64,000 nucleotides of DNA from Bacteroidaceae bacterium (GTDB taxonomy: Bacteria; Bacteroidota; Bacteroidia; Bacteroidales; Bacteroidaceae), in assembly GCA_024401115.1 (NCBI GenBank), contig JAKSLP010000008.1:1-64000 (forward strand), in the 5' to 3' direction. Positions 1 to 64,000 of this stretch are shown here, piece after piece. The notes beneath the pieces are model-generated. The model saw only the letters and a program-made list of their open reading frames with translations. It had not been told where the DNA came from and did no database searches. The position numbers and the translations under genes are program-made. Position 1 is the first letter of the stretch; the number at the start of each line of letters is the position of its first letter.

Positions 1-106
1 AGTCGATGTACTTAATACCGCTCTTCTTGAAACGGCAATACTTCTTCTTCTTAACATCAACACTAGGTGGAGTCAAATATCTAATTTCTGATTGCTGTGC
101 TGCCAT
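1..106 (-). CDS. rpsR: 30S ribosomal protein S18 (partial, 3' end outside window)
   Basis: Small-subunit ribosomal protein that binds next to S6 on the 30S platform. The first 35 codons are visible on the minus strand, beginning MAAQQSEIRYLTPPSVDVKK and continuing into the basic YCRFKKSGIKYID segment typical of S18. The start ATG is at 104-106. An AAGGAGGATT stretch just upstream doubles as the last codons of rpsF, which ends at 109, so the two genes form the usual rpsF-rpsR unit. The remainder runs off the left edge of the window. Confidence 0.95.
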   Translation of the reverse strand, partial: MAAQQSEIRYLTPPSVDVKKKKYCRFKKSGIKYID

Positions 107-108
107 GA

Positions 109-447
109 TTAATCCTCCTTCTTTTTATTGTTTCTACGCTTTTCAGCATACTGAGCAGCATACTTCTCCAACTTTACAGTCAAATAGCGAAGAATACGCT
201 CATCACGACGGAAGTTAACTTCCAACTTGTCAATTAATGTAGGTTCGGCCTTGAACTCAATCAGCTGGTAGAAACCAGTTGACTTCTTTTCAATAGGATA
301 AGCCAATTTCTTCAAGCCCCAGTTCTCCTCATTCAGGATCTCTGCACCGTTATCGGTCAGGATTGACTTGAATTTACCTACCGCTTCCTTCATCTGTTCA
401 TCAGACAAAACGGGAGTCAAAATGAAAACGGTTTCGTATTGATTCAT
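109..447 (-). CDS. rpsF: 30S ribosomal protein S6
   Basis: Ribosomal protein S6 of 112 residues, the partner of S18 in the 30S central domain. It starts [20 protein letters not shown] and keeps the S6 core, with the [18 protein letters not shown] segment near residues 44-61 and [16 protein letters not shown] near 79-94. The C-terminus ends in a lysine- and acid-rich tail, and its last codons supply a purine-rich stretch in front of rpsR two bases downstream. A -7 promoter element on the minus strand sits at 494-501, about 45 bases before the start codon. Confidence 0.97.
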
Positions 448-493
448 ACTACTTTAAATAAATTAAATTATTAACTCTTTGCAAAATGCGGTG

Positions 494-572
494 CAAAAGT
501 ACTATTTTTTATTGAATTAGAGAAATAAACAACCGAGTTTTTTCTAAATTTGATAAAAACATTATACTTTTG
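494..572. promoter_or_regulatory. Divergent promoter region, rpsF / marR
   Basis: Two back-to-back Bacteroidetes -7 elements (consensus TAnnTTTG) lie here: TACTTTTG on the minus strand at 501-494, reading into rpsF, and TACTTTTG on the plus strand at 565-572, reading into the MarR gene. Neither has a convincing TTTG at -33. The plus-strand element overlaps a possible TTG start at 570, which is why the MarR gene is started at the ATG at 594. Confidence 0.6.
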
Positions 573-593
573 CAAAGTAAACACACATTGACG

Positions 594-1043
594 ATGGCTA
601 CAAACGATTCTTTTTTTGACACAGGCCTAATTTTTGCTTTACTGAACGGAAAAGTTTCAAGTGCATTGTGCAGACGGCTGAACTTAAATTTTAAGTCCAA
701 CGGCCTACCCTTGAATGCAGACAAATGGGCCGTTTTACAGAACCTGTATCGTAAAGACGGGGTAACACAGCAGTCCCTATGTGACCAGACCACTTATGAT
801 AAGCCCAACATGACACGACTTATAGACTCTTTGGAACAACAAGGACTGGTCACCCGATCAATTAACAAAGATGACAGAAGAGAGAGAAAAATACGTCTGA
901 CTTTAGCAGGACGGGAAATGGAAGAGAAGGCAAATTATGTGGCAAACCGCACATTAAAGGAGTCATTAAAGGGACTGTCGCCAGAAGAAATCAGAATTTG
1001 TCAGGAAGTCTTGAGAAAGGTATTCATTAATAGTTCACGATAG
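594..1043 (+). CDS. MarR-family winged-helix transcriptional regulator
   Basis: A 149-residue DNA-binding repressor or activator of the MarR family, likely dimeric and ligand- or redox-responsive. The winged-helix region reads LTADKWAVLQNLY-like through VTQQSLCDQTTYDKPNMTRL (recognition helix near residues 60-80) and then the wing with VTRSINKDDRRERKIRLTLAG, the classic MarR wing with its DxRxR pattern. It stands alone on the plus strand, divergent from rpsF, with its own -7 element at 565-572. An upstream TTG at 570 would add eight residues but lies inside the promoter. Its target and ligand cannot be read from the sequence. Confidence 0.85.
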   Translation: MATNDSFFDTGLIFALLNGKVSSALCRRLNLNFKSNGLPLNADKWAVLQNLYRKDGVTQQSLCDQTTYDKPNMTRLIDSLEQQGLVTRSINKDDRRERKIRLTLAGREMEEKANYVANRTLKESLKGLSPEEIRICQEVLRKVFINSSR

Positions 1044-1177
1044 ATTTTTCATCAAAAATAGAAATTTTTCGGCAAAATGTTTCTCCAATTCAAGAATTAT
1101 GGCTTAATTTGTAACTGATTTCTAAGTATACGGGAATTTATCATGAAATATTAAAAACAAAATAAATATAAGACTTT

Positions 1178-1342
1178 ATGAAACACTTAGGCGTTATCCT
1201 TATCATTTTGAGTGCTATCACATTGATTGCATGCTACTTTACTGATAATTCTACCAACAATGGTATCACTTTCGGTGCAGCAGGCGCATTCGTTTTAGGT
1301 TTGATCGTGCACATCATCTTGAATAAGAAGTTTACTGAATAA
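1178..1342 (+). CDS. Small two-helix membrane protein (54 aa), uncharacterised
   Basis: A short open frame starting MKHLGVILIILSAITLIACY and ending HIILNKKFTE. Residues 4-20 and about 33-48 are hydrophobic enough to be two membrane helices, joined by a polar DNSTNNG loop. A strong hairpin terminator follows directly (1369-1402), and codon use resembles its neighbours, which supports a real gene. I recall similar short proteins in other Bacteroidales but know no function. It could also be a small lipoprotein through Cys19, though no good lipobox is present. Confidence 0.65.
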   Translation: MKHLGVILIILSAITLIACYFTDNSTNNGITFGAAGAFVLGLIVHIILNKKFTE

Positions 1343-1368
1343 TTTCCTCTTTCCTTTTCAGTAAAAAA

Positions 1369-1402
1369 ATAAAGGTCCGAATTTTCATTCGGACCTTTAT
1401 TT
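1369..1402. terminator. Bidirectional intrinsic terminator
   Basis: An inverted repeat, AATAAAGGTCCGA ... TCGGACCTTTATT, with A-rich and T-rich flanks on both sides. It lies between the convergent small membrane protein gene and rprY and can end transcription from both. Confidence 0.85.
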
Positions 1403-2106
1403 TATACATTAGCTGGTTCTGGAGCGATCAGTTTATAACCTTTTCCATGAATGTTGATGATTTCGATTTCAGGATCAGCTTTCAAATGTTTACGCAACTT
1501 AGTAATGTAAACATCCATACTTCTTGCATTGAAATAATTGTCGTCAATCCAAATAGTTTTCAAGGCAAAATCACGCTGAAGGATTTCATTGGCATGTGCA
1601 CAAAGCAGTCCCAACAATTCACTCTCCTTGGTTGTCAGTTTTGTCTGTTCAGAACCAAATTCCAAAATCTGCTTCTGAGTGTCGAAAACAAACTTACCAA
1701 TGTGATATACGCTACAGTCTTTCGTCTTCTTGCCACGGACACGACGAAGGATAGCCTCAATACGGAACACCATCTCCTCCATAGAGAAAGGTTTGGTAAT
1801 GTAATCGTCAGCTCCACGCTTGAATCCTTCCAAAATATCCTCTTTCAAGGTCTTTGCTGTCAAGAACATGATAGGCATATCGCTATTCACCTGGCGGATA
1901 TCGGTAGCCAATGTCAAACCATCTTTTTTGGGCATATTGATATCCAAGACACACAGGTCAAAACGATTTTTCAGGAAAGCCTTATAACCAGCCTCACCAT
2001 CAGGACACAGTTCAGCAGCATAACCTTTTGCCTGGAGATACTCTCTCAAAAGCATGCCAAGATTCTCATCATCTTCGCACAGCAGAATACGCATTTTTTC
2101 TTCCAT
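1402..2106 (-). CDS. rprY: Response regulator RprY (OmpR/PhoB type)
   Basis: Cytoplasmic transcription factor of 234 residues, partner of the RprX kinase encoded just upstream. The receiver domain (about 1-120) has the acidic pocket CEDDEN (10-14), the phosphoacceptor Asp55 in CVLDINMPKKDG and the conserved lysine in FLTAKT. A winged-helix domain follows, with the AMDVYI-like segment ARSMDVYITKLRKHLK. Overall it matches the RprY protein described in Bacteroides fragilis. The ATG at 2106 is chosen because it gives the MEEK.RILLCEDDENLG start of the family. A TTG three codons upstream would overlap the rprX stop. Confidence 0.9.
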   Translation of the reverse strand: MEEKMRILLCEDDENLGMLLREYLQAKGYAAELCPDGEAGYKAFLKNRFDLCVLDINMPKKDGLTLATDIRQVNSDMPIMFLTAKTLKEDILEGFKRGADDYITKPFSMEEMVFRIEAILRRVRGKKTKDCSVYHIGKFVFDTQKQILEFGSEQTKLTTKESELLGLLCAHANEILQRDFALKTIWIDDNYFNARSMDVYITKLRKHLKADPEIEIINIHGKGYKLIAPEPANV

Positions 2107-2111
2107 AATTA

Positions 2112-3677
2112 TCAACTTTTTATGGTTGGTATTGTTATTATAAATTTTGTTCCTTTTCCATACTCACTTTCTGCTCGGATCTGTCCTTTGTGATCGGTAA
2201 TGATCTTTTTAACATAAGCCAAGCCCAAGCCAAAGCCTTTCACATCATGGCGGTTACCATTTCTTACACGGTAGAATTTCTCAAAAATTCGTTTTACATC
2301 CTCTTTTTTGATTCCGATACCGTTATCCGCAATACTGATATTCAAATTCTCGCAGTTATCATCATTCCAAGTAGCTACTGTCAATTGCAGGTCTACATCT
2401 TCCCTACGGTATTTCACTGCATTATCCATCAGATTGAAGATTACATTGGTAAAGTGCATTTCATCGGCAAAAACTATCGGATCCTCAGCATCCAGATTGG
2501 TCACGATTTTGCCGCCATACTGCTCCACCTTAAGATTAAAGGTACTTACGACACTATCAATTAATGCATTGGCATCTGTCTCCACCAATTTCAATTGTGC
2601 TCCACCTTTTTCAAATAAAGACATCTGCAACACCTTCTCTACCTGGAAACGCAATCGTTTACTCTCATCCATGATAACCTTGGATATCTTATTGAACATG
2701 ACTGGTGATTTTGCAATCGTCTCATCCTGTAGCATCTGGGCTGCCAATGATATGGACGATATAGGCGTCTTGAATTCGTGAGTCATGTTATGAATGAAGT
2801 CATTCTTCATGTCCGACAGATTCTTCTGACGGACCAACAACCAAACGGTAAACAGGAAAGTCACCAACAAAACCACAGTAAAAATCAGAGCTGGAATCAC
2901 AAATCTTACAGAAGAGTAGATGTAATTGCTCATAGTCGGGAAATGCACCTTCAAAACGCCCATTTTAGAAGAAGGGTCATTTCGGAACAGAATCTGTGTA
3001 AATGTAACCTCCTCCCCTTCTGCATCATAATCCGGACATCTATACACTTCCTCTCCGTTTGCATTTGTCACTCGGAAATGATAAGGCATATCGATACCAT
3101 TATTGGTCAACTCTGCCTTCAAATCCTGATCTAACAGCTTAAAATTGATACGTTCAGCCAAAGGCTTATCACTTGCCGTATACAATATATTATATACAAC
3201 CTCATCCAAGAGAGCCTTCTGATACACATAACGATTCTTTACAATTTCTTGCAAAGACTGAGACGCTTCAGATATACTGTTATTCTTGTCACGCCCCTTC
3301 ATCATCATCCCCTTAGAATCTGAAGGACGGATAGTAATGGTCTTCAACTCGAATGAATTATAAATTGTACCATCCTTGGCTGTCACCGTTTGCTGATGAG
3401 TGTGCTGAATGATATCAGAGGCATTATCTTTATGAATCTGGATTGAATCCACCTGTGAGTGACGTTTAGTCGCAGCCACGTCACGCTCCAGGTAACGTTG
3501 AGTCTCGTTCAATTCCAGGTTACGTGCAGCAACATTCAGCACGCGCTGAACAGATTCACTGAACTGTTCCTTGCGCATGGTGACCATCTCTTCCAGATAC
3601 ATCACCTGAAGATACAGGAGGCTCACGAAAGAGAATGCCATGATTACACCTAAGATTATAACCATTGTCTTTTTCAT
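2112..3677 (-). CDS. rprX: Sensor histidine kinase RprX
   Basis: Membrane sensor kinase of 521 residues that should phosphorylate RprY. An N-terminal membrane helix (about 4-25) and a second at about 257-282 bracket a periplasmic sensor domain of some 230 residues. The dimerisation domain carries the phosphoacceptor His300 in HNMTHEFKTP, followed by the N box NLMDNAVKY and the G boxes DNGIGI and GFGLGLAYVKKI. It lies directly before rprY with five bases between stop and chosen start, so the two are co-transcribed. A minus-strand -7 element TATCTTTG is at 3689-3682, against the divergent EF-G-like gene. Confidence 0.92.
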   Translation of the reverse strand: MKKTMVIILGVIMAFSFVSLLYLQVMYLEEMVTMRKEQFSESVQRVLNVAARNLELNETQRYLERDVAATKRHSQVDSIQIHKDNASDIIQHTHQQTVTAKDGTIYNSFELKTITIRPSDSKGMMMKGRDKNNSISEASQSLQEIVKNRYVYQKALLDEVVYNILYTASDKPLAERINFKLLDQDLKAELTNNGIDMPYHFRVTNANGEEVYRCPDYDAEGEEVTFTQILFRNDPSSKMGVLKVHFPTMSNYIYSSVRFVIPALIFTVVLLVTFLFTVWLLVRQKNLSDMKNDFIHNMTHEFKTPISSISLAAQMLQDETIAKSPVMFNKISKVIMDESKRLRFQVEKVLQMSLFEKGGAQLKLVETDANALIDSVVSTFNLKVEQYGGKIVTNLDAEDPIVFADEMHFTNVIFNLMDNAVKYRREDVDLQLTVATWNDDNCENLNISIADNGIGIKKEDVKRIFEKFYRVRNGNRHDVKGFGLGLAYVKKIITDHKGQIRAESEYGKGTKFIITIPTIKS

Positions 3678-3882
3678 GCAGCAAAGATAAACAGACTAAT
3701 TATATTTGGAAATAGCGTATCATTCTTATTTCCCGATTTTTTCCAATTTTAACAAAAAATCAAAAGTTAATTGCGAAAACCAAAAGTTGAAAAATATATA
3801 TAAATGCTACGGATTATTTGGTTTTTTCAAAAAAACGCACTAAATTGCGCTTCGAAATTGTAAAACCTAATAAATCGTATAT

Positions 3883-6039
3883 ATGAAAGTATACCAAACT
3901 AACGAAATTAAGAACATTGCCCTGTTGGGTAATGACGGTGCAGGTAAAACAACCCTGACCGAGTCTCTGCTTTTCGAAAGCGGAATCATTAAGCGTCGTG
4001 GTCGTATCACGATGAAGAACACAGTAAGTGATTATTTCCCTGTTGAGCAGGAGTACGGCTACTCCGTTTTCTCAACCGTTTATCATGTAGAGTACAACAA
4101 CAAGAAGCTGAATATCATCGACTGTCCTGGAAGTGATGACTTCGTTGGTGGCGCTATGACTGCCCTTGGTGTTACAGATACTGCAATCCTTTTGCTGAAT
4201 GGTCAGTATGGTCCTGAGGTTGGTACCCAGAACCATTTCCGTTATACCGAGAAGCTGGGCAAGCCTGTCATCTTCCTGGTTAACCAGTTGGATCATGAGA
4301 AGTGCGACTTTGACATGGTTATGGAACGTCTGAACGAGGCTTACGGTTCTAAGATTGTACAGATCCAGTATCCTATCGAGACTGGTCCTAACTTTAATTC
4401 TTTGATCGACGTTCTGTTGATGAAGAAATATTCATGGGGTCCAGAAGGTGGTGTTCCAACCATCAGCGAGATTCCAGCAGAAGAGATGGATAAGGCAATG
4501 GAGCTTCACAAGGCATTGGTTGAAGCAGCAGCAGAGAACGATGAGACCTTGATGGAGAAATTCTTTGAGGAAGAGACTCTGACTGAGGACGAGATGCGTG
4601 AAGGTATCCGTAAGGGTTTGGCTAGCCGCAGTATGTTCCCTGTATTCTGTGTATGTGCTGGTAAGGATATGGGTGTTCGCCGATTGATGGAATTCTTGGG
4701 TAATGTGGTTCCTTTCGTTGACGAGATGCCTCAGATTCATAACACCCGCGGTGAAGCTGTTGCTCCAGATCCAAACGGTCCTACCTCTTTGTATTTCTTC
4801 AAGACTGCCGTAGAGCCACATATCGGTGAAGTTCAGTACTTCAAGGTGATGAGCGGTACAGTAAAGGAAGGTGATGACTTGAATAACGCAGATCGCGGCT
4901 CAAAGGAGCGCATCGCTCAGTTGTTCGTTTGTGCCGGTGCAAACCGCGAAAAGGTTGAGAAGTTGGTTGCTGGTGATATCGGTTGTACAGTAAAATTGAA
5001 AGATGTTAAGACCGGAAATACCCTGAACGACAAGAACACAGAAAACCGTTTCAATTGGATTAAATATCCAAATCCTAAATATTCCCGTGCTATCAAGGCT
5101 GCAAACGAGGCTGAAACCGAAAAGATGATGCAGATCTTGAACCGTATGAGCCAGGAGGATCCTACATGGGTTGTTGAGCAGTCTAAGGAATTGCGTCAGA
5201 CCATCGTTCATGGTCAGGGTGAGTTCCATCTGCGTACCTTAAAGTGGAGAATGGAAAACAACGAGAAACTGAAGGTTGAATTCTCAGAGCCTCGCATTCC
5301 ATATCGTGAGACTATCACTAAAGCTGCACGCGCAGACTACCGTCACAAGAAGCAGTCAGGTGGTGCCGGTCAGTTCGGTGAAGTTCATTTGATTGTTGAG
5401 CCTTATTACGAAGGTATGCCTGCTCCTGATACTTACAAGTTCGGCGGCCAGGAGTTCAAGATGAATGTCAAGGGTACCGACGAGGTAACTCTGGATTGGG
5501 GTGGCAAGCTGGTATTTGTAAACTCTATCGTAGGTGGTGCTATTGACTCTCGTTTCTTGCCAGCTATCCAGAAGGGTATCATGCAGAAATTGGAGCGCGG
5601 CCCATTGACCGGCAGCTATGCACGTGACGTACGTGTTATTGTTTACGATGGTAAGATGCACCCAGTAGATTCAAATGAACTTTCATTTACCTTGGCTGGT
5701 CGCAACGCATTCTCTGAGGCCTTCAAGTTGGCTGGTCCTAAGTTGCTGGAGCCTATTTATGATGTAGAGGTATTTGTACCAAGCGATAAGATGGGTGATG
5801 TAATGAGTGATTTGCAGGGCCGTCGCGGTATGATTATCGGTATGAGCAGTGAGGCCGGTTATGAGAAACTGCAGGCTAAGGTGCCTTTGAAGGAGTTGAG
5901 CAACTACTCTACCGCATTGAGCAGTTTGACCGGTGGCCGTGCATCCTTCATCATGAAGTTTGCTAGCTACGAATTGGTTCCTGGCGATGTTCAGAACAAG
6001 CTGGTTGCCGAATTCGAGGCTCAGCAGGAGGAAGAATAA
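3883..6039 (+). CDS. fusA2: EF-G paralogue with altered GTPase motifs (EF-G2 type)
   Basis: Translation elongation factor G relative of 718 residues with the full EF-G domain order. The P-loop is intact (GNDGAGKTT, residues 16-24). The G3 motif reads DCPGSDDF (80-87) instead of DTPGHVDF, so the catalytic histidine position is Ser84, and G4 reads NQLD (134-137) instead of NKxD. The usual RGITI of switch I is replaced by EYGYSVF. Domain IV is recognisable (IVGGAIDSRFLPAIQKGI). Bacteroides species carry a second EF-G reported to lack GTPase activity and to serve during carbon starvation, and this protein fits that class. It stands alone, divergent from rprXY, and ends at a strong terminator. It is unlikely to be the main EF-G. 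Confidence 0.9.
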   Translation: MKVYQTNEIKNIALLGNDGAGKTTLTESLLFESGIIKRRGRITMKNTVSDYFPVEQEYGYSVFSTVYHVEYNNKKLNIIDCPGSDDFVGGAMTALGVTDTAILLLNGQYGPEVGTQNHFRYTEKLGKPVIFLVNQLDHEKCDFDMVMERLNEAYGSKIVQIQYPIETGPNFNSLIDVLLMKKYSWGPEGGVPTISEIPAEEMDKAMELHKALVEAAAENDETLMEKFFEEETLTEDEMREGIRKGLASRSMFPVFCVCAGKDMGVRRLMEFLGNVVPFVDEMPQIHNTRGEAVAPDPNGPTSLYFFKTAVEPHIGEVQYFKVMSGTVKEGDDLNNADRGSKERIAQLFVCAGANREKVEKLVAGDIGCTVKLKDVKTGNTLNDKNTENRFNWIKYPNPKYSRAIKAANEAETEKMMQILNRMSQEDPTWVVEQSKELRQTIVHGQGEFHLRTLKWRMENNEKLKVEFSEPRIPYRETITKAARADYRHKKQSGGAGQFGEVHLIVEPYYEGMPAPDTYKFGGQEFKMNVKGTDEVTLDWGGKLVFVNSIVGGAIDSRFLPAIQKGIMQKLERGPLTGSYARDVRVIVYDGKMHPVDSNELSFTLAGRNAFSEAFKLAGPKLLEPIYDVEVFVPSDKMGDVMSDLQGRRGMIIGMSSEAGYEKLQAKVPLKELSNYSTALSSLTGGRASFIMKFASYELVPGDVQNKLVAEFEAQQEEE

Positions 6040-6073
6040 TAAATTATTATTGGAAATCATTCCTAACTTATAG

Positions 6074-6106
6074 AATAGAGGTCGGTCATGCCGGCCTCTA
6101 TTTTTG
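6074..6106 (+). terminator. Intrinsic terminator after the EF-G-like gene
   Basis: Hairpin ATAGAGGTCGG / CCGGCCTCTAT with a TCATG loop and one G-T pair, followed by a run of T, 35 bases after the stop codon. Confidence 0.85.
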
Positions 6107-6172
6107 TCCGATCTTTCCTTCTTCATATCACCAATTCTTTGTATTTTTGCCGCATATTTATTAGAACAAACA

Positions 6173-7174
6173 ATGAAAGAAAAGATTATTAGCTTTACAG
6201 AAAAGGCAAAAGACCTGAATTGGTGGTTGGATTGGATTGGCATCATCATCGGGTGCTTCATCATGTCAGCCGGTTTCGTATACTTCATCAACCCCTATAA
6301 CATTATTCCGGGAGGAGTCTATGGAACCAGCATTGTGCTTCACAACCTGTTTCCGCACATACAGGTTGGTACATTTGGTTATATGTTAGATGTCCCACTG
6401 ATGGTTTTATCCATCATATTATTAGGTTCGAAACTCGGTGCACGTACCATACTTGCCGTTCTGGTATCCCCGGCCCTTATGAACATTTTATCGGCATTAT
6501 CATACCCATCAGTCGAAGCGCTTCAAGCATTGGACCCAGCTCAATTATTGAACGGGCACATTGACATGAGTGACGACCTGATGCTTACCACCATATTAGG
6601 TTCCATGATGATTGGCCTAGGTTGTGGTATTGTAGTTCGATGTGATGCCACCAGTGGAGGAAGCGATATTGTTGCCATGATTTTTCAGAAGTACCTGCAC
6701 ATTCCATTCTCTAAAGCTATCCTTATGGTGGACGGAGTCGTTGTACTGTTCGGTCTGCTGATTATCGGAATGGGTGTCGGACAGGAAGGCGAAGTAACCT
6801 CGGGATCGTGGTTACTGAGTTTCTACTCACTTCTGGCCATCTTCATTTCTTCCCGCACATTGGCTTATGTGTTGAATGGTTCCAAGGATGACAAGATGAT
6901 TTTCATCGTGTCCAGCAAACCTGTGGATTTGTTCCGGGATTTCATTCTGAATGAATTGGAGCGCACAGCCACCCGAATCAAAAGCAGTGGCTTATACAGC
7001 GGCCAGGACAAAGAGATGCTTTTTCTCATTGCCAAGAATAAAGAGGTTAGAATACTGAAGCAATTTATTAAGGAAATAGACCCCGATGCTTTTGTCGTGG
7101 TAACTGATGCATACGACACCTATGGTGAAGGCTGGCAGAATTTACCATCCAAGGGCGACATACAACCGGAATAA
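6173..7174 (+). CDS. YitT-family membrane protein with C-terminal DUF2179 domain
   Basis: Integral membrane protein of 333 residues. Hydrophobic segments include WLDWIGIIIGCFIMSAGFVYF, a GG-containing NIIPGGVYGTSIVLHNL loop typical of YitT/YczE-like proteins, GSMMIGLGCGIVVRCDATSGGSDIVA and VDGVVVLFGLLIIGMGVG. A soluble C-terminal domain of about 85 residues (from SKPVDLFRDFILNELERTATRI) matches DUF2179, an ACT-like fold. Substrate unknown. The ATG at 6173 is preferred over upstream codons because a -7 element TATTTTTG lies at 6142-6149. hemW starts seven bases after the stop, so the two are probably co-transcribed. Confidence 0.85.
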   Translation: MKEKIISFTEKAKDLNWWLDWIGIIIGCFIMSAGFVYFINPYNIIPGGVYGTSIVLHNLFPHIQVGTFGYMLDVPLMVLSIILLGSKLGARTILAVLVSPALMNILSALSYPSVEALQALDPAQLLNGHIDMSDDLMLTTILGSMMIGLGCGIVVRCDATSGGSDIVAMIFQKYLHIPFSKAILMVDGVVVLFGLLIIGMGVGQEGEVTSGSWLLSFYSLLAIFISSRTLAYVLNGSKDDKMIFIVSSKPVDLFRDFILNELERTATRIKSSGLYSGQDKEMLFLIAKNKEVRILKQFIKEIDPDAFVVVTDAYDTYGEGWQNLPSKGDIQPE

Positions 7175-7180
7175 GACCTT

Positions 7181-8311
7181 ATGGCTGGCATTTATATACA
7201 TATTCCATTTTGCAAGAAGAGATGTATCTACTGTGACTTCTACTCCACCACCATGTCAGAGTGGAGAGAAAGGTATGTGGATGCTCTTTGTAAAGAGTTG
7301 GAATTAAGGAAGGATTACCTTTCTAATGAAGCAATCCAAACTGTTTATTTGGGTGGTGGAACTCCCTCTCAGTTATCCGTTGGCATGCTCCGTCAGATCT
7401 TTGACGCCATAGCATGCCACTACTCCGTTTCCTCCGATGCTGAAATCACCATGGAGGCCAATCCCGATGATCTTACAGATGAGTATGTATCAAGCATTCG
7501 TAAATTCTTGCCTGTAAACCGTCTCTCCATGGGTGTTCAGACATTCAATGACGACAAACTGAAACAACTGAATCGTAGACATTCTGCCCAGCAGGCCATC
7601 GATGCAGTAAAGCGATGCCAGCAAAAAGGATTCCAGAACATAAGTATCGATTTGATCTACGGATTGCCACAAGAATCTTTAGAGGACTGGAAACACGACC
7701 TGCAAACGGCCTTGTCGCTGGGTGTTCAACATCTTTCAGCTTATCACCTTATGTATGAAGAGGGTACACCACTTTGGAAACTCCGCGAAAGCATGAACGT
7801 GCAGGAGGTGGATGAAGATTTAAGCATCCAATTTTTCGAGACCTTGGTTCACACTTTGCAATCCCACGGATTTCAGCATTATGAAATTTCCAATTTCTGT
7901 TTGCCAAACAAGCATTCACGCCACAATTCCAGTTATTGGAGTGGAATCCCATATTTGGGATGTGGAGCATCGGCTCATTCCTTCAATACGGTAAGCAGGC
8001 AATGGAACATAGCGTCACTGACTGATTACATTTTTGGAATAGAAAGTGGCAAACCGGCCTTTGAGACTGAAGAATTGGATGTTTCGACACGCTATAATGA
8101 GTATGTGATGACCGGACTGCGGACATCCAAAGGTATCAGCATGTCCCTGATTCAAAATCGTTTTGGCCACCATTATCTGCAATATCTGATAGACCAGGCT
8201 ACCCCACATATTCTTGAGGGTAATCTACAAAAAACAGAGGACTGCATAAAATTATCCCACCAGGGAATTTTCATCTCTGATGGGATTATGAGTGACTTAA
8301 TGTATGTCTAA
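7181..8311 (+). CDS. hemW: HemW, radical-SAM haem chaperone
   Basis: Radical-SAM protein of 376 residues, related to oxygen-independent coproporphyrinogen oxidase HemN but of the shorter HemW class, which binds haem and delivers it to acceptor proteins. The cluster motif CKKRCIYC is at residues 11-18 (C11, C15, C18), right after the GIYIHIPF start that characterises HemW. The SAM-binding GGGTPS segment and the EANPDD and NRLSMGVQTF motifs follow. It is often misannotated as HemN; it lacks the N-terminal extension of true HemN. It sits downstream of the YitT gene and meets the DUF4827 gene tail to tail with no gap. Confidence 0.92.
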   Translation: MAGIYIHIPFCKKRCIYCDFYSTTMSEWRERYVDALCKELELRKDYLSNEAIQTVYLGGGTPSQLSVGMLRQIFDAIACHYSVSSDAEITMEANPDDLTDEYVSSIRKFLPVNRLSMGVQTFNDDKLKQLNRRHSAQQAIDAVKRCQQKGFQNISIDLIYGLPQESLEDWKHDLQTALSLGVQHLSAYHLMYEEGTPLWKLRESMNVQEVDEDLSIQFFETLVHTLQSHGFQHYEISNFCLPNKHSRHNSSYWSGIPYLGCGASAHSFNTVSRQWNIASLTDYIFGIESGKPAFETEELDVSTRYNEYVMTGLRTSKGISMSLIQNRFGHHYLQYLIDQATPHILEGNLQKTEDCIKLSHQGIFISDGIMSDLMYV

Positions 8312-8932
8312 TTAGATACCCAACTCGAAAGTCAGTTCATACCAGTTAGGAGTGACACTCTGCATAGCCGTTTGTGTTCCCGCACTGTAGGGAACAATCA
8401 AGCGGACTTTAGCAACATTGGCCAAATTACGGCTCAGCCAGATGTATGGCATTGGCACCATCCAACCGGTAGGCACCTGAGTACCACCAGAAACCATCGT
8501 ACCCTTGGTAAATGTACCAGAATAGGTTCCCGATTCATTCTTAACCATCATCACATCCACGATAGAACTGCTATAAGTATTTGCTGCAGTTGTATCCTTT
8601 GACTGCAAATTATATTCCTTATATCGGCAGAGCACCTTACGGCTTGTGCCATCAGCAACCCGAAGGCCCTCACCTTTCCGCACAATCTGCATATAGACAC
8701 CGTTATCATTAAACAGCACGTACTCGTTCTTGCTTACATCGGTAGTGGTATCGTTAGCAAAAAACTGCTCAGGTGTAATAACCTTAATGTTATGTTCGGT
8801 CAGGAATGCTGTCACAGCAGCTCTTTCAGCCTTCTTCAAATCCGCAAATGTTGTTGTATTATTACAACTCACTGCAAAGAAGGAAACAGCTACCCATGCC
8901 AACAGCAGATATATACTTTTCTTCATTGTCAT
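8312..8932 (-). CDS. DUF4827 lipoprotein
   Basis: Exported lipoprotein of about 206 residues. The N-terminus MKKSIYLLLAWVAVSFFAVSC is a lipoprotein signal ending at a cysteine in an AVSC lipobox, followed by NNTTTFADLKKAE. The rest (KKAERAAVTAFLTEHNIKVI, then GEGLRVADG) resembles DUF4827, a Bacteroidales family that I recall as related to FKBP-type folds; activity is unproven. The start could be 8932 (MTMKK) or 8926 (MKK). A minus-strand -7 element TAATTTTG is at 8957-8950. It is downstream of nrnA in the same direction, as I recall for many Bacteroidales. Confidence 0.8.
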   Translation of the reverse strand: MTMKKSIYLLLAWVAVSFFAVSCNNTTTFADLKKAERAAVTAFLTEHNIKVITPEQFFANDTTTDVSKNEYVLFNDNGVYMQIVRKGEGLRVADGTSRKVLCRYKEYNLQSKDTTAANTYSSSIVDVMMVKNESGTYSGTFTKGTMVSGGTQVPTGWMVPMPYIWLSRNLANVAKVRLIVPYSAGTQTAMQSVTPNWYELTFELGI

Positions 8933-9010
8933 AATTTCAATAATTGCGGCAAAATTAATAAAAGAATCCTTATCGATAGCAATTTATTCCGTTCTATTAG
9001 TAATAAATAA

Positions 9011-10054
9011 CTATTTTTCTCCCAACAAGAGCGGTTTAAAGTGAGCCATAGCCTTATGGTAAATATCGACAGCCTCTTCCAGTGTACAGTACAGTCGTCC
9101 TCCTGCTGCATTCAAATGACCACCGCCATTAAAGAACATCTCAGCCACCTTATTGCAAGGGAAATCATCCACACTTCTCAAGGAAATAAGAATTCTATCC
9201 TGTTCCTCGTCTTCCCTCATCTGACAAGACATACGCACTCCCTTTATGGACAAAGGGATATTTACGAGACCTTCCGAATCTCCTTTCTGAAAATTGAATG
9301 CCTTTTGTTCCTCACGTGAAATAGTGAAAAGAGTAGACCGGTATTGATCAAAATATTGTAATTTCTCATGTAGCACATAGCCCTGTAAACGGATACGGTC
9401 CAAGGAATTATTATTGTAAATCAACCGATATATCTTATCCTTGTCTATGCCTTTTTCCAACAGACAACTGATGATGAAGAATATTTCCGGACGAGTGGAA
9501 TTAAAGGTGAATCCACCGGTATCGGTACACATTCCGGCATACAGAGCTTGCGCAGCCTCGTAAGTCAGGTCAGGGAAACCGCCCAACTCGTAGATTACAC
9601 GGAAGATAACCTCACAGGTGGAGCTCAGTTTTGGAAATGACACCGTCAGAGTACAGAAATCCTTTGGCTGAAGATGATGGTCAAATAACCAACATTCAGC
9701 ACCCGCCTCATTGATAACAGACTGCATGCTGTCCTCTACTCGCGACAAATCGTTCAAATCCAAACAGCAAATAACATCAGCCTCCAGAATCAACCGTGTG
9801 GCGCGTTCTGTTTCTTGCTCAAAGATTAAGATGTCTGATGCTCCCGGAATCCAATCCAGGAATTCAGGAAAGGCATTTGGCAACACAATATTAACTTGTT
9901 TGCCTAAACCTTTCAGATAATCAGCCAAGCCCAGAGTTGATCCCACAGCATCACCATCTGGGGATGTATGGGCAACAAGCACAAATCTGTGGTGATTGGC
10001 CAAGCCATCTTTCAAGCAGGTCAACTGGACCTCGTCCAACAAACTGGGCATCAT
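9011..10054 (-). CDS. nrnA: DHH-family phosphoesterase (NrnA-like nanoRNase / pAp phosphatase)
   Basis: Cytoplasmic hydrolase of 347 residues that probably degrades very short RNAs and/or pAp. The DHH catalytic motifs are present: HTSPDGDAVGS near residues 29-39, CCLDLND near 95-101 and FDHH near 123-126, with the C-terminal DHHA1 motif GGGHLNAAGG near residues 312-321. Its ATG overlaps the rpe stop codon (ATGA at 10051-10054), so it is translationally coupled to rpe. Other DHH proteins such as RecJ are much longer; the length fits NrnA. Confidence 0.88.
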   Translation of the reverse strand: MMPSLLDEVQLTCLKDGLANHHRFVLVAHTSPDGDAVGSTLGLADYLKGLGKQVNIVLPNAFPEFLDWIPGASDILIFEQETERATRLILEADVICCLDLNDLSRVEDSMQSVINEAGAECWLFDHHLQPKDFCTLTVSFPKLSSTCEVIFRVIYELGGFPDLTYEAAQALYAGMCTDTGGFTFNSTRPEIFFIISCLLEKGIDKDKIYRLIYNNNSLDRIRLQGYVLHEKLQYFDQYRSTLFTISREEQKAFNFQKGDSEGLVNIPLSIKGVRMSCQMREDEEQDRILISLRSVDDFPCNKVAEMFFNGGGHLNAAGGRLYCTLEEAVDIYHKAMAHFKPLLLGEK

Positions 10055-10716
10055 TGGGCAGGAGTCAGTTTTTTCAGGTTATGAATAGTCTCGTATGGAT
10101 TCTTGCTGCCAAACACGAAACTGCCAGCTACCAGAATATCAGCACCAGCATCAATCAGTTGCTGGCCGGTCTCATAATTAACGCCACCATCAATCTCAAT
10201 TAAGGCATGAGAACCGGACTCCTCAATCATTTTCTTCAGTTCTCTAACCTTATTCAAAGAATGAGGGATAAACTTCTGTCCACCAAAGCCAGGATTTACC
10301 GACATCAGCAATACCACGTCTATCATTTCTATGATGTCACGTAACATGCACACAGGAGTGCCAGGGTTCAATGCCACACCGGCACGCATGCCTGCAGCCT
10401 TGATTTTTTGTAAAGTGCGGTGAATGTGGGTACAAGCCTCATAGTGAACGGTCATCAAGTCAATACCAAATTCCTTGGTACCTTCGATAAACTTATCGGG
10501 GTCTACAATCATCAAATGCACATCCATCGGTTTAGTAATGTGCTTACTTACCATCTGGAGAATCGGTGCGCCAAATGTAATGTTAGGAACAAACACACCA
10601 TCCATGACATCCAAGTGCAGGGAATCTGCCTCACTGGCATTAATCATCTCTATTTCTTTCTGCAAATTGCCAAAATCAGCAGACAGCAATGAAGGATAAA
10701 CCTGAGTTTCTTTCAT
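10051..10716 (-). CDS. rpe: Ribulose-phosphate 3-epimerase
   Basis: TIM-barrel enzyme of 221 residues interconverting D-ribulose 5-phosphate and D-xylulose 5-phosphate in the pentose phosphate pathway. Hallmarks are PSLLSADFGNLQKEI (7-21), HLDVMDGVFVPNITFG (34-49, metal-binding His and Asp), MSVNPGFGGQKFI and the phosphate-binding IDGGVN ... GADILVAGSFVF. It begins 11 bases after fmt and overlaps nrnA by four bases in the leftward cluster. Confidence 0.96.
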   Translation of the reverse strand: MKETQVYPSLLSADFGNLQKEIEMINASEADSLHLDVMDGVFVPNITFGAPILQMVSKHITKPMDVHLMIVDPDKFIEGTKEFGIDLMTVHYEACTHIHRTLQKIKAAGMRAGVALNPGTPVCMLRDIIEMIDVVLLMSVNPGFGGQKFIPHSLNKVRELKKMIEESGSHALIEIDGGVNYETGQQLIDAGADILVAGSFVFGSKNPYETIHNLKKLTPAQ

Positions 10717-10727
10717 TTTTCTTCGTA

Positions 10728-11696
10728 TTATTCACAAAAACAACCCTCAGCAGCCTTAAAGCCACAGAGGAAATCTTTTACATTCATTCGTTTTTTTCCT
10801 GCCAATTGCAGGTTCTTTACCACCAGGAAACCATCCGTAGCGGCAATCTTCAATTCATTCTTTCCGTCTGTAACGACCGTACCTACAGGAACATTGCAAG
10901 TTGTTGGTTGTTTTGCCACCTCATACAGTTTCAAGGTCAGTACGGTATTTCCCTGATGCAGTTCTGTCCATGCTGCAGGATAAGGAGAGAAACCACGCAC
11001 AAAATTGTACAATGTGGCCACTGGCTGATTCCAGTTGATCCGGCAGGTATCCTTAAAGATCTTTGGAGCAGGACGTAAAGGTTCATCAGTTACCATCTCT
11101 TCCTGCGGGATGCTCTTTACTGTACCTGCAAGAATGTTATCCACGGTTTCAACCACCAGTTTACCGCCCAGCATCATCAGTTTATCGTGCACATCACCTA
11201 CATTGTCTTCCTCCAGAATAGGGATACGCACCTGCTGGATAACCTCACCGGTATCAATCTCATGCTTCAGGAAGAATGTGGTGATGCCGGTTTCCTTGTC
11301 ACCGTTCACCACAGCCCAGTTGATAGGAGCGGCACCACGATACTGAGGCAACAGAGAGGCATGCAGGTTGAATGTTCCCATTGGAGGCATATTCCATACC
11401 ACTTCCGGCAGCATGCGGAATGCCACCACAATCTGCAAGTCAGCCTTCAGCTCGCGTAGTTCAGCCACAAAAGCCTCATCTTTCAGTTTCTCGGGTTGTA
11501 GCACCTTAAGGCCATGCTCCACGGCATATTGTTTCACCGGACTAGGCTGCAGCACGCTGCCATGACGGCCCACTGGTTTATCAGGCATGGTGATGACTGC
11601 CACCACATTATATCCACCCTCTACCAGGCAACGGAGACTCTCCACTGCAAAGTCGGGTGTTCCCATATATACAATTCGTAAATCTTCTTTTTTCAT
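10728..11696 (-). CDS. fmt: Methionyl-tRNA formyltransferase
   Basis: Adds the formyl group from 10-formyl-tetrahydrofolate to initiator Met-tRNA. The 322-residue protein starts MKKEDLRIVYMGTPDFAVESL and has the catalytic signature FNLHASLLPQYRGAAPINWA with Asn and His near residues 112-114, plus TGITTFFLKHEIDTGEVI. The C-terminal OB-like domain is present (FVRGFSPYPAAWTEL). It lies 14 bases downstream of the ClC gene and 11 bases upstream of rpe in the leftward cluster. Confidence 0.97.
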   Translation of the reverse strand: MKKEDLRIVYMGTPDFAVESLRCLVEGGYNVVAVITMPDKPVGRHGSVLQPSPVKQYAVEHGLKVLQPEKLKDEAFVAELRELKADLQIVVAFRMLPEVVWNMPPMGTFNLHASLLPQYRGAAPINWAVVNGDKETGITTFFLKHEIDTGEVIQQVRIPILEEDNVGDVHDKLMMLGGKLVVETVDNILAGTVKSIPQEEMVTDEPLRPAPKIFKDTCRINWNQPVATLYNFVRGFSPYPAAWTELHQGNTVLTLKLYEVAKQPTTCNVPVGTVVTDGKNELKIAATDGFLVVKNLQLAGKKRMNVKDFLCGFKAAEGCFCE

Positions 11697-11710
11697 TTCC
11701 TATCAATCTA

Positions 11711-13510
11711 TTAATCAGCCGACAAATCAGCCAAAACTTGACGGTAAGTACTGTAGATACGGCTCTTCGAGATGAATCCCATGAACTTTCCGTCTGTATC
11801 CTCTACCGGAAGATTCCAGGCATTCGTTTCGTCAAATTTCTGTACTACAGACAACATGGACTGATCCACTCTCAATCGGGCAACAGGCGCACTCATCAGT
11901 CGCTCCACATTGAAACGGTGATACAGTTCCGGACGGAACATAATGTTTCGGATATCGTCCAGTAACACCACCCCGCGGAGTGAACCTGTACCGTCTACCA
12001 CAGGGAACAAGTTTCGACGAGACTTGGAGATGACCGTAACCAACTCACCCAAATCCATCTCAGGAGTAACGGTATTGAAATCCTTCTCGATGACGGTTTC
12101 AACAGTCATCAGCGTCATGACGGATGCATCTTTGTTGTGAGTCAGCAACTCTCCTCGTTTGGCCAGACGCATGGAATAAATGCTATGAGGTTCAAAGGCG
12201 ATAATGGTCAGATAGGCACTTACACTGCTAATCATCAGAGGGACGAACAAGTCATAGCCTCCGCTCAATTCTGCAATCAGGAACATTCCGGTCAGTGGAG
12301 CATGCATGACGCCACTCATCACACCGGCCATGCCCAACAAGGCAAAATTGGTTTCCGGAACCTGGATGGATTCCACCCAACCGTTCCACAGACGGGCAAA
12401 TATGAATCCGACAATGCAACCCAGGAACAAACTTGGGGCGAAGGTTCCACCACATCCACCGCCACCATTAGTAGCAGTTGTAGCAAACACTTTGGTAAGG
12501 AGCAACAGCCCCAGATACACCAGTAATAGGTTGTCCATACCGGCAAAGATAGAGCGCTCCATAACTGTATCCCAATCTGACGGACCATGGCCGGTGACCA
12601 GCACATCAATCAATGAATAGCCCTCACCATAGAGTGATGGGAACAGGAAAATCAGAATACTGATGACCACTCCTCCCAAAGCCAGTTTCTTATATGGATG
12701 GGAGATTCGTCCGAAAATACCCTCAAACCAGTTCATCACACGGGTAAAATAGAGCGACATGAAACCACAGCATATACCCATCATGATGGTGGCAGGCACA
12801 CGTTCTACTACAAATGGATCCTGCAAATGGAAATCAAACATGGCTCCACTGCCCGAATAGGCATAGGTAAAGCAGGCTGCCGTAGCACAACTGACCAGCA
12901 GCGGAAGCAAAGACGACATGGTCAGATCCAGCATCAGCACCTCCAAGGTAAACACCACGCCGGCAATTGGCGCCTTGAAAATGCCCGAGATGGCACCTGC
13001 GGCTCCACAACCTACCAACAGCAACAACGTACGGTGTTCCATTTTGAACAATTGTCCCAGATGGGAACCGATGGCAGAACCTGTCAATACGATAGGGGCC
13101 TCACCTCCTACCGAACCGCCAAATCCAATGGTTATACTGGCTGCCACTACAGAGGTCCAGCTATTATGCGATTTGATTCGTCCCTGTCTGCGACTGATGG
13201 CATACAGAATTTTGGTCACACCATGACCGATATCATCCTTTACAATATGACGAACAAACAAGCCAGTGAACAGAATACCCAGTACCGGATAAATCAGGTA
13301 CAGCCAGTTGAAACCTAACCGGTCAAAGTTATAGGTCAGCAACCATTCTATGAAATGGATGAGCGATTTCATCACCAAGGCTGCTGTCGCAGTAGCCCAC
13401 CCCACCAACAATGCAAGAAACAATATCAGCTGTTTCTCACTGACATGCTTCTCCCGCCATTGCAGCAGATGTGCAAACCAACCGTCCTGATGTTCCTCGA
13501 AGGTTTTCAT
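11711..13510 (-). CDS. ClC-family chloride channel/antiporter with two CBS domains
   Basis: Membrane anion transporter of 599 residues. The ClC core has the external-glutamate region GGSVGGEAPIVLTGSAIGS (a variant of GREGP that retains the Glu) and the late selectivity element GCGGTFAPSLFLG. A classical GSGIP filter near the N-terminus is not recognisable, so ion specificity is uncertain. The last 150 residues contain two CBS repeats, which usually sense adenine nucleotides. The gene starts on the last base of the tsaC stop codon (TAATG at 13512-13508), indicating tight coupling. Confidence 0.9.
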   Translation of the reverse strand: MKTFEEHQDGWFAHLLQWREKHVSEKQLILFLALLVGWATATAALVMKSLIHFIEWLLTYNFDRLGFNWLYLIYPVLGILFTGLFVRHIVKDDIGHGVTKILYAISRRQGRIKSHNSWTSVVAASITIGFGGSVGGEAPIVLTGSAIGSHLGQLFKMEHRTLLLLVGCGAAGAISGIFKAPIAGVVFTLEVLMLDLTMSSLLPLLVSCATAACFTYAYSGSGAMFDFHLQDPFVVERVPATIMMGICCGFMSLYFTRVMNWFEGIFGRISHPYKKLALGGVVISILIFLFPSLYGEGYSLIDVLVTGHGPSDWDTVMERSIFAGMDNLLLVYLGLLLLTKVFATTATNGGGGCGGTFAPSLFLGCIVGFIFARLWNGWVESIQVPETNFALLGMAGVMSGVMHAPLTGMFLIAELSGGYDLFVPLMISSVSAYLTIIAFEPHSIYSMRLAKRGELLTHNKDASVMTLMTVETVIEKDFNTVTPEMDLGELVTVISKSRRNLFPVVDGTGSLRGVVLLDDIRNIMFRPELYHRFNVERLMSAPVARLRVDQSMLSVVQKFDETNAWNLPVEDTDGKFMGFISKSRIYSTYRQVLADLSAD

Positions 13511-14091
13511 TACTTTCTGATTATCTCAACCTCGCCCGATGGGCCCAATTTAATTATACTGGATGGATTTCCGTTGCGTTCATTTCTGCGCGAAGTGCAA
13601 ACATAATCCACCATTCCTTTCAGTTCCTCGCTGATGTCATCAAAACAGCGTGCAGCCGGTTCACCGCTAAAGTTAGCGCTGGTGCTTACCACCGGACGTG
13701 CCAGACGGAAACACAACTGCTGGCTAAATGTCTCACGGGTCACACGGATGCCCAAAGTACCATCCTCACCTACCAGATTCTGCGGCAGGTTCTTAGCTCC
13801 ACTAAAGATAATGGTCAGCGGATTAGTGGCCAGTTCTATCACATCCCAAGCCACATTAGGCACCTGGCTTACATATCGCTGAATGCGGTTCTCGCTATCC
13901 ACCAGCACCAACATTGCCTTGGTGTCCTCACGGCGCTTTATCTCATAGACCTTGCGCACAGCCTCTTCATTGGTGGCATCACAACCTATGCCCCACACGG
14001 TATCTGTAGGATACAGGATTACTCCGCCCTTACGCATCACCTCCACGGCTTTGCGTATGTCTTCTTGCCAAGCTTTTGTTAATTCTTCCAT
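13510..14091 (-). CDS. tsaC: Threonylcarbamoyl-AMP synthase (TsaC/Sua5 type)
   Basis: Makes threonylcarbamoyl-AMP for the t6A modification of ANN-decoding tRNAs. The 193-residue protein has the YrdC fold motifs GGVILYPTDTVWGIGCDA, KRREDTKAMLVLV, and GTLGIRVT ... PVVSTSANFSGEP. The frame stays open another 27 codons upstream, but those codons come from a dispersed palindromic repeat (14102-14186). The ATG at 14091 gives the family's normal length. First gene of the cluster tsaC-ClC-fmt-rpe-nrnA. Confidence 0.93.
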   Translation of the reverse strand: MEELTKAWQEDIRKAVEVMRKGGVILYPTDTVWGIGCDATNEEAVRKVYEIKRREDTKAMLVLVDSENRIQRYVSQVPNVAWDVIELATNPLTIIFSGAKNLPQNLVGEDGTLGIRVTRETFSQQLCFRLARPVVSTSANFSGEPAARCFDDISEELKGMVDYVCTSRRNERNGNPSSIIKLGPSGEVEIIRK

Positions 14092-14101
14092 AATTTCCTC
14101 T

Positions 14102-14186
14102 CTGTCATGTTGAGCGAAGCGAAACATCTTTCTAAACTGAATAGTTCTCCTCGAAGCAAGATCCTTCGCCATGCTCAGGATGACAG
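14102..14186. repeat. Dispersed palindromic repeat, family 1, copy 1
   Basis: Imperfect palindrome beginning CTGTCATGTTGAGCGAAGCG and ending GCTCAGGATGACAG, between prfC and tsaC. The same element occurs at 15790-15876, 28400-28526, 40196-40280, 54830-54924 and, as a half copy, 54553-54610. Each lies in an intergenic gap and its ends are complementary, so the transcript can fold. Confidence 0.85.
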
Positions 14187-14201
14187 TATACTTAATTTCT
14201 A

Positions 14202-15767
14202 CTAAAACTCCGAAGTAAAGTGGAACCTGATATGTTCAAAATCCTCCTGCGCCATCTGCAGCACATAACCGCTGTCTGCCAGGAATACATCGCGTCCCTG
14301 ACGGTCCTTGGCCATATACTGATATTTGCGCTTCTTGAAGTTCTCTAATTCTGCCTGATCGTCACTCTCAATCCAGCAAGCCTTGTACAGACGCACAGGT
14401 TCCCAACGGCACTTAGCGTTATATTCATTCTCCAGACGATACTGGATAACCTCGAACTGCAACTGGCCAACTGTACCAATAATCTTGCGTCCGTTGAACT
14501 GGTTGACGAAAAGCTGAGCCACACCCTCGTCCATCAGCTGGTCAATACCCTTGTTCAGCTGCTTGGTCTTCATAGGGTCGGCATTCTCAATGTATTTGAA
14601 CAGCTCAGGGCTGAACGATGGCAATCCGCGGAAGTGCAGGTCCTCACCCTCGGTCAGTGTATCACCGATGGCAAAATTGCCTGTATCTGGCAAACCTACG
14701 ATATCACCTGGATAAGCCTCGTCAATGGTGCTCTTGCGCTGTGCCATAAACTGGGTTGGTGATGAGAATCGCAAGGTTTTTCCTGTACGCATATTTAAAT
14801 AAGGTGCATTTCGCACAAACTTACCGCTGCACACCTTACAGAATGCCACGCAACTGCGGTGATTTGGGTCGATATTGGCGGTAATCTTGAAGATGAAACC
14901 GGTAAACTTAGGTTCCTCAGGCTTAACCAGACGCTCCTCGGCTTTGGTAGGACGGGGACTTGGAGCGATCTGCACGAAGCAATCCAGCAACTCCTTTACA
15001 CCAAAGTTGTTCAAAGCCGAACCAAAGAAAACAGGAGCCACGGAAGCATCCAGGTAGCTCTCCACCTCGAACTCAGGATATACTCCATCTATCAGTTCCA
15101 GGTCGGCACGAAGCTTCTCGGCATCGTTCTCACCTACCATCTCATCCAGTTTCTCGCTGTTGATGTCTACCTCCACCTTTTCAGTTACCACCTGCTTGCT
15201 AGGCTGGTACAAATCCAGTTTCTGCTCAAAAATATTATATACGCCCTTGAAACGCTGACCCTGATTGATAGGCCAACTCAACGGGCGGACACTAATTTGC
15301 AATTCGCTCTCCAGTTCATCCAGCAAGTCGAATGGGTCCTTACCCTCACGGTCCATCTTGTTTACATACACGATAACCGGAGTATTGCGCATACGGCACA
15401 CCTCCATCAGCTTACGGGTCTGAGCCTCAACACCCTTGGCGCCATCCACAACGATGATGGCACTATCCACAGCCGTCAGTGTGCGGAAAGTATCCTCGGC
15501 AAAGTCCTGGTGACCTGGAGTATCCAGAATGTTCACCTTATAACCCTGATAGTCAAACTCCATCACAGAGGTTGTCACACTAATACCACGCTGCTTCTCA
15601 ATCTCCATCCAGTCACTGGTAGCAGTCTTCTTAATCTTATTGCTCTTTACGGCACCTGCCACCTGAATCTGACCACCAAACAGCAACAGTTTCTCGGTCA
15701 GTGTAGTCTTACCCGCATCAGGATGCGAGATGATGGCAAACGTTCTTCTTCTCTGTATTTCTTCCAT
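14202..15767 (-). CDS. prfC: Peptide chain release factor 3
   Basis: Ribosome-dependent GTPase of 521 residues that recycles RF1 and RF2 after termination. G1 is [11 protein letters not shown] (15-25), switch I/G2 [12 protein letters not shown]3 DTPGHQDF and G4 NKMDREG, all canonical. This contrasts with the EF-G paralogue at 3.9-6.0 kb. The RF3-specific tail [14 protein letters not shown] is complete. The gene is flanked on both sides by copies of the family 1 palindrome, which separate it from its neighbours. Confidence 0.97.
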
Positions 15768-15789
15768 TTAATATATATTTTCTTTTTTA

Positions 15790-15876
15790 TTGTCATCCTG
15801 AGTGGAACGAAGGATCTTACCTCGAGGATATGCTATCCAGTTTAGAAAGATGTTTCGCTTCGCTCAACATGACAAT
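15790..15876. repeat. Dispersed palindromic repeat, family 1, copy 2
   Basis: Begins ATTGTCATCCTGAGTGGAAC and ends CGCTCAACATGACAAT, filling most of the gap between the DUF4924 gene and prfC. Ends are complementary. Confidence 0.85.
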
Positions 15877-15890
15877 GCATTTTGTAGAGG

Positions 15891-16436
15891 CTACAATTCC
15901 AAAGTTCCTTCCTTTTCTTGATTGTAGTATTCCGACAACATTGTCATTAGTTTAGAAATCTCCGCCACAGCCTTTTCTGTTTCTGAACTGACCGGCTTCT
16001 GTTGCATTCTCAGCAAAAGAACCCCATACAGGGCCTCAAAGCAGTTTTCCAATTCCGGATTATCCTGGCTGCTACCTTTGCTTCTCAATTCCACAATGAA
16101 TGGCAACGCCTTATAATAAGCAGCACTGTAAAAAGGCTGTTTGGTGCTATGCAGCAGTTCGTTGTGCAAATCTGTCAGCAACAGGATGATGTTGCGGTTG
16201 ATTTGCAGATGTCCCTTCTGCATCACGCCCTCACTGCGCATCATCTCCACCAAGTCAGCATACCACCGAGCCAGTTCCTCGCGCTGCTCCGGAGTATACT
16301 GGGTAAAACGGGGTACATAATCGCTTTTCAGTCGTTCTGCATCACAATTGTAGGCACGGATCAGGTCCTCCACCTGCCACATGTAAAGCAGATAAGCCGT
16401 TATATTCTGTTTCTTTAAATCCTTTGAAATAAACAT
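15891..16436 (-). CDS. DUF4924 family protein
   Basis: A 181-residue, mostly helical cytoplasmic protein starting MFISKDLKKQNITAYLLYMWQ. The pattern NRNIILLLTDLHNELL and FYSAAYYKALPFIVELRSK fits DUF4924, a conserved Bacteroidetes family without known function. No catalytic motif is visible. Its ATG shares a base with the stop codon of the LysE-type gene (TGATG at 16438-16434), so the two are coupled. I would not assign a function. Confidence 0.82.
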   Translation of the reverse strand: MFISKDLKKQNITAYLLYMWQVEDLIRAYNCDAERLKSDYVPRFTQYTPEQREELARWYADLVEMMRSEGVMQKGHLQINRNIILLLTDLHNELLHSTKQPFYSAAYYKALPFIVELRSKGSSQDNPELENCFEALYGVLLLRMQQKPVSSETEKAVAEISKLMTMLSEYYNQEKEGTLEL

Positions 16437-17089
16437 CAGTACATGGTGTTACCGGTGATGGTCCAAATTACACTTATCAGCGATGCCACCATCACAACGG
16501 CACCGATAATACGGTTGATGAGCCAGATTCCCCCTGGTTTGAAGCGGTTCTTTACCTTATCAATGGAATAAGTCAGCCACAGCCACCAGCACAAGGCACC
16601 GGTGATGATGCTCAGGTATCCCAACAGGTCCATCCACAGCGGCTGCTCGTTATCCACAAAGTTGAAACGGGCAAATAATCCCAGGAACAGAAAGATAATC
16701 AGCGGATTGGAAAATGTCACAAAGAATGCAGTGACGAAATTCTTCCACAGTGTACCTTTCTTGGCTGATACCGGACGCATATTCTTGTTCGGATTGCTCC
16801 GATAGGTATAAACACCGAAAAGGAACAGCATAACGCCACCCAACAATTGCAGGTACAGCATATTATGGCCTTTTTCCAGCAAGCCCAAGACAAAACTCAA
16901 GCCGAATGCCGTAATCAGAGCATATATCAGATCGCTTAAGGCAGCACCCACACCGGTTACAAAGCCAAACCAGCGTCCTTTATTCAGTGTACGCTGCACA
17001 CAAAGCACCCCTACAGGTCCCATTGGCGCCGACACCACCATACCCACAATCAAACCTTTCAGAATTAAACTCACTATGTCTATTAACAT
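16436..17089 (-). CDS. LysE/RhtB-family exporter
   Basis: Inner-membrane protein of 217 residues with about six hydrophobic segments. The N-terminus LKGLIVGMVVSAPMGPVGVLCVQRTLNKGRWFGF contains the family signature (P-x-G-P with the following glycines). FVTAFFVTFSNPLIIFLFLGLF in the middle carries the second conserved SNP motif. Members export amino acids or similar small solutes; the substrate cannot be told. It is the first gene of a pair with DUF4924 and has a minus-strand -7 element, TACTTTTG, at 17102-17095. Confidence 0.88.
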   Translation of the reverse strand: MLIDIVSLILKGLIVGMVVSAPMGPVGVLCVQRTLNKGRWFGFVTGVGAALSDLIYALITAFGLSFVLGLLEKGHNMLYLQLLGGVMLFLFGVYTYRSNPNKNMRPVSAKKGTLWKNFVTAFFVTFSNPLIIFLFLGLFARFNFVDNEQPLWMDLLGYLSIITGALCWWLWLTYSIDKVKNRFKPGGIWLINRIIGAVVMVASLISVIWTITGNTMY

Positions 17090-17094
17090 AGGTG

Positions 17095-17164
17095 CAAAAG
17101 TACGACAAAAAAATGAAATTTATGCCGAAATAAGGCCTATTTCTAAAAATATTACTTATCTTTG
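17095..17164. promoter_or_regulatory. Divergent promoters, LysE-type exporter / glucokinase
   Basis: Two -7 elements of the TAnnTTTG type: TACTTTTG on the minus strand at 17102-17095 and TATCTTTG on the plus strand at 17157-17164. No good -33 partner is visible for either. Confidence 0.6.
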
Positions 17165-17217
17165 TGCAGCGATTCATTATAAGAACGATTAACATTAACC
17201 TAATAAATAGATATAAC

Positions 17218-18180
17218 ATGGGAAATTCAACTGAGAAGCCATATGTAATTGGCTTGGACCTGGGTGGTACTAACTCTGTATTCGGTATCGTTGACGCTAA
17301 CGCTAAGGTACTGGAAATCGGTAAGATTAAGACTGGTGCATACGAGACATTTGAGGAGTGGTTGGACGCTTCTATCGAGTGCCTGAAGCCAATGATCGAG
17401 AAGGTTGGCGGTATTGAGAAGATTAAGGCTATGGGTGCTGGTGCTCCTAACGGCAACTACTATAACGGAACTATCGAGTTCGCTCCAAACTTGAAGTGGG
17501 CTAAGGGTGTTGTTCCTTTCGCTAAGGCATTCGAGGAGAAGTTGGGTATTCCTTGCTTCCTGACCAACGATGCTAACGCTGCTGCTCTGGGTGAGATGGC
17601 TTACGGTGCTGCTCGCGGCATGAAGAACTTTACTGTTATTACTCTGGGTACCGGTGTTGGTTCTGGTATCGTTGTAAACGGTGAGATGGTTTACGGTTGC
17701 GATGGTTTCGCAGGTGAGCTGGGTCACGTAATCTCTATCCGTGACGGTCGTCAGTGCGGTTGCGGTTTCAAGGGCTGTCTGGAGGCATACTGCTCTGCTA
17801 CTGGTGTAGCTCGTACTGCTCGTGAGATTCTGGCTAAGAGCGATGAGCCAAGTTTGTTGCGCGAGAAGAATCCAGAGGATATCGAGTCTTTGGACGTTTC
17901 TATCGCAGCTTCTAAGGGTGATAAGATTGCTAAGGAGATCTTCGAGTTCACCGGTACTCTGCTGGGTCAGGCATTGGCTGACTTCACCAAGTTCTCTTCT
18001 CCTGAGGCTTACATCTTCTTCGGTGGTTTGACCAAGGCTGGTGATCTGATTATGGATCCTATCAAGAAGGCTTACGATGCTAACTGTATGCCTATCTTCC
18101 GTGGCAAGGCTAAGATTCTGGTATCTCAGCTTCCTGACGCTGATGCAGCCGTTCTGGGTGCTTCTGCTTTGGCATGGTAA
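17218..18180 (+). CDS. glk: ROK-family glucokinase
   Basis: Phosphorylates glucose with ATP at the entry of glycolysis; 320 residues. The N-terminal phosphate loop GLDLGGTNSVFG, the catalytic-base segment LTNDANAAALGEMAYGAARG and the ROK zinc signature CGCGFKGCLEAYCS are all present. The ATG at 17218 lies just after the -7 element at 17157-17164. Codon use is strongly biased (GCT, GGT, AAG), suggesting high expression. The last codons (GASALAW) and the following terminator are duplicated at 19705 and, more weakly, at 22924, which marks this 3' end as a recombination or insertion point. Confidence 0.93.
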   Translation: MGNSTEKPYVIGLDLGGTNSVFGIVDANAKVLEIGKIKTGAYETFEEWLDASIECLKPMIEKVGGIEKIKAMGAGAPNGNYYNGTIEFAPNLKWAKGVVPFAKAFEEKLGIPCFLTNDANAAALGEMAYGAARGMKNFTVITLGTGVGSGIVVNGEMVYGCDGFAGELGHVISIRDGRQCGCGFKGCLEAYCSATGVARTAREILAKSDEPSLLREKNPEDIESLDVSIAASKGDKIAKEIFEFTGTLLGQALADFTKFSSPEAYIFFGGLTKAGDLIMDPIKKAYDANCMPIFRGKAKILVSQLPDADAAVLGASALAW

Positions 18181-18203
18181 TTTCTTACTATTCAAGTATA
18201 ATG

Positions 18204-18235
18204 AAAGCGGGTACTTCGGTATCCGCTTTTTTTGT
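18204..18235 (+). terminator. Glucokinase terminator (UUCG loop)
   Basis: Hairpin AAAGCGGGTAC-TTCG-GTATCCGCTTT followed by TTTTTGTTTT. Copies of this hairpin occur at about 19756-19783 and 22971-22999. Confidence 0.9.
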
Positions 18236-18263
18236 TTTCATTTCACCTGCTGAATTTTAACAT

Positions 18264-19502
18264 TTAGTTTGCCTTGAAGAAGGTTGATATTTTTTCGGTA
18301 TCGTTCTCTATGTCAAGCATAAAGTCGAACATGAACTCACCGAAAGTCAGTTCCATATCGCCAGCATAGCGATAGAGAGATTTCATCTTTGAAGGATTGA
18401 CCTGCGCAAAATGAGCAATGCCATCACCCTTAGGAAGGCCAAAATACATCTGCTGAGGTTGCAGGTAACGCATCAGATAAGGAGAATGACTCGTAATGAG
18501 AATCTTGGTATCAGAAGCATAGTTTTGCATAGCAAGCAGAAGGTTTTCCATCAAGCGTGGATGAACGGAATTCTCGGGTTCCTCGAGCATAATCATCGGA
18601 ATATTCCTTTTTTGGGCAGCAACACTGAGTGTGAAAAGGAAGATAATACGCTTGCTACCACTTGACAACTGCCGTATACTGGTCGGTTGGGAATTGAACC
18701 TCTCCTTCACACGTATGTCATAGATCTTGCTGCGCCCGTCGGCAAGCGTTATCACCTCAGGTGAGAACTCCTCTATTCCAGGCAACAGCTGTAGAAGGCC
18801 GTCAATCAAAATGGCGTAGTTATCCTCATCAGTGGTTTTCAGTTTATAAAGATAGGAACTTAACGTTTCTCCATCAAGCATGCGGATGCCTCTTTCTCCA
18901 TCACCATCGACCGAGAAATAAGATTCTGGATTATCCAATGTCTCCAAGTTCGGTATCGTCATAGTACATATCTGAGAGGCAATGCTATTCAAATACATGT
19001 CTGAGCGCATAGCAATGGTAGACAATGCCAACTGTGAAGAAGGCACCTCGAATGATTTAGTGCATCTGCCTGTTGGTGAAGGTAGAATCAGGCATTCATC
19101 AGTAGAAGGTCTGTTTATTATCTGGCGCAGACGCTGATCTTCACATCGCTTTACCTTCAGCCATTCTGAAGTTATACGGCCTTCCTTGGTTCCTGTTGCC
19201 CAAGAAAAGGTATATCCATAATGGTATTCCATCTTCAGCCCATTCATCGCTATGGAACCAAATATCTCAAACCTAAAGTTCTTCCGATACATACTATTAT
19301 TTATCGGGACAAAGCGACTTCGCATCATCAGAACCTTCTCCTGTTCCGAAGCAGAAATAAACTCTATTCCAAAACCTATAGCTCTGAGCACATTGCTTTT
19401 ACCATAACCGTTAGGAGCAATGAGAGCATTCAAACTGCCAACGTTCAGCTTCAATCTGCTGATGTTGGAAATACCTTCAATAACAAAGCTGTCGACTTTC
19501 AT
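18264..19502 (-). CDS. AAA/ABC-type ATPase (AAA_21-like), possible defence ATPase
   Basis: A 412-residue soluble ATPase related to RecF/SMC-type and OLD-type ATPases. The Walker A region is NALIAPNGYGKSNVLRAIGFG (about residues 25-45). A signature-like RQLSSGSKRIIFLFTLSV is followed by Walker B IPMIMLEEPENSVHPRLMENLL and a switch ILITSHSPYLMRYL. No TOPRIM nuclease domain is attached, so it is not a full OLD protein. It stands alone, opposite in strand to its neighbours, between the real glk 3' end and its first copy, which suggests a cargo gene. A GTG nine bases upstream is possible. Function unknown; many such lone ATPases sit in phage-defence loci. Confidence 0.75.
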   Translation of the reverse strand: MKVDSFVIEGISNISRLKLNVGSLNALIAPNGYGKSNVLRAIGFGIEFISASEQEKVLMMRSRFVPINNSMYRKNFRFEIFGSIAMNGLKMEYHYGYTFSWATGTKEGRITSEWLKVKRCEDQRLRQIINRPSTDECLILPSPTGRCTKSFEVPSSQLALSTIAMRSDMYLNSIASQICTMTIPNLETLDNPESYFSVDGDGERGIRMLDGETLSSYLYKLKTTDEDNYAILIDGLLQLLPGIEEFSPEVITLADGRSKIYDIRVKERFNSQPTSIRQLSSGSKRIIFLFTLSVAAQKRNIPMIMLEEPENSVHPRLMENLLLAMQNYASDTKILITSHSPYLMRYLQPQQMYFGLPKGDGIAHFAQVNPSKMKSLYRYAGDMELTFGEFMFDFMLDIENDTEKISTFFKAN

Positions 19503-19704
19503 ATTTTGCACAAATAATTGCGTGAATACATTAAATCACGACGTAAAGGTGGCAATTTATCACAACTCACGCAAATATTTCTGCGTTTTCTCAAGAAGAT
19601 TTAAGTATTTTTACATTAAGCATCCAGTTTTAGCTGTAAAATACAAAGTTTTGTATAATATAAGCTCACCATCTTCATTCATGAAATTTTCAAGAGTAGC
19701 TTGT

Positions 19705-19785
19705 GGTGCTTCTGCTCTGGCATGGTAATTTGATTTTACATCATAATGACAAAAAAGCGGGAACTTCGGTATCCACTTTTTTGTT
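19705..19785 (+). repeat. Copy of the glucokinase 3' end and terminator
   Basis: Starts GGTGCTTCTGCTCTGGCATGG, which matches the last codons of glk (GASALAW plus stop, 19705-19728) with one change. After a diverged spacer comes a hairpin AAAGCGGGAAC-TTCG-GTATCCACTTT like the glk terminator. It encodes no start and is a scar, not a gene. The 19503-19704 stretch between the ATPase and this copy shows nothing else I can name. Confidence 0.85.
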
Positions 19786-19950
19786 ATCGTTTCAAACTTT
19801 GGTGTAACTTTCATAAACACGACGTGAATCATCATTAAATATAATTCACATTTTGCGCACTATATATACCCTCAAAATTACAAATCTGGGATTCATTCAT
19901 TGGTCACTGGCAAAATATGAATTACATCCAACTTTCTAGTTTACAACCTA

Positions 19951-20060
19951 TTGCTATTTCTGTAAAAATTGCCATTTCAGCAATCAACAACATTTTATGA
20001 ATATATTTACATTTATTAACAAAATGGGGGGGGTAAATTCTTTATTATTAAATACATTTG
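19951..20060 (+). promoter_or_regulatory. Lipoprotein leader 1: 33-bp dyad, G8 tract and promoter
   Basis: A 33-bp element (19951-19983) opens TTGCTATTTC and closes CAGCAA, with near dyad symmetry. At 20026-20033 there are eight G in a row, then exactly 19 bases, then the -7 element TACATTTG (20053-20060). The G run therefore occupies the -33 position. The same arrangement recurs before the second LruC gene. The transcript would have a 5' leader of about 110 bases. Confidence 0.75.
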
Positions 20061-20177
20061 CAAATGATTTAACAAGACAGAATAAGCAACGGCATTTGAA
20101 CAAACATAAAGAAGAGGCAAAACGTGCTTATCAGACATAAATTGAAAACATCAAAACAAAACAAACATATAAGAATT

Positions 20178-21788
20178 ATGAAGTTTTTTAAGAGTTTGTC
20201 ATTATTGACATTGGCTACTTGTGCAGGAATGAATCTAGCATCTTGTAGCAACGAAGTGGATTATTACGATCCTGCAAAAGCAGAAGAGTTTGTAAAGGCT
20301 ACTTACGCTGCTAACTTTGTACGTACATTTGGTGAGGTTTCTCCAAACCAGAGCTGGGATTTCTCTACTTCAGGTAGTACTTATCGTTCTACACGTGCAG
20401 AGGGTGAGATTCAACCAGTAGTAGACAGTGAGTGGTATTACGTAGAGCAGAACACATTAGATTTCTTCCAAAAAGAGTTGGTAGAAGGCGTGAACAACCG
20501 TGCAAAGGGCGCACCTTTCATAATGAGCGCACCAAACAACGGTTTTGCCATCTACCCTATCTACCAGGGTGGTGCTGCATTCAAGTGGGACCTGCACATG
20601 GTTGTAGAGCAGTCTGGCGTAGAAATTGCCGATATCAATGTATGGCAGAAGCATAGAGATATGGAAAACCTGCTGAATGAAGAGACCTTAGATTACGATG
20701 TAAATCCTACAAAGAAACTGAGTTTGTACGATGGAAAGAATTTCTTTGATGAGTACGGATGGAGCCGTAATGGCGAAACATGGTATACCCCACAACAAAG
20801 TTTTACCTTGCACGATTCGTACACAGAATTCCTTGGTGGTGCAGATTGGGGCGGCCACGAACCAGGACAAAAAGGTTGGTGGGAAAACTACGAAGTAGGA
20901 TTTAACACCATGCAGGCTAAGGCCATTCGCACTAAAGGCATTCACTTCCCTACCTTGCCAGTTGGTGCAAACATCTATTTTTATTTGGATGTAAATGAAG
21001 AGAAAGATGGCGAATGGGTAAAAAGGAGACAAGAATCCTCACTTGATCACATGATGGTGGCTTTGGATTGTGAAACCCCTACCAATCTGCCTAACCATGA
21101 AATCACTATCATCGGTTGTGAAGATAACTCAGACGAATCTTCAGACTGGGATATGAACGACTTGGTGTTCATGGTAGTTGGTGACCCTATTGTACCAAAA
21201 CCAATTGAGATCAAAGAAGGTCAATATGATGAAATTATTGTCAGCAAGCGTTATATGGTAGAAGACTTGGGAACTACCGATGACTTTGACTTTAACGATA
21301 TCGTTGTGGATGTTGAAGAATATCAGATACACACAATAACAATGACAAATGGTGTAAAAACCGCTGATGTGGCTAGCGAACCAAAACAGCGTGCAATCAT
21401 CCGCGCTTTGGGTGGTACCATTGATTTCGATCTTATAATTGAAGATCAAACAATCTGGAATAAAAAAAGCGACTTTAAATTGGGTGACGTAAAGACCATG
21501 TGGAACACCGGTTACGATGGTACAGAACCTATCTGGGATACCAAAGACATTGTCATTGAAGATGTTACCGGTTGGGTTCCTGAGAAAAACAACATTAAAT
21601 TTATCGTTAAACGTAATCAGAATGTCAATAGTGGAGTTCAAGATGGAACAGGAACAACCATCACTTTCCCTAAAGAAGGTGACATTCCTATGATGATTGC
21701 AACAGACACAAACACTCCTTGGAATTATGAACGCGATGAAATTCAATGGTGGAAAGAAGGAGGAGTTTTCTTCGGTGTAAAGAATTAA
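20178..21788 (+). CDS. LruC-domain (DUF4842/DUF4114-like) surface lipoprotein 1
   Basis: A 536-residue exported lipoprotein: signal peptide SLSLLTLATCAGMNLASC with lipid-accepting Cys at about residue 24. Next comes a short family motif YAANFVRTFGEVSPNQSWDF (about 49-68). Two acidic, metal-binding-like motifs follow: SSDWDMNDLVFMVVG (near 335) and EDLGTTDDFDFNDIVVDV (near 375), the marks of LruC/DUF4842 proteins. It is paralogous to the genes at 23317 and 29373. The ATG at 20178 is chosen because it begins a clean signal peptide. Probably cell-surface; ligand and role unknown. Confidence 0.85.
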   Translation: MKFFKSLSLLTLATCAGMNLASCSNEVDYYDPAKAEEFVKATYAANFVRTFGEVSPNQSWDFSTSGSTYRSTRAEGEIQPVVDSEWYYVEQNTLDFFQKELVEGVNNRAKGAPFIMSAPNNGFAIYPIYQGGAAFKWDLHMVVEQSGVEIADINVWQKHRDMENLLNEETLDYDVNPTKKLSLYDGKNFFDEYGWSRNGETWYTPQQSFTLHDSYTEFLGGADWGGHEPGQKGWWENYEVGFNTMQAKAIRTKGIHFPTLPVGANIYFYLDVNEEKDGEWVKRRQESSLDHMMVALDCETPTNLPNHEITIIGCEDNSDESSDWDMNDLVFMVVGDPIVPKPIEIKEGQYDEIIVSKRYMVEDLGTTDDFDFNDIVVDVEEYQIHTITMTNGVKTADVASEPKQRAIIRALGGTIDFDLIIEDQTIWNKKSDFKLGDVKTMWNTGYDGTEPIWDTKDIVIEDVTGWVPEKNNIKFIVKRNQNVNSGVQDGTGTTITFPKEGDIPMMIATDTNTPWNYERDEIQWWKEGGVFFGVKN

Positions 21789-21822
21789 AACAAACATTCG
21801 TTTCTTAAATAGAAATCCTTTT

Positions 21823-21856
21823 CCGGCATCAACCTTCGGGTTGATGCCGGATTCTT
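21823..21856 (+). terminator. Lipoprotein terminator T1
   Basis: Perfect 12-bp stem CCGGCATCAACC / GGTTGATGCCGG closed by a TTCG tetraloop, then ATTCTTT. It is preceded by ACATTCGTTTCTTAAAT, a sequence also found before T2 and T3. Confidence 0.9.
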
Positions 21857-21907
21857 TATAATAAAGTCTTTATGATAAAGAATGTGAACTTTTGTACCAC
21901 ACTAATC

Positions 21908-21938
21908 TTGCATCTTCGGAATAAATAATGTATTTTTG
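21908..21938 (+). promoter_or_regulatory. Promoter of the DUF3791-DUF3990 operon
   Basis: TTG at 21908-21910, a 20-base spacer, then TATTTTTG at 21931-21938: a good Bacteroidetes -33/-7 pair, 28 bases before the first start codon. Confidence 0.7.
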
Positions 21939-21965
21939 CGAACAATAGAATAATATCGTCAGGTA

Positions 21966-22193
21966 ATGTCAAAAGAAAACATAAACGTCATTGAATATCT
22001 GGTTTGTTGTGTTGGTGCTTTCGCAAAGCGATTCGCACTTACTAATCGTCAGGCATACCAATATTTGCATCGCTATCAAGGATTACAGTTCTTGATGGAC
22101 TTCTATGATGTGGAACATACACAATCCATCGATGATGCCGTGGAGGATTGTGCCATAATATGCAGAAGGCATGGAGGGACCTTAACGATATGA
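21966..22193 (+). CDS. DUF3791 small protein, probable antitoxin
   Basis: A 75-residue cytoplasmic protein (MSKENINVIEYLVCCVGAFA ... ALTNRQAYQYLHRYQGLQFLMDFYDVEH) matching DUF3791. This family is typically encoded immediately before DUF3990, as here. The stop codon overlaps the next start (ATGA at 22190-22193), so the pair is translationally coupled, a common layout for toxin-antitoxin genes. By position and size I infer an antitoxin or immunity role for it; nothing in the sequence proves it. Confidence 0.75.
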   Translation: MSKENINVIEYLVCCVGAFAKRFALTNRQAYQYLHRYQGLQFLMDFYDVEHTQSIDDAVEDCAIICRRHGGTLTI

Positions 22194-22660
22194 GACTTTA
22201 CCATGGATCTAACTTGCCCATTTCAGAGATTGATTTGAGCAAAGGGAAAAAAGGCAAGGATTTCGGCCAAGGCTTTTATCTCAGTGCACAATTTGCACAA
22301 GCACATCGTATGGCCGAATTAACGGTTGCAAAGACTGGAGAAGGAGAGCCTGTTGTTTCTGAATTCATTTATGATGAAGATAAAGTTTCAGGTCTGAAAG
22401 TTCTGCGCTTTGAAGGATACACGAAAGAATGGGCGGAATTCATCATCATGAACCGAAGAAACAGGACTGACAAACAGGCACATGATTATGACATTGTATA
22501 CGGTCCTATAGCAGACGACACGGTAGGTGCAACTATCAACCTGTTTATTCGTCAATATATCGATTTAGATGAATTAATTCGCAGGCTTCGTTTTGTTGAG
22601 CCAAAATTTCAGTACTTTTTTGCTACTCCTGATGCATTATCAACTCTGACAAAAGCCTAA
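22190..22660 (+). CDS. DUF3990 protein, probable ADP-ribosyltransferase-like toxin
   Basis: A 156-residue protein beginning MRLYHGSNLPISEIDLSKGK. The start LYHGS, the middle GKDFGQGFYLSAQFAQAHRMAE and the later DYDIVYGPIADD are the pattern of DUF3990, a compact domain thought to share the ADP-ribosyltransferase fold (an H in strand 1 and a Y/F in a GxGFYL strand). An upstream in-frame ATG exists at 22148, but 22190 is chosen because it overlaps the DUF3791 stop and starts right at the conserved strand. Likely the toxin or effector of a three-gene system. Confidence 0.75.
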   Translation: MRLYHGSNLPISEIDLSKGKKGKDFGQGFYLSAQFAQAHRMAELTVAKTGEGEPVVSEFIYDEDKVSGLKVLRFEGYTKEWAEFIIMNRRNRTDKQAHDYDIVYGPIADDTVGATINLFIRQYIDLDELIRRLRFVEPKFQYFFATPDALSTLTKA

Positions 22661-22663
22661 CTT

Positions 22664-22906
22664 ATGACAAAAAAAGAGCAACACGAACTCGACAAGCAAT
22701 TTATGATAGAATGCCTGACATCAGATCTCATCCAAATGCTGATGGAAGACCGAAATCTATCTATGGCTGATGCAATGTCTACGTTGTACAATTCCAAAAC
22801 ATACGAGAAATTGGAGGATGAAAGAACTGGCTTATACTATCAAGGAGCTGTTTATGTTATGGAATTCTTAAATGAAGAATTAGGCAATGCCCAATCAGCC
22901 TCCTGA
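22664..22906 (+). CDS. Small acidic helical protein, third gene of the DUF3990 operon
   Basis: An 80-residue protein starting MTKKEQHELDKQFMIECLTS and containing LIQMLMEDRNLSMADAMSTLYNSKTYEKLEDERTGLYYQGAVYVMEFL. It begins three bases after the DUF3990 stop. I recall similar small proteins next to DUF3791/DUF3990 pairs. The segment LSMADAMSTLYNS-TYEKL resembles the helical core of DUF3791-type proteins, so it may be a second antitoxin subunit. Function is inferred only from context. Confidence 0.65.
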   Translation: MTKKEQHELDKQFMIECLTSDLIQMLMEDRNLSMADAMSTLYNSKTYEKLEDERTGLYYQGAVYVMEFLNEELGNAQSAS

Positions 22907-22923
22907 TGCTGACATCCCATTCT

Positions 22924-23003
22924 TGATGCTACAGTTCTGGCATAGTAATCTGATTTTACACCCTTATAACAAAAAGCGGATACTTCGGTATTCGCTTTTT
23001 TTG
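22924..23003 (+). repeat. Second, more diverged copy of the glucokinase 3' end and terminator
   Basis: TGATGCTACAGTTCTGGCAT followed by AGTAAT resembles the end of glk. Then, after a short AT-rich spacer similar to the one in the first copy, the hairpin AAAAAGCGGATAC-TTCG-GTATTCGCTTTTTTT (22971-22999) is intact and may still terminate the DUF3990 operon. Confidence 0.75.
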
Positions 23004-23150
23004 TTATTCAACACCTTCAATTCATTAAACTATTTTAGCAATAGCATCCAACAACACACATATACATCTGAGATTGTGGGTGAATTTGATGCAAACATCC
23101 AAAGAAATCAAATTACACAAATTTCACCCATCCAGTTTACTTTCAAATAA

Positions 23151-23258
23151 TTGCTATTTCAACAATAATTGTCATTTTAGCAAATAATGCAAGTATTCAA
23201 AAGTATTCACACTTATTAACAAATGGGGGGGTAATTTCATTATTTCTATTTACTTTTG
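23151..23258 (+). promoter_or_regulatory. Lipoprotein leader 2: 33-bp dyad, G7 tract and promoter
   Basis: The 33-bp dyad (23151-23183) runs from TTGCTATTTC through the palindrome ACAATAATTGT to TAGCAA. Seven G lie at 23225-23231, then exactly 19 bases, then the -7 element TACTTTTG (23251-23258). Spacing from dyad to G run (42 bases) and from G run to -7 (19 bases) matches leader 1 almost exactly. Confidence 0.75.
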
Positions 23259-23316
23259 CGACAAAACATCAAAACGAATAAACAAAATTATTTATAACAA
23301 ACTAACAAGAATCATT

Positions 23317-24705
23317 ATGAAAACTATGTTCAAAAGTTTTTCCTTGCTGGCAGTAGCTGCTTGTGCTGGAATGAGCATCACTTCATGTACAGCCGATAAG
23401 GACCTGTACAATCCTGAAGTTGTTGAGGAGAATGTGAAGGCTGAGTATGTAGCAAATTTCGTAAAGAAATTTGGTGCTGTTAACCCTGCTGAAACTTGGG
23501 ATTTCACCTCTGGAAGCACCTATTATTTGGCAGACGAGAGTGCACCACTTGCTACAAGAGCTACAGGTTCATATGCACCGACCGTTGGTGATTACTACAA
23601 TGTGGAAAAGGAAACCTTAAACTGGTTAACCAACACACTTGAAGAAAGCAAAGACAACCGTAAATTAGGTCAGCCTTTTGCCATGCAAGTTCCAGGTAAT
23701 AGTTTCACCATTGTACCTATTTATCAAGGTCAAGCCGGCATGACATGGGACTTGCACATGGTAGTAGGAACCGGAGAGAACGCTGTGGATACCAAAATTT
23801 GGACAAAATCACAGGGTATTCAGACTGGCAAAACAGGTCGGACTGGAAATGTGACATGGACTAATTTAGCAACAAGTGAAAATACGCTATCAGCAGAAAA
23901 GGTTAGATCTAAGCAATATACCTTTGAAAACATGCCTAAAGGTGAAACCATTTACTTCTATCTGGAAATCACCTCTGGTATGAGCGGTTGGGCAACAAAA
24001 GACACTAAGCAGTCCTCTTTATCTGGTATGATGCTTACATTAGAATGCCCACGTCCTTCCAATATTTCTGATGACCATGAGGTCAAGATTATTGGTTGTG
24101 AGGACGCAAACCTGAAAAGTTCAGATTGGGATTTGAATGACATCGTATTCTTGGTAATTGGAAACCCAGAAGCTCCAAAGCCTATTGAAGTAACAGAAGA
24201 TAAGGTTATAGAGAAAGAAGAAAAGCGCTACATGATTGAGGACCTGGGTGCAACCGACGATTTCGACTTTAATGATGTTGTTGTTGACGTTAAACAAGAG
24301 CGTACAGTAACATATGTTTTGGAAAATGGCGTTATTGATTATTCGAAGACTAAATATGGTGAGTGGAAGCAAGTAGCTAGATTTAAGCATTTAGGTGGTA
24401 CACTGCCATTCACAGTAAAGATCGGAAATACTGTAATTAATGATATTGCTCCTGCAATGGGATATGATTTCAACAATGATGAAGAAGGAGTATATGATAT
24501 TACAGGTTGGGATCCAAATGACAATAACATTATTGTAACCGTCAAAGGAAAAGAGAATGAAGGTGTTAAAACCATCACATTCCCAAAGAAGGGAGAAGTT
24601 CCTATGATTATTGCTGTTAATACTAAACAAAATTGGATGACCGAGCGTACCTCAATTCCAGAAAGTTGGTGGACAGTAGAAGTAGTTGAAGAAGAAGGAG
24701 AATAA
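23317..24705 (+). CDS. LruC-domain surface lipoprotein 2
   Basis: A 462-residue lipoprotein, close paralogue of the gene at 20178 but shorter in the middle. Signal peptide FSLLAVAACAGMSITSC with lipidated Cys at about residue 24, then ADKDLYNPEVVEE and YVANFVKKFGAVNPAETWDF. The two acidic motifs are SSDWDLNDIVFLVIGNPEAP and EDLGATDDFDFNDVVVDV. The C-terminal part (TITFPKKGEVPMIIAVNTKQNW, then a WW segment) also matches paralogue 1. Expected on the cell surface; role unknown. Confidence 0.85.
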   Translation: MKTMFKSFSLLAVAACAGMSITSCTADKDLYNPEVVEENVKAEYVANFVKKFGAVNPAETWDFTSGSTYYLADESAPLATRATGSYAPTVGDYYNVEKETLNWLTNTLEESKDNRKLGQPFAMQVPGNSFTIVPIYQGQAGMTWDLHMVVGTGENAVDTKIWTKSQGIQTGKTGRTGNVTWTNLATSENTLSAEKVRSKQYTFENMPKGETIYFYLEITSGMSGWATKDTKQSSLSGMMLTLECPRPSNISDDHEVKIIGCEDANLKSSDWDLNDIVFLVIGNPEAPKPIEVTEDKVIEKEEKRYMIEDLGATDDFDFNDVVVDVKQERTVTYVLENGVIDYSKTKYGEWKQVARFKHLGGTLPFTVKIGNTVINDIAPAMGYDFNNDEEGVYDITGWDPNDNNIIVTVKGKENEGVKTITFPKKGEVPMIIAVNTKQNWMTERTSIPESWWTVEVVEEEGE

Positions 24706-24739
24706 ACATTCGTTTCTTTAAATAAAAGAGCAATCTTTT

Positions 24740-24776
24740 CCGGCATCAGCCCTTTGTGGTTGGTGCCGGATTCTTT
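24740..24776 (+). terminator. Lipoprotein terminator T2
   Basis: Stem CCGGCATCAGCC / GGTTGGTGCCGG with G-T pairs and a CTTTGT loop, followed by ATTCTTTTTAT. Same preceding sequence (ACATTCGTTTCTTTAAATAA) as T1 and T3. Confidence 0.88.
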
Positions 24777-24784
24777 TTATAAAC

Positions 24785-24863
24785 GTCGCAGTTTTTGCGA
24801 TATTTCTGCTGTTTCTTTGTTAATTCGACATTTATTTTGTATTTTTGTCGCAAATTATGCGAC
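24785..24863 (+). promoter_or_regulatory. Fic promoter with paired GTCGCA-N5-TGCGAC operators
   Basis: The promoter is TTTG (24816-24819), a 20-base spacer, and TATTTTTG (24840-24847). Two matching palindromes flank it: GTCGCA-GTTTT-TGCGAT at 24785-24801 and GTCGCA-AATTA-TGCGAC at 24847-24863. Their centres are 62 bases apart, close to six helical turns, and the second covers the expected transcription start. This is what a looping or cooperative repressor would use. Confidence 0.7.
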
Positions 24864-24901
24864 GATATGCAGTCTAAAATGTTGCAAATATAAATAGATT
24901 A

Positions 24902-26191
24902 ATGTATATACACGAAAGGGACAATTGGACAAACTTCCGTTGGGACACATCACAGGTTTCACTGCTCCTGGAAGTCGTATGCCGAAAGCAGGGCCTGCTT
25001 TATGGTAGGTTGAGCTCGCTTGGCTTTGACAGCAAGTTAAGGGCTATGGCAGAGAACTTGACTCACGATGTAGTTTACTCTTCAGAGATAGAAGGCATCC
25101 GTCTGAATGTAGATCAGGTACGCTCTTCCATTGCCAGGAAACTGGGAATCGAAAATGTGAAATATTCGGCTCCTTCGCACTATGTTGACTCAGTTGTCAG
25201 TGTGATGCTTGAAGCAGTACAGCACTATGACATGTCCCTCAGTAAAGACAAACTATGCGCATGGCAGGCAGCGTTCTTTCCTGCAGGCTATAGCGAAGGT
25301 AGTCAGATTCAGGTCGGTCAGTATCGTACAAATGAAGAGCATATCGTTAGCGGCATGTTTGGCCGTGAGAAGATTCATTATATTGCGCCATCACCTGATC
25401 GTGTAGAAGAGGAAATGAAGAAATTTCTCTCATGGTTCGATGCTGATGATCCTGTAAGCAGCATCATCCGTTCTGCCATCGCCCACTTCTGGTTTGTGAG
25501 CATCCACCCTTTCGAGGATGGCAATGGCAGGTTGGCCCGTATTCTTTCCGACATGATTCTGGCTCGTGGAGAGAAGAGCGAGTTCCGTTTCTACAATGTT
25601 TCATCGCAAATCAACAAAGACAAGAATCACTACTACGACATCTTGGAACGAATGCAGCATGGCGATGGCGACATTACCGAATGGTTGGTGTGGTACATGC
25701 AGAAATTAATAGAGGCACTTGACGAAGCAGAAACCATTGTCACCACTATTCTAAACAAGAGCTTCTTCTGGCAGAAGGCATCGTCAATACCCATGACTGA
25801 GCGACAGACACAGATGCTCAACCTCTTCCTTGATGGATATGAAGCAAAGATAACGTCAAAGACATGGGCAACATTGGCAAAGTGTTCTAAAGACACTGCC
25901 ATACGCGACATTCAAGACTTATTGGACAAAAATATCCTGATAGAGGACATCCCTGGAGCAAAACGCCCCAGCTATTCCATCGTCTATGATGCAGAAGACC
26001 TCACACAGTTCTTTACTGAGGTGAGTATCATCGAGGAGAACGATATTCCATATCTTAAAGCATTGTTCAAAGGTAGGAAACCTATTCACGAAAGGATTCT
26101 AAAGCTTGATGCTGAGCGATACATAAAAGGAGAACTTCCCTTAACTAATTTGCTCAGTAAATACTGTTCTTATATAGCAGCAAGCAACTGA
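24902..26191 (+). CDS. Fic-family AMPylase-like protein with N-terminal inhibitory helix
   Basis: A 429-residue protein. Its N-terminal DUF4172-like region contains the inhibitory motif SSEIEG (S60-xxx-E64-G65), and the Fic core has the complete catalytic loop HPFEDGNGRLAR (H202-R213). A C-terminal winged-helix-like region follows (TERQTQMLNLFLDGYEAKIT ... CSKDTAIRDIQDLLDKNIL). Such class II Fic proteins transfer AMP or similar groups to proteins and are held inactive by the helix. The DNA-binding-like tail and the two palindromes at its promoter suggest autoregulation. It lies between terminator T2 and an orphan leader, as a single cargo gene. Confidence 0.88.
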   Translation: MYIHERDNWTNFRWDTSQVSLLLEVVCRKQGLLYGRLSSLGFDSKLRAMAENLTHDVVYSSEIEGIRLNVDQVRSSIARKLGIENVKYSAPSHYVDSVVSVMLEAVQHYDMSLSKDKLCAWQAAFFPAGYSEGSQIQVGQYRTNEEHIVSGMFGREKIHYIAPSPDRVEEEMKKFLSWFDADDPVSSIIRSAIAHFWFVSIHPFEDGNGRLARILSDMILARGEKSEFRFYNVSSQINKDKNHYYDILERMQHGDGDITEWLVWYMQKLIEALDEAETIVTTILNKSFFWQKASSIPMTERQTQMLNLFLDGYEAKITSKTWATLAKCSKDTAIRDIQDLLDKNILIEDIPGAKRPSYSIVYDAEDLTQFFTEVSIIEENDIPYLKALFKGRKPIHERILKLDAERYIKGELPLTNLLSKYCSYIAASN

Positions 26192-26335
26192 AAACACGAG
26201 CAAGCTACACCCCTGCAACCAGTTGCATGAATACCATCATTCAATGATACCTTTATTATTATGGTGATATTTGGAACAAAACACCAAAGAGGCCAAACAG
26301 CACATTTTCCACTTATCCAATTCACCATCAATTCA

Positions 26336-26368
26336 TTGCTATTTCAACAATAATTGTTATTTTAAAAA
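26336..26368 (+). repeat. Orphan copy of the 33-bp lipoprotein leader (right half decayed)
   Basis: TTGCTATTTC followed by AACAATAATTGTTATTTT matches leaders 1, 2 and 3, but the closing AGCAA is replaced by A-rich sequence. No lipoprotein gene follows: about 160 bases later comes terminator T3. In between are a hairpin AGGACACA ... TGTGTCCT (26376-26405), a TAAATTTG promoter-like element near 26420 and a nine-codon frame (MKVHVHIPK). I see no gene in 26192-26703. Confidence 0.7.
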
Positions 26369-26530
26369 TATCTTCAGGACACAAACACTCAGATTACTGT
26401 GTCCTTGTTGAAATTGCTTAAATTTGTACTTGATTATTCAAAGGGAGATGAAAGTACACGTTCACATTCCTAAATAGTAGATTCAAAAAAACAAGCACAT
26501 TCGTTTCTTTAAATAAAAGAGCAATTCTCT

Positions 26531-26567
26531 CCGGCATCAATCCTTAGTGGTTGGTGCCGGATTCTTT
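26531..26567 (+). terminator. Orphan lipoprotein terminator T3
   Basis: CCGGCATCAATC / GGTTGGTGCCGG stem followed by ATTCTTTTTG, preceded by the same ACATTCGTTTCTTTAAATAA block as T2. No coding sequence stands before it. Confidence 0.85.
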
Positions 26568-26591
26568 TTGCAAGCCCAACAAGCCTAATCC

Positions 26592-26676
26592 TCGAAAAAA
26601 TGTAAGTTTTCGCTAAAATTTCCATCGAAAAAATGTAAGTTTATAGTTGGCATATCCTCGAAAAAATGTAATTTTG
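26592..26676 (+). promoter_or_regulatory. Three 18-bp direct repeats at 33-bp period with promoter
   Basis: TCGAAAAAATGTAAGTTT at 26592-26609 and 26625-26642, and TCGAAAAAATGTAATTTT at 26658-26675. Starts are exactly 33 bases apart. The last copy contains the -7 element TAATTTTG (26669-26676), paired with TTG at 26647-26649 over a 19-base spacer. The first two copies lack the final G, so only the third makes a good -7. Confidence 0.75.
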
Positions 26677-26703
26677 CATTCAGAAGTTTATAAAATAACA
26701 GGA

Positions 26704-28005
26704 ATGGATAGAATCATAACTCAAAAATTAGAGGCTTGGAAGGAAAGCAAAACCAGGAAGCCACTTATCTTGCTTGGCGCCCGTCAGGTGGGCAAAACAT
26801 GGATAATGAAAGACTTTGGCAAGAATCATTATAGAAACGTGGCATACGTGAACTGTGATGAACAACCCTTGGCCAAATCCATGTTCGAGGCAGATTATAA
26901 CATTCCTCGCATATTGCTCATTGTACAGGCAATCACAGGAGTTCTGGTGGAACCAGCCAACACTCTCCTTATATTTGACGAGATTCAGGAGGCACCCCGG
27001 GGTTTACATTGCCTAAAGTATTTCTGTGAGAATGCGCCTGAATACCATGTGATGGCAGCAGGTTCACTGTTAGGAGTAGCACTTGGTCATAAAGAGTCAT
27101 ATCCTGTAGGAAAAGTAAATATGCTTAGGCTTCACCCCATGAATTTTGAGGAATTTCTATTGGCTTTAGGTGAAAAACAGATGTATAACATTCTAAAATC
27201 CGGCGACAAAGGATTACAAAGCATAATGAAGCCAAAATTCATAGAATTACTACGGCAGTATTATTTTGTTGGAGGAATGCCTGAAGTTGTCCGTTCGTAC
27301 GTAGAAAATCGAGATTTAAAAGAGGTTCGAGGGCTGCAGAATGACATCATAGAATCTTATCGACGCGATATTTCTAAACACGCCACAAAGAGTGAGGCTG
27401 TACGTATCAATCAGGTTTTGGACAGCATTCCCTCGCAACTGGCCAAGGAAAACAAAAAATTCATCTACGGTGTAATCAAGGAAGGAGCCCGCGCTGCCCA
27501 ATATGAATTAGCCATACAATGGCTGGTAGATGCAGGAATTGTATATAAAGTACCAAGAGTCAGTACTATGAAAATGCCACTTAAAGCATATGAGGACTTG
27601 GGAGCTTTCAAACTGTTCCTGCTTGATTGTGGACTTTTGGGGCTTATGGAAGACACCCCAGCTGCGCAGGTTATAGCATCGGATAATGCATTTACAGAAT
27701 ACAAAGGAGCTTTTACAGAGCAATATGTTCACCAGCAGTTAGCTTCTGCAGGAATCAAAGCATATTATTGGAGTAACGCAAAGACTTCTGCAGAAATTGA
27801 TTTTGTCATTCAACACGAAAATCGGGTGATACCTGTTGAGGTAAAGGCAGAGGAAAATGTCCGTGCCAAGTCAATGGCAGAATACATCAAGAACAATCCG
27901 GAACTACATCTTAAAGGATTAAGAATATCGATGAAAGATTACATAGATCAAGGTTGGATGGAAAACATACCGCTTTATGCAATTACACTTCCTGGTCAGT
28001 CCTAA
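26704..28005 (+). CDS. AAA ATPase with DUF4143 domain
   Basis: A 433-residue protein of the common Bacteroidales type PF13173 + DUF4143. Walker A is LLGARQVGKTWIMKDFGKN (about residues 21-39), Walker B NTLLIFDEIQEAPRGLHCLKYF. The C-terminal half contains SAEIDFVIQHENRVIPVEVKAEE, a PD-(D/E)XK-like nuclease-fold signature. An upstream TTG would add 19 residues but lies in the promoter repeats, so the ATG at 26704 is used. Cellular role of these ATPases is unknown. It is a lone cargo gene after terminator T3. Confidence 0.85.
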   Translation: MDRIITQKLEAWKESKTRKPLILLGARQVGKTWIMKDFGKNHYRNVAYVNCDEQPLAKSMFEADYNIPRILLIVQAITGVLVEPANTLLIFDEIQEAPRGLHCLKYFCENAPEYHVMAAGSLLGVALGHKESYPVGKVNMLRLHPMNFEEFLLALGEKQMYNILKSGDKGLQSIMKPKFIELLRQYYFVGGMPEVVRSYVENRDLKEVRGLQNDIIESYRRDISKHATKSEAVRINQVLDSIPSQLAKENKKFIYGVIKEGARAAQYELAIQWLVDAGIVYKVPRVSTMKMPLKAYEDLGAFKLFLLDCGLLGLMEDTPAAQVIASDNAFTEYKGAFTEQYVHQQLASAGIKAYYWSNAKTSAEIDFVIQHENRVIPVEVKAEENVRAKSMAEYIKNNPELHLKGLRISMKDYIDQGWMENIPLYAITLPGQS

Positions 28006-28239
28006 AAGCTTGTACAGTAGGATAACCCATACTATGCCCGATATAGATTGATTTTAACCTGAAAATTTGGGTAATTAAGGTGAATTTAGGGTATACATGT
28101 CCAAATTCAAAGATTTTAGGTATTATGCATGCGAAGAACAAATATTCAAAATCGACAAATATACATTCGAACCCAATTTTATTGCTTTATTACGGGAATA
28201 GAACAATTGGACAAAACTCAAAATTTTTCAAAAAAGGCC

Positions 28240-28688
28240 AACTCTCCACTAAATTCTTATAACATATTGAAACACTATCAGATATCTTAGTGGAGAGTTG
28301 ATTCTAAGTTTCCACTAACTTTCCACTAACTCTCCACTAGGGTTCCACTAAAAAACAAAACAATAATTATATTCAGGTTTCGCAAATGGCCTATCCAGTT
28401 GTCATCCTGAGTGAAACGAAGGATCTTACCTGGCTAGTAATGAGATCCGCATTAGAAAGATTCTCTCTCCGCTTCGCTATGAGAGCGAACAAGTTCGAGC
28501 GCTTCGCATACGCTCAGGATGACAAATAAAACAGGATGATGAAAAATATTCAGGATGAAAGAGGGAGGAAGATTTTTTAGTGGAGGGTTGGTGGAGACTT
28601 AGTGGAGAGTTAGTGGAGAGTTGAGAGTAACTCTCCACTAAGTTTTAGTTCTGAAATACAATAAGATATACTGATTTAGTGGAAGGTT
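28240..28688. repeat. Array of an 11-bp motif (AGTGGAGAGTT) in both orientations
   Basis: AACTCTCCACT occurs at 28240-28250 and 28629-28639, and AGTGGAGAGTT at 28289-28299, 28601-28611 and 28612-28622. Variants form tandem runs with an 11-base period at 28309-28352 (TTTCCACTAAC type) and 28579-28622 (AGTGGAGGGTT type), with a last one at 28678-28688. Left runs are mostly the reverse complement of right runs, so the 450-bp block can fold back around the family 1 palindrome in its middle. The rest of 28006-29137 has no gene I can support. Confidence 0.8.
28400..28526. repeat. Dispersed palindromic repeat, family 1, copy 3 (extended)
   Basis: Begins TTGTCATCCTGAGTGAAACG and ends CGCTCAGGATGACAA. 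It is longer than the other copies because of an inserted GAGAGCGAACAAGTTCGAGC segment, also seen in the half copy at 54553-54610. Confidence 0.85.
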
Positions 28689-28810
28689 GGCGAATTTCTG
28701 GATTTAACAAGTCTGTACGTTGCTTGTCCTGGATTCCATTAATAAATAAGGTAAATCAGAGTAACATTTCACTTAACGAAACGGATCCAGTTACTTAAGT
28801 AATCATTATT

Positions 28811-28893
28811 TTCCGCAGTCACGGAACACTTTTTCCGTGCTTACGGAACAATAGAAGCAACTATATAAGCGGAATCTTTCCGCAGTAACGGAA
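28811..28893. repeat. Three TTCCG-N6-CGGAA palindromes
   Basis: TTCCGCAGTCACGGAA (28811-28826), TTCCGTGCTTACGGAA (28833-28848) and TTCCGCAGTAACGGAA (28878-28893): three 16-bp palindromes within 83 bases. They could be binding sites or a short repeat family. No promoter or gene is adjacent. Confidence 0.75.
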
Positions 28894-29137
28894 AAACAGA
28901 CATATAAAATGATGTAAAGTGTAGGAATAAGGGACAAATCAAGCAAAAAAAAAACATCACCTACCCCACTAAATCAGGACAGGAAATAGGGATGATAAGC
29001 ACCGTTTACGTTAAATATATTAAGAATTGAAGTCATATTAAGAGCCACTACAGCAAGAAAAAAAGTCAAAAAAATACCCTATTTTGAAAAAGGAAACACC
29101 ACTATAAAATAAAGCCTTTCGATTGATGCTCAGCATA

Positions 29138-29248
29138 TTGCTGTTTCGACAATAATTGCATATTCAGCAAATAATGCATAGGCAAAAATTAATTCACACT
29201 TGTTAACAATTTAAACTTGCACTACTTGTGAAATTCTTTCTACTTTTG
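29138..29248 (+). promoter_or_regulatory. Lipoprotein leader 3: 33-bp dyad and ordinary promoter
   Basis: The dyad at 29138-29170 (TTGCTGTTTC ... CAGCAA) is again 33 bp. Here the -33 position holds TTG (29217-29219) with a 21-base spacer before the -7 element TACTTTTG (29241-29248); there is no G run. The 5' leader is about 115 bases. Confidence 0.72.
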
Positions 29249-29372
29249 CAGTGTAACAAATCGGGAAACGGTTTTGTTCGGTTGAACTTACTTGAGGTTT
29301 GTGACAGCAAAGATAAAAAGAATTTTCGAGATTATAATAAATAGAGTATACACAAATTAAAAAAGAAACGAA

Positions 29373-30854
29373 ATGAGAATGAGATTTCCTTTATTCGCAA
29401 TTGCAGCAGCATCTGTATTTGCTGCGTCTTGTACATCAGACAAGGATCTGTACGATGAGAACTACCAGAACGAAGTAGAGAAGGCTACCTATGAGCAGAA
29501 CTTCATCAAGAAATTTGGTGCTCCCGCTGCAACTCAGGATTTCAACGCTGTTGAGAACTATCAAATCAATGTTGAAGCTAGTGCCAGCAAAAATATTAAG
29601 ATTTACGCACCTAGCCAGAATGGTGTAAGTAAATTGGTTGCAGATTATGCTATTTCAGGTAATCAGACAATCAGCTTCGCCGCACCAGAAGGTACAGAAG
29701 TTGTGTATGTAGTAGATGATAACGGCCAGGTTCAAGCTGTAAATCCAAAGAATGGAACTGTTTCTTTGACTTCTAGAGCAACTCGTGGCGTTACTGAAAA
29801 AGAGACTGAAAATGTTGTTATCGGAAAAGCAAAAGAAACCTGTAAAGAGTTCGCTAACTCATTTACAAGAAACACATATCTAGGATTGGTTTCAAAAACT
29901 AACGAATGGACCGTATTCTATACTAAAGGCGCTAAAAGTGCGCAGAAAGATGGTGTAATTGCTGTTGGTATTTATTACTACGACCAGAATGGTCAGAAGA
30001 TTGATGTTGAGACATGGACACCTGATGCCGAGACTTTATCAAATGGAAATGTTTCATATGGATTTACCGTCAAGATTAAGAATCAGGAAGGTCCTATCTA
30101 TTGGGGCTTATGGATGGATTTGAAAGATGTAGAAGGTAGAGTTTACGACTATGGAACGAATGATGGCACACCTTACGGTAAGTATAATGCACATGTTGAT
30201 GATCTAGTAAACAGAGAAGGCGTTTCTGTCTTGGGTTTTGACTTAGACGATAACGACAACTACGGTGATGAGATTTTCATCATTAATAAATCCGAAAACG
30301 AAATCATTGACCCTACAGCATTCTCTTATGTTTTGGCTTGCGAGGATTTAGGAAATACTGACGATTTCGACTTCAACGATGTTGTATTCTCTGCTTCTTA
30401 TGTAGCTGGTAGAAAAATTATGACCGTTAAGCCTTTAGCAGCTGGTGGTACTTTGAATTCTACTATTTCTTATAAGGATAAGGAGATTGGTGAAATCCAT
30501 GATTTGCTGGGAGCACCATCTAACACTATCTACAACACTACTTCTTTCACCGACTCTGGAACAGAGACTTATTTTGAAGTACCTGAGTCATTTGATTTGA
30601 AGGCAGCAATGAATGATTTCGTAATTCAGGTTGTAGACGGTGATAAGGCTACCAGAAAAATCACATTGCCAAAGGGTAACAACAAAATTCCTCAGGTAAT
30701 TTGTGTTCCAGGTGATTGGTTCTGGCCAACTGAAAGAACTGAAATTGGTGATGCTTATAAAAACTTTACCAAATGGGTACAAGCACAGCATCAGGAAGAT
30801 GGCATCGAATGGTGGAAGCCAACATACGTTTCCGGTAAGGTTGTTGTAAGATAA
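29373..30854 (+). CDS. LruC-domain surface lipoprotein 3
   Basis: A 493-residue lipoprotein distantly paralogous to the two upstream. Signal peptide FPLFAIAAASVFAASC with lipidated Cys near residue 20, then TSDKDLYDENYQ and the family motif YEQNFIKKFGAPAATQDFN. The second acidic motif is clear (EDLGNTDDFDFNDVVFSA, near residue 330); the first is replaced by LDDNDNYGDEIFIINKSENE. The N-terminal third (VEASASKNIKIYAPSQNGVS...) has no counterpart in the other two. Two in-frame ATGs (29373, 29379) are both possible starts. Confidence 0.83.
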   Translation: MRMRFPLFAIAAASVFAASCTSDKDLYDENYQNEVEKATYEQNFIKKFGAPAATQDFNAVENYQINVEASASKNIKIYAPSQNGVSKLVADYAISGNQTISFAAPEGTEVVYVVDDNGQVQAVNPKNGTVSLTSRATRGVTEKETENVVIGKAKETCKEFANSFTRNTYLGLVSKTNEWTVFYTKGAKSAQKDGVIAVGIYYYDQNGQKIDVETWTPDAETLSNGNVSYGFTVKIKNQEGPIYWGLWMDLKDVEGRVYDYGTNDGTPYGKYNAHVDDLVNREGVSVLGFDLDDNDNYGDEIFIINKSENEIIDPTAFSYVLACEDLGNTDDFDFNDVVFSASYVAGRKIMTVKPLAAGGTLNSTISYKDKEIGEIHDLLGAPSNTIYNTTSFTDSGTETYFEVPESFDLKAAMNDFVIQVVDGDKATRKITLPKGNNKIPQVICVPGDWFWPTERTEIGDAYKNFTKWVQAQHQEDGIEWWKPTYVSGKVVVR

Positions 30855-30880
30855 TCACTTCACACTTCATAACTCAAAAA

Positions 30881-30912
30881 AATCCCGAGAGCAATGCTCC
30901 CGGGATTTTTTA
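30881..30912 (+). terminator. Terminator of LruC gene 3
   Basis: Hairpin AATCCCGAGAGC / GCTCCCGGGATT followed by TTTTTAT, unrelated in sequence to T1-T3. Confidence 0.85.
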
Positions 30913-30926
30913 TGCCCATAACCACA

Positions 30927-30959
30927 AAAAAAAGACGGGATTGTTTCGCAACAACCCCG
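30927..30959 (-). terminator. Minus-strand terminator without an obvious gene
   Basis: Read on the minus strand, GCGGGGTTGTT-GCGA-AACAATCCCG is followed by TCTTTTTTTTT. This is a standard intrinsic terminator shape, but no supported minus-strand gene lies upstream of it (30960-31247 is the purL promoter region). Confidence 0.6.
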
Positions 30960-31188
30960 CTTCCATCTAATTCCAAACTTTTATGTAAGAGAAAACTATC
31001 GTTTCAATTTACTTATGCAAATTTAGAAAGAAATAAGGATATACACAAGCCACAATCGACAAAAAGAACAAATTTAACGACAAAAAAACACACATCTGAA
31101 TACATTTCAAGGATGTACATATAAAACAACAACACCGCGGGCATAATACACCTTATAAATATACTTATAGCAATAAACCCCGAATAAT

Positions 31189-31219
31189 TTTGTGCTTTGC
31201 CTATAATCATGTAACTTTG
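31189..31219 (+). promoter_or_regulatory. purL promoter
   Basis: TTTG at 31189-31192, a 19-base spacer, and TAACTTTG at 31212-31219: a textbook Bacteroidetes promoter 28 bases before the start codon. No purine riboswitch fold was recognised. Confidence 0.75.
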
Positions 31220-31247
31220 TGGCGAATTTTAAGTTAAAAAGAAAAAG

Positions 31248-34200
31248 ATGATTCTGTTTTTCACCACCCCAAGCAATAGTATTATTGCTACCCAGTGCAA
31301 TCATCAGATGGCACAGGAGGATATTGAGAAGTTGTGTTGGCTGTATGGCGAGGCAAAATGCCAGGATGCCACAGAGATGGAGGGCTTCTTTGTAGGTCCA
31401 CGTCGCGAAATGATTACTCCATGGAGTACCAATGCTGTGGAAATTACCCAGAACATGGGTATCAGCGGTATTCAGCGTATCGAGGAGTATTTCCCTGTAA
31501 AGGATGAGAACGCAGAGTACGACCCTATGCTGCAGCGCATGTATAAGGGTCTGAACCAGAATATTTTTACCGTAAACATCGAGCCTGCTCCTATCGTGTT
31601 CATCAAGAACCTGGAGGAGTATAACGAGCAGGAAGGTCTGGCACTGAGCCGCGAGGAGATGGACTACCTGATGAAGGTGGAGAAGGATCTGGGCCGCAAG
31701 CTGACCGACAGCGAGGTGTTCGGTTTCGCACAGATCAACTCAGAGCACTGCCGCCACAAGATTTTCGGCGGTAAGTTCGTGATTGATGGCGAGGAGAAGG
31801 AGTCTTCTCTGTTCCAGATGATCAAGAAGACCACTCAGGAGAATCCTAACAAGATTATTTCTGCATACAAGGATAATGTGGCTTTCGCTCAGGGTCCGGT
31901 TATCGAGCAGTTTGCTCCAGCCGATCATTCTAAGCCTGATTTCTTCCAGGTGAAGGAGATTGAGAGTGTTATCTCACTGAAGGCTGAGACTCACAACTTC
32001 CCTACTACTGTAGAACCTTTCAACGGTGCTTCTACCGGTTCAGGTGGTGAGATCCGCGACCGTATGGGTGGTGGTAAGGGCTCATGGCCTATTGCCGGTA
32101 CCGCTGTTTACATGACCAGCTACCCTCGCAGCGAGGAGGGTCGTGAGTGGGAAGGCGCCCTGTCTGAGCGTCCTTGGCTGTACCAGACTCCAGAGCAGAT
32201 TCTGATCAAGGCTTCAAACGGTGCCAGCGATTTCGGTAACAAGTTCGGCCAGCCACTGATCTGTGGTTCGGTGCTGACTTTCGAGCACCAGGAGAATAAC
32301 GAGAAATACGCTTACGATAAGGTGATCATGCTGGCAGGTGGCGTGGGTTACGGTACCAAGCGCGACTGTCTGAAGGGTCAGCCTCAGCCAGGCAACAAGG
32401 TGGTTGTGATGGGTGGTGACAACTACCGTATCGGCTTGGGTGGTGGTTCTGTGTCTTCAGTTGAGACCGGCCGTTACTCTTCGGGTATCGAGTTGAACGC
32501 TGTTCAGCGTGCCAATGCCGAGATGCAGAAGCGTGCCTACAATGTGGTTCGCGCTTTGTGCGAGGAGGACAGCAACCCTATCGTTTCTATCCACGACCAC
32601 GGTTCAGCAGGTCACGTGAACTGTCTGTCTGAGTTGGTCGAGGAGTGCGGTGGTCTGATTCACATGGACAAGTTGCCTATCGGCGACCAGACTTTGAGCG
32701 CAAAGGAAATCATCGCTAATGAGTCTCAGGAGCGTATGGGTCTGTTGATTGACGAGGCAGCTATCGAGCATGTACAGAAGATTGCCGACCGTGAGCGTGC
32801 TCCTATGTATACCGTTGGTGAGACTACCGGTGATGCCCGTTTTGCTTTCGAGCAGGCTGATGGCGTTCGTCCATTCGATCTGGCCGTTGACCAGATGTTC
32901 GGTTCATCTCCTAAGACTTATATGATTGACAAGACCGTAGAGCGCAAGTACGATGTTGTCACCTATGATATTACCAAGCTGGATGAGTACGTTACCCGCG
33001 TACTGCAGCTGGAGGCTGTGGCTTGTAAGGACTGGTTGACCAACAAGGTGGACCGTTGCGTAAGCGGCCGCGTAGCTCGTCAGCAGTGCCAGGGTGAGTT
33101 GCAGTTGCCATTGAGCGACTGTGGTGCTGTATCTCTGGATTACCGTGGCCAGAAGGGTATCGCTACCTCTCTCGGTCATGCTCCTCAGGCTGCCTTGGCT
33201 GATCCTGCTGCAGGTTCTGTATTGTCAGTCAGCGAGGCTCTGACCAACCTGGTTTGGGCTCCTATGGCCGAGGGTATGGACAGCATTTCACTGTCAGCCA
33301 ACTGGATGTGGCCTTGCCGCGCTCAGGAGGGTGAGGATGCCCGTCTGTACACCGCTGTTAAGGCACTGAGCGACTTCTGCTGCGCTCTGCAGATCAACGT
33401 TCCTACCGGCAAGGACTCTCTGTCCATGACTCAGAAGTATCCAGACGGTAGCAAGATTGTATCTCCAGGTACCGTTATCGTATCTGCCGGTGGTGAGGTT
33501 TCCGACATCCGCAAGATTGTTTCTCCTGTAATGCAGAATGTGGCTAAGAGCCGCTTCTATCATATCGACTTCTCATTCGATGAACTGAAGTTGGGTGGTT
33601 CTGCCTTTGCACAGAGCATGAACAAGGTAGGCAGCGATGTTCCTACCGTTCAGAACCCAGAATATTTCCGCGATGCCTTCCTGGCTGTTCAGCAGCTGGT
33701 CAACGAGGGTCTGATCCTGGCCGGTCACGATATCAGTGCCGGTGGTTTGATTACTACCCTGTTGGAGATGTGCTTCGCAAACACCGAGGGTGGTATGGAA
33801 ATCAATCTGGACAAGTTGCGTGAGACCGACATGGTTAAGGCACTGTTCGCTGAGAACCCAGGTGTAGTTATCCAGGTAGCTGATAAGGATTCTTCACGCG
33901 TGAAGAAGATTCTGGACGATGCAGGCGTAGGCTATGTGAAGATTGGTGTTCCTACCGACGAGCGCCATATCATGGTTTCTAAGGATGGTTATGATTATCA
34001 GTTCGGTATCGACCACCTGCGTGATGTATGGTATTCTACCTCATACCTGCTGGACCGCAAGCAGAGCTTCAACGGTAAGGCTAAGGAGCGTTTCGAGAAC
34101 TACAAGCAGCAGCCTCTGGAGTTGGCATTCGGTCCTGAGTTCACCGGTAAGTTGAGCCAGTGGGGTCTGGATCCAAACCGTCGCACAGCCAGCGGCATCA

Positions 34201-34967
34201 AGGCTGCAGTAATCCGTGAGAAGGGTACCAACTCTGAGCGCGAGATGGCTTACAGCTTCTGGTTGGCTGGTTTCGATGTGAAGGATGTGACCATGACCGA
34301 CCTGATTACCGGTCGTGAGACTCTGGAGGATGTAAACGTTATCGCATTCTGCGGTGGTTTCTCTAACAGCGACGTTCTGGGTAGTGCCAAGGGATGGGCC
34401 GGTGCCTTCCTGTACAATCCTAAGGCTAAAGAGGCTCTGGATAAGTTCTATGCCCGCGAGGATACCCTGTCACTGGGTGTCTGCAACGGTTGCCAGCTGA
34501 TGGTGGAGTTGGGCTTGCTGAACAACAACCACGCTGTAACTGACGCTAAGGCATACGCTAAGATGGCACACAACGACAGCCACAAGTTCGAGAGCAACTT
34601 CGTGAGCCTGACCATTCCTACCAACCGTAGTGTGATGTTCGGTTCACTGAGCGGATATAAGATTGGTACATGGGTAGCTCACGGCGAGGGTAAGTTCGTC
34701 CTGCCATTGCCAGAGGATGAGTACAACATCGTAGCTAAGTTCAGCTATGACGGTTACCCAGCTAACCCTAACGGTTCAACCTACAGCACCGCTGCTATTG
34801 CCAGCAAGGACGGTCGCCACTTGGCTATCATGCCTCACCCAGAGCGTACCATCTTCCCATGGCAGTGCGGTTACTATCCAGAGAGCCGTCGCCAGAGCGA
34901 TCAGGTAACCCCATGGATCGAGGCATTCGTCAATGCTCGCAAGTGGGTTGAAGCACATAAAAAATGA
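31248..34967 (+). CDS. purL: Phosphoribosylformylglycinamidine synthase (single-chain)
   Basis: Fourth step of purine synthesis: FGAR + glutamine + ATP to FGAM. The 1239-residue protein is the long PurL with all parts fused. It has an N-terminal PurS-like domain, two AIRS-like synthetase halves (LKAETHNFPTTVEPFNGAST near residue 244 and GKDSLSMTQKYPDGSKIVSP near 720), and a C-terminal class I glutaminase with the nucleophile Cys in LSLGVCNGCQLMVELGL and the histidine in MPHPERTIFPWQ. Codons are strongly biased, as in highly expressed genes. It stands first in line with the chromate transporter genes 32 bases later. Confidence 0.97.
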   Translation: MILFFTTPSNSIIATQCNHQMAQEDIEKLCWLYGEAKCQDATEMEGFFVGPRREMITPWSTNAVEITQNMGISGIQRIEEYFPVKDENAEYDPMLQRMYKGLNQNIFTVNIEPAPIVFIKNLEEYNEQEGLALSREEMDYLMKVEKDLGRKLTDSEVFGFAQINSEHCRHKIFGGKFVIDGEEKESSLFQMIKKTTQENPNKIISAYKDNVAFAQGPVIEQFAPADHSKPDFFQVKEIESVISLKAETHNFPTTVEPFNGASTGSGGEIRDRMGGGKGSWPIAGTAVYMTSYPRSEEGREWEGALSERPWLYQTPEQILIKASNGASDFGNKFGQPLICGSVLTFEHQENNEKYAYDKVIMLAGGVGYGTKRDCLKGQPQPGNKVVVMGGDNYRIGLGGGSVSSVETGRYSSGIELNAVQRANAEMQKRAYNVVRALCEEDSNPIVSIHDHGSAGHVNCLSELVEECGGLIHMDKLPIGDQTLSAKEIIANESQERMGLLIDEAAIEHVQKIADRERAPMYTVGETTGDARFAFEQADGVRPFDLAVDQMFGSSPKTYMIDKTVERKYDVVTYDITKLDEYVTRVLQLEAVACKDWLTNKVDRCVSGRVARQQCQGELQLPLSDCGAVSLDYRGQKGIATSLGHAPQAALADPAAGSVLSVSEALTNLVWAPMAEGMDSISLSANWMWPCRAQEGEDARLYTAVKALSDFCCALQINVPTGKDSLSMTQKYPDGSKIVSPGTVIVSAGGEVSDIRKIVSPVMQNVAKSRFYHIDFSFDELKLGGSAFAQSMNKVGSDVPTVQNPEYFRDAFLAVQQLVNEGLILAGHDISAGGLITTLLEMCFANTEGGMEINLDKLRETDMVKALFAENPGVVIQVADKDSSRVKKILDDAGVGYVKIGVPTDERHIMVSKDGYDYQFGIDHLRDVWYSTSYLLDRKQSFNGKAKERFENYKQQPLELAFGPEFTGKLSQWGLDPNRRTASGIKAAVIREKGTNSEREMAYSFWLAGFDVKDVTMTDLITGRETLEDVNVIAFCGGFSNSDVLGSAKGWAGAFLYNPKAKEALDKFYAREDTLSLGVCNGCQLMVELGLLNNNHAVTDAKAYAKMAHNDSHKFESNFVSLTIPTNRSVMFGSLSGYKIGTWVAHGEGKFVLPLPEDEYNIVAKFSYDGYPANPNGSTYSTAAIASKDGRHLAIMPHPERTIFPWQCGYYPESRRQSDQVTPWIEAFVNARKWVEAHKK

Positions 34968-34999
34968 AAATCCACACTTTGTCATAAACACAGAGATTT

Positions 35000-35911
35000 G
35001 TGAACATTTACTTAGACACATTTACAACCTTTGCTAAAATCGGAGCCTTCACCATTGGTGGAGGCTACGCTATGCTACCCCTCATCGAAGAAGAGGTGGT
35101 GAATAAGAAGAAGTGGATTGACAGCAAGGATTTCCTGGACCTGGTGGCCATTGCCCAGAGTGCTCCGGGCGTATTTGCCGTGAATATCAGCATATTCATC
35201 GGCTATCGCCTGCGTAAGGCCAAGGGTGCCATTGTGGCCACACTGGGAAGCATTCTGCCGTCATTTCTCATCATTCTGCTCATCGCCCTGTTCTTCCAGG
35301 AGTTTAAGGACAACGAATATGTGGAGCGTATCTTCAAGGGCATCCGCCCTGCCGTAGTGGCTCTGATTGCCGCTCCTACCTTCCGTCTGGCCAAGAGTGC
35401 CAACATCAACAGGAACACGTTCTGGATTCCGGTGGTTAGCGCCTTACTGATTTGGCTGTTGGGTGTCTCACCTATTTATATTATTATTGCTGCCGGCATT
35501 GGCGGTTACGTCTATGGCCGCTTCTACTCCGGTCAGGACGAGGAGGGTCGTGTGAAGACTCCAGAGGAGAAAGCACGCGAGAAGGCAGTTGCCGAGGCCA
35601 AGAAGGAGGCTAAGCGCAAGGAGAAGGAATACAGAAAGCTGCAGGAAAAGCTGGAGAAGTCCCGCAAAGAGCAGGAAGAGGCTCAACGCAAGGCTGAAGC
35701 AGCCAAGCGCAAGGAAGCCGAGGCTCTCCAGATGTTGCCATTAGCACAGGAGGAGGCCAAGAAAGCCAAGGAGGAAGCCATCCGGCGCAAGGAAGAGGAA
35801 CGCAGATTGCGTGTAGAGGAGCCGGGACTGTTTGATGTGCTGGATCCCCGTAAACTGACTGAGGATAATGATCCTAATAATGATTATGATGACGAGGACG
35901 ATGACCTCTAA
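35000..35911 (+). CDS. Chromate transporter, first half, with long charged C-terminal tail
   Basis: CHR-family membrane protein: residues 1-165 are a single ChrA domain with the KIGAFTIGGGYAMLPLIEEEVV start and AIAQSAPGVFAVNISIFIGYR. The following ~130 residues are an unusual hydrophilic Lys/Glu/Ala-rich stretch (EEKAREKAVAEAKKEAKRKE...), predicted coiled coil, ending in an acidic DNDYDDEDDDL-like tail. Short CHR proteins work as pairs, and the partner begins 12 bases downstream. The start is a GTG at 35000. Substrate may be chromate or another anion; family names overstate this. Confidence 0.85.
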   Translation: MNIYLDTFTTFAKIGAFTIGGGYAMLPLIEEEVVNKKKWIDSKDFLDLVAIAQSAPGVFAVNISIFIGYRLRKAKGAIVATLGSILPSFLIILLIALFFQEFKDNEYVERIFKGIRPAVVALIAAPTFRLAKSANINRNTFWIPVVSALLIWLLGVSPIYIIIAAGIGGYVYGRFYSGQDEEGRVKTPEEKAREKAVAEAKKEAKRKEKEYRKLQEKLEKSRKEQEEAQRKAEAAKRKEAEALQMLPLAQEEAKKAKEEAIRRKEEERRLRVEEPGLFDVLDPRKLTEDNDPNNDYDDEDDDL

Positions 35912-35923
35912 ACAACTGAGCCT

Positions 35924-36520
35924 ATGATTTTATTGTATTTACGTCTGTTTTTTGCCTTCTTCCAAATCGGCCTGTTCGGTTTTGGAGGCGGATACGCCAT
36001 GCTAAGTATGATTCAGGGCGAGGTGGTTACTCATAATCACTGGATGAGCAGCAGCGAATTTACGGATATCGTAGCGATCAGCCAGATGACTCCTGGTCCT
36101 ATCGGAATCAACTCTGCCACCTATTGCGGCTATACAGCGGCTACGAATGAGGCTCTCGCTCAAGGTCTGGTAAATCCGCATATCTGGGGAATCCTGGGCA
36201 GTTGCATGGCCACCTTTGCCGTGGTATTGCCTTCCCTGATTCTGATGCTGATAATATGCCGTTTCGTGATGCGTTACAGCAAGCATCCTGCAGTAGAGTT
36301 CGTATTCAGTGGCCTGCGCCCTGCTGTTGTCGGCCTTTTGGCTGCCGCTGCCCTTTGTCTGATGAATCCAGAGAACTTCTCCTCTCCCAGCGAGAACATG
36401 TGGCAGTTCTGCATCAGCATCTTCTTATTCCTGTCTGCTTTTATCGGCACCCGGAAATTTAAGGTTAATCCCATCCTGATGATTTGCCTCTGCGGATTAG
36501 CGGGATTCTTATTACTATAA
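35924..36520 (+). CDS. Chromate transporter, second half
   Basis: A 198-residue short-chain CHR protein pairing with the preceding gene. It begins MILLYLRLFFAFFQIGLFGF and then GGGYAMLSMIQGEVVTHNHWMSSSEFTDIVAISQMTPGPIGINSATYCGY, carrying the two conserved CHR motifs, followed by five or so membrane segments. Normal length without any tail. A strong bidirectional terminator comes directly after the stop codon. Confidence 0.9.
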   Translation: MILLYLRLFFAFFQIGLFGFGGGYAMLSMIQGEVVTHNHWMSSSEFTDIVAISQMTPGPIGINSATYCGYTAATNEALAQGLVNPHIWGILGSCMATFAVVLPSLILMLIICRFVMRYSKHPAVEFVFSGLRPAVVGLLAAAALCLMNPENFSSPSENMWQFCISIFLFLSAFIGTRKFKVNPILMICLCGLAGFLLL

Positions 36521-36553
36521 AAAAAAAGGAGTTCTTTCGAACTCCTTTTTTTA
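36521..36553. terminator. Bidirectional intrinsic terminator
   Basis: AAAAAAAGGAGTTC-TTTC-GAACTCCTTTTTTT, between the convergent chromate transporter and GHL10 genes. Confidence 0.9.
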
Positions 36554-36557
36554 TGTC

Positions 36558-38045
36558 TTACAATTTTGCTTTCTTCTTGACAGGCAGCGACTCATTGCTC
36601 AGCCGATCCAATGCCGTAACTACATAAACATATTTGGTACGACCGCCACTATAAGGCAGGTTATAATAGGTGTTTGGAGTGATGGTCACAATGTGCGAAG
36701 GATCCTCCAAATCAATAGGCTCTCCCTTCAGAAAGCGGTACACCACATACTTGGTGGCGCGGTCCATCTCGGTGCGTGCCGATGGCTCCTGCCAGAACAG
36801 GGTCGGTCCGTCAGAGGTAAAGGTTACCTTGGCCTTTCTTACCTTCAAAGGTGGACGGTTGTCGATGAACGGCATCAGTGGCTGCAGGGCAGGAGTACTG
36901 TGATAAACCTGCTTCAGCATGGTACCGTAGTTGCCCGAGTTATCCACCACACTGGCTGCAGGCCACTGGCAGGAACCCTGGATATTAGGCAACATGCGCT
37001 GCAACATGTACTTGCGGGCCATCTGGTTCATGGTAGGATTCTCCAGGTCGGCTGCCTTTACGGTGCGCTCCACATCCTGACCGATAAACAATGGACGACC
37101 GCCGGCATTGGCGCTCCACCAGCGAATCAAAGTGTCGTAATCGGCTGCCTTGTGACCGATTTCCCAGTAAATCTGAGGGATATTGTAATCCACCCAACCC
37201 TCCTGAATCCATTTCAGGATGTCGGCATACAGGTCGTCATAGTTTTGGGTACCGTTGGTGTTACTGCCCCTAGGGTCGCTCTTCTGGTTGCGGTAGATAC
37301 CGAAAGGCGATACACCGAACTTCACCCAAGGCTTGGTCTTCACTACCACCTCGTGAATCTCTTTAATAAGGTGATTCACGTTATCGCGTCTCCAATCCTC
37401 AATACTACCGAAACCGCGAGGGTTAGCCACATAGGTATCCATATCCGGCAGTTTCTTGCCTGCTACAGGATAAGGATAGAAATAGTCGTCGATATGGATA
37501 CCGTCCACATCATAGCGGGTCATGATATCCTTGATAATCTCACAGAAATAGGTGCGGTTGGCTGGCTGTCCGGGATCAAACAGGATCATGTCGTCATACC
37601 AGAAGAAACGCTCCGGATGCTGCTGATAAGGATGGTTGATTGCCAACTCCTTGGTTCCCTTAGTCTTGGCACGGTAAGGGTTCAGCCAGGCATGCAACTC
37701 CATGCCGCGCTTGTGGCACTCGTTGATCATCCACTGCAGAGGGTCCCAGTAAGGCTGAGGTGCCTTTCCCTGTACACCGGTCAGGAAACGGCTCCAAGGC
37801 TCGAATCTGGAGGCATACAGCGCATCGCCTTCAGGACGTACCTGAAACATAATGGCATTGATGCCGCAACGCTGCAGCTCGTCCAACTGCTGGGTAAGGG
37901 TTGCCTGCATCTTAGCAGTTCCCATACCCTGGAACTGACCGTTAACACACTGAATCCAAGCACCTCGGAACTCGCGCTTGGGTTGGGCCTGTGCACACAA
38001 GCCCATCATTAGGCTCAAGGCCAATAGAATAGTACGAAATTTCAT
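36558..38045 (-). CDS. Secreted GHL10/YngK-like glycoside hydrolase family protein
   Basis: A 495-residue exported protein: signal peptide MKFRTILLALSLMMGLCAQA ending near residue 20, then PKREFRGAWIQCVN, the start of the DUF187/GHL10 TIM barrel. Later motifs include INAIMFQVRPEGDALY, AWLNPYRA, DVDGIHIDDYFYPYP (probable catalytic acids) and FGVSPFGIYRN. A fibronectin-like C-terminal part follows. Relatives act on bacterial cell wall or other polysaccharide, but the substrate is not established here. The ATG at 38045 is preferred over one 33 bases upstream because it starts the signal peptide. A -7 element TATCTTTG lies at 38075-38068. Confidence 0.88.
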   Translation of the reverse strand: MKFRTILLALSLMMGLCAQAQPKREFRGAWIQCVNGQFQGMGTAKMQATLTQQLDELQRCGINAIMFQVRPEGDALYASRFEPWSRFLTGVQGKAPQPYWDPLQWMINECHKRGMELHAWLNPYRAKTKGTKELAINHPYQQHPERFFWYDDMILFDPGQPANRTYFCEIIKDIMTRYDVDGIHIDDYFYPYPVAGKKLPDMDTYVANPRGFGSIEDWRRDNVNHLIKEIHEVVVKTKPWVKFGVSPFGIYRNQKSDPRGSNTNGTQNYDDLYADILKWIQEGWVDYNIPQIYWEIGHKAADYDTLIRWWSANAGGRPLFIGQDVERTVKAADLENPTMNQMARKYMLQRMLPNIQGSCQWPAASVVDNSGNYGTMLKQVYHSTPALQPLMPFIDNRPPLKVRKAKVTFTSDGPTLFWQEPSARTEMDRATKYVVYRFLKGEPIDLEDPSHIVTITPNTYYNLPYSGGRTKYVYVVTALDRLSNESLPVKKKAKL

Positions 38046-38067
38046 TACGAGTCTGTGTTTTATGCTA

Positions 38068-38149
38068 CAAAGATACATAATTTAAACAAGTTATCGGCCG
38101 TATTTTTGTACAAATTGTGGAGGCATGTGAAATATTTGTTTTAAATTTG
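38068..38149. promoter_or_regulatory. Divergent promoters, GHL10 gene / ilvE
   Basis: -7 elements TATCTTTG on the minus strand (38075-38068) and TAAATTTG on the plus strand (38142-38149). No clear -33 partners. Confidence 0.6.
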
Positions 38150-38185
38150 CAGTCCAAAACATTAAAAATAAATATATAGTATAAT

Positions 38186-39208
38186 ATGGAAGAGATGGAT
38201 TGGTCAAATCTGGGGTTCGGCTACAGAAGAACCGATTATAATGTACGTTGTTACTATCGCAACGGCAAATGGGGAGAGATTGAAGTATGTTCAGAGGAAA
38301 CTATTCCACTGCACATGGCTGCAGTGTGCCTGCACTATGGCCAGGAGGCTTTCGAAGGCTTGAAGGCATACCGTTGTCCAGACGGAAAGGTTCGTATTTT
38401 CCGTGCTGACGAGAATGCTGCACGCCTGCAGAGTACTTGCCGCGGCATCCTGATGCCTGAGGTATCAACCGAGATGTTCATCGAGATGGTTGAGAAAGTG
38501 GTTCGCCTGAACGAGCGTTTCATTCCACCTTATGAGAGTGGTGCTACCCTGTACATCCGTCCATTGCTGATCGGTACCTCTGCGCAGGTGGGTGTTCACC
38601 CTTCTGACGAGTATCTGTTCGTAATCTTCGTTTCTCCGGTAGGTCCTTACTTCAAGGGCGGCTTTGCTACCAATCCATACGTTATCATCCGTGATCATGA
38701 CCGTTCGGCTCCTCTGGGTACCGGTATTTATAAGGTGGGTGGCAACTATGCAGCCAGCCTGCTGGCCAACAAGAAGGCTCACGACCTGGGCTACAGCTGC
38801 GAGTTCTATCTGGATGCTAAGGAGAAGAAGTACATCGACGAGTGCGGTGCAGCTAACTTCTTCGGTATCAAGAACAACACCTATGTTACTCCTCTCAGCA
38901 CCTCTATCCTGCCAAGTGTCACCAACAAGAGTTTGATGCAGTTGGCCGAGGACTTAGGCATGAAGGTAGAGCGCCGTGCTATTCCTGAGGAAGAGCTGGC
39001 TACATTCGAGGAGGCAGGTGCATGCGGTACCGCTGCTGTCATCAGTCCTATCGAGCGCATCGATGATCTGGATACCGGTGTCAGCTATGTGATTGCCAAG
39101 GATGGCAAGCCAGGCCCAACCTGCGAGAAGCTGTTCAAGAAACTGACCAACATCCAGTACGGTATTGATCCGGATATCCACGGATGGACTCGTGTAGTAA
39201 TCGATTAA
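38186..39208 (+). CDS. ilvE: Branched-chain amino acid aminotransferase
   Basis: PLP-dependent class IV transaminase of 340 residues, interconverting Leu, Ile and Val with their keto acids. Motifs are PLHMAAVCLHYGQEAFEGLKAY (41-62), the substrate region RPLLIGTSAQVGV, and GIYKVGGNYAASLLANKKAH with the PLP-binding Lys183. Length and motifs fit the longer (eukaryote-like) BCAT group found in Bacteroidetes. It is a lone gene followed by a block of family 2 repeats. Confidence 0.94.
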   Translation: MEEMDWSNLGFGYRRTDYNVRCYYRNGKWGEIEVCSEETIPLHMAAVCLHYGQEAFEGLKAYRCPDGKVRIFRADENAARLQSTCRGILMPEVSTEMFIEMVEKVVRLNERFIPPYESGATLYIRPLLIGTSAQVGVHPSDEYLFVIFVSPVGPYFKGGFATNPYVIIRDHDRSAPLGTGIYKVGGNYAASLLANKKAHDLGYSCEFYLDAKEKKYIDECGAANFFGIKNNTYVTPLSTSILPSVTNKSLMQLAEDLGMKVERRAIPEEELATFEEAGACGTAAVISPIERIDDLDTGVSYVIAKDGKPGPTCEKLFKKLTNIQYGIDPDIHGWTRVVID

Positions 39209-39214
39209 TCGATT

Positions 39215-39384
39215 ACTGACTACAGACAACGGACTACAGTCAACAGACTGCCATGCGGAATATTGACGAGACCCCGTCCGTTGTCAGTTGACTGTTGTCC
39301 GTTGTCAATAAAAAGACTTCTGTGACAATGGTCTAATGGCGAAGCCCCGTCCGTTGTCCGTTGACTGTTGTCCGTTGTCAATAA
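39215..39384. repeat. Dispersed palindromic repeat, family 2, copy 1 plus a partial copy
   Basis: A palindromic block built on GACAACGGACTACAGTCAAC and its reverse complement GTTGACTGTTGTCCGTTGTC around CCATGCGGAATATTG. The full copy is 39215-39307; a second right half follows at about 39333-39384. Same family at 41452-41542 and, in part, 43426-43462. Confidence 0.8.
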
Positions 39385-39390
39385 TATTAT

Positions 39391-40170
39391 ATGAGTAAGA
39401 ATAAATTATCAAAATTCGCAGATATGGCAGGGTACTCGCATGTGTTCGAGTACCCTTACCATGCTATGGAGCAGGTGCCATTCGAGATGAAGGGTCATTG
39501 GGGTGAGCAGTTCTTCCACAATGACAACCCTATCGTCCTGGAACTGGGCTGCGGCCGTGGCGAATATACCGTGGGACTGGCACGCCTGTTCCCCGACAAG
39601 AATTTCATTGGTGTGGACATCAAGGGTGCACGCATGTGGAGCGGTGCCACCGAGGCCCTGAACGAGGGACTGAAGAACGTGGCTTTCCTCCGCACCAACA
39701 TCGAGCTGATTGACCGTTTCTTCAGCACCGATGAGGTGAGCGAGATTTGGCTCACATTCAGTGATCCTCAGATGAAGAAGGCTACCAAGCGACTGACCAG
39801 TACCTATTTCATGGAGCGCTACCGCCGCTTCCTGGTGGATGGTGGATTGATTCATCTGAAGACCGACTCCAACTTCCTGTTCACCTACACCCTCTACATG
39901 GTGGAGGGCAACAACCTGCCTATGCAGTTCTGTACCGAGGATCTGTACCACAGCACTTTGGCAGAGCATCCTGACACTCAGGAGGCCCGTATCCTGAGCA
40001 TTCAAACTTATTACGAGCAGCAGTGGATGGCCCGTGGCCTGAATATCCGCTATATGCGCTTTGAACTGCCCCGCACGGCTCCATTGACCGAACCGGATGT
40101 GGAGATTGAATTGGACGAATACCGCAGTTACGGCCGCAGTAAAAGAAGTGAACTTACAACCAGCAAATAG
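39391..40170 (+). CDS. trmB: tRNA (guanine-N7)-methyltransferase
   Basis: SAM-dependent enzyme of 259 residues that methylates G46 in the tRNA variable loop. SAM-binding motif [16 protein letters not shown] (49-64), then [16 protein letters not shown], and the family-specific [19 protein letters not shown], with FSDPQ in place of the more common FPDPW. It has a 30-residue N-terminal extension with several aromatic residues ([20 protein letters not shown]). It lies between two repeat blocks and has no operon partner. Confidence 0.9.
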
Positions 40171-40195
40171 TAGCGAGCAATGACTTCCCTGAATA

Positions 40196-40280
40196 TTGTC
40201 ATCCTGAGCAGAGCGAAGGATCTTTCCCGGAAGTGATGCTATCCAGTTAAGTAAGATTCTTCGCTACGCTCAGAATGACA
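40196..40280. repeat. Dispersed palindromic repeat, family 1, copy 4
   Basis: Begins TGTCATCCTGAGCAGAGCGA and ends CGCTACGCTCAGAATGACA, in the trmB-mrp gap. Ends complementary. Confidence 0.85.
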
Positions 40281-40318
40281 GACTAGGAATTAAAGCTTAG
40301 AAAAAAACATATTACAGA

Positions 40319-41419
40319 ATGACACTATATCCAAAACTCATCACCGATGCCTTGGCACAGGTGCGTTACCCTGGCACAGGCAAGGACCTGGTCAGTGCAG
40401 AGATGATTGCTGACAATATCCGTATCGACGGCATGAAGGTCAGTTTCTCCATCATTTTCGATAAGCCTACCGATCCGTTCAAGAAATCCGTAGTGAAATC
40501 GGCCGAAGCTGCCATCCATGCTTTTGTCAGCAAGGATGTGGAGGTGACCATCACTACCGAGAGCCGTCAGGCTGCCCGTCCTGAGCCTGGCAAGATGCTG
40601 CCTTATGTAAAGAATGTCATTGCCGTGAGCAGCGGTAAGGGTGGCGTGGGTAAATCTACCGTAGCAGCCAATCTGGCCGTAGCATTGGCCAAACTGGGCT
40701 ATAGCGTTGGTCTGCTGGATGCCGATATCTTCGGTCCCAGCATGCCTAAGATGTTCCAGGTGGAGGATGCCCGTCCTTATGCCGAGGAGGTTGACGGCCG
40801 CGACCTAATTGTACCTGTCGAGAAATATGGCGTCAAACTGCTGAGTATCGGTTTCTTTGTAGACCCTGACAAGGCTACTCTGTGGCGTGGCGGTATGGCC
40901 AGCAATGCCCTGAAGCAGCTGGTGGGCGATGCCATGTGGGGCGAGTTGGATTACTTCATTCTGGATACACCTCCGGGCACCAGCGATATTCACCTGACCT
41001 TACTGCAGACTCTGGCTATCACCGGTGCTGTCATTGTCAGCACTCCTCAGCAGGTGGCTTTGGCCGATGCACGCAAGGGAATAAACATGTACATGAACGA
41101 CCAGGTGAACGTTCCTATCTTAGGCTTGATTGAGAACATGGCCTACTTCACCCCTGCCGAGTTGCCTAACAACCGTTACTACATCTTCGGTAAGGAGGGT
41201 TGCAAGCAGCTGAGCGAGGAACTGCAGGTTCCATTGTTGGGCCAGATTCCTCTGGTACAGAGCATCTGCGAGAATGGCGACAACGGTATGCCTGCTGCAT
41301 TGGATGCGGGCAGCATTACCGGACAGGCTTTCTTGCAACTGGCACAGCGTGTGGTTGAGGAAACCGAAAAACGCAACCGGGAGATGGATCCTACCAAGAT
41401 TGTAGAAGTTCATAAATAA
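40319..41419 (+). CDS. mrp: Mrp/NBP35-family P-loop ATPase (iron-sulfur carrier type)
   Basis: Cytoplasmic ATPase of 366 residues associated with Fe-S cluster assembly. An N-terminal MIP18/DUF59-like domain (about 1-85) precedes the deviant Walker A SSGKGGVGKST (104-114) and LLDADIFGPSMPKMF. The CxxC cluster-binding pair normally found after ENMxYF is absent: the segment reads LIENMAYFTPAELPNNRYYI. I recall this as usual for Bacteroidetes members, so any cluster binding must use other ligands. Starts at an ATG after a family 1 repeat and ends at a terminator. Confidence 0.9.
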   Translation: MTLYPKLITDALAQVRYPGTGKDLVSAEMIADNIRIDGMKVSFSIIFDKPTDPFKKSVVKSAEAAIHAFVSKDVEVTITTESRQAARPEPGKMLPYVKNVIAVSSGKGGVGKSTVAANLAVALAKLGYSVGLLDADIFGPSMPKMFQVEDARPYAEEVDGRDLIVPVEKYGVKLLSIGFFVDPDKATLWRGGMASNALKQLVGDAMWGELDYFILDTPPGTSDIHLTLLQTLAITGAVIVSTPQQVALADARKGINMYMNDQVNVPILGLIENMAYFTPAELPNNRYYIFGKEGCKQLSEELQVPLLGQIPLVQSICENGDNGMPAALDAGSITGQAFLQLAQRVVEETEKRNREMDPTKIVEVHK

Positions 41420-41420
41420 A

Positions 41421-41450
41421 AATAAGGCTCCGAAGAGAGCCTTATTTTTT
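41421..41450 (+). terminator. Terminator after mrp
   Basis: AATAAGGCTC-CGAA-GAGAGCCTTATTTTTTA, immediately after the stop codon. Confidence 0.9.
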
Positions 41451-41451
41451 A

Positions 41452-41542
41452 TTGACAACAGACAACGGACTACAGTCAACAGACTGCCATGCGGAATATT
41501 GGCGAAGCCCCATCCGTTGTCTGTTGACTGTTGTCCGTTGTC
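41452..41542. repeat. Dispersed palindromic repeat, family 2, copy 2
   Basis: TTGACAACAGACAACGGACT through the CCATGCGGAATATTGG core to GACTGTTGTCCGTTGTCA; sandwiched between the terminators of the convergent mrp and ABC exporter genes. Confidence 0.82.
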
Positions 41543-41544
41543 AT

Positions 41545-41577
41545 AAAAAAGGCTCCTGAATTTCAGGAGCCTTTTTT
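41545..41577 (-). terminator. Terminator of the MsbA-like gene
   Basis: AAAAAAGGCTCCTGAA / TTCAGGAGCCTTTTTT, able to act on both strands and lying right after the minus-strand stop codon. Confidence 0.9.
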
Positions 41578-41578
41578 A

Positions 41579-43420
41579 TTATACCTGCTGCATATCACAC
41601 AGTTTCTTGTAATGTCCGTCCAAAGCCAGCAGATCGTCATGCTTGCCGCGCTCCACAATCTGGCCTTCGTGCAGCACACAGATCTCATCGGCATTGCGAA
41701 TGGTGCTCAGACGGTGGGCAATGGCTATGGTGGTACGGTTCTTCATCAAGCGCTCCAGGGCCTCCTGTACCATACGCTCTGATTCAGTATCCAGGGCACT
41801 GGTAGCCTCATCCAGAATCAGGATACGAGGGTTCTTTAAAATGGCCCGGGCTATGCTGATACGCTGGCGCTGGCCACCGCTTAACTTGCCTCCCCTATCG
41901 CCTATCATCGTGTTGTAACCGTCCTCGGTTTCCATGATAAAGTCATGTGCATTGGCTATCTTGGCTGCCTCAATCACCTGCTCCATGGTGGCTTCCTTCA
42001 CACCGAAGGTGATGTTATTATAGAAGGTGTCGTTAAACAGGATAGCCTCCTGGTTCACATTACCCATCAGGTCGCGCAGTTCCAGGAACGACACATCACG
42101 GATATCGGTACCGCCCAGTAGAATCTGGCCTTCCTGCACATCGTAGAAACGCGGAATCAAGTCCACCAGTGTGGTCTTACCGCTACCGCTCTGTCCCACC
42201 AGGGCTATGGTCTTACCGTCCTCAATATCCAGGTTGATGTGGCGCAGCACATATTTCTGGTCGTACTTGAAGCTCACGTCCTTAAACTGAATCAGCGGAC
42301 CGTTTGTCTTCAAGTTCAGGTGCTTAGGCTCAGCCGGTTCCGGAATAGAGTTGGTTGCCTGCAGAATCTTATCGATACGCTCCATACTGGCCATACCCTT
42401 GGGAATGTTGTAGGTAGCCTTCGAGAAATCCTTCAGCGGATTGATCAGGCTGTACAGCATCACCAGATAGAAGATGAAAGTAGGCGCATTGATAAAGCTG
42501 TCCTCGGAATCCAGGATCAACCAACCGCCAAACCACAACACAATAACAATAAGAATAGTACCCAGGAACTCGCTCATCGGATGAGCCAGTTGCTGGCGGA
42601 TGTTCACACGGGTGATGGTATTGCGGTAATCCTCGTTGGTATTGGCAAAACGATTGTACATCTTGGGCTCGGCATGGAAGGCCTTGATGACACGCAGGCC
42701 ACCCAGTGTCTCCTCTACCTGACTCATGGTGGCTCCCCACAGGTTCTGCGCAGTTAAGGAGGTTCGTTTCAACTGGCGTCCCACCTTACCCATGAACCAT
42801 CCCATGCCAGGGAGTACAATCAGGGTAAACAGGGTCAACTGCCAGCTCACGGCTATCAGGGTACCGAAATAGGCAATAATCAGAATTGGGTTCTTGAACA
42901 GCATGTCCAGACTGCTCATGATACTGTTCTCCACCTCCTGTACATCACCGCTCATACGGGCAATGATATCACCCTTGCGCTCGTCACTGAAGAAGCCCAA
43001 TGGCAGGTTCAGTATCTTCTGGTAGAGCTGGTTGCGTATGTCACGCACCACACCGGTACGGATAGGAATGATGGTGGCCGACGAAAGGAAATAGGCTCCG
43101 GTCTTCAGGGCGGTCATCACCGACAGGAAGATACCCAGGATGAGCAGGGTATTACTGGCTCCCACCGTCTCGATGAGTTGGGTTACCCCGTAATAGAAGT
43201 TGTTCACTGCCCAGTCCTTGATGCCCGATGCCTGGTCGAGTGTCAGGTACTGGTACACGGTACCGTCCTCCATCTTGAACAGAATCTGGAGGATAGGAAT
43301 TATCAGGGTAAATGAGAATACGTTCAGTACTGCCGACAGGATATTAAACAATATCGTCAGTACCAGATATTTTTTGTAAGGTGGCACAAACCTGCGCAGC
43401 ACCTTCATGAATTCCTTCAT
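41579..43420 (-). CDS. ABC exporter, MsbA/lipid-flippase-like half transporter
   Basis: A 613-residue protein with an N-terminal six-helix membrane domain (from YKKYLVLTILFNILSAVLNVF to about residue 330) and a C-terminal ATPase. The ATPase has Walker A LVGQSGSGKTTLVDLIPRFYD, signature KLSGGQRQRISIARAILKNPRILILDEATSALD and H-loop IAHRLSTI. Homodimeric exporters of this kind move lipid A precursors, lipids or drugs; MsbA is the closest general match, but substrate is not provable. It lies downstream of the coiled-coil gene, separated by a family 2 repeat. Confidence 0.9.
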   Translation of the reverse strand: MKEFMKVLRRFVPPYKKYLVLTILFNILSAVLNVFSFTLIIPILQILFKMEDGTVYQYLTLDQASGIKDWAVNNFYYGVTQLIETVGASNTLLILGIFLSVMTALKTGAYFLSSATIIPIRTGVVRDIRNQLYQKILNLPLGFFSDERKGDIIARMSGDVQEVENSIMSSLDMLFKNPILIIAYFGTLIAVSWQLTLFTLIVLPGMGWFMGKVGRQLKRTSLTAQNLWGATMSQVEETLGGLRVIKAFHAEPKMYNRFANTNEDYRNTITRVNIRQQLAHPMSEFLGTILIVIVLWFGGWLILDSEDSFINAPTFIFYLVMLYSLINPLKDFSKATYNIPKGMASMERIDKILQATNSIPEPAEPKHLNLKTNGPLIQFKDVSFKYDQKYVLRHINLDIEDGKTIALVGQSGSGKTTLVDLIPRFYDVQEGQILLGGTDIRDVSFLELRDLMGNVNQEAILFNDTFYNNITFGVKEATMEQVIEAAKIANAHDFIMETEDGYNTMIGDRGGKLSGGQRQRISIARAILKNPRILILDEATSALDTESERMVQEALERLMKNRTTIAIAHRLSTIRNADEICVLHEGQIVERGKHDDLLALDGHYKKLCDMQQV

Positions 43421-43425
43421 TATTA

Positions 43426-43462
43426 TTGACTACGGACAACAGTCTACAGACAACAGACTGTG
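43426..43462. repeat. Dispersed palindromic repeat, family 2, partial copy
   Basis: TTGACTACGGACAACAGTCT followed by ACAGACAACAGACTG: the left part of the family 2 element, in the 45-base gap between two minus-strand genes. Confidence 0.7.
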
Positions 43463-43465
43463 ATT

Positions 43466-44338
43466 TTATTTTAAGATAAATGAAGACTGGCCGATCATAC
43501 GGTCGTCTACAAAGATAAAGATACGATAGGTTCCTGCCGACAGATACTCATCTACATCATAATAGCCCTGAACATTCAGTTCCTCACCTCCGTACTCAAT
43601 ATAGGTCTTAAATGAGACTTCCAGTTTCTTGTTCTCGTAAGTACAGGTCTCACCCTTGGTCAGTGGCGAGTTGTCCGGTTTCAGAATACGGACATAGGCA
43701 TTACGACCACCGGTCTTTGCTGTCGGGTTACGGGCAATAGTATAATTGACAGCCAACTTCATGCAATCCTTGACCTTCTTGGCAGCCTTACCTTTCTTGT
43801 TCAGAGGGGAAACGGTAATGCCGGTAGCATTCAGCTGCGAGGCAATGCTTACGGTCTCCTTCAGCTGCTCCTTCTCAGTGTTCAGGTTGCTGATCTGAGT
43901 GGTAGCTGCGGTATATTTCTCCTTCACCTCGGTATTCTCGGCCATCAGCTCGTTGTTGATACGCTGCAAGGAATCAATCTGCATCAGGTAATGACGCATC
44001 ACACGGCGCACATCGGCCAACTCCTTGCGCAGACGTGTAATCTCGCGGGCATCGGTAGCCTTGACACGCTGCAGTTCCTCGAGCAACTGCTGGGCACGCT
44101 GACGCTCGGCATTCAGCTGCTGGGTCAGTGTATCGTTCTGGATGGTGTTCTTCAGCTCGTCATACTGCTGGGTAAAGCTCTTGTACTCGTTCTCCATCTC
44201 CTGCTTGTCCAGAGCCATCAGTTCCTCCATCTCCTGCTTATCCTGCTGTGCCTGATGCAATCCAAATCCTAAATAAGCTATTACACCTGCCAGCACCAGT
44301 ATCAGTGCTACAATGGCTGCTATCCATCCTTTCTTCAT
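43466..44338 (-). CDS. Membrane-anchored coiled-coil protein, uncharacterised
   Basis: A 290-residue protein. One N-terminal membrane helix (WIAAIVALILVLAGVIAYLG, residues 5-24) is followed by about 150 residues of heptad-like coiled coil rich in Gln, Glu and Leu (roughly 30-180), and a C-terminal beta-rich domain (CMKLAVNYTIARNPTAKTGG ... GTYRIFIFVDDRMIGQSSFIL). The N-in/C-out layout suggests a periplasmic rod. A -7 element TACCTTTG lies at 44375-44368 on the minus strand. The first 22 codons plus upstream sequence are duplicated at 52165-52251. I do not recognise a function; the MsbA-like gene is downstream. Confidence 0.7.
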   Translation of the reverse strand: MKKGWIAAIVALILVLAGVIAYLGFGLHQAQQDKQEMEELMALDKQEMENEYKSFTQQYDELKNTIQNDTLTQQLNAERQRAQQLLEELQRVKATDAREITRLRKELADVRRVMRHYLMQIDSLQRINNELMAENTEVKEKYTAATTQISNLNTEKEQLKETVSIASQLNATGITVSPLNKKGKAAKKVKDCMKLAVNYTIARNPTAKTGGRNAYVRILKPDNSPLTKGETCTYENKKLEVSFKTYIEYGGEELNVQGYYDVDEYLSAGTYRIFIFVDDRMIGQSSFILK

Positions 44339-44367
44339 TGTTCTATTGCTTTATAAATACTCTGGTG

Positions 44368-44375
44368 CAAAGGTA
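44368..44375 (-). promoter_or_regulatory. -7 element of the coiled-coil gene
   Basis: TACCTTTG on the minus strand, 30 bases before the start codon, a good match to TAnnTTTG. No -33 box seen. The surrounding sequence is partly duplicated near 52251-52300. Confidence 0.55.
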
Positions 44376-44503
44376 AGTTTTTTTGTGCAGATAAGCGCTA
44401 TCAGTTGCGGGGTTTCTTTAGGCAAAGCGTTGTCTCCTGTTAATAATGGGTTGTTTCATCGACATTTTGGCATCGTTCCGTTGATGCGCCTCCTGCCCCC
44501 CTA

Positions 44504-44530
44504 GTATGGTCCCCCTATAGGGGGACATAC
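44504..44530. repeat. GC-rich palindrome overlapping the kinase stop codon
   Basis: GTATGGTCCCCCTATAGGGG followed by GACATAC, a 27-base near-perfect palindrome. It supplies the final codons (YVPL, stop) of the sensor kinase and may serve as its transcript end, although no T run follows. Confidence 0.65.
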
Positions 44531-45510
44531 TTACGGGGGGAGATGGGGTTAGGGGAGCGCATCGAAGGAAAATCCAGAATAAACAATGCACCACCAGAAT
44601 CGTGAGTAGAGCAGGTCAGGGAACCCTGGTGCAGATTCATGATTTGGCGACTGAGTGCCAGACCTATTCCTGAACCCGTCTGTTTGGAAGTATAGAACGG
44701 CAGGAATATATCTTCCTGAAGCTCCTTCGGAATACCCGACCCATTATCGCCCACAGTGATGCGGGGAATGCCATTGGGAGAAGAAGCCGTAAACTCAACC
44801 GCGGTAGCACCAGCTTCTCTGGCATTCTTCACCAGATTGACTAAGATTTGCCGAATCATACCCTCATCACCTTGAAGAATCATGCCCTGTGCACACTGAA
44901 TAGAAATGTGCAAATCGGGATACAAATGGCGGATGTGCAGCAGGAGCGACTGCACTTGAATAGGGGCAATAGTAGGCTTGGGCAAATGAGTAAGTTCATG
45001 ATAACTATCCAGAAACTGTTTGATGGACCGACACTGGCCATGAATCACTTCAACAGCCTCACGAGAGTCTTCGGAAGAATAATCATGTGCCAGCATGTCC
45101 TCACTTACCGAGATGAGAGGCGTAAGTGAGTTACGCAGTTCATGGGTCATGATGCGCAGAATGCGGTCATAGTACAAGCGTTTGGTTTCCAGGTCGGTCA
45201 TATTCCTATTGTACACCTGCATAATGTGATTCATGTCCCGGTACATCTGCTGCAGTTCCTTGTCGTTGCTCAGCGGGAAACAGCTCATCATATCCTTATT
45301 GAGCAAACTGGCCAGGAATGATTTCACCTGATTGGGCACGAACGAAGCCGCTTGCGCAGTAAGGTACAGCAGGATAAGACAAAAGAGCAGGCTGCAAAGC
45401 AGATAGGAAAGACTATCAGTATAAAGCCAAACCACCACCATGAGTGCCCCCGATGCCACGAGCAGCAGGGAAAGCAGCAAGACATAGCGATGGTAATGGC
45501 GCTGAATCAT
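44515..45510 (-). CDS. Sensor histidine kinase of the efflux operon
   Basis: Membrane kinase of 331 residues. Two closely spaced N-terminal helices (residues about 8-30 and 34-52, LLLSLLLVASGALMVVVWLY and LCSLLFCLILLYL) leave almost no periplasmic loop, so it probably senses within the membrane or cytoplasm. Phosphoacceptor H in RIMTHELRNSLTPL (about 137), N box LVNLVKNAREAGA, G boxes VGDNGSGIP and GSGIGLALSRQIM. This matches NtrB-like kinases. Its ATG overlaps the response regulator stop (ATGA at 45507-45510). The last residues (SPRKYVPL) derive from a palindrome and are probably not functional. Confidence 0.88.
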   Translation of the reverse strand: MIQRHYHRYVLLLSLLLVASGALMVVVWLYTDSLSYLLCSLLFCLILLYLTAQAASFVPNQVKSFLASLLNKDMMSCFPLSNDKELQQMYRDMNHIMQVYNRNMTDLETKRLYYDRILRIMTHELRNSLTPLISVSEDMLAHDYSSEDSREAVEVIHGQCRSIKQFLDSYHELTHLPKPTIAPIQVQSLLLHIRHLYPDLHISIQCAQGMILQGDEGMIRQILVNLVKNAREAGATAVEFTASSPNGIPRITVGDNGSGIPKELQEDIFLPFYTSKQTGSGIGLALSRQIMNLHQGSLTCSTHDSGGALFILDFPSMRSPNPISPRKYVPL

Positions 45511-46112
45511 TGTATCACTCCGTATTTTTTCAGTTTGTTGTAAAGGGTTTGGCGCGACACACCCAACCGGTTAGCGGAACTCACCAGATTGCCTCCCTCC
45601 TGCTCCACTGCTTCCAGAATGTGCTTACGTTCCATTTCCTCCAAGGAGAGTTGACGGCTGGCAGCCAAAGTGTCCTGCAGGCTACTGGCCTGTGCAGCCA
45701 AAGTTGCCATCTCTCTGCGGGAACGATGCTTCACTATGGCATTCTCCAACTTGCTGATCAGCACCTCATTCTCCCAAGGCTTAGCAATGAAATCCTCGGC
45801 TCCCTGCTGCAGGCAGCGTACTGCCAGGTCAATGTCACCGAATGCGGTAATCAGCACCACTGCAGGTGGATTCTCCATCGCATTGATCTGGTTCAGCCAG
45901 AACAGGCCCTCCTCGCCATCCAACCTACGGGAATCGAAGTTCATGTCCAGCAGCACCACATCCACATCGCCCGGTTGCAGCAAGGCTGGAATGAGGTGTG
46001 GATCGGGTACGGTCACCACGGTGTCAAACACCCTGCCCAGCACCAGTTTCAAGGTGCGAAGTACTGCCTGATTGTCATCAATAACTAGTATCTTATAAGG
46101 ATTACTGCTCAT
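45507..46112 (-). CDS. Response regulator: receiver plus Fis-type HTH, no AAA+ domain
   Basis: A 201-residue regulator. Receiver domain with VIDDNQ, phosphoacceptor Asp in VVLLDMNFDSRR and VLITAFGD ... AKPW, then a short linker and a Fis-type helix-turn-helix (ERKHILEAVEQEGGNLVSSA, NRLGVSRQTLYNKLKKYGVI). NtrC-type relatives carry a sigma-54 AAA+ domain between these parts; here it is missing, as in PrrA/ActR-type regulators. The ATG at 46112 is preferred to one at 46142, which would leave no gap to the HlyD stop. It probably controls the operon it belongs to. Confidence 0.88.
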   Translation of the reverse strand: MSSNPYKILVIDDNQAVLRTLKLVLGRVFDTVVTVPDPHLIPALLQPGDVDVVLLDMNFDSRRLDGEEGLFWLNQINAMENPPAVVLITAFGDIDLAVRCLQQGAEDFIAKPWENEVLISKLENAIVKHRSRREMATLAAQASSLQDTLAASRQLSLEEMERKHILEAVEQEGGNLVSSANRLGVSRQTLYNKLKKYGVIQ

Positions 46113-46142
46113 ATTGCGGCAAATATAACCATAAAATTTCAC

Positions 46143-47393
46143 CTAATCAAGAATGATGACTTCCGAATCGCCAAACTTGTCGTAACCGGTGGTAATCACC
46201 TTATCACCGGGTGCCAATCCTTCCAGGATTTCATACTGCGAAGGGTTCTGTCTGCCGATGGTAATCGGGGTGCGTACAGCCTTCTTGCCCGACTTGTCCA
46301 ATTTATAAATCCACTGCCCGGCGGTGTTCTGGTAGAATGATCCGCGTGGAATGACCAGTGCCTGCTCGGCCTTGCCCAGTTCTATCTGCACTCGGTAGGA
46401 CTTTCCCACCCGGATATTTTCGGGTTGTTTCTTCTCGAAGACCAAATCTATTTCAAAGGTACGGTCTTTCACCTCGGGCACCACCTTGGTAATGTGCAGC
46501 GGAAACTTTTCGCTCTGGTAACTGATGGTAGCGGGCAGTCCGGAAGTGATACGGTCGATGTAGTATTCGCTGAGCGAGGCGTGTACTTTGAAATCGTCCA
46601 GCACCTTCACCTCGGCTATGGATTCACCGGCCACGACATGCTGTCCCGGAGTAACGGAGATGTAGCTGAGCTGACCGTCGCACGGAGCGGTAATGACCAG
46701 GCTTTCCAGGCGCTTCATGCTGCGCTGGTATTTTTTCTGCTCGCGTTCCATATCACGTGCCAGCAACTGTCCCTTCAGCACAGCAGACGAGGAGTCGTTG
46801 CGCAGGGATTGGAGTTCCAGTTTGGAGCGCTCTTGATTGTAGCGATACTCGTCCTCGGCCACCTGCAACTGCGCCTTGCTTTTGATACCCATACGGTTCT
46901 CCTCGCGGTCCAGCTGAATGTTCTTCTCCAAACGGTCCATGTCGTAGCGGGTCTGCAACGCCTGTTTCTTCAGGTTCAGCCGCATCTTCTCCTGCTCAAT
47001 AAGTTGCTCCTGGTAGGAGGTATGCTGACGTGCCAAATCATCACGCTGGTCCTCGATACTCTGCTCCAGTTCGGGGTTAGTCAGTACCATGATGGTATCG
47101 CCTTTCTTCAGCGACTGACCGTCTTCAGCCACAATGCGCAACACACTGCCCGACTCCCGGGCATTGACTTTCAGGGTCAGGATAGGCCTCACCAGTCCTT
47201 CCACATCCACATATTCCCGGAAAGGTTGTGTCTTGGCCTCGCCAATCTTCAGTTCATCGCCATCCACCCTCAGTTTCTTTGGGCCAGCTGAGAGTAGGAT
47301 AGCCAGGACGATGAGTGCCAAAATGGCTGCTCCGCCTGCCAGATAGTATCTATGCCTGATGTACCAGGGTTTCTTTTCCAATAGTTTATCCAT
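46143..47393 (-). CDS. HlyD/MacA-type periplasmic adaptor
   Basis: Membrane-fusion protein of 416 residues joining an inner-membrane transporter to a TolC channel. One N-terminal membrane helix (YYLAGGAAILALIVLAILLS, 17-36), then a lipoyl/barrel part (VNARESGSVLRIVAEDGQSLKKGD), a long coiled-coil hairpin (about 110-225, EDQRDDLARQHTSYQEQLIE...), the second lipoyl half ITAPCDGQLSYISVTPGQHV and a C-terminal barrel ending LEGLAPGDKVITTGYDKFGD. It follows the TolC gene by 11 bases in the same operon. Confidence 0.92.
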   Translation of the reverse strand: MDKLLEKKPWYIRHRYYLAGGAAILALIVLAILLSAGPKKLRVDGDELKIGEAKTQPFREYVDVEGLVRPILTLKVNARESGSVLRIVAEDGQSLKKGDTIMVLTNPELEQSIEDQRDDLARQHTSYQEQLIEQEKMRLNLKKQALQTRYDMDRLEKNIQLDREENRMGIKSKAQLQVAEDEYRYNQERSKLELQSLRNDSSSAVLKGQLLARDMEREQKKYQRSMKRLESLVITAPCDGQLSYISVTPGQHVVAGESIAEVKVLDDFKVHASLSEYYIDRITSGLPATISYQSEKFPLHITKVVPEVKDRTFEIDLVFEKKQPENIRVGKSYRVQIELGKAEQALVIPRGSFYQNTAGQWIYKLDKSGKKAVRTPITIGRQNPSQYEILEGLAPGDKVITTGYDKFGDSEVIILD

Positions 47394-47404
47394 AATAATG
47401 TCAT

Positions 47405-48868
47405 TTATAAATTCTCCGGCAACGGCCAGGAGATGGGACTGTTCTGTGCAAAGTCGTACCCCGTCATGGAGCGAAGTCCGTAGTACAGGCTCCAGTAGGT
47501 GGACAGACTCTCGATGTAGCTCCGGCGTGCGGCATCCTTCTCGCTGATAGCACTGTTCAGGTCCAGAATAGTATTCTTGCCCAGAACATAAAGTTTGCGT
47601 GCCACATCGTAGCGGCGTTCGGCGGTCTTGTCTGCCTGTTGTGCCACGGTCACCCGACGGCCCTGAAGATTAAACTGCTGCACCATCTTGGTGACATTCT
47701 GCTCAAAACTCTTCATGCCCTGCTCGGCATTCACATCGGCCAAATCTACCTGCGACTGTGCCACATGCCTACGCCCTTTTCCTCTTCCCCAATCCAGGAT
47801 TGGAATGGCTAGGGTAACCGAAGCGTACTGCATGTCGGTGGGGTTACGATAGGCATCGCTGAAAGCAGAGCCGGTCTGCGACAGGCCGAACTGCATATAC
47901 AGGTTGGCTTTCAGTCCGGTATTGGCCTTCACCTCGGCCAGGTTACTGCGACTTTCCAACTGAGTCCTGCGGTAATAGTCAGGATCGGGACTGTTCTGCA
48001 AAGCCAGTTCCAGTGCCTCTCCCAAAGGAATCTCCAATGCCTGAATCTGGCCGTCGGCTTCAACCCTTAGCCGGGTGTTGGTGGGCAAGTCCAGATAGTT
48101 GCGCAGTTCTTCGGCAGCCACATCCAACTGTACATCCGCATCCAGCAAATTGGTTTCCTCGTTCAGTTTGTTGAGCTGCAGTTGCAGCATCTCGTTCTCG
48201 CTGATGGTGCCTATATTGTAGCGTCCTTCGGCAAAGGTACACAGCGTATCGGCCGAAGCCAGGTTGCTGTGGGCTATATCCACATTGGTCTGCGCCTTGG
48301 CTAGTGCAAAGAACAGGGTACTGGCCTGCGATGCCACCAGTTCCATGGTTTCGTTGTACTGTTTCAAGGCCTCGCGCCAGCGCACAGGCTCTATGCGGCG
48401 GTTCCACTTCTGTGCATTGTAGCCTATCAGATTCTGCTCATAACCCATAGTGACAGGTTGCGAGCGGAAACTGGTCTGTCCCGCACCCTCAAACTGCTTT
48501 TCACGCAACAGTGATGAAGATACGAACAGGCTACCACCCGTCCAGGGGATGTTCTGAGTGATTTGAAGCGACAGGTCGGTACTCAGCTGGCTGACATGCA
48601 GGAAGCTGGCAGTACCGTCGGGCTGTACAATACGGTCAATTCCACGATTGAACTGGGGACTGGATACCAAAGAAACCAAGGGCTTGTAACTGGCTTGATA
48701 ACTGCGGTACGACCAGTAGGCACTGCGCAGCGAATGCCGGGCTGCCAGGGCGGCAGGCGACTGCTGCTGGGCCATAGCGATGGTCTCCTGCAGGGTAACC
48801 TGCAGGGGTTCTTGGGCACAGAGTGCGCCACAGGCCATCAACCACACGATGAGTAGCAAATGCTTCAT
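47405..48868 (-). CDS. TolC-family outer membrane channel
   Basis: Outer-membrane efflux protein of 487 residues. Signal peptide KHLLLIVWLMACGALCAQ, then LQVTLQETIAMAQQQSPAAL, the usual helical start. Internal duplication of long helices is visible around TLFFALAKAQTNVDIAHSNL and AQSQVDLADVNAEQGMKSFE. The ATG at 48868 starts the signal peptide and lies just past the permease stop codon (48870), with coding ends overlapping. It works with the adjacent adaptor and ABC transporter. Confidence 0.9.
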   Translation of the reverse strand: MKHLLLIVWLMACGALCAQEPLQVTLQETIAMAQQQSPAALAARHSLRSAYWSYRSYQASYKPLVSLVSSPQFNRGIDRIVQPDGTASFLHVSQLSTDLSLQITQNIPWTGGSLFVSSSLLREKQFEGAGQTSFRSQPVTMGYEQNLIGYNAQKWNRRIEPVRWREALKQYNETMELVASQASTLFFALAKAQTNVDIAHSNLASADTLCTFAEGRYNIGTISENEMLQLQLNKLNEETNLLDADVQLDVAAEELRNYLDLPTNTRLRVEADGQIQALEIPLGEALELALQNSPDPDYYRRTQLESRSNLAEVKANTGLKANLYMQFGLSQTGSAFSDAYRNPTDMQYASVTLAIPILDWGRGKGRRHVAQSQVDLADVNAEQGMKSFEQNVTKMVQQFNLQGRRVTVAQQADKTAERRYDVARKLYVLGKNTILDLNSAISEKDAARRSYIESLSTYWSLYYGLRSMTGYDFAQNSPISWPLPENL

Positions 48869-48869
48869 T

Positions 48870-51353
48870 TTATTCACTCTTGATGATAGCCGCCACATTC
48901 ACCCGGGCAGCTTTTTCCAACTGATAGATCAATGCCACGGCGGTAATCAGTACCACGATAATCAGCGCTTCCACATAAATTATAGGGGTAACAGGGGCAC
49001 ACTCCAGGAACTCCTCTGTGTAGCGGTGAATCAGCAGATATGATAAAGGAATGCTCAGCACAAAGGTAGAGAGCAGTACCCAGAGGTACTTCTTTCCCAA
49101 CAGCAGATACTGGTCCTTGCGGTGTGCACCGTTGGCCTTACGGATGGCAATCTCACGGTAACGCTGGCGGATGTCGAACAGTGAAAGTCCCAGCAATCCT
49201 AAGCAGCAGATCAGGATGGCAATACCCGAGAACAGGGTATATACCTGCGCCATTAGTTTGTCTTCCTGGTATAGACTCTCCACATCCTCACGGAACCAAT
49301 GATAATTCAGTTCGTGTTCCGGACAGATATCGGCAGAAATCTTCTCCAGCAATTCTATAATCTCCTTTTCATGCCCCGGCTTCACCCGGATGGCAATCAT
49401 GCAACTGGCATAAACGTATCTGTTTTCGTTCGCATCTATCCAGTAGGCCGAAGGCTGTACGCCCAGGGTGCGGTGCGTCCTGTAATGATCCTGGATGATA
49501 CCACAGATAGGCATCTTTTCTGTGCCATAGGCTTTAAGTCTATTGGTGGCATCAGCACTGTACGTAATCATCAACGGTTCCTCCGACCGCAGATGCGCCC
49601 CTTCCATCTGCTTGTACCCCATCAGGTTCAAAGCTTTCCAATTCACAACCCAAGTATCAGGTACCATAGCCTTGGGGTTGGCATTATCACTCAACAACTG
49701 GCCTTCCTTCAGTTGAACGCCAAAGATTTGGAACCATTTAGGTGAGACATGATACATATAAAACGAAAACTCCTCATCTTTGTCATTATAGTAGATATTC
49801 AGATTGTCTGTACGATTGACGGGCAGAACGCTCACCACATCGGCCAGCTCTACTATCGGCGATGCGCTCAGTTTCTCCAAATAAGCCTCGGCCAGTTCTT
49901 TTACCTCGCCGCCATTCGATTTAAAATAACTATTGCCTTGTTCATCGGTTACGAAGCTCTCCTTAATGTGCAGCGGTTTGGTGATCAGGATGTTCTCCAC
50001 ATCGCAGCCGATAGGGCTGTTGAGCAGGAATTCCAGGTGATGCTGCATCCAGATGGCCATGGCCACCAGGGTGAAAGCGATGAGGTACTGAAAGCCCAGC
50101 ATGACGGTACGCGAACGCAGGTTCTGCACGGATCCTACACGTTGCTGCAGGCTGACCAGCGTAGAACTGCGTACCTGCTTGACAAACGGATAACACAGCG
50201 ATACCAGGGGCACCACAATCAGGAAGCCCAGGGTCAACACGGTATCGAATGGAGAAGCTGTAACCGTATCGTTCAGCATCTCGTCTGTCCAGGGTTTCAG
50301 AAGATTTACCAGCAGCCAAGCCAGCAATACCGCCAAAGCCGTGCTGATAAACAGTTCCAGTCCCATTTCCACAAAAAGCGAAAGGGGTTTCTGTCCGAAC
50401 ACACGGCGCACACCCTGTTCGCGCTGGCGGCGCTGCCAATATACCATATACAGGTTGGTGAAGTTCAGCACACCTACCACCAGAATCAGCACCATCACGC
50501 CCAGCAGAATCCAATCGGCCTGGGCATTGCCATGGTGCACCATATTCACCTCCTGCCCGTTTTCATTCAGCGAACGATCCATGTAGAAATCGCTCCAGCG
50601 AATAAACTGGCTTTCCATGGTGTCGCCTCCATAAAAGGTGAAATGTTCCTTTTCACTCGTATCCTCACCAAGGGTTTTCATATAGGCATTGAAGGCATCC
50701 AGGTCGAAATCCTTGGGTATGCGTATCCATTCCGACTTCAGATGGGGCCAACGATCGCTGACCAGGCAGGACACTATCATATCCGGCGTAAAGATGGCCT
50801 TGTTCCGTGGTTCATCAAAAATGCCGGAAATGACAAAGTGGAAGTTCTTCAGCATGAAAGCAGTACCGATGGCCTCAGTGGCGCTCAGCCCCAGTTTCTG
50901 CAGATAGGCACGGGAAACCCAGCATCCATCGGGCCGGTTCATGGCGGTACGGTCACCTTCTATCTCATACTCAAAAAAATGCAGGAACAAACTATCTACT
51001 ACCAGCACATCGGCTACGTAATTCTGGTCATTCAGTGCGATAGTGGATTCCGGATTCTTGATGAAAATGGAGGATTCAACGGCAAACTTCTGAAACTCAT
51101 CCATAAAGGGTTTGCCATAGTATTCATCCATCCGCTTGACATCCATCATCATGCGGCGGGTCACCTGATTGTCCTGCACAGATACGACGATGGTTTCCGG
51201 ATCAATGGCGTGCGATTCGGCGGTAACCTCGCGGTACAGGTAGCGGGAAATCACAATACCGCACGTCAGGCTCAGGGTAAGTCCTAAGATATTGATCAGC
51301 GTAAAGGCTTTCTGCCTGAGCAGGAAGCGAAGAGCATATTTTATCTTGTTCAT
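48870..51353 (-). CDS. MacB/FtsX-type ABC permease
   Basis: An 827-residue membrane protein with two FtsX units. N-terminal helix ALRFLLRQKAFTLINILGLT, a periplasmic MacB-like domain (about 50-280), a three-helix block (WILLGVMVLILVVGVLNFTNL ... GLELFISTALAVLLAWLLVN), a further helix near 425, a second periplasmic domain, and a C-terminal three-helix block ending YVEALIIVVLITAVALIYQL. The ATPase is a separate gene upstream, unlike fused MacB. The ATG at 51353 (MNKIKYAL) avoids an 11-base overlap with the ATPase gene. Confidence 0.9.
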   Translation of the reverse strand: MNKIKYALRFLLRQKAFTLINILGLTLSLTCGIVISRYLYREVTAESHAIDPETIVVSVQDNQVTRRMMMDVKRMDEYYGKPFMDEFQKFAVESSIFIKNPESTIALNDQNYVADVLVVDSLFLHFFEYEIEGDRTAMNRPDGCWVSRAYLQKLGLSATEAIGTAFMLKNFHFVISGIFDEPRNKAIFTPDMIVSCLVSDRWPHLKSEWIRIPKDFDLDAFNAYMKTLGEDTSEKEHFTFYGGDTMESQFIRWSDFYMDRSLNENGQEVNMVHHGNAQADWILLGVMVLILVVGVLNFTNLYMVYWQRRQREQGVRRVFGQKPLSLFVEMGLELFISTALAVLLAWLLVNLLKPWTDEMLNDTVTASPFDTVLTLGFLIVVPLVSLCYPFVKQVRSSTLVSLQQRVGSVQNLRSRTVMLGFQYLIAFTLVAMAIWMQHHLEFLLNSPIGCDVENILITKPLHIKESFVTDEQGNSYFKSNGGEVKELAEAYLEKLSASPIVELADVVSVLPVNRTDNLNIYYNDKDEEFSFYMYHVSPKWFQIFGVQLKEGQLLSDNANPKAMVPDTWVVNWKALNLMGYKQMEGAHLRSEEPLMITYSADATNRLKAYGTEKMPICGIIQDHYRTHRTLGVQPSAYWIDANENRYVYASCMIAIRVKPGHEKEIIELLEKISADICPEHELNYHWFREDVESLYQEDKLMAQVYTLFSGIAILICCLGLLGLSLFDIRQRYREIAIRKANGAHRKDQYLLLGKKYLWVLLSTFVLSIPLSYLLIHRYTEEFLECAPVTPIIYVEALIIVVLITAVALIYQLEKAARVNVAAIIKSE

Positions 51354-51366
51354 AAGCCGTTGTCTT

Positions 51367-52047
51367 TTAGTCCTCAACCTTGTTAATTATCTGACCGTCA
51401 AACAGGTTCACGATTCGTGTGGCATAGCCGGCATCGCGCTGCGAGTGAGTAACCATAACGATGGTGGTGCCCTCGCGATTCAGTTGGCTCAGCAGCTCCA
51501 TCACTTCCTGGCCGTTCTTGGAATCCAGATTTCCGGTAGGCTCATCGGCCAGAATAACCGATGGATTTGACACCACGGCACGAGCTATAGCTACACGCTG
51601 CTGCTGTCCGCCGGACAACTGGTTAGGGAAGTGCTGGGCACGATGGGCAATGCCCATGCGCTGCAAGGCATCCTCTACCCTACGCTTGCGCTCAGAAGAA
51701 GGCAATCCCATATAAAGCAGGGGCATCTCTATGTTCTCGGTTACGGTCAGGTCGTCTATCAGGTTGAAACTCTGGAACACAAAACCGATGCGTCCCTTGC
51801 GCAGGTCAATACGTGCCGACTCGCTCTTCTGGCTCACTTCCTCACCGTCCAGCAAGTACTGACCGGAAGTAGGGTTCTCTAAAAGTCCCAAAATATTCAA
51901 CAAGGTGGATTTGCCGCAGCCCGAAGGCCCCATAACGGCTATAAATTCTCCCTCCTCCACGCTCAGCGACACATCGTTCAGTGCAGTTGTCTCTACCAAA
52001 TCCGAACGGAATTTCATCACAATGTTCTTGATTTCAATCTTTGCCAT
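51367..52047 (-). CDS. LolD/MacB-type ABC ATPase
   Basis: ATPase of 226 residues that drives the adjacent permease. Walker A MGPSGCGKSTLLNILGLLE (39-57), signature LSGGQQQRVAIARA, Walker B VILADEPTGNLDSKNG and H-loop VTHSQRDA. It is the first gene of the leftward six-gene run ATPase, permease, TolC, adaptor, response regulator, kinase, which together look like a regulated tripartite MacAB-TolC-like exporter. Confidence 0.94.
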   Translation of the reverse strand: MAKIEIKNIVMKFRSDLVETTALNDVSLSVEEGEFIAVMGPSGCGKSTLLNILGLLENPTSGQYLLDGEEVSQKSESARIDLRKGRIGFVFQSFNLIDDLTVTENIEMPLLYMGLPSSERKRRVEDALQRMGIAHRAQHFPNQLSGGQQQRVAIARAVVSNPSVILADEPTGNLDSKNGQEVMELLSQLNREGTTIVMVTHSQRDAGYATRIVNLFDGQIINKVED

Positions 52048-52075
52048 ACTATATATGTTTTTTTAATTTGTATTG

Positions 52076-52142
52076 CAAAAATAAGGCGCAGACAAAAGAA
52101 TAAGGATGAAAAAACACACAACTGCATTTTTTCATCCTTATT
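52076..52142 (-). promoter_or_regulatory. Efflux operon promoter with 16-bp perfect dyad
   Basis: Minus-strand -7 element TATTTTTG at 52083-52076. Immediately upstream lies AATAAGGATGAAAAAA (52099-52114) and its exact complement TTTTTTCATCCTTATT (52127-52142), separated by 12 bases. The near arm covers the place of the -33 box, which is otherwise missing. This fits an activator or repressor site, most simply for the operon's own response regulator. It could alternatively be a terminator for the decayed gene at 52165-52251. Confidence 0.65.
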
Positions 52143-52164
52143 ATGTCCAAAAGTTAGACATTGG

Positions 52165-52251
52165 TTAGTAGGCGAGCATTTCTAAATACGCTATTACACC
52201 TGCCAGCACCAGTACCAGTGCTACGACGGCTGCAACCCTTCCTTTCTTCAT
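52165..52251 (-). pseudogene. Truncated duplicate of the coiled-coil protein gene (5' end only)
   Basis: A 28-codon frame, MKKGRVAAVVALVLVLAGVI followed by AYLEMLAY and a stop. It copies residues 1-22 of the gene at 43466-44338 (membrane helix) with conservative changes, after which the match ends abruptly. The upstream bases are also similar (TTGCT-T-T--TAAAT/TTT then TGGTGCAAA). It therefore seems to be a duplication of promoter plus signal anchor. It could still make a tiny membrane peptide. Confidence 0.75.
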
Positions 52252-52331
52252 ACTTAATTTGCTATTTTTTATAATTTGGTGCAAAAGTTATGTTTTTTGG
52301 GCATTATCGCCGTTAGAAAAAGTGAAAAATA

Positions 52332-52362
52332 TTTGATAACAATGAAATAATGGGTAACTTTG
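52332..52362 (+). promoter_or_regulatory. Promoter of the Tat-lipoprotein gene
   Basis: TTTG (52332-52335), 19-base spacer, TAACTTTG (52355-52362), ending 32 bases before the ATG. One of the cleanest promoters in the window. Confidence 0.78.
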
Positions 52363-52394
52363 TAGCAATAACACTTTATTAACTTTTAAAGACT

Positions 52395-53459
52395 ATGGAT
52401 AAATTCGGACAATCAAGACGTGAGTTCTTGGGCAAGTCTGCTGCTTTGATTGCTGCAGCTGCCATTATGCCTTCTGCACTGACTTCATGTGCAGGTGGTG
52501 AGAAGCCAGCCGCTGCCCCTGCTGCAGCACCTGCTGACGGTAAGCCTAACTCTACCTTCAACGGTGTGGCTATCGGTACCATCACCTACAGCTGGCGCGA
52601 CATGCCAGGCGGTTTGGAAAATATCATTAAGTATTGTAAGGAAGCAAACATCAGCAATTTGGAGTTGATGGGTAATGACCTGGAGGCTTGTCTGGGTGCT
52701 CCTGAGAATCCACGTATGAGACTGATGCAGGAAGCTATCAAGCGTATGGGTGGCAATCTTGCACCTGGCACACGTCCAGAATTTAACGCAGAAGAGCAGG
52801 CTCAGATGGATAAATACAACGAAGAAATGGCTGAATTCCGCAAGAACCTGGACTTGGCAAAGGTTGAAGAGGTTCGCAAGGCTTTGGAGGCTGAAGGTAT
52901 CTTCGTACACATCGTTAAGACTCAGCCAGGTGTAAACTCTACAGAAGAGGAAATCGACTATGCATTCAAGTTGGCTAAGGCTATGGGTGTAAAGGCTATC
53001 ACTGCAGAGTCAAGCCTGGAGGCTGCTCAGAAGATTGCTCCTTATGCTGAGAAGTATGACATGTACTATGCACTGCACAACCATATGCAGTTTGCTGATC
53101 CTAACTATGATATCGATGCTATTCTGGCTGTTTCTCCAAAGATTATGATGAACTTCGATTCAGGTCACTTCTTCGGTTCTACCGGCCGTCATCCAATCGA
53201 GATTCTAGAGAAGTATCACGACCGTATCTTCAGTATGCACATTAAGGATAAGACCGGTCCTAAGACAGAGCCAGAGGCTAATGCCAACCAGGTTTGGGGT
53301 CAGGGCGAAACTCCTCTGAAGGAGATTCTGCTGAAGATTCAGAAGGAAGGCTGGCCTATCTACTGCGATATCGAATTGGAATACGCTGTTAAGCCATGGT
53401 CTAACTCTGTAAAGGAGGTTGGCACTTGCGTAGCTTACGCTCGTCAGATTTTGATGTAA
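52395..53459 (+). CDS. Tat-exported lipoprotein with sugar isomerase/epimerase (TIM-barrel) fold
   Basis: A 354-residue protein. The N-terminus has a twin-arginine motif SRREFLGKSA (7-16), a hydrophobic stretch and a lipobox ALTSC with lipidated Cys32, followed by an Ala/Pro linker. The mature part is a xylose-isomerase-like TIM barrel (VAIGTITYSWRDMPGGLENI, GVKAITAESS, YALHNHMQ, MMNFDSGHFFG, IFSMHIKDK, DIELEY), with His, Asp, His and Glu placed as metal ligands. It is a lone gene with its own promoter and terminator. Substrate unknown; the fold family acts on sugars and inositols. Confidence 0.88.
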   Translation: MDKFGQSRREFLGKSAALIAAAAIMPSALTSCAGGEKPAAAPAAAPADGKPNSTFNGVAIGTITYSWRDMPGGLENIIKYCKEANISNLELMGNDLEACLGAPENPRMRLMQEAIKRMGGNLAPGTRPEFNAEEQAQMDKYNEEMAEFRKNLDLAKVEEVRKALEAEGIFVHIVKTQPGVNSTEEEIDYAFKLAKAMGVKAITAESSLEAAQKIAPYAEKYDMYYALHNHMQFADPNYDIDAILAVSPKIMMNFDSGHFFGSTGRHPIEILEKYHDRIFSMHIKDKTGPKTEPEANANQVWGQGETPLKEILLKIQKEGWPIYCDIELEYAVKPWSNSVKEVGTCVAYARQILM

Positions 53460-53478
53460 TCATTTTCTTATCATAACA

Positions 53479-53512
53479 AAAACCACTGCCCTATTTAAGG
53501 ACAGTGGTTTTT
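53479..53512 (+). terminator. Terminator of the Tat-lipoprotein gene
   Basis: AAAACCACTG ... CAGTGGTTTTTTT hairpin, usable in both directions between convergent genes. Confidence 0.88.
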
Positions 53513-53513
53513 T

Positions 53514-54080
53514 TCATTTTTTCTGATATCCACATTTTGGACAACTGCCGTTCTGGTCCAGTTTGACACCGCACAATGGGCAACGCTCGAAATGACTCTT
53601 CGGGTCGTACTCCTGTGAAGCCTTGTTAACACCGCTCTTGAAAGTAAGCTTTACTATCGGAAGCTTATCCTTGAGCAAATCATAAACAATCTTAATCATT
53701 CCCTCTACAGTCATCGTTTCCTTGGTCACCACAATCCGGCAATCCGGATATGCTGTCGCCCATTCCGTCCTGAACGCCTCACCCTTCATCGTGTTCAATT
53801 TATGACCATTCCTGATTCCCTGTTTCTCATAAACACCTAGAACGGCAGGTAGTAGCGGATCATCTTCACGTAAGATAAGAGCATGGTCAAAATTCTGAAG
53901 GACATCCCATGCTATCTTCTTAATCTCATTGCAAGGAAAGACCATGTTCACCATCGGAGTTACATCATCTTCCACCTCAATGGTCAAAACACCTGTGTGC
54001 CCATGCAGGTACTGTGCTTCGCCCTGAAACTTGTAGAACCGGTGTGCATACTGCAGCTCAAACTTAGTAATACTTCTCAT
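53514..54080 (-). CDS. QueD/PTPS-like protein with C-terminal zinc ribbon, catalytic Cys absent
   Basis: A 188-residue member of the 6-pyruvoyl-tetrahydropterin synthase fold. The zinc histidines are present (H13 in YAHRF, H26 and H28 in YLHGHTG), as is FDHALIL. The position of the catalytic cysteine (C-x-x-x-H-G-H in QueD) is Ala22. A zinc ribbon, CPLC ... CPKC (C167, C170, C180, C183), is added at the C-terminus, which ordinary QueD (about 120 residues) lacks. It may therefore not make carboxytetrahydropterin. No queuosine genes are nearby. Confidence 0.8.
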   Translation of the reverse strand: MRSITKFELQYAHRFYKFQGEAQYLHGHTGVLTIEVEDDVTPMVNMVFPCNEIKKIAWDVLQNFDHALILREDDPLLPAVLGVYEKQGIRNGHKLNTMKGEAFRTEWATAYPDCRIVVTKETMTVEGMIKIVYDLLKDKLPIVKLTFKSGVNKASQEYDPKSHFERCPLCGVKLDQNGSCPKCGYQKK

Positions 54081-54316
54081 ACAACTACTTTTTAATTGTT
54101 ACACATGCCCTTAGAGAGGTCATATCCCACTCTAATTCAAATGCAAAGATAAGTTGAATATCTTGCACACTTTTTCTATCGTGATTAGTAATTCTAATGA
54201 GTGCTTGGAGTAAAAATAATCACATATAGAGAACGAAGGATGTGCCCCGTAATAATGACGCCATCGAATGGCAGCTTTTTATGAAGAAGATAGTAATGAA
54301 ACCAAAATCGCCATAA

Positions 54317-54529
54317 ATGAAGAGAAACATTTGGCGATTCAGGCTATTATGTTTAATTCAAGCTACAGGCACATTACCGCCTGAATATAAAGTTCATAGG
54401 CTAATTGGTGATTATGCCGGATGTTGGGAATGCCACATGCAACCAGACTGATTATTAGTATGGAGACAGAATGACCAAGAATTGGAATTGGTCCTGATTG
54501 ATACTGGTACGCATGCTGATTTGTTTTAA
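54317..54529 (+). pseudogene. Decayed YafQ/RelE-type toxin
   Basis: The plus-strand frame reads MKRNIWRFRLLCLIQATGTL, then PPEYKVHRLIGDYAGCWECH, then MQPD-stop-LLVWRQNDQELELVL and IDTGTHADLF-stop. This is the second half of a YafQ toxin (family pattern LP..Y..H.L.G.Y.G..ECH..PDWLL.Y....L.L...TG.HSDLF). The invariant Trp after PD is replaced by TGA (54449-54451), and the first half is unrecognisable. No antitoxin gene survives in 54081-54316. Confidence 0.85.
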
Positions 54530-54552
54530 CTAAATATCACTACTTATCCAAT

Positions 54553-54610
54553 AAGATTCTCCGTTTCGCCATGAGAGCGAGCAAATTCGAGCGCTTCGCT
54601 CAGAATGGCC
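54553..54610. repeat. Half copy of family 1 palindrome
   Basis: AAGATTCTCCGTTTCGCCAT then GAGAGCGAGCAAATTCGAGC and GCTTCGCTCAGAATGG: the right half of the extended type seen at 28400-28526, lying just before xseB's end. Confidence 0.75.
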
Positions 54611-54622
54611 GGGATAGGGAAT

Positions 54623-54808
54623 TTATTGCAGCAGCTTCTTTACTTCCTCATCGGTCTGTGTCAAACGTTCCCGACAGAAAGCTATCAACTGTTGAGCCTT
54701 CTTTACCTTCTCACTCAGTTGGTCAATGTCCAACGAGTTGTCTTCCAACTGGGCTACAATCTGTTCCAGTTCCTTCATGGCCTGGGTGTAGGTTAATTTT
54801 TTCTCCAT
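54623..54808 (-). CDS. xseB: Exonuclease VII small subunit
   Basis: A 61-residue helical protein, MEKKLTYTQAMKELEQIVAQ ... LDIDQLSEKVKKAQQLIAFC, the standard XseB pattern of two helices that wrap XseA. It follows xseA on the same strand; an 80-base gap filled by a family 1 palindrome separates them, whereas the pair is often directly adjacent. Confidence 0.93.
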   Translation of the reverse strand: MEKKLTYTQAMKELEQIVAQLEDNSLDIDQLSEKVKKAQQLIAFCRERLTQTDEEVKKLLQ

Positions 54809-54829
54809 AATTATTGTATTTTATATTTT

Positions 54830-54924
54830 TGTCATCCTGAGTGAAACGAAGGATCTTTCCTCGCGAGTATGAAAAGTTTGCTCTACTTACTCAGCAAGAT
54901 TCTTCGCTACGCTCAGAATGACAA
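54830..54924. repeat. Dispersed palindromic repeat, family 1, copy 5 (overlaps the end of xseA)
   Basis: Begins TGTCATCCTGAGTGAAACGA and ends CGCTACGCTCAGAATGACAA. Its right 34 bases are inside the xseA reading frame and supply the last residues and stop codon of XseA. Confidence 0.87.
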
Positions 54925-56222
54925 GGGGATACTATTGAAATAATTTCTCCGTCAGCCAAACGTGTAACAATCTCATCACCAGCCTGCAACTGCGCTGCAC
55001 CGGTCACCGCCCGTCCATTCTTCAGAGTGATGGAATAACCGCGTTTCAGCAAGCGCTCGGGACTGTTGTCACTGATGCGCTGGGCCAATAGTTCCAGTTT
55101 ATTGGACTGACGGGACAGCAACTGCGGCACCTGCAGTACCATGCGCTGCTGCAGCAACTGCAGACGGTGCTGCCTGTCATTGATCTGTTGTACAACAGCA
55201 TGCTGAAGCGACAGTGAGGCTCGCTGCAGACGATTCTCTTCCCGGGCCTTGCGCGACTGATAGACAGCAGGGAGGCCAGTAATCATGCGTTCCAGACGAT
55301 GTTTCTCCTGTTCCAGACGCTGCCGCACACAGAAACTGAAGCGCTGAGCCAATTCTTCCAAAAAAGAACCGCTCTCGTCCACCCTTGCTATCAGGAACTC
55401 GGCTGCAGCCGTAGGGGTCTTTACACGGGTGTGCGATATCATATCCAGTACGGTATCGTCACGCTCATGACCGATGCCCGTAATAATCGGCAATGGAAAC
55501 TGGGCCACGTTCTCCGCCAGTGCAAGGGTGTCAAAACTGGCCAGGTCGGCCGTGGCACCACCGCCTCGGATAATCACCACCACATCCCATTGGTCCATCT
55601 CATCAGCAATGGCATTCAGGGCGGCTATGATGCTGCGCTCGGTCTGCTCACCCTGCATCACTGCAGGAAACAGCTCCACCTTGAACGCATAGCCTTTGTC
55701 ATTGTTCTGCAACTGATTACAGAAATCGCCGTAACCAGCAGCCGAAGGTGCGGAAATCACAGCCACACGCTGGGGCAGAACCGGCATTTCCAATTCCTTC
55801 TGCATAGTAAGGATGCCCTGACGGTCCAGTTCCTGCAGAATCTCCTTGCGACGGCGAGCCATATCGCCCAGGGTATAGGTGGGGTCTATGTCCATAACGG
55901 TCAGTGAATAGCCGTACAGTTCATGGAAGGTAACCTGCACCAGCACCTGAACCTTCAGGCCTGCGGCAAACCGCTGTCCGGTCTGCTGCTCAAAGTAAGG
56001 AGCCAGCATCGCATAGATGTTGGCCCATATCACACCTCTGGCCTTAGCCACAAAGCCGTTTCCCCGCTGTGCCTTCTGCACAAACTCCACGTAGCAGTGA
56101 CCGCTACGGTTCAGGTTCACCTCGCTCAGTTCGGCCTGTAACCAATAAGCCTGGTCCAAAGTGTCCTCCAGAACACCACGGACCAGGTTATTCAATTCAT
56201 ATAGCGTCAGTGCCTCGTTCAT
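54891..56222 (-). CDS. xseA: Exonuclease VII large subunit
   Basis: Single-strand DNA exonuclease subunit of 443 residues. N-terminal OB fold (YWLQAELSEVNLNRSGHCYV, VIWANIYAML), the catalytic region with RVAVISAPSAAGYGDF and ... VVIIRGGGATADLASFDTLALAENVAQFPLPIITGIGHERD, then a long coiled coil and a C-terminal RGYSITLKNGRAV motif. The ATG at 56222 overlaps the protease stop (ATGA). The last ten residues, CHSERSEESC, are encoded by the family 1 palindrome, so the native C-terminus has been overwritten. Confidence 0.94.
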   Translation of the reverse strand: MNEALTLYELNNLVRGVLEDTLDQAYWLQAELSEVNLNRSGHCYVEFVQKAQRGNGFVAKARGVIWANIYAMLAPYFEQQTGQRFAAGLKVQVLVQVTFHELYGYSLTVMDIDPTYTLGDMARRRKEILQELDRQGILTMQKELEMPVLPQRVAVISAPSAAGYGDFCNQLQNNDKGYAFKVELFPAVMQGEQTERSIIAALNAIADEMDQWDVVVIIRGGGATADLASFDTLALAENVAQFPLPIITGIGHERDDTVLDMISHTRVKTPTAAAEFLIARVDESGSFLEELAQRFSFCVRQRLEQEKHRLERMITGLPAVYQSRKAREENRLQRASLSLQHAVVQQINDRQHRLQLLQQRMVLQVPQLLSRQSNKLELLAQRISDNSPERLLKRGYSITLKNGRAVTGAAQLQAGDEIVTRLADGEIISIVSPCHSERSEESC

Positions 56223-57616
56223 CGGGCACTCTGGTAAGCCTTCCACAGGTCAGGGATACCGTAGCCGTACACCTCGTTAGGATGCTCCACATAGCTACCG
56301 TTCTTGCGTACCAGGTCGATGACCTGATGAGCAGTCAGGTTTGGCAGAGCCGACCACAGTGCAGCCACAGCGCCACACATGATTGGTGAGGCAAATGAGG
56401 TACCGTTGGCACGGCCCACCTTACCGGTAGGACCTACCACTGCACTCTTGCCGCCCTGAGCACATACATCTGGCTTCACACGGCCGTCAGAGCTGTAACC
56501 GATGCTGCTGAAGGTGGTATTGATACCCAGGCTGTCGGTTGCACCAACACACAGGATATGGTCAGCATCGGCAGGAGGAGTAATCTTCTTCCAAGCCTGA
56601 GCACCAGAGTTGCCGGCACTGATCACACAGATCATACCCTTATCGGCAGCCATACCGGCAGCGATAGAACCCGGATTACTCTTACCGTCCAGTTCCCAAT
56701 ATTTCATATCTGCGAAAGGATCATCAAAGTCGTTGTAACCCAGAGATGAGTTCACCAGATCGCAGCCCACACTGTCGGCATACTCCACTGCTGCTGCCCA
56801 GTAATCCAACTCGGCAGGAGTCTCACTGGCAGCATCCTCGCTGGCAATCAGCCAGAACTTGGATGACGGAGCGGTACCAATCATCACGTTCTCTTTGTTC
56901 ATACCCATGCAGGAAAGAACCGATGTACCGTGCGACTGGCCGTCATATACACTTGACTTAGGGTCCACTACATTGTAGGTACCCAGAATCTGGATATTGT
57001 CGAATGCAGGAATAACGTCGGCATTCATGTAACCGCCGTCAATCACACCGATGGTCAGGTTCTGGCCACGGAAACCGGCATCGTGCAACTTGGTCACGTT
57101 CAGCATCTCAGCCTGGTTCTGTGCCTCGCCGTACTTCTGCTCATTCAGTTCCACTGGGTCTTTTGACACCATGTCCTGGCGCTTGTAGTCTGCACTGCGC
57201 TGAGGACCGCGAGGAGCCTTTGGTGCTGGAGTAGACCAAACACAGGTGGACTTGCTCACGAATGGCAGTTCAGCCAGTGCCACACCCTTCAGCGAGTCCT
57301 TCACCTCTACCAGTACGGTATTGGCCCACTTGCTCAGGCTGTGAATCTTGGCACCCTTGCCCTTGATCTGCTTCAGATAGGCACTTGGAATAGGCAGGTC
57401 GGTTTCATTCACCTGAATGCCCTGACGCTGGCGGCGGTCCAGAGCCTTCTGTGACAGGAACTTCTCCGGATGATTGATACTGAACTCAGAACCGTTCTTG
57501 TCGGTCAGGCTCAGACGGAAACGGTATTGCTTCTCGGTAGGGGCATCAGTTGGAGATGCCTGAGCAAATACATTTGCACACAGGCACATCATGCCCAAAA
57601 GGATAAATTTCTTCAT
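56219..57616 (-). CDS. Secreted subtilisin-like serine protease (S8)
   Basis: Exported protease of 465 residues. Signal peptide FILLGMMCLCANVFAQ, a propeptide-like region to about 170, then the S8 triad: Asp193 in IGVIDGGY, His229 in GQSHGTSVLS, Asn336 in SAGNSG and Ser407 in NGTSFASPIMCGAVAAL. All catalytic residues are present, and it should be active outside the cytoplasm. No C-terminal sorting domain is visible. A -7 element TACCTTTG lies at 57657-57650 on the minus strand. xseA and xseB appear to be downstream in its transcript. Confidence 0.92.
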   Translation of the reverse strand: MKKFILLGMMCLCANVFAQASPTDAPTEKQYRFRLSLTDKNGSEFSINHPEKFLSQKALDRRQRQGIQVNETDLPIPSAYLKQIKGKGAKIHSLSKWANTVLVEVKDSLKGVALAELPFVSKSTCVWSTPAPKAPRGPQRSADYKRQDMVSKDPVELNEQKYGEAQNQAEMLNVTKLHDAGFRGQNLTIGVIDGGYMNADVIPAFDNIQILGTYNVVDPKSSVYDGQSHGTSVLSCMGMNKENVMIGTAPSSKFWLIASEDAASETPAELDYWAAAVEYADSVGCDLVNSSLGYNDFDDPFADMKYWELDGKSNPGSIAAGMAADKGMICVISAGNSGAQAWKKITPPADADHILCVGATDSLGINTTFSSIGYSSDGRVKPDVCAQGGKSAVVGPTGKVGRANGTSFASPIMCGAVAALWSALPNLTAHQVIDLVRKNGSYVEHPNEVYGYGIPDLWKAYQSAR

Positions 57617-57649
57617 ACGATTGTCCTAATAATTAATTTCCAAACAAGG

Positions 57650-57678
57650 CAAAGGTACGGAAATTATTCGTAACTTTG
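57650..57678. promoter_or_regulatory. Divergent promoters, S8 protease / MATE transporter
   Basis: TACCTTTG on the minus strand at 57657-57650 and TAACTTTG on the plus strand at 57671-57678, only 13 bases apart, so the two promoters probably compete or share control. Confidence 0.62.
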
Positions 57679-57707
57679 CGCGCATTAATTTAGAAATTTC
57701 AAAAATA

Positions 57708-59111
57708 ATGTCAGAACAGAAAACTCCTACCGAGTTGGGAACGCGTCCCGTGGGCAAACTGCTGCTGGAATATGCTCTTCCGGCCATCATTGCCATGACC
57801 GCTTCCTCGCTCTATAACCTGGTCGATTCCATCTTTATCGGTCAGGGCGTAGGTGCCATGGCTATTTCCGGACTGGCTGTCACTCATCCCATCATGAATG
57901 TATCAGCTGCCTTTGGTGCCATGGTCGGTGTGGGCGGCTCTGCCATGATATCCTTGAAATTAGGTCAACGCGACAACAAGACTGCCCAGCTCATCCTGGG
58001 TAATATAGTGGTGCTGAATACCATTCTCGGCCTTATCCTGGGTATACTGTGCCTGACATTCATGAAGGAGGTGCTAGCCTTCTTCGGTGCCACTCCGGGC
58101 CTGATGCCGTATGCGTACGATTACATGTCGGTCATCATGTGGGGTAATGTCATCACTCATCTGTACATGGGTCTGAACAGTGTGCTCCGCTCGGCCGGTC
58201 ACCCCCGTAAGGCGATGGGTGCCACCATGTTTACGGTAATCATCAACTGCATCCTGGACCCTATCTTCATCTGGCCGTTGGGCATGGGCATCAAGGGTGC
58301 GGCACTGGCTACCGTCATCTCTCAGGCACTGGCCTTGGTTTATCAGCTTAAGATGCTCAGCAACCGCGATGAGCTGCTGCACCTGCACCGGGGCATCTAC
58401 CGCATACGCACCCATATCGTGAAGGGTATTCTCAGCATCGGCATGTCGCCGTTCCTCATGAACCTGGCTGCCTGCATGGTCAGCACACTGGTCAACCAGG
58501 CACTGATTCACCACGGAGGCGATATGGCTATCGGAGCCTACGGTATCATCAACCGCGTGGTGTTCATCTTCATCATGTTCATCATCGGTCTGAACCAGGG
58601 CATGCAACCGATTGTGGGCTACAATTACGGAGCCTGCCAGTATCACCGTGTCATGCAGACCCTGAAATACACCATCATCTGGGCCACCTGTTTCAGCACC
58701 CTCAGTTTCATTGTGGGAACCTTGCTGCCTGAGCAGTGCGCCCACATGTTTACCGACGATGCTGAGCTGATCAGACTGATTGTAGAGGGTATGCCTATCA
58801 TCTGCATCTGTCACGTCCTGATCGGTTTCCAGATAGCCACCACCAATTTCTTCCAGAGTATCGGTATGGCATCGAAAGCCGTCTTCCTGAGTCTGTCGCG
58901 CCAGCTCACCTTCCTGTTGCCGCTCATCATCATCCTGCCCCGATTCTTCGGTACCATGGGTGTATGGTGGTCTATGGCCTGCAGCGATTTACTGTCCACG
59001 CTGACTACCGCTGTCATGCTGGGCATGCAGATGAAGAAATTCAAGAAACTACTGGCACAGGAGCAGACGGCCCAAGTGGAACCGGTTGCCCAGTGCCCAA
59101 CGAATGAATAA
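57708..59111 (+). CDS. MATE-family efflux transporter
   Basis: Inner-membrane transporter of 467 residues with about 12 hydrophobic helices in two similar halves: LLLEYALPAIIAMTASSLYN with LVDSIFIGQGVG opening the first, and GMSPFLMNLAACMVSTLVNQ opening the second. Such proteins expel cationic drugs or metabolites using Na+ or H+ gradients, and some relatives flip lipid-linked glycans. It leads the rightward run that ends in the SGNH/MBOAT genes, though substrate and link are unproven. The YfcE gene begins three bases after its stop. Confidence 0.92.
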   Translation: MSEQKTPTELGTRPVGKLLLEYALPAIIAMTASSLYNLVDSIFIGQGVGAMAISGLAVTHPIMNVSAAFGAMVGVGGSAMISLKLGQRDNKTAQLILGNIVVLNTILGLILGILCLTFMKEVLAFFGATPGLMPYAYDYMSVIMWGNVITHLYMGLNSVLRSAGHPRKAMGATMFTVIINCILDPIFIWPLGMGIKGAALATVISQALALVYQLKMLSNRDELLHLHRGIYRIRTHIVKGILSIGMSPFLMNLAACMVSTLVNQALIHHGGDMAIGAYGIINRVVFIFIMFIIGLNQGMQPIVGYNYGACQYHRVMQTLKYTIIWATCFSTLSFIVGTLLPEQCAHMFTDDAELIRLIVEGMPIICICHVLIGFQIATTNFFQSIGMASKAVFLSLSRQLTFLLPLIIILPRFFGTMGVWWSMACSDLLSTLTTAVMLGMQMKKFKKLLAQEQTAQVEPVAQCPTNE

Positions 59112-59114
59112 GAG

Positions 59115-59606
59115 ATGAAACGAATCGGTTTGCTTTCCGACACCCATGCCCATTGGGACGACCGTTACCTGAAGCACTTTGAGCTGTGCGATGAGATATG
59201 GCATGCCGGCGACATAGGTTCGGTGGAACTGGCCGAGCGTCTGGCGGCTTTCAGGCCCCTGCGTGCTGTATATGGCAACATCGACGGCCAGGAACTGCGA
59301 CTGATGTATCCTGAGCTGCTGCGCTTCCGCTGCGAGGAGGCCGAGGTGCTGATGAAGCACATCGGAGGCTAGCCCGGCAAGTACGACCGAAGTGTCGGTC
59401 CGCTGTTGCGTGCCAACCCGCCCCAACTGTTCATCAGCGGGCACTCACATATTCTGAAGGTCATGTTCGACCCGCGTCTGAACATGCTTCACATCAATCC
59501 CGGAGCTGCCGGGCTGTACGGATTCCACAAGCAGCGCACCCTGGTGCGTTTCACCGTCGACGGCCGGCAGTTCAAGGACCTGGAAATTATTGAACTGAAT
59601 TCATGA
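59115..59606 (+). pseudogene. YfcE-type phosphodiesterase gene with an in-frame amber stop
   Basis: A metallophosphoesterase reading frame of 163 codons with all motifs: LLSDTHAHWDD (residues 7-17), HAGDIG, VYGNID, KHIGG and FISGHSHI. A TAG at 59370-59372 follows HIGG where the family has Tyr (HIGGYPGKYD), and the frame continues in register with PGKYDRS to ELNS and a normal stop. A single C-to-G change (TAC to TAG) explains it. The residue before HIGG is Lys where Thr is usual. The downstream SGNH gene starts in its final codon (ATGA at 59603-59606). Confidence 0.88.
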
Positions 59607-61024
59607 AACCCAAGAACCGTATCCTATATCCGTTTCTGCTCACCCTGCTGGTCGTAGCCGGACTGGCAGCCCTGCAGGCACTGCCGCCCCTCACCGTCGA
59701 GGGGTACACGCTGCGCCCTGTATCGCTGCTCAGCGATGTCATACCGGCTCAGGAGGATACCTTCCAATTGCCTGAGCCTGTCGACAGTGTCCTGTTGGCC
59801 AAAGCCGACACCACCGACAACACGGCCATGGAGCGCATCCGGGTGCTGATGGCCGACAGCCTGGGCGAGGCACTTATCGAGGACTATTCCTTCCTGATGC
59901 CCGACACCGTGCTGGGCAACCGCCACGGTATGGCTCATTTCTACGAGGCGCTGGCACAGAGCCGAAGCATGAACCGCCCCGTGCGCATTGCTTATTTCGG
60001 TGATTCGTTCATCGAGGGCGACCTGATGACGGCCGACCTGCGTGCCAAACTGCAGAGTGCCTATGGCGGCAGCGGTGTGGGATTTGTGGATATCGACTCT
60101 CCTATCGCAGGGTTCCGCGTGTCGGTCAAGAGCCATTCGGTCAACTGGCATTCGCACAGTGCCACCGATACCGGGGGCTTCAAGGCGGCCAAGCAGGGCA
60201 TTGCCGAGCGTTATTTCATTCCTGCGGGCAACTCATCGGTACGCCTGCAGGGCGGTGCTCACTCGCTGCATCAGGATTCCTGCCGTGAATCGGCGCTGTT
60301 CTGCCGGGTGGACGAGCCGGTGACCGTTACCGCCCGCATCAACCGGGGTGAACCGGAGACCTTCTATCTGGATGCCTCACCCGACGTGCAGCGCGTGATG
60401 GTGAGCGGCAGCATCGGACAGGTGGAATGGAGTGTTCCCGATTCCATCGACGGACAGTTCTTCGGGGCCACCATGGATGCCGGACAGGGCGTAATACTGG
60501 ACAACTTTGCCCTGCGTGGCAGCAGCGGTACCACCCTGAATGCTATTCCCAACTCTACTCTGCGTGATTTTGCCGCCCTGCGTGAATACGACCTGATTGT
60601 GTTCCAGTTCGGACTGAACGTGGCCAGCAACGGAGTGAAGGATTACAGCAGTTATCAGGAGAAGATGGCCCGCGTGATCCGTAAGTTTGCCCGGGCGTAT
60701 CCCGAAGCCAGTCTGCTGGTGGTGGGCATGAGCGACCGTGGAGAACGTAAGGACGGTGTGGTGGTGACCATGCCCTGCGTGAAATACCTGAATCATTACC
60801 AGCGCCAGTTGGCCATGACCACCGGTTGCTGCTACTGGAACCTGTTCCAGGCCATGGGTGGCGACGGCAGCATGGGACGCATGGTGGAGGAAGACCGCCC
60901 TGCCAAGGCCAACATGGACTATACGCATATCAATGCCCACGGCGGCCGGTTCGTAGCCGGACTGCTGTTCGATGCCATTCAGAAAGGCAAGCAGATGTAC
61001 GAGGAAGGAGGGGTTATCGAATGA
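59603..61024 (+). CDS. Membrane-anchored SGNH hydrolase-like protein 1
   Basis: A 473-residue protein with an N-terminal anchor (ILYPFLLTLLVVAGLAALQA) and an exported domain. Block I is RIAYFGDSFIEGD with the nucleophile Ser135, block III VFQFGLNVASNG with the Asn, and block V DYTHINAHGGRFVAG with the Asp/His pair near residue 445. This is the layout of AlgJ/AlgX- or PatB-like O-acetyl transfer partners. It is coupled to its neighbours by ATGA overlaps at both ends. I infer transfer or removal of acetyl groups on a periplasmic or surface glycan. Confidence 0.82.
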   Translation: MKPKNRILYPFLLTLLVVAGLAALQALPPLTVEGYTLRPVSLLSDVIPAQEDTFQLPEPVDSVLLAKADTTDNTAMERIRVLMADSLGEALIEDYSFLMPDTVLGNRHGMAHFYEALAQSRSMNRPVRIAYFGDSFIEGDLMTADLRAKLQSAYGGSGVGFVDIDSPIAGFRVSVKSHSVNWHSHSATDTGGFKAAKQGIAERYFIPAGNSSVRLQGGAHSLHQDSCRESALFCRVDEPVTVTARINRGEPETFYLDASPDVQRVMVSGSIGQVEWSVPDSIDGQFFGATMDAGQGVILDNFALRGSSGTTLNAIPNSTLRDFAALREYDLIVFQFGLNVASNGVKDYSSYQEKMARVIRKFARAYPEASLLVVGMSDRGERKDGVVVTMPCVKYLNHYQRQLAMTTGCCYWNLFQAMGGDGSMGRMVEEDRPAKANMDYTHINAHGGRFVAGLLFDAIQKGKQMYEEGGVIE

Positions 61025-62004
61025 TGAAGCCTCTGTTCCTGCTGTTACTGCTGATGCTCTGCCCGCTGGCTGTTGTGGCCCAGGATGCCAAGCCCACCGG
61101 TGTGAAGAGCGATGTGAACCCACTGGCCCAGCGCCGCCAGATGCACCAGTTGCACGGACTGAACATGGGCGATACCGAGTTTGAGTTCACCCCCACAGCC
61201 TTTCCCCGCAGCTTTGTGCACATCCAGGCTAATCACCTGCTGAATGCCGATGCGCTCACTCCTTTCTTCGATAAGGTGGCCGAACGCCGCTCCCGCAGTG
61301 TGCGTGTGGTGCAGATTGGCGATTCCCATATCCGTGGTCATGTTCTGCCTCGTGAGCTGCGCTACCGCCTGGAGGAGGCCTGGGGCAGCGAGGCCATGGA
61401 GCGCGACAAGATGACCTACCAGACCACCGCCATAGCCACCGAGACCGGCTCACCGGGATTCGTGTTCCATGCGCTGAGCAAGAACGGCGTGCAACTGAGC
61501 TACTTCCAGGATGAGCAGCTGCTGCAGCAGATCACTGCCCTGCATCCCGACCTGCTCATCATCAGCGTGGGCACCAACGAGGCCCATGATGCCCACTTCA
61601 GCGGCATCAGCTACCAGCAGCAGCTGGACCAGTTCCTGAAGCTGGTCAGCAGCCGCAGTCCGGGCGTGCAGTTCCTGATCACCACCCCACCGGGCAGCCA
61701 TGTGGGTTCCGCCCGAAGGGTAAAGCGCCGCGGACGTTGGGTATCCGGCGGAGGGCTCACTCCCAACCCGCGCACTCCCGAGGTGGTGGGCAGCCAGCTG
61801 GAGTTTGCCGCATCGCACAACATTCCCCTGTGGAACCTGTATGAACTGGGTGGAGGTAGCAGCTATGCCTGCGAGAACTGGCGCAGTGCCAACCTGATGA
61901 CAGCCGACGGTGTGCATTTCTCGCACGAGGCTTATACCTTGCAGGGACGCATGCTGGCCGAGGCCATTTTAAAGGAGTGGAACAATTACTTGAAAAGACC
62001 ATGA
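61021..62004 (+). CDS. Exported SGNH/GDSL hydrolase-like protein 2
   Basis: A 327-residue protein with signal peptide MMKPLFLLLLLMLCPLAVVA, then mature start QDAKPTG. Block I VVQIGDSHIRGHVLP (Ser102), block III ISVGTNEAHDA (GxN variant) and block V MTADGVHFSHEAYTLQG complete an SGNH triad. It differs from SGNH protein 1 in sequence, so the two are not a recent duplication. It starts within the stop of gene 1 and its stop overlaps the MBOAT start (ATGA at 62001-62004). Confidence 0.85.
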   Translation: MMKPLFLLLLLMLCPLAVVAQDAKPTGVKSDVNPLAQRRQMHQLHGLNMGDTEFEFTPTAFPRSFVHIQANHLLNADALTPFFDKVAERRSRSVRVVQIGDSHIRGHVLPRELRYRLEEAWGSEAMERDKMTYQTTAIATETGSPGFVFHALSKNGVQLSYFQDEQLLQQITALHPDLLIISVGTNEAHDAHFSGISYQQQLDQFLKLVSSRSPGVQFLITTPPGSHVGSARRVKRRGRWVSGGGLTPNPRTPEVVGSQLEFAASHNIPLWNLYELGGGSSYACENWRSANLMTADGVHFSHEAYTLQGRMLAEAILKEWNNYLKRP

Positions 62005-63503
62005 TGGATATCGTCAACATAGATTGGAGCCTGGTGCTGGAGCAGTTGCTCTACAACCCTAAGCAGCCCATGATTTTCAGTAGCGGAATCTTTATGTTTC
62101 TGTTCCTGGGATTCTCGTTCATCTATTGGTGCCTGCACAGGACGGATACCCTGCGCATTCTGTTCGTCACCCTGTTCTCGTACTATTTCTACTACAAGAG
62201 CAGCGGTTTCTACTTTGCCCTGCTGGCCATTGTAACGGTAAGCGACTGGCTCATCGGCCGTGGCATTCACCAGATACAGCAGAAAAACGGCAGCCGTGCT
62301 GCCCAGCGCTGGCTGGTGCTGCTCAGCCTGGTCATTGATTTGGGATTACTGGGGTATTTCAAATACACCAATTTCTTCTATTCGTTGGCGGCTCCCCTGT
62401 GGGGCGGCAATTTCCAGCCACTGGACATCTTCCTGCCCGTGGGCATCTCGTTCTTCACGTTCCAGTCGCTCAGCTACACCATCGACATCTACCGTGGCAC
62501 GCTCACCCCGCTGAGCCGTCTGCTGGATTATGCCTTCTATGTCAGTTTCTTCCCGCAACTGGTGGCAGGACCTATCGTCCGTGCGCGCGACTTTGTGCCG
62601 CAGATCCGCAAGCCGCTGTTTGTGTCCAACCGCATGATTGGCCAAGCGGTGTTCCTGATTATGGCCGGTCTGCTGAAGAAGGCAGTGATTAGCGATTACA
62701 TCAGCGTAAACTTTGTGGAGCGTATCTTTGATAACCCGTCGCTCTACTCCGGTCTGGAGAACCTGTTGGGCATCTACGGATATACCCTGCAGATTTACTG
62801 CGACTTCTCTGGCTACAGCGACATGGCCATCGGTATTGCCCTGCTGCTGGGTTTCCGGTTCCCCCAGAACTTCAACTCGCCCTATAAGAGCGACAGCATA
62901 ACCGATTTCTGGCGCCGCTGGCACATCAGCCTGTCCTCCTGGTTGAGGGATTACCTCTACATCTCCATGGGTGGCAACCGCTGCAGCCGTTGGCGCATGT
63001 ATTTCAACCAGCTCATGACCATGCTGCTGGGCGGTCTGTGGCACGGAGCCAGCCTGAACTTCATCGTATGGGGAGGCTTGCATGGCATTGCACTCTGTGT
63101 ACATAAGGCCTTCCGTTCGGCCATGGGTTACGGCAAGAACCACCACAGCACCGGAATCGTGCGGCTGATCAATATTATCATCACATTCCACTTTGTGGCC
63201 TTCTGCTGGCTGTTCTTCCGCAACAGCAGTTTCGAGAACTCCTGGCTGATGATTACCCGTATCTTTACCGATTTCCGGGCCGACCTGCTGCCCCAGCTTT
63301 GGGACGGCTACACCCCTGTCCTCAGCCTGATGATTATCGGCTATGTCCTGCACTGGGTTCCTGAATCATGGACCACCCACTGCCGCCATCTGGTCATGCG
63401 CCTGCCGCTCCTGCTCCAGGCCGTCCTCCTCATTGCGGTCATCTACCTGATCATCCAGGTAAAGAGCAGCGATATCCAGCCGTTTATCTATTTCCAGTTC
63501 TAA
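62001..63503 (+). CDS. MBOAT-family O-acyltransferase (AlgI/DltB-like)
   Basis: Polytopic membrane enzyme of 500 residues. Typical MBOAT pieces are present: FLFLGFSFIYWCLHR near the N-terminus, LDIFLPVGISFFTFQSLSYT, LVAGPIVRARDFVPQI, QIYCDFSGYSDMAIGIALLLGF, and DFWRRWHISLSSWLRDYLYI with GLWHGASLNFIVWGGLHG holding the catalytic His (about residue 350). It passes acetyl groups across the membrane. Together with the two SGNH proteins it forms an acetylation cassette. Start by ATGA overlap with SGNH protein 2. No terminator hairpin with a T run follows. Confidence 0.92.
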   Translation: MMDIVNIDWSLVLEQLLYNPKQPMIFSSGIFMFLFLGFSFIYWCLHRTDTLRILFVTLFSYYFYYKSSGFYFALLAIVTVSDWLIGRGIHQIQQKNGSRAAQRWLVLLSLVIDLGLLGYFKYTNFFYSLAAPLWGGNFQPLDIFLPVGISFFTFQSLSYTIDIYRGTLTPLSRLLDYAFYVSFFPQLVAGPIVRARDFVPQIRKPLFVSNRMIGQAVFLIMAGLLKKAVISDYISVNFVERIFDNPSLYSGLENLLGIYGYTLQIYCDFSGYSDMAIGIALLLGFRFPQNFNSPYKSDSITDFWRRWHISLSSWLRDYLYISMGGNRCSRWRMYFNQLMTMLLGGLWHGASLNFIVWGGLHGIALCVHKAFRSAMGYGKNHHSTGIVRLINIIITFHFVAFCWLFFRNSSFENSWLMITRIFTDFRADLLPQLWDGYTPVLSLMIIGYVLHWVPESWTTHCRHLVMRLPLLLQAVLLIAVIYLIIQVKSSDIQPFIYFQF

Positions 63504-63572
63504 AGGAATTCAGCGGCATTATTGATCATACCTTTCCTGTTTTAAAGGTTAATAATGGGTTGTTGTAACACT

Positions 63573-63672
63573 CCTATAAGTCTTGTCCCGAAAGACTGCG
63601 CAGTCTTTCCGCGAAGGACTTATAAGTCTTCAGAATCAAGACTTATAGACGCCCGGCCGGTGTCGTCTAGGA
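63573..63672. repeat. Palindrome cluster downstream of the MBOAT gene
   Basis: Contains the perfect 18-bp palindrome AAAGACTGCGCAGTCTTT (63591-63608), several CTATAAGTCTT / AAGACTTATAG copies on both strands, and an inverted TAGACG ... CGTCTA pair around CCCGGCCGG. It probably folds into stacked hairpins and may end the transcript. The remaining 63673-64000 contains no gene I can support. Confidence 0.7.
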
Positions 63673-63801
63673 AGGCTCTCTTCTGATTTATACTGCGAAG
63701 ATACGATGGAATTTTAGGGCGTTGTCGCTATAATTCTTACTGTGCCATTTAGCAGCTGTTATGGCTCGCAATGGCGCAATATGGCTTGATAGTCATTTGA
63801 T

Positions 63802-63978
63802 TTATTGTATCATCATGGGCTCACTCCACATCCGGTTGCGCTCGTCCTGCAACCACAGCCTCACCCTGTTTATGCGACTGCGGCCCGTTTCCTGTGCCTC
63901 TTCATTCAGAAAATCAGCATCAGAAGCCGACTTTTCTTCTTCTACTTCTTCTTTTTCTTCTTCTATTCTATATCTCTT
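63802..63978 (-). other. Possible C-terminal gene remnant after a GAA-rich tract
   Basis: On the minus strand an open stretch of 58 codons begins after a stop, runs through a Glu/Lys-rich purine tract (EEEKEEVEEEK) and ends RINRVRLWLQDERNRMW followed by SEPMMIQ and a stop. The end has ordinary protein composition, but there is no start codon. All three frames upstream close within the purine tract or the CGCGCG region. It may be the tail of a gene whose frame was lost in the repeat. Confidence 0.2.
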
Positions 63979-64000
63979 CTATATACGCGCGCGTAGGGTC

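Follow-up and report, generated by a model that had tools for sequence, protein, structure and literature searches.

Short motifs repeated in both orientations near both ends, with non-autonomous forms that arise by internal deletion, are found in En/Spm-type elements, and the TnpA protein of the plant elements binds subterminal sites. At parC of plasmid R1, a single locus, ParR binds two groups of five 11-bp repeats arranged in direct orientation. The origins of SaPIs sit downstream of rep, SaPI iterons are recognized by the C-terminal domain of Rep, and the C-terminal domain of the Cch2 helicase, which has a related function, binds its own repeats (PMC7581432). For ATPases of the PF05272 VapE/VirE group a role in mobile elements, as their replication helicases, has been predicted (PMC5862659); several copies per genome are present in the Bacteroidales examined here, where their role is unsettled.

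We describe a symmetric repeat block in the window, the whole 64,000-nucleotide stretch that was analysed (on contig 78 of a draft genome that shares its genus with Candidatus Minthousia equi, genome G001). The block is probably a non-autonomous, MITE-like copy of an element family of gut Bacteroidales in which vapE lies between mirrored, iteron-like arms and which may move or replicate. The observed basis for this reading is dispersal, a common architecture, linkage to vapE, co-variation of motif and protein, and internally deleted derivatives. By the tests made, the element does not fit an IS, as it has no transposase and does not generally duplicate its target, or a SaPI, as it has no integrase.

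Architecture of the element in the window

The element is about 455 bp long, lies between genes for a DUF4143 ATPase and a DUF4842 protein, and has a right arm that mirrors its left (Table 1). From the outside inward, each arm begins with the outer site, followed by a spacer of 38 bp, an inner site in inverted orientation, a gap of 5-6 bp and a tandem array of 3-4 copies. The 11-mer AGTGGAGAGTT occurs ten times in the window, exactly or with one mismatch, and eight of these matches are inside 28240-28688; shuffled sequence led us to expect 1.25, and 0 of 100 shuffles reached ten. With variants allowed the block holds eleven sites, TRF reported two mutually inverted arrays with an 11-bp period, and an inverted repeat of 80% connects the arms. 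The preliminary description, which spoke of about ten motif copies, partly in perfect 11-base tandems, and of a left half mainly complementary to the right, was accurate on each of these points; it mentioned neither the function of the outer sites as element ends nor the 49/66-bp rule of spacing. The ends of the element (GCC/AAC ... GTT/GGC) were set by the outer sites and are bordered by A-rich and T-rich flanks similar to the ends of other copies, many of which lie near contig ends of draft assemblies, limiting what can be said of element ends.

Table 1. Features of the repeat block and its surroundings, in window coordinates.
Feature	Position	Strand	Remark
DUF4143 ATPase gene	26647-28005
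A-rich flank	28230-28235
Whole element, probably non-autonomous	28237-28691		GCC/AACTCTCC ... GGAAGGTT/GGC
Left outer 11-bp site	28240-28250	-	motif match
Left AT-rich spacer, 38 bp	28251-28288		site start-to-start 49 bp
Left inner inverted site	28289-28299	+	motif match
Left tandem array	28306-28349	-	3 sites and a degenerate fourth (28339), 11-bp period
Loop between arms	28350-28578		without ORF of at least 80 aa
GTCATCCTGAG-family palindrome in loop	28399-28525		unrelated dispersed repeat
Right tandem array	28579-28622	+	4 sites, 11-bp period
Right inner inverted site	28629-28639	-	motif match
Right spacer, 38 bp	28640-28677
Right outer 11-bp site	28678-28688	+	AGTGGAAGGTT
T-rich flank	28692-28699
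DUF4842 protein gene	29373-30854
Eleven sites, variants allowed	28240 (-), 28289 (+), 28306 (-), 28317 (-), 28328 (-); 28579 (+), 28590 (+), 28601 (+), 28612 (+), 28629 (-), 28678 (+)		start positions
TRF tandem arrays	28304-28351; 28577-28622		mutually inverted
Inverted repeat	28286-28355; 28573-28642		80%

A palindrome had also been described inside the array. A palindrome of the GTCATCCTGAG family is indeed present in the loop, but it is a separate dispersed repeat that does not belong to the element; it occupies the loop in only two of the seven two-armed copies of the source genome (those in the window and on C1) and is common elsewhere. The same palindrome also brackets a gene at 14202-15767 of the window, with inverted copies at 14103-14188 and 15788-15874. 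Three short TTCCG..CGGAA palindromes adjoin the element at 28809-28896, and in other genomes similar, species-specific palindromes (GTTTACGTGCAAAC, TTCCCACGTTGGGAA and GCTCCGTGC) cluster beside or inside element copies. Short tandem repeats of the GACTACAGACAACA type were found at 39218-39379, 41454-41550 and 43420-43457, and in M. equi such repeats also lie beside elements.

Dispersed copies and possible insertion traces

The source genome holds seven more copies at unrelated intergenic loci, six with two arms (C1, C26, C33, C39, C45 and C61) and one half copy (C20), and others were found in further Prevotellaceae, so that the possibility raised earlier, of a unique array absent in relatives, does not apply. 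Four of the six additional two-armed copies enclose only a 20-40 bp loop, and array length differs from copy to copy. The copies on C26, C45 and C39, the last of them inverted, are homologous from the GCC/AAC end to about 22 bp past the opposite outer site. Relatives use their own dialects of the motif: M. equi has AGTGGAGGGTT, G417 has AGTGGATAGTT and G415 has AGTGGAATGTT. The strict pattern was matched in 4 of 399 genomes of the family, and the window motif is thus narrow in distribution; all loci that carry it come from draft metagenome assemblies. Gene-less copies of the AGTGGA type in G415, G416 and G417 had no visible cognate vapE, which may reflect loss or incomplete assembly. In G417 a long VapE gene (L140:2930-5071) has a gene-less AGTGGATAGTT copy immediately upstream of it (2611-2859). 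A multi-copy sequence at broken contig ends of G417, first taken for an autonomous element, proved to be another repeat.

Target-site duplications were not found in general, own flanks scoring 6.5 and mismatched flanks 6.1. Only at L201 and L226 are vapE copies flanked by A/T-rich direct repeats of 13-15 bp (AAAAAAACTTTTT; TTTTTAATnAAAAAT), which are possible target duplications. No strain polymorphism was found, and a search for orthologous empty sites by way of neighbouring genes yielded none: the DNA downstream of the ABC-F ortholog in G004 (93%) was unrelated, and for the neighbour of the C1 copy only paralogs were found.

vapE genes between mirrored arms

The copy on C61 (L059) has arms 2.1 kb apart that enclose a 397-aa VapE ATPase (PF05272, with C-terminal PF12990/DUF3874) and a DUF6078 protein. 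The same gene pair with arms of the same motif type is found in M. equi (L198), and in G004 (L199) it has one arm, the other side being lost at a contig end. A further M. equi copy (L091, 3182-4340) carries a higBA-type toxin-antitoxin pair between its arms, consisting of a Gp49-type toxin and an HTH antitoxin; the antitoxin stop codon falls inside the array.

VapE was searched for in nine genomes, and the flanks of the genes were then inspected. Both flanks were available for nine short vapE genes, and every one of these genes lay between mirrored repeats, 54-158 nt in length with E<=1e-12; an independent k-mer score was at least 3 at seven of nine short vapE genes compared with none of about 100 other genes. 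Two control genes in the window also had flanking inverted repeats, for which copies of the GTCATCCTGAG palindrome and repeats of the GACAACAG type account. The arrays at vapE genes share the layout of the window element and are built from locus-specific motifs of 10-12 bp: AACACCTATCAC (L201), ACTTAACATAG (L204), ACCTCCC (L205, L207), ATCYCTCCCAT (L206), CTCTTCAC (L209) and CTGCCATA (L200). Across these unrelated motifs the order and strand of the sites are kept (about 0/-, 48/+ and 66/-, then the mirror image), the window element follows the resulting 49/66-bp rule, and the outer-to-inner spacing, 49 bp in the window, is 45-56 bp in most other families. At many loci with differing motifs vapE is the sole gene between the arms, and in full-length copies the arrays that flank it are 1.4-2.3 kb apart. 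Most long VapE genes lacked such arms in the flank comparison. Arms do flank the gene of one long VapE whose N-terminal domain is of the BT4734 type (L226, in G009, a single-contig genome) and, more weakly, a DUF6078-BT4734 unit in a record of Parabacteroides distasonis.

DUF6078 is encoded beside or between the arms at 8 of 14 short-vapE loci (L059:4313-4822, L198, L199, L204, L208, L209, L210 and L264), and also beside a long vapE in P. distasonis. The protein has four invariant cysteines, its model gave no fold match, and it is possibly a partner of VapE. In the copies examined, no nuclease, recombinase or transposase was recognized between the arms, nor were integrase, excisionase or packaging genes.

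Descent of the gene-less copies from a vapE copy would predict that a genome whose vapE uses a different motif also has gene-less copies with that motif. This was the case in G417, where vapE L207 uses ACCTCCC. The genome contains an internally deleted vapE between ACCTCCC arms (L254), in which the N-terminus and the C-terminal domain are joined in frame (159 aa). In addition, L255 is reduced to its arms, L257 is another short copy, and two arms occur singly. Genomes lacking a vapE of the ACCTCCC type (G000, G001, G005 and G415) had no match to the pattern, and in G416 both pairs of matches belong to the vapE copy of that genome. The relation to a full copy by internal deletion is seen for the ACCTCCC family and not for the window copy itself.

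Co-variation of motif and helicase

Motif similarity was correlated with identity in the C-terminal 73 residues of VapE (Mantel r=0.69, permutation p=5e-5) in a set of only 12 proteins that are related by descent, with motifs phased by hand. In partial Mantel tests the correlation was 0.68 for the C-terminus given the core and -0.34 for the ATPase core given the C-terminus. This co-variation, which is support and not proof, suggests that the sites are read by the C-terminal domain; it also fits the earlier proposal of a protein array, which the 11-base period would suit by placing the copies on nearly the same face of the DNA. An AlphaFold model of VapE (mean pLDDT 78.5) matched PriRep1 on dsDNA over nearly its full length (Z 18.9 over 368 residues), and PriRep1 is also the closest solved relative by sequence (E 1e-15). 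We take PriRep1, whose PDB name is 'Similar to D. nodosus vapE', to be a SaPI protein. By sequence and predicted fold, VapE is assigned to the self-loading helicases of the D5/VapE type.

These observations lead us to propose a mechanism in which the sites would be iterons and the cognate VapE, a putative self-loading hexameric helicase of the D5/SaPI-Rep type, would bind them through its C-terminal domain (DUF3874). One VapE ring would load at each mirrored array and unwind the DNA in between, the enclosed DNA might then be copied by host enzymes, and gene-less copies, including the one in the window, could be served in trans by the VapE of C61. The broadest form of the idea, which we advance tentatively as less likely than not, is a class of bacterial transposable element free of transposase and recombinase. 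Its single gene would encode a VapE helicase that binds mirrored iteron arrays at both ends and drives copying of the DNA between them; this VapE would also act in trans on gene-less copies and on captured cargo such as higBA, and would have diversified together with the motif across Bacteroidales. Searches of the open-access literature with the 11-mer on both strands gave unrelated papers only, and no paper on arm-flanked vapE was found there.

Alternative explanations

An ordinary MITE or IS family might produce a similar picture if an unseen transposase bound the subterminal 11-bp sites and vapE and higBA were mere cargo. Gene-less copies, A/T-tract ends and cargo that varies between higBA-type (L091) and vapE with DUF6078 (L059) would all suit such a family. 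We nevertheless consider it improbable, since no copy has a transposase between its arms, duplication of the target is not general, vapE stands alone inside arms of differing motif at many loci, and co-variation of the motif with the VapE C-terminus is not expected of cargo.

It is similarly improbable, and slightly more so, that the element is an origin-like satellite, its arrays being or mimicking the replication origin that belongs to a VapE carried by a phage or plasmid, and that copies were amplified when such a replicon entered the cell. The cognate vapE is located between the arms themselves, the phage and plasmid VapE genes examined are mostly without arms, and viral contigs contained no such array by exact pattern and no confirmed relative of VapE (A1), whereas the replication role predicted for VapE/VirE ATPases (PMC5862659) and the presence of VapE relatives in phage records and in Bacteroidales records labelled as plasmids speak in its favour.

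The preliminary description had envisaged a large cruciform or a long folded RNA, to which a bidirectional terminator between convergent genes may be added; all are very unlikely. The predicted fold is strong (z -11.4), but it is so because the sites are mirrored. The mean similarity of arms is 0.68 within the same element and 0.73 between elements (six copies), and nothing points to selection on arm pairing; the arms of the C61 copy are 2.1 kb apart, and no described family in Rfam matched at its gathering score. An A-tract precedes and a T-tract follows the block, as a terminator might have, and convergent ORFs (from mechanical ORF calls) flank 11 of the 19 copies whose neighbours were called, although an intergenic 3' position also fits insertion tolerance. 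A centromere-like or nucleoid array, suggested by the 11-bp period and the two groups of sites, is hard to credit given several dispersed copies per genome, a motif tied to vapE, and no partition genes recognized beside the copies examined. Neutral repeat slippage, for which the variable array length speaks, has the least to commend it and is refuted by recurrence of the mirror layout, with its near-fixed 49/66-bp spacing, at many loci with unrelated motifs.

Some observations also run against the preferred reading of a vapE element with gene-less derivatives. Arrays flank the gene in full-length copies, whereas SaPI origins are downstream of rep; arms are absent from most long VapE genes, and the gene-less AGTGGA copies of three genomes are without a visible cognate vapE; and no empty site, strain polymorphism or general target-site duplication was found. 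If VapE is the motor of small elements with cognate iterons, this would provide one explanation for a common 'virulence-associated' annotation, for many unexplained intergenic repeats and for how toxin-antitoxin pairs and other small cargo spread, and would raise the question of how an element with only a helicase inserts.

Comparison with known systems

The two groups of 11-bp repeats recall R1 parC, which differs in its direct orientation, its single locus and its binding by ParR. En/Spm elements are alike in having subterminal motif arrays in both orientations and derivatives by internal deletion, but the element described here is bacterial and its protein is a helicase, with no transposase recognized. 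Its dispersed gene-less copies with inverted ends, and the internal deletion of a full copy that keeps the same ends (ACCTCCC family), are features of MITEs; unlike these, it shows no general target-site duplication (L201 and L226 excepted), and the full copy has vapE, with or without DUF6078, and no transposase. Among MITEs of Bacteroidales, the BrickBuilt/PgRS elements of Porphyromonas gingivalis are likewise small, intergenic and dispersed, with tandem repeats and about 10-20 copies, but they combine 23-nt repeats in one orientation with IS5-type TIRs (PMC4596501), where our element has 11-nt sites in mirrored arms and a parent that carries vapE and no IS transposase. Neither the 23-nt repeat nor the IS5-type TIR (GAGACC...) was found in element copies. 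The SaPI replicon and SCCmec Cch2 are similar in that VapE is closest to PriRep1, short repeats lie near the gene, and the C-terminal domain that recognizes repeats there (PMC7581432) may have its counterpart here in a C-terminus that co-varies with the motif. The present element differs from them in carrying repeats at both ends, in mirrored arms whose outer site is fixed, in having no integrase, excisionase or packaging genes between these arms, and in its gene-less copies dispersed through the genome.
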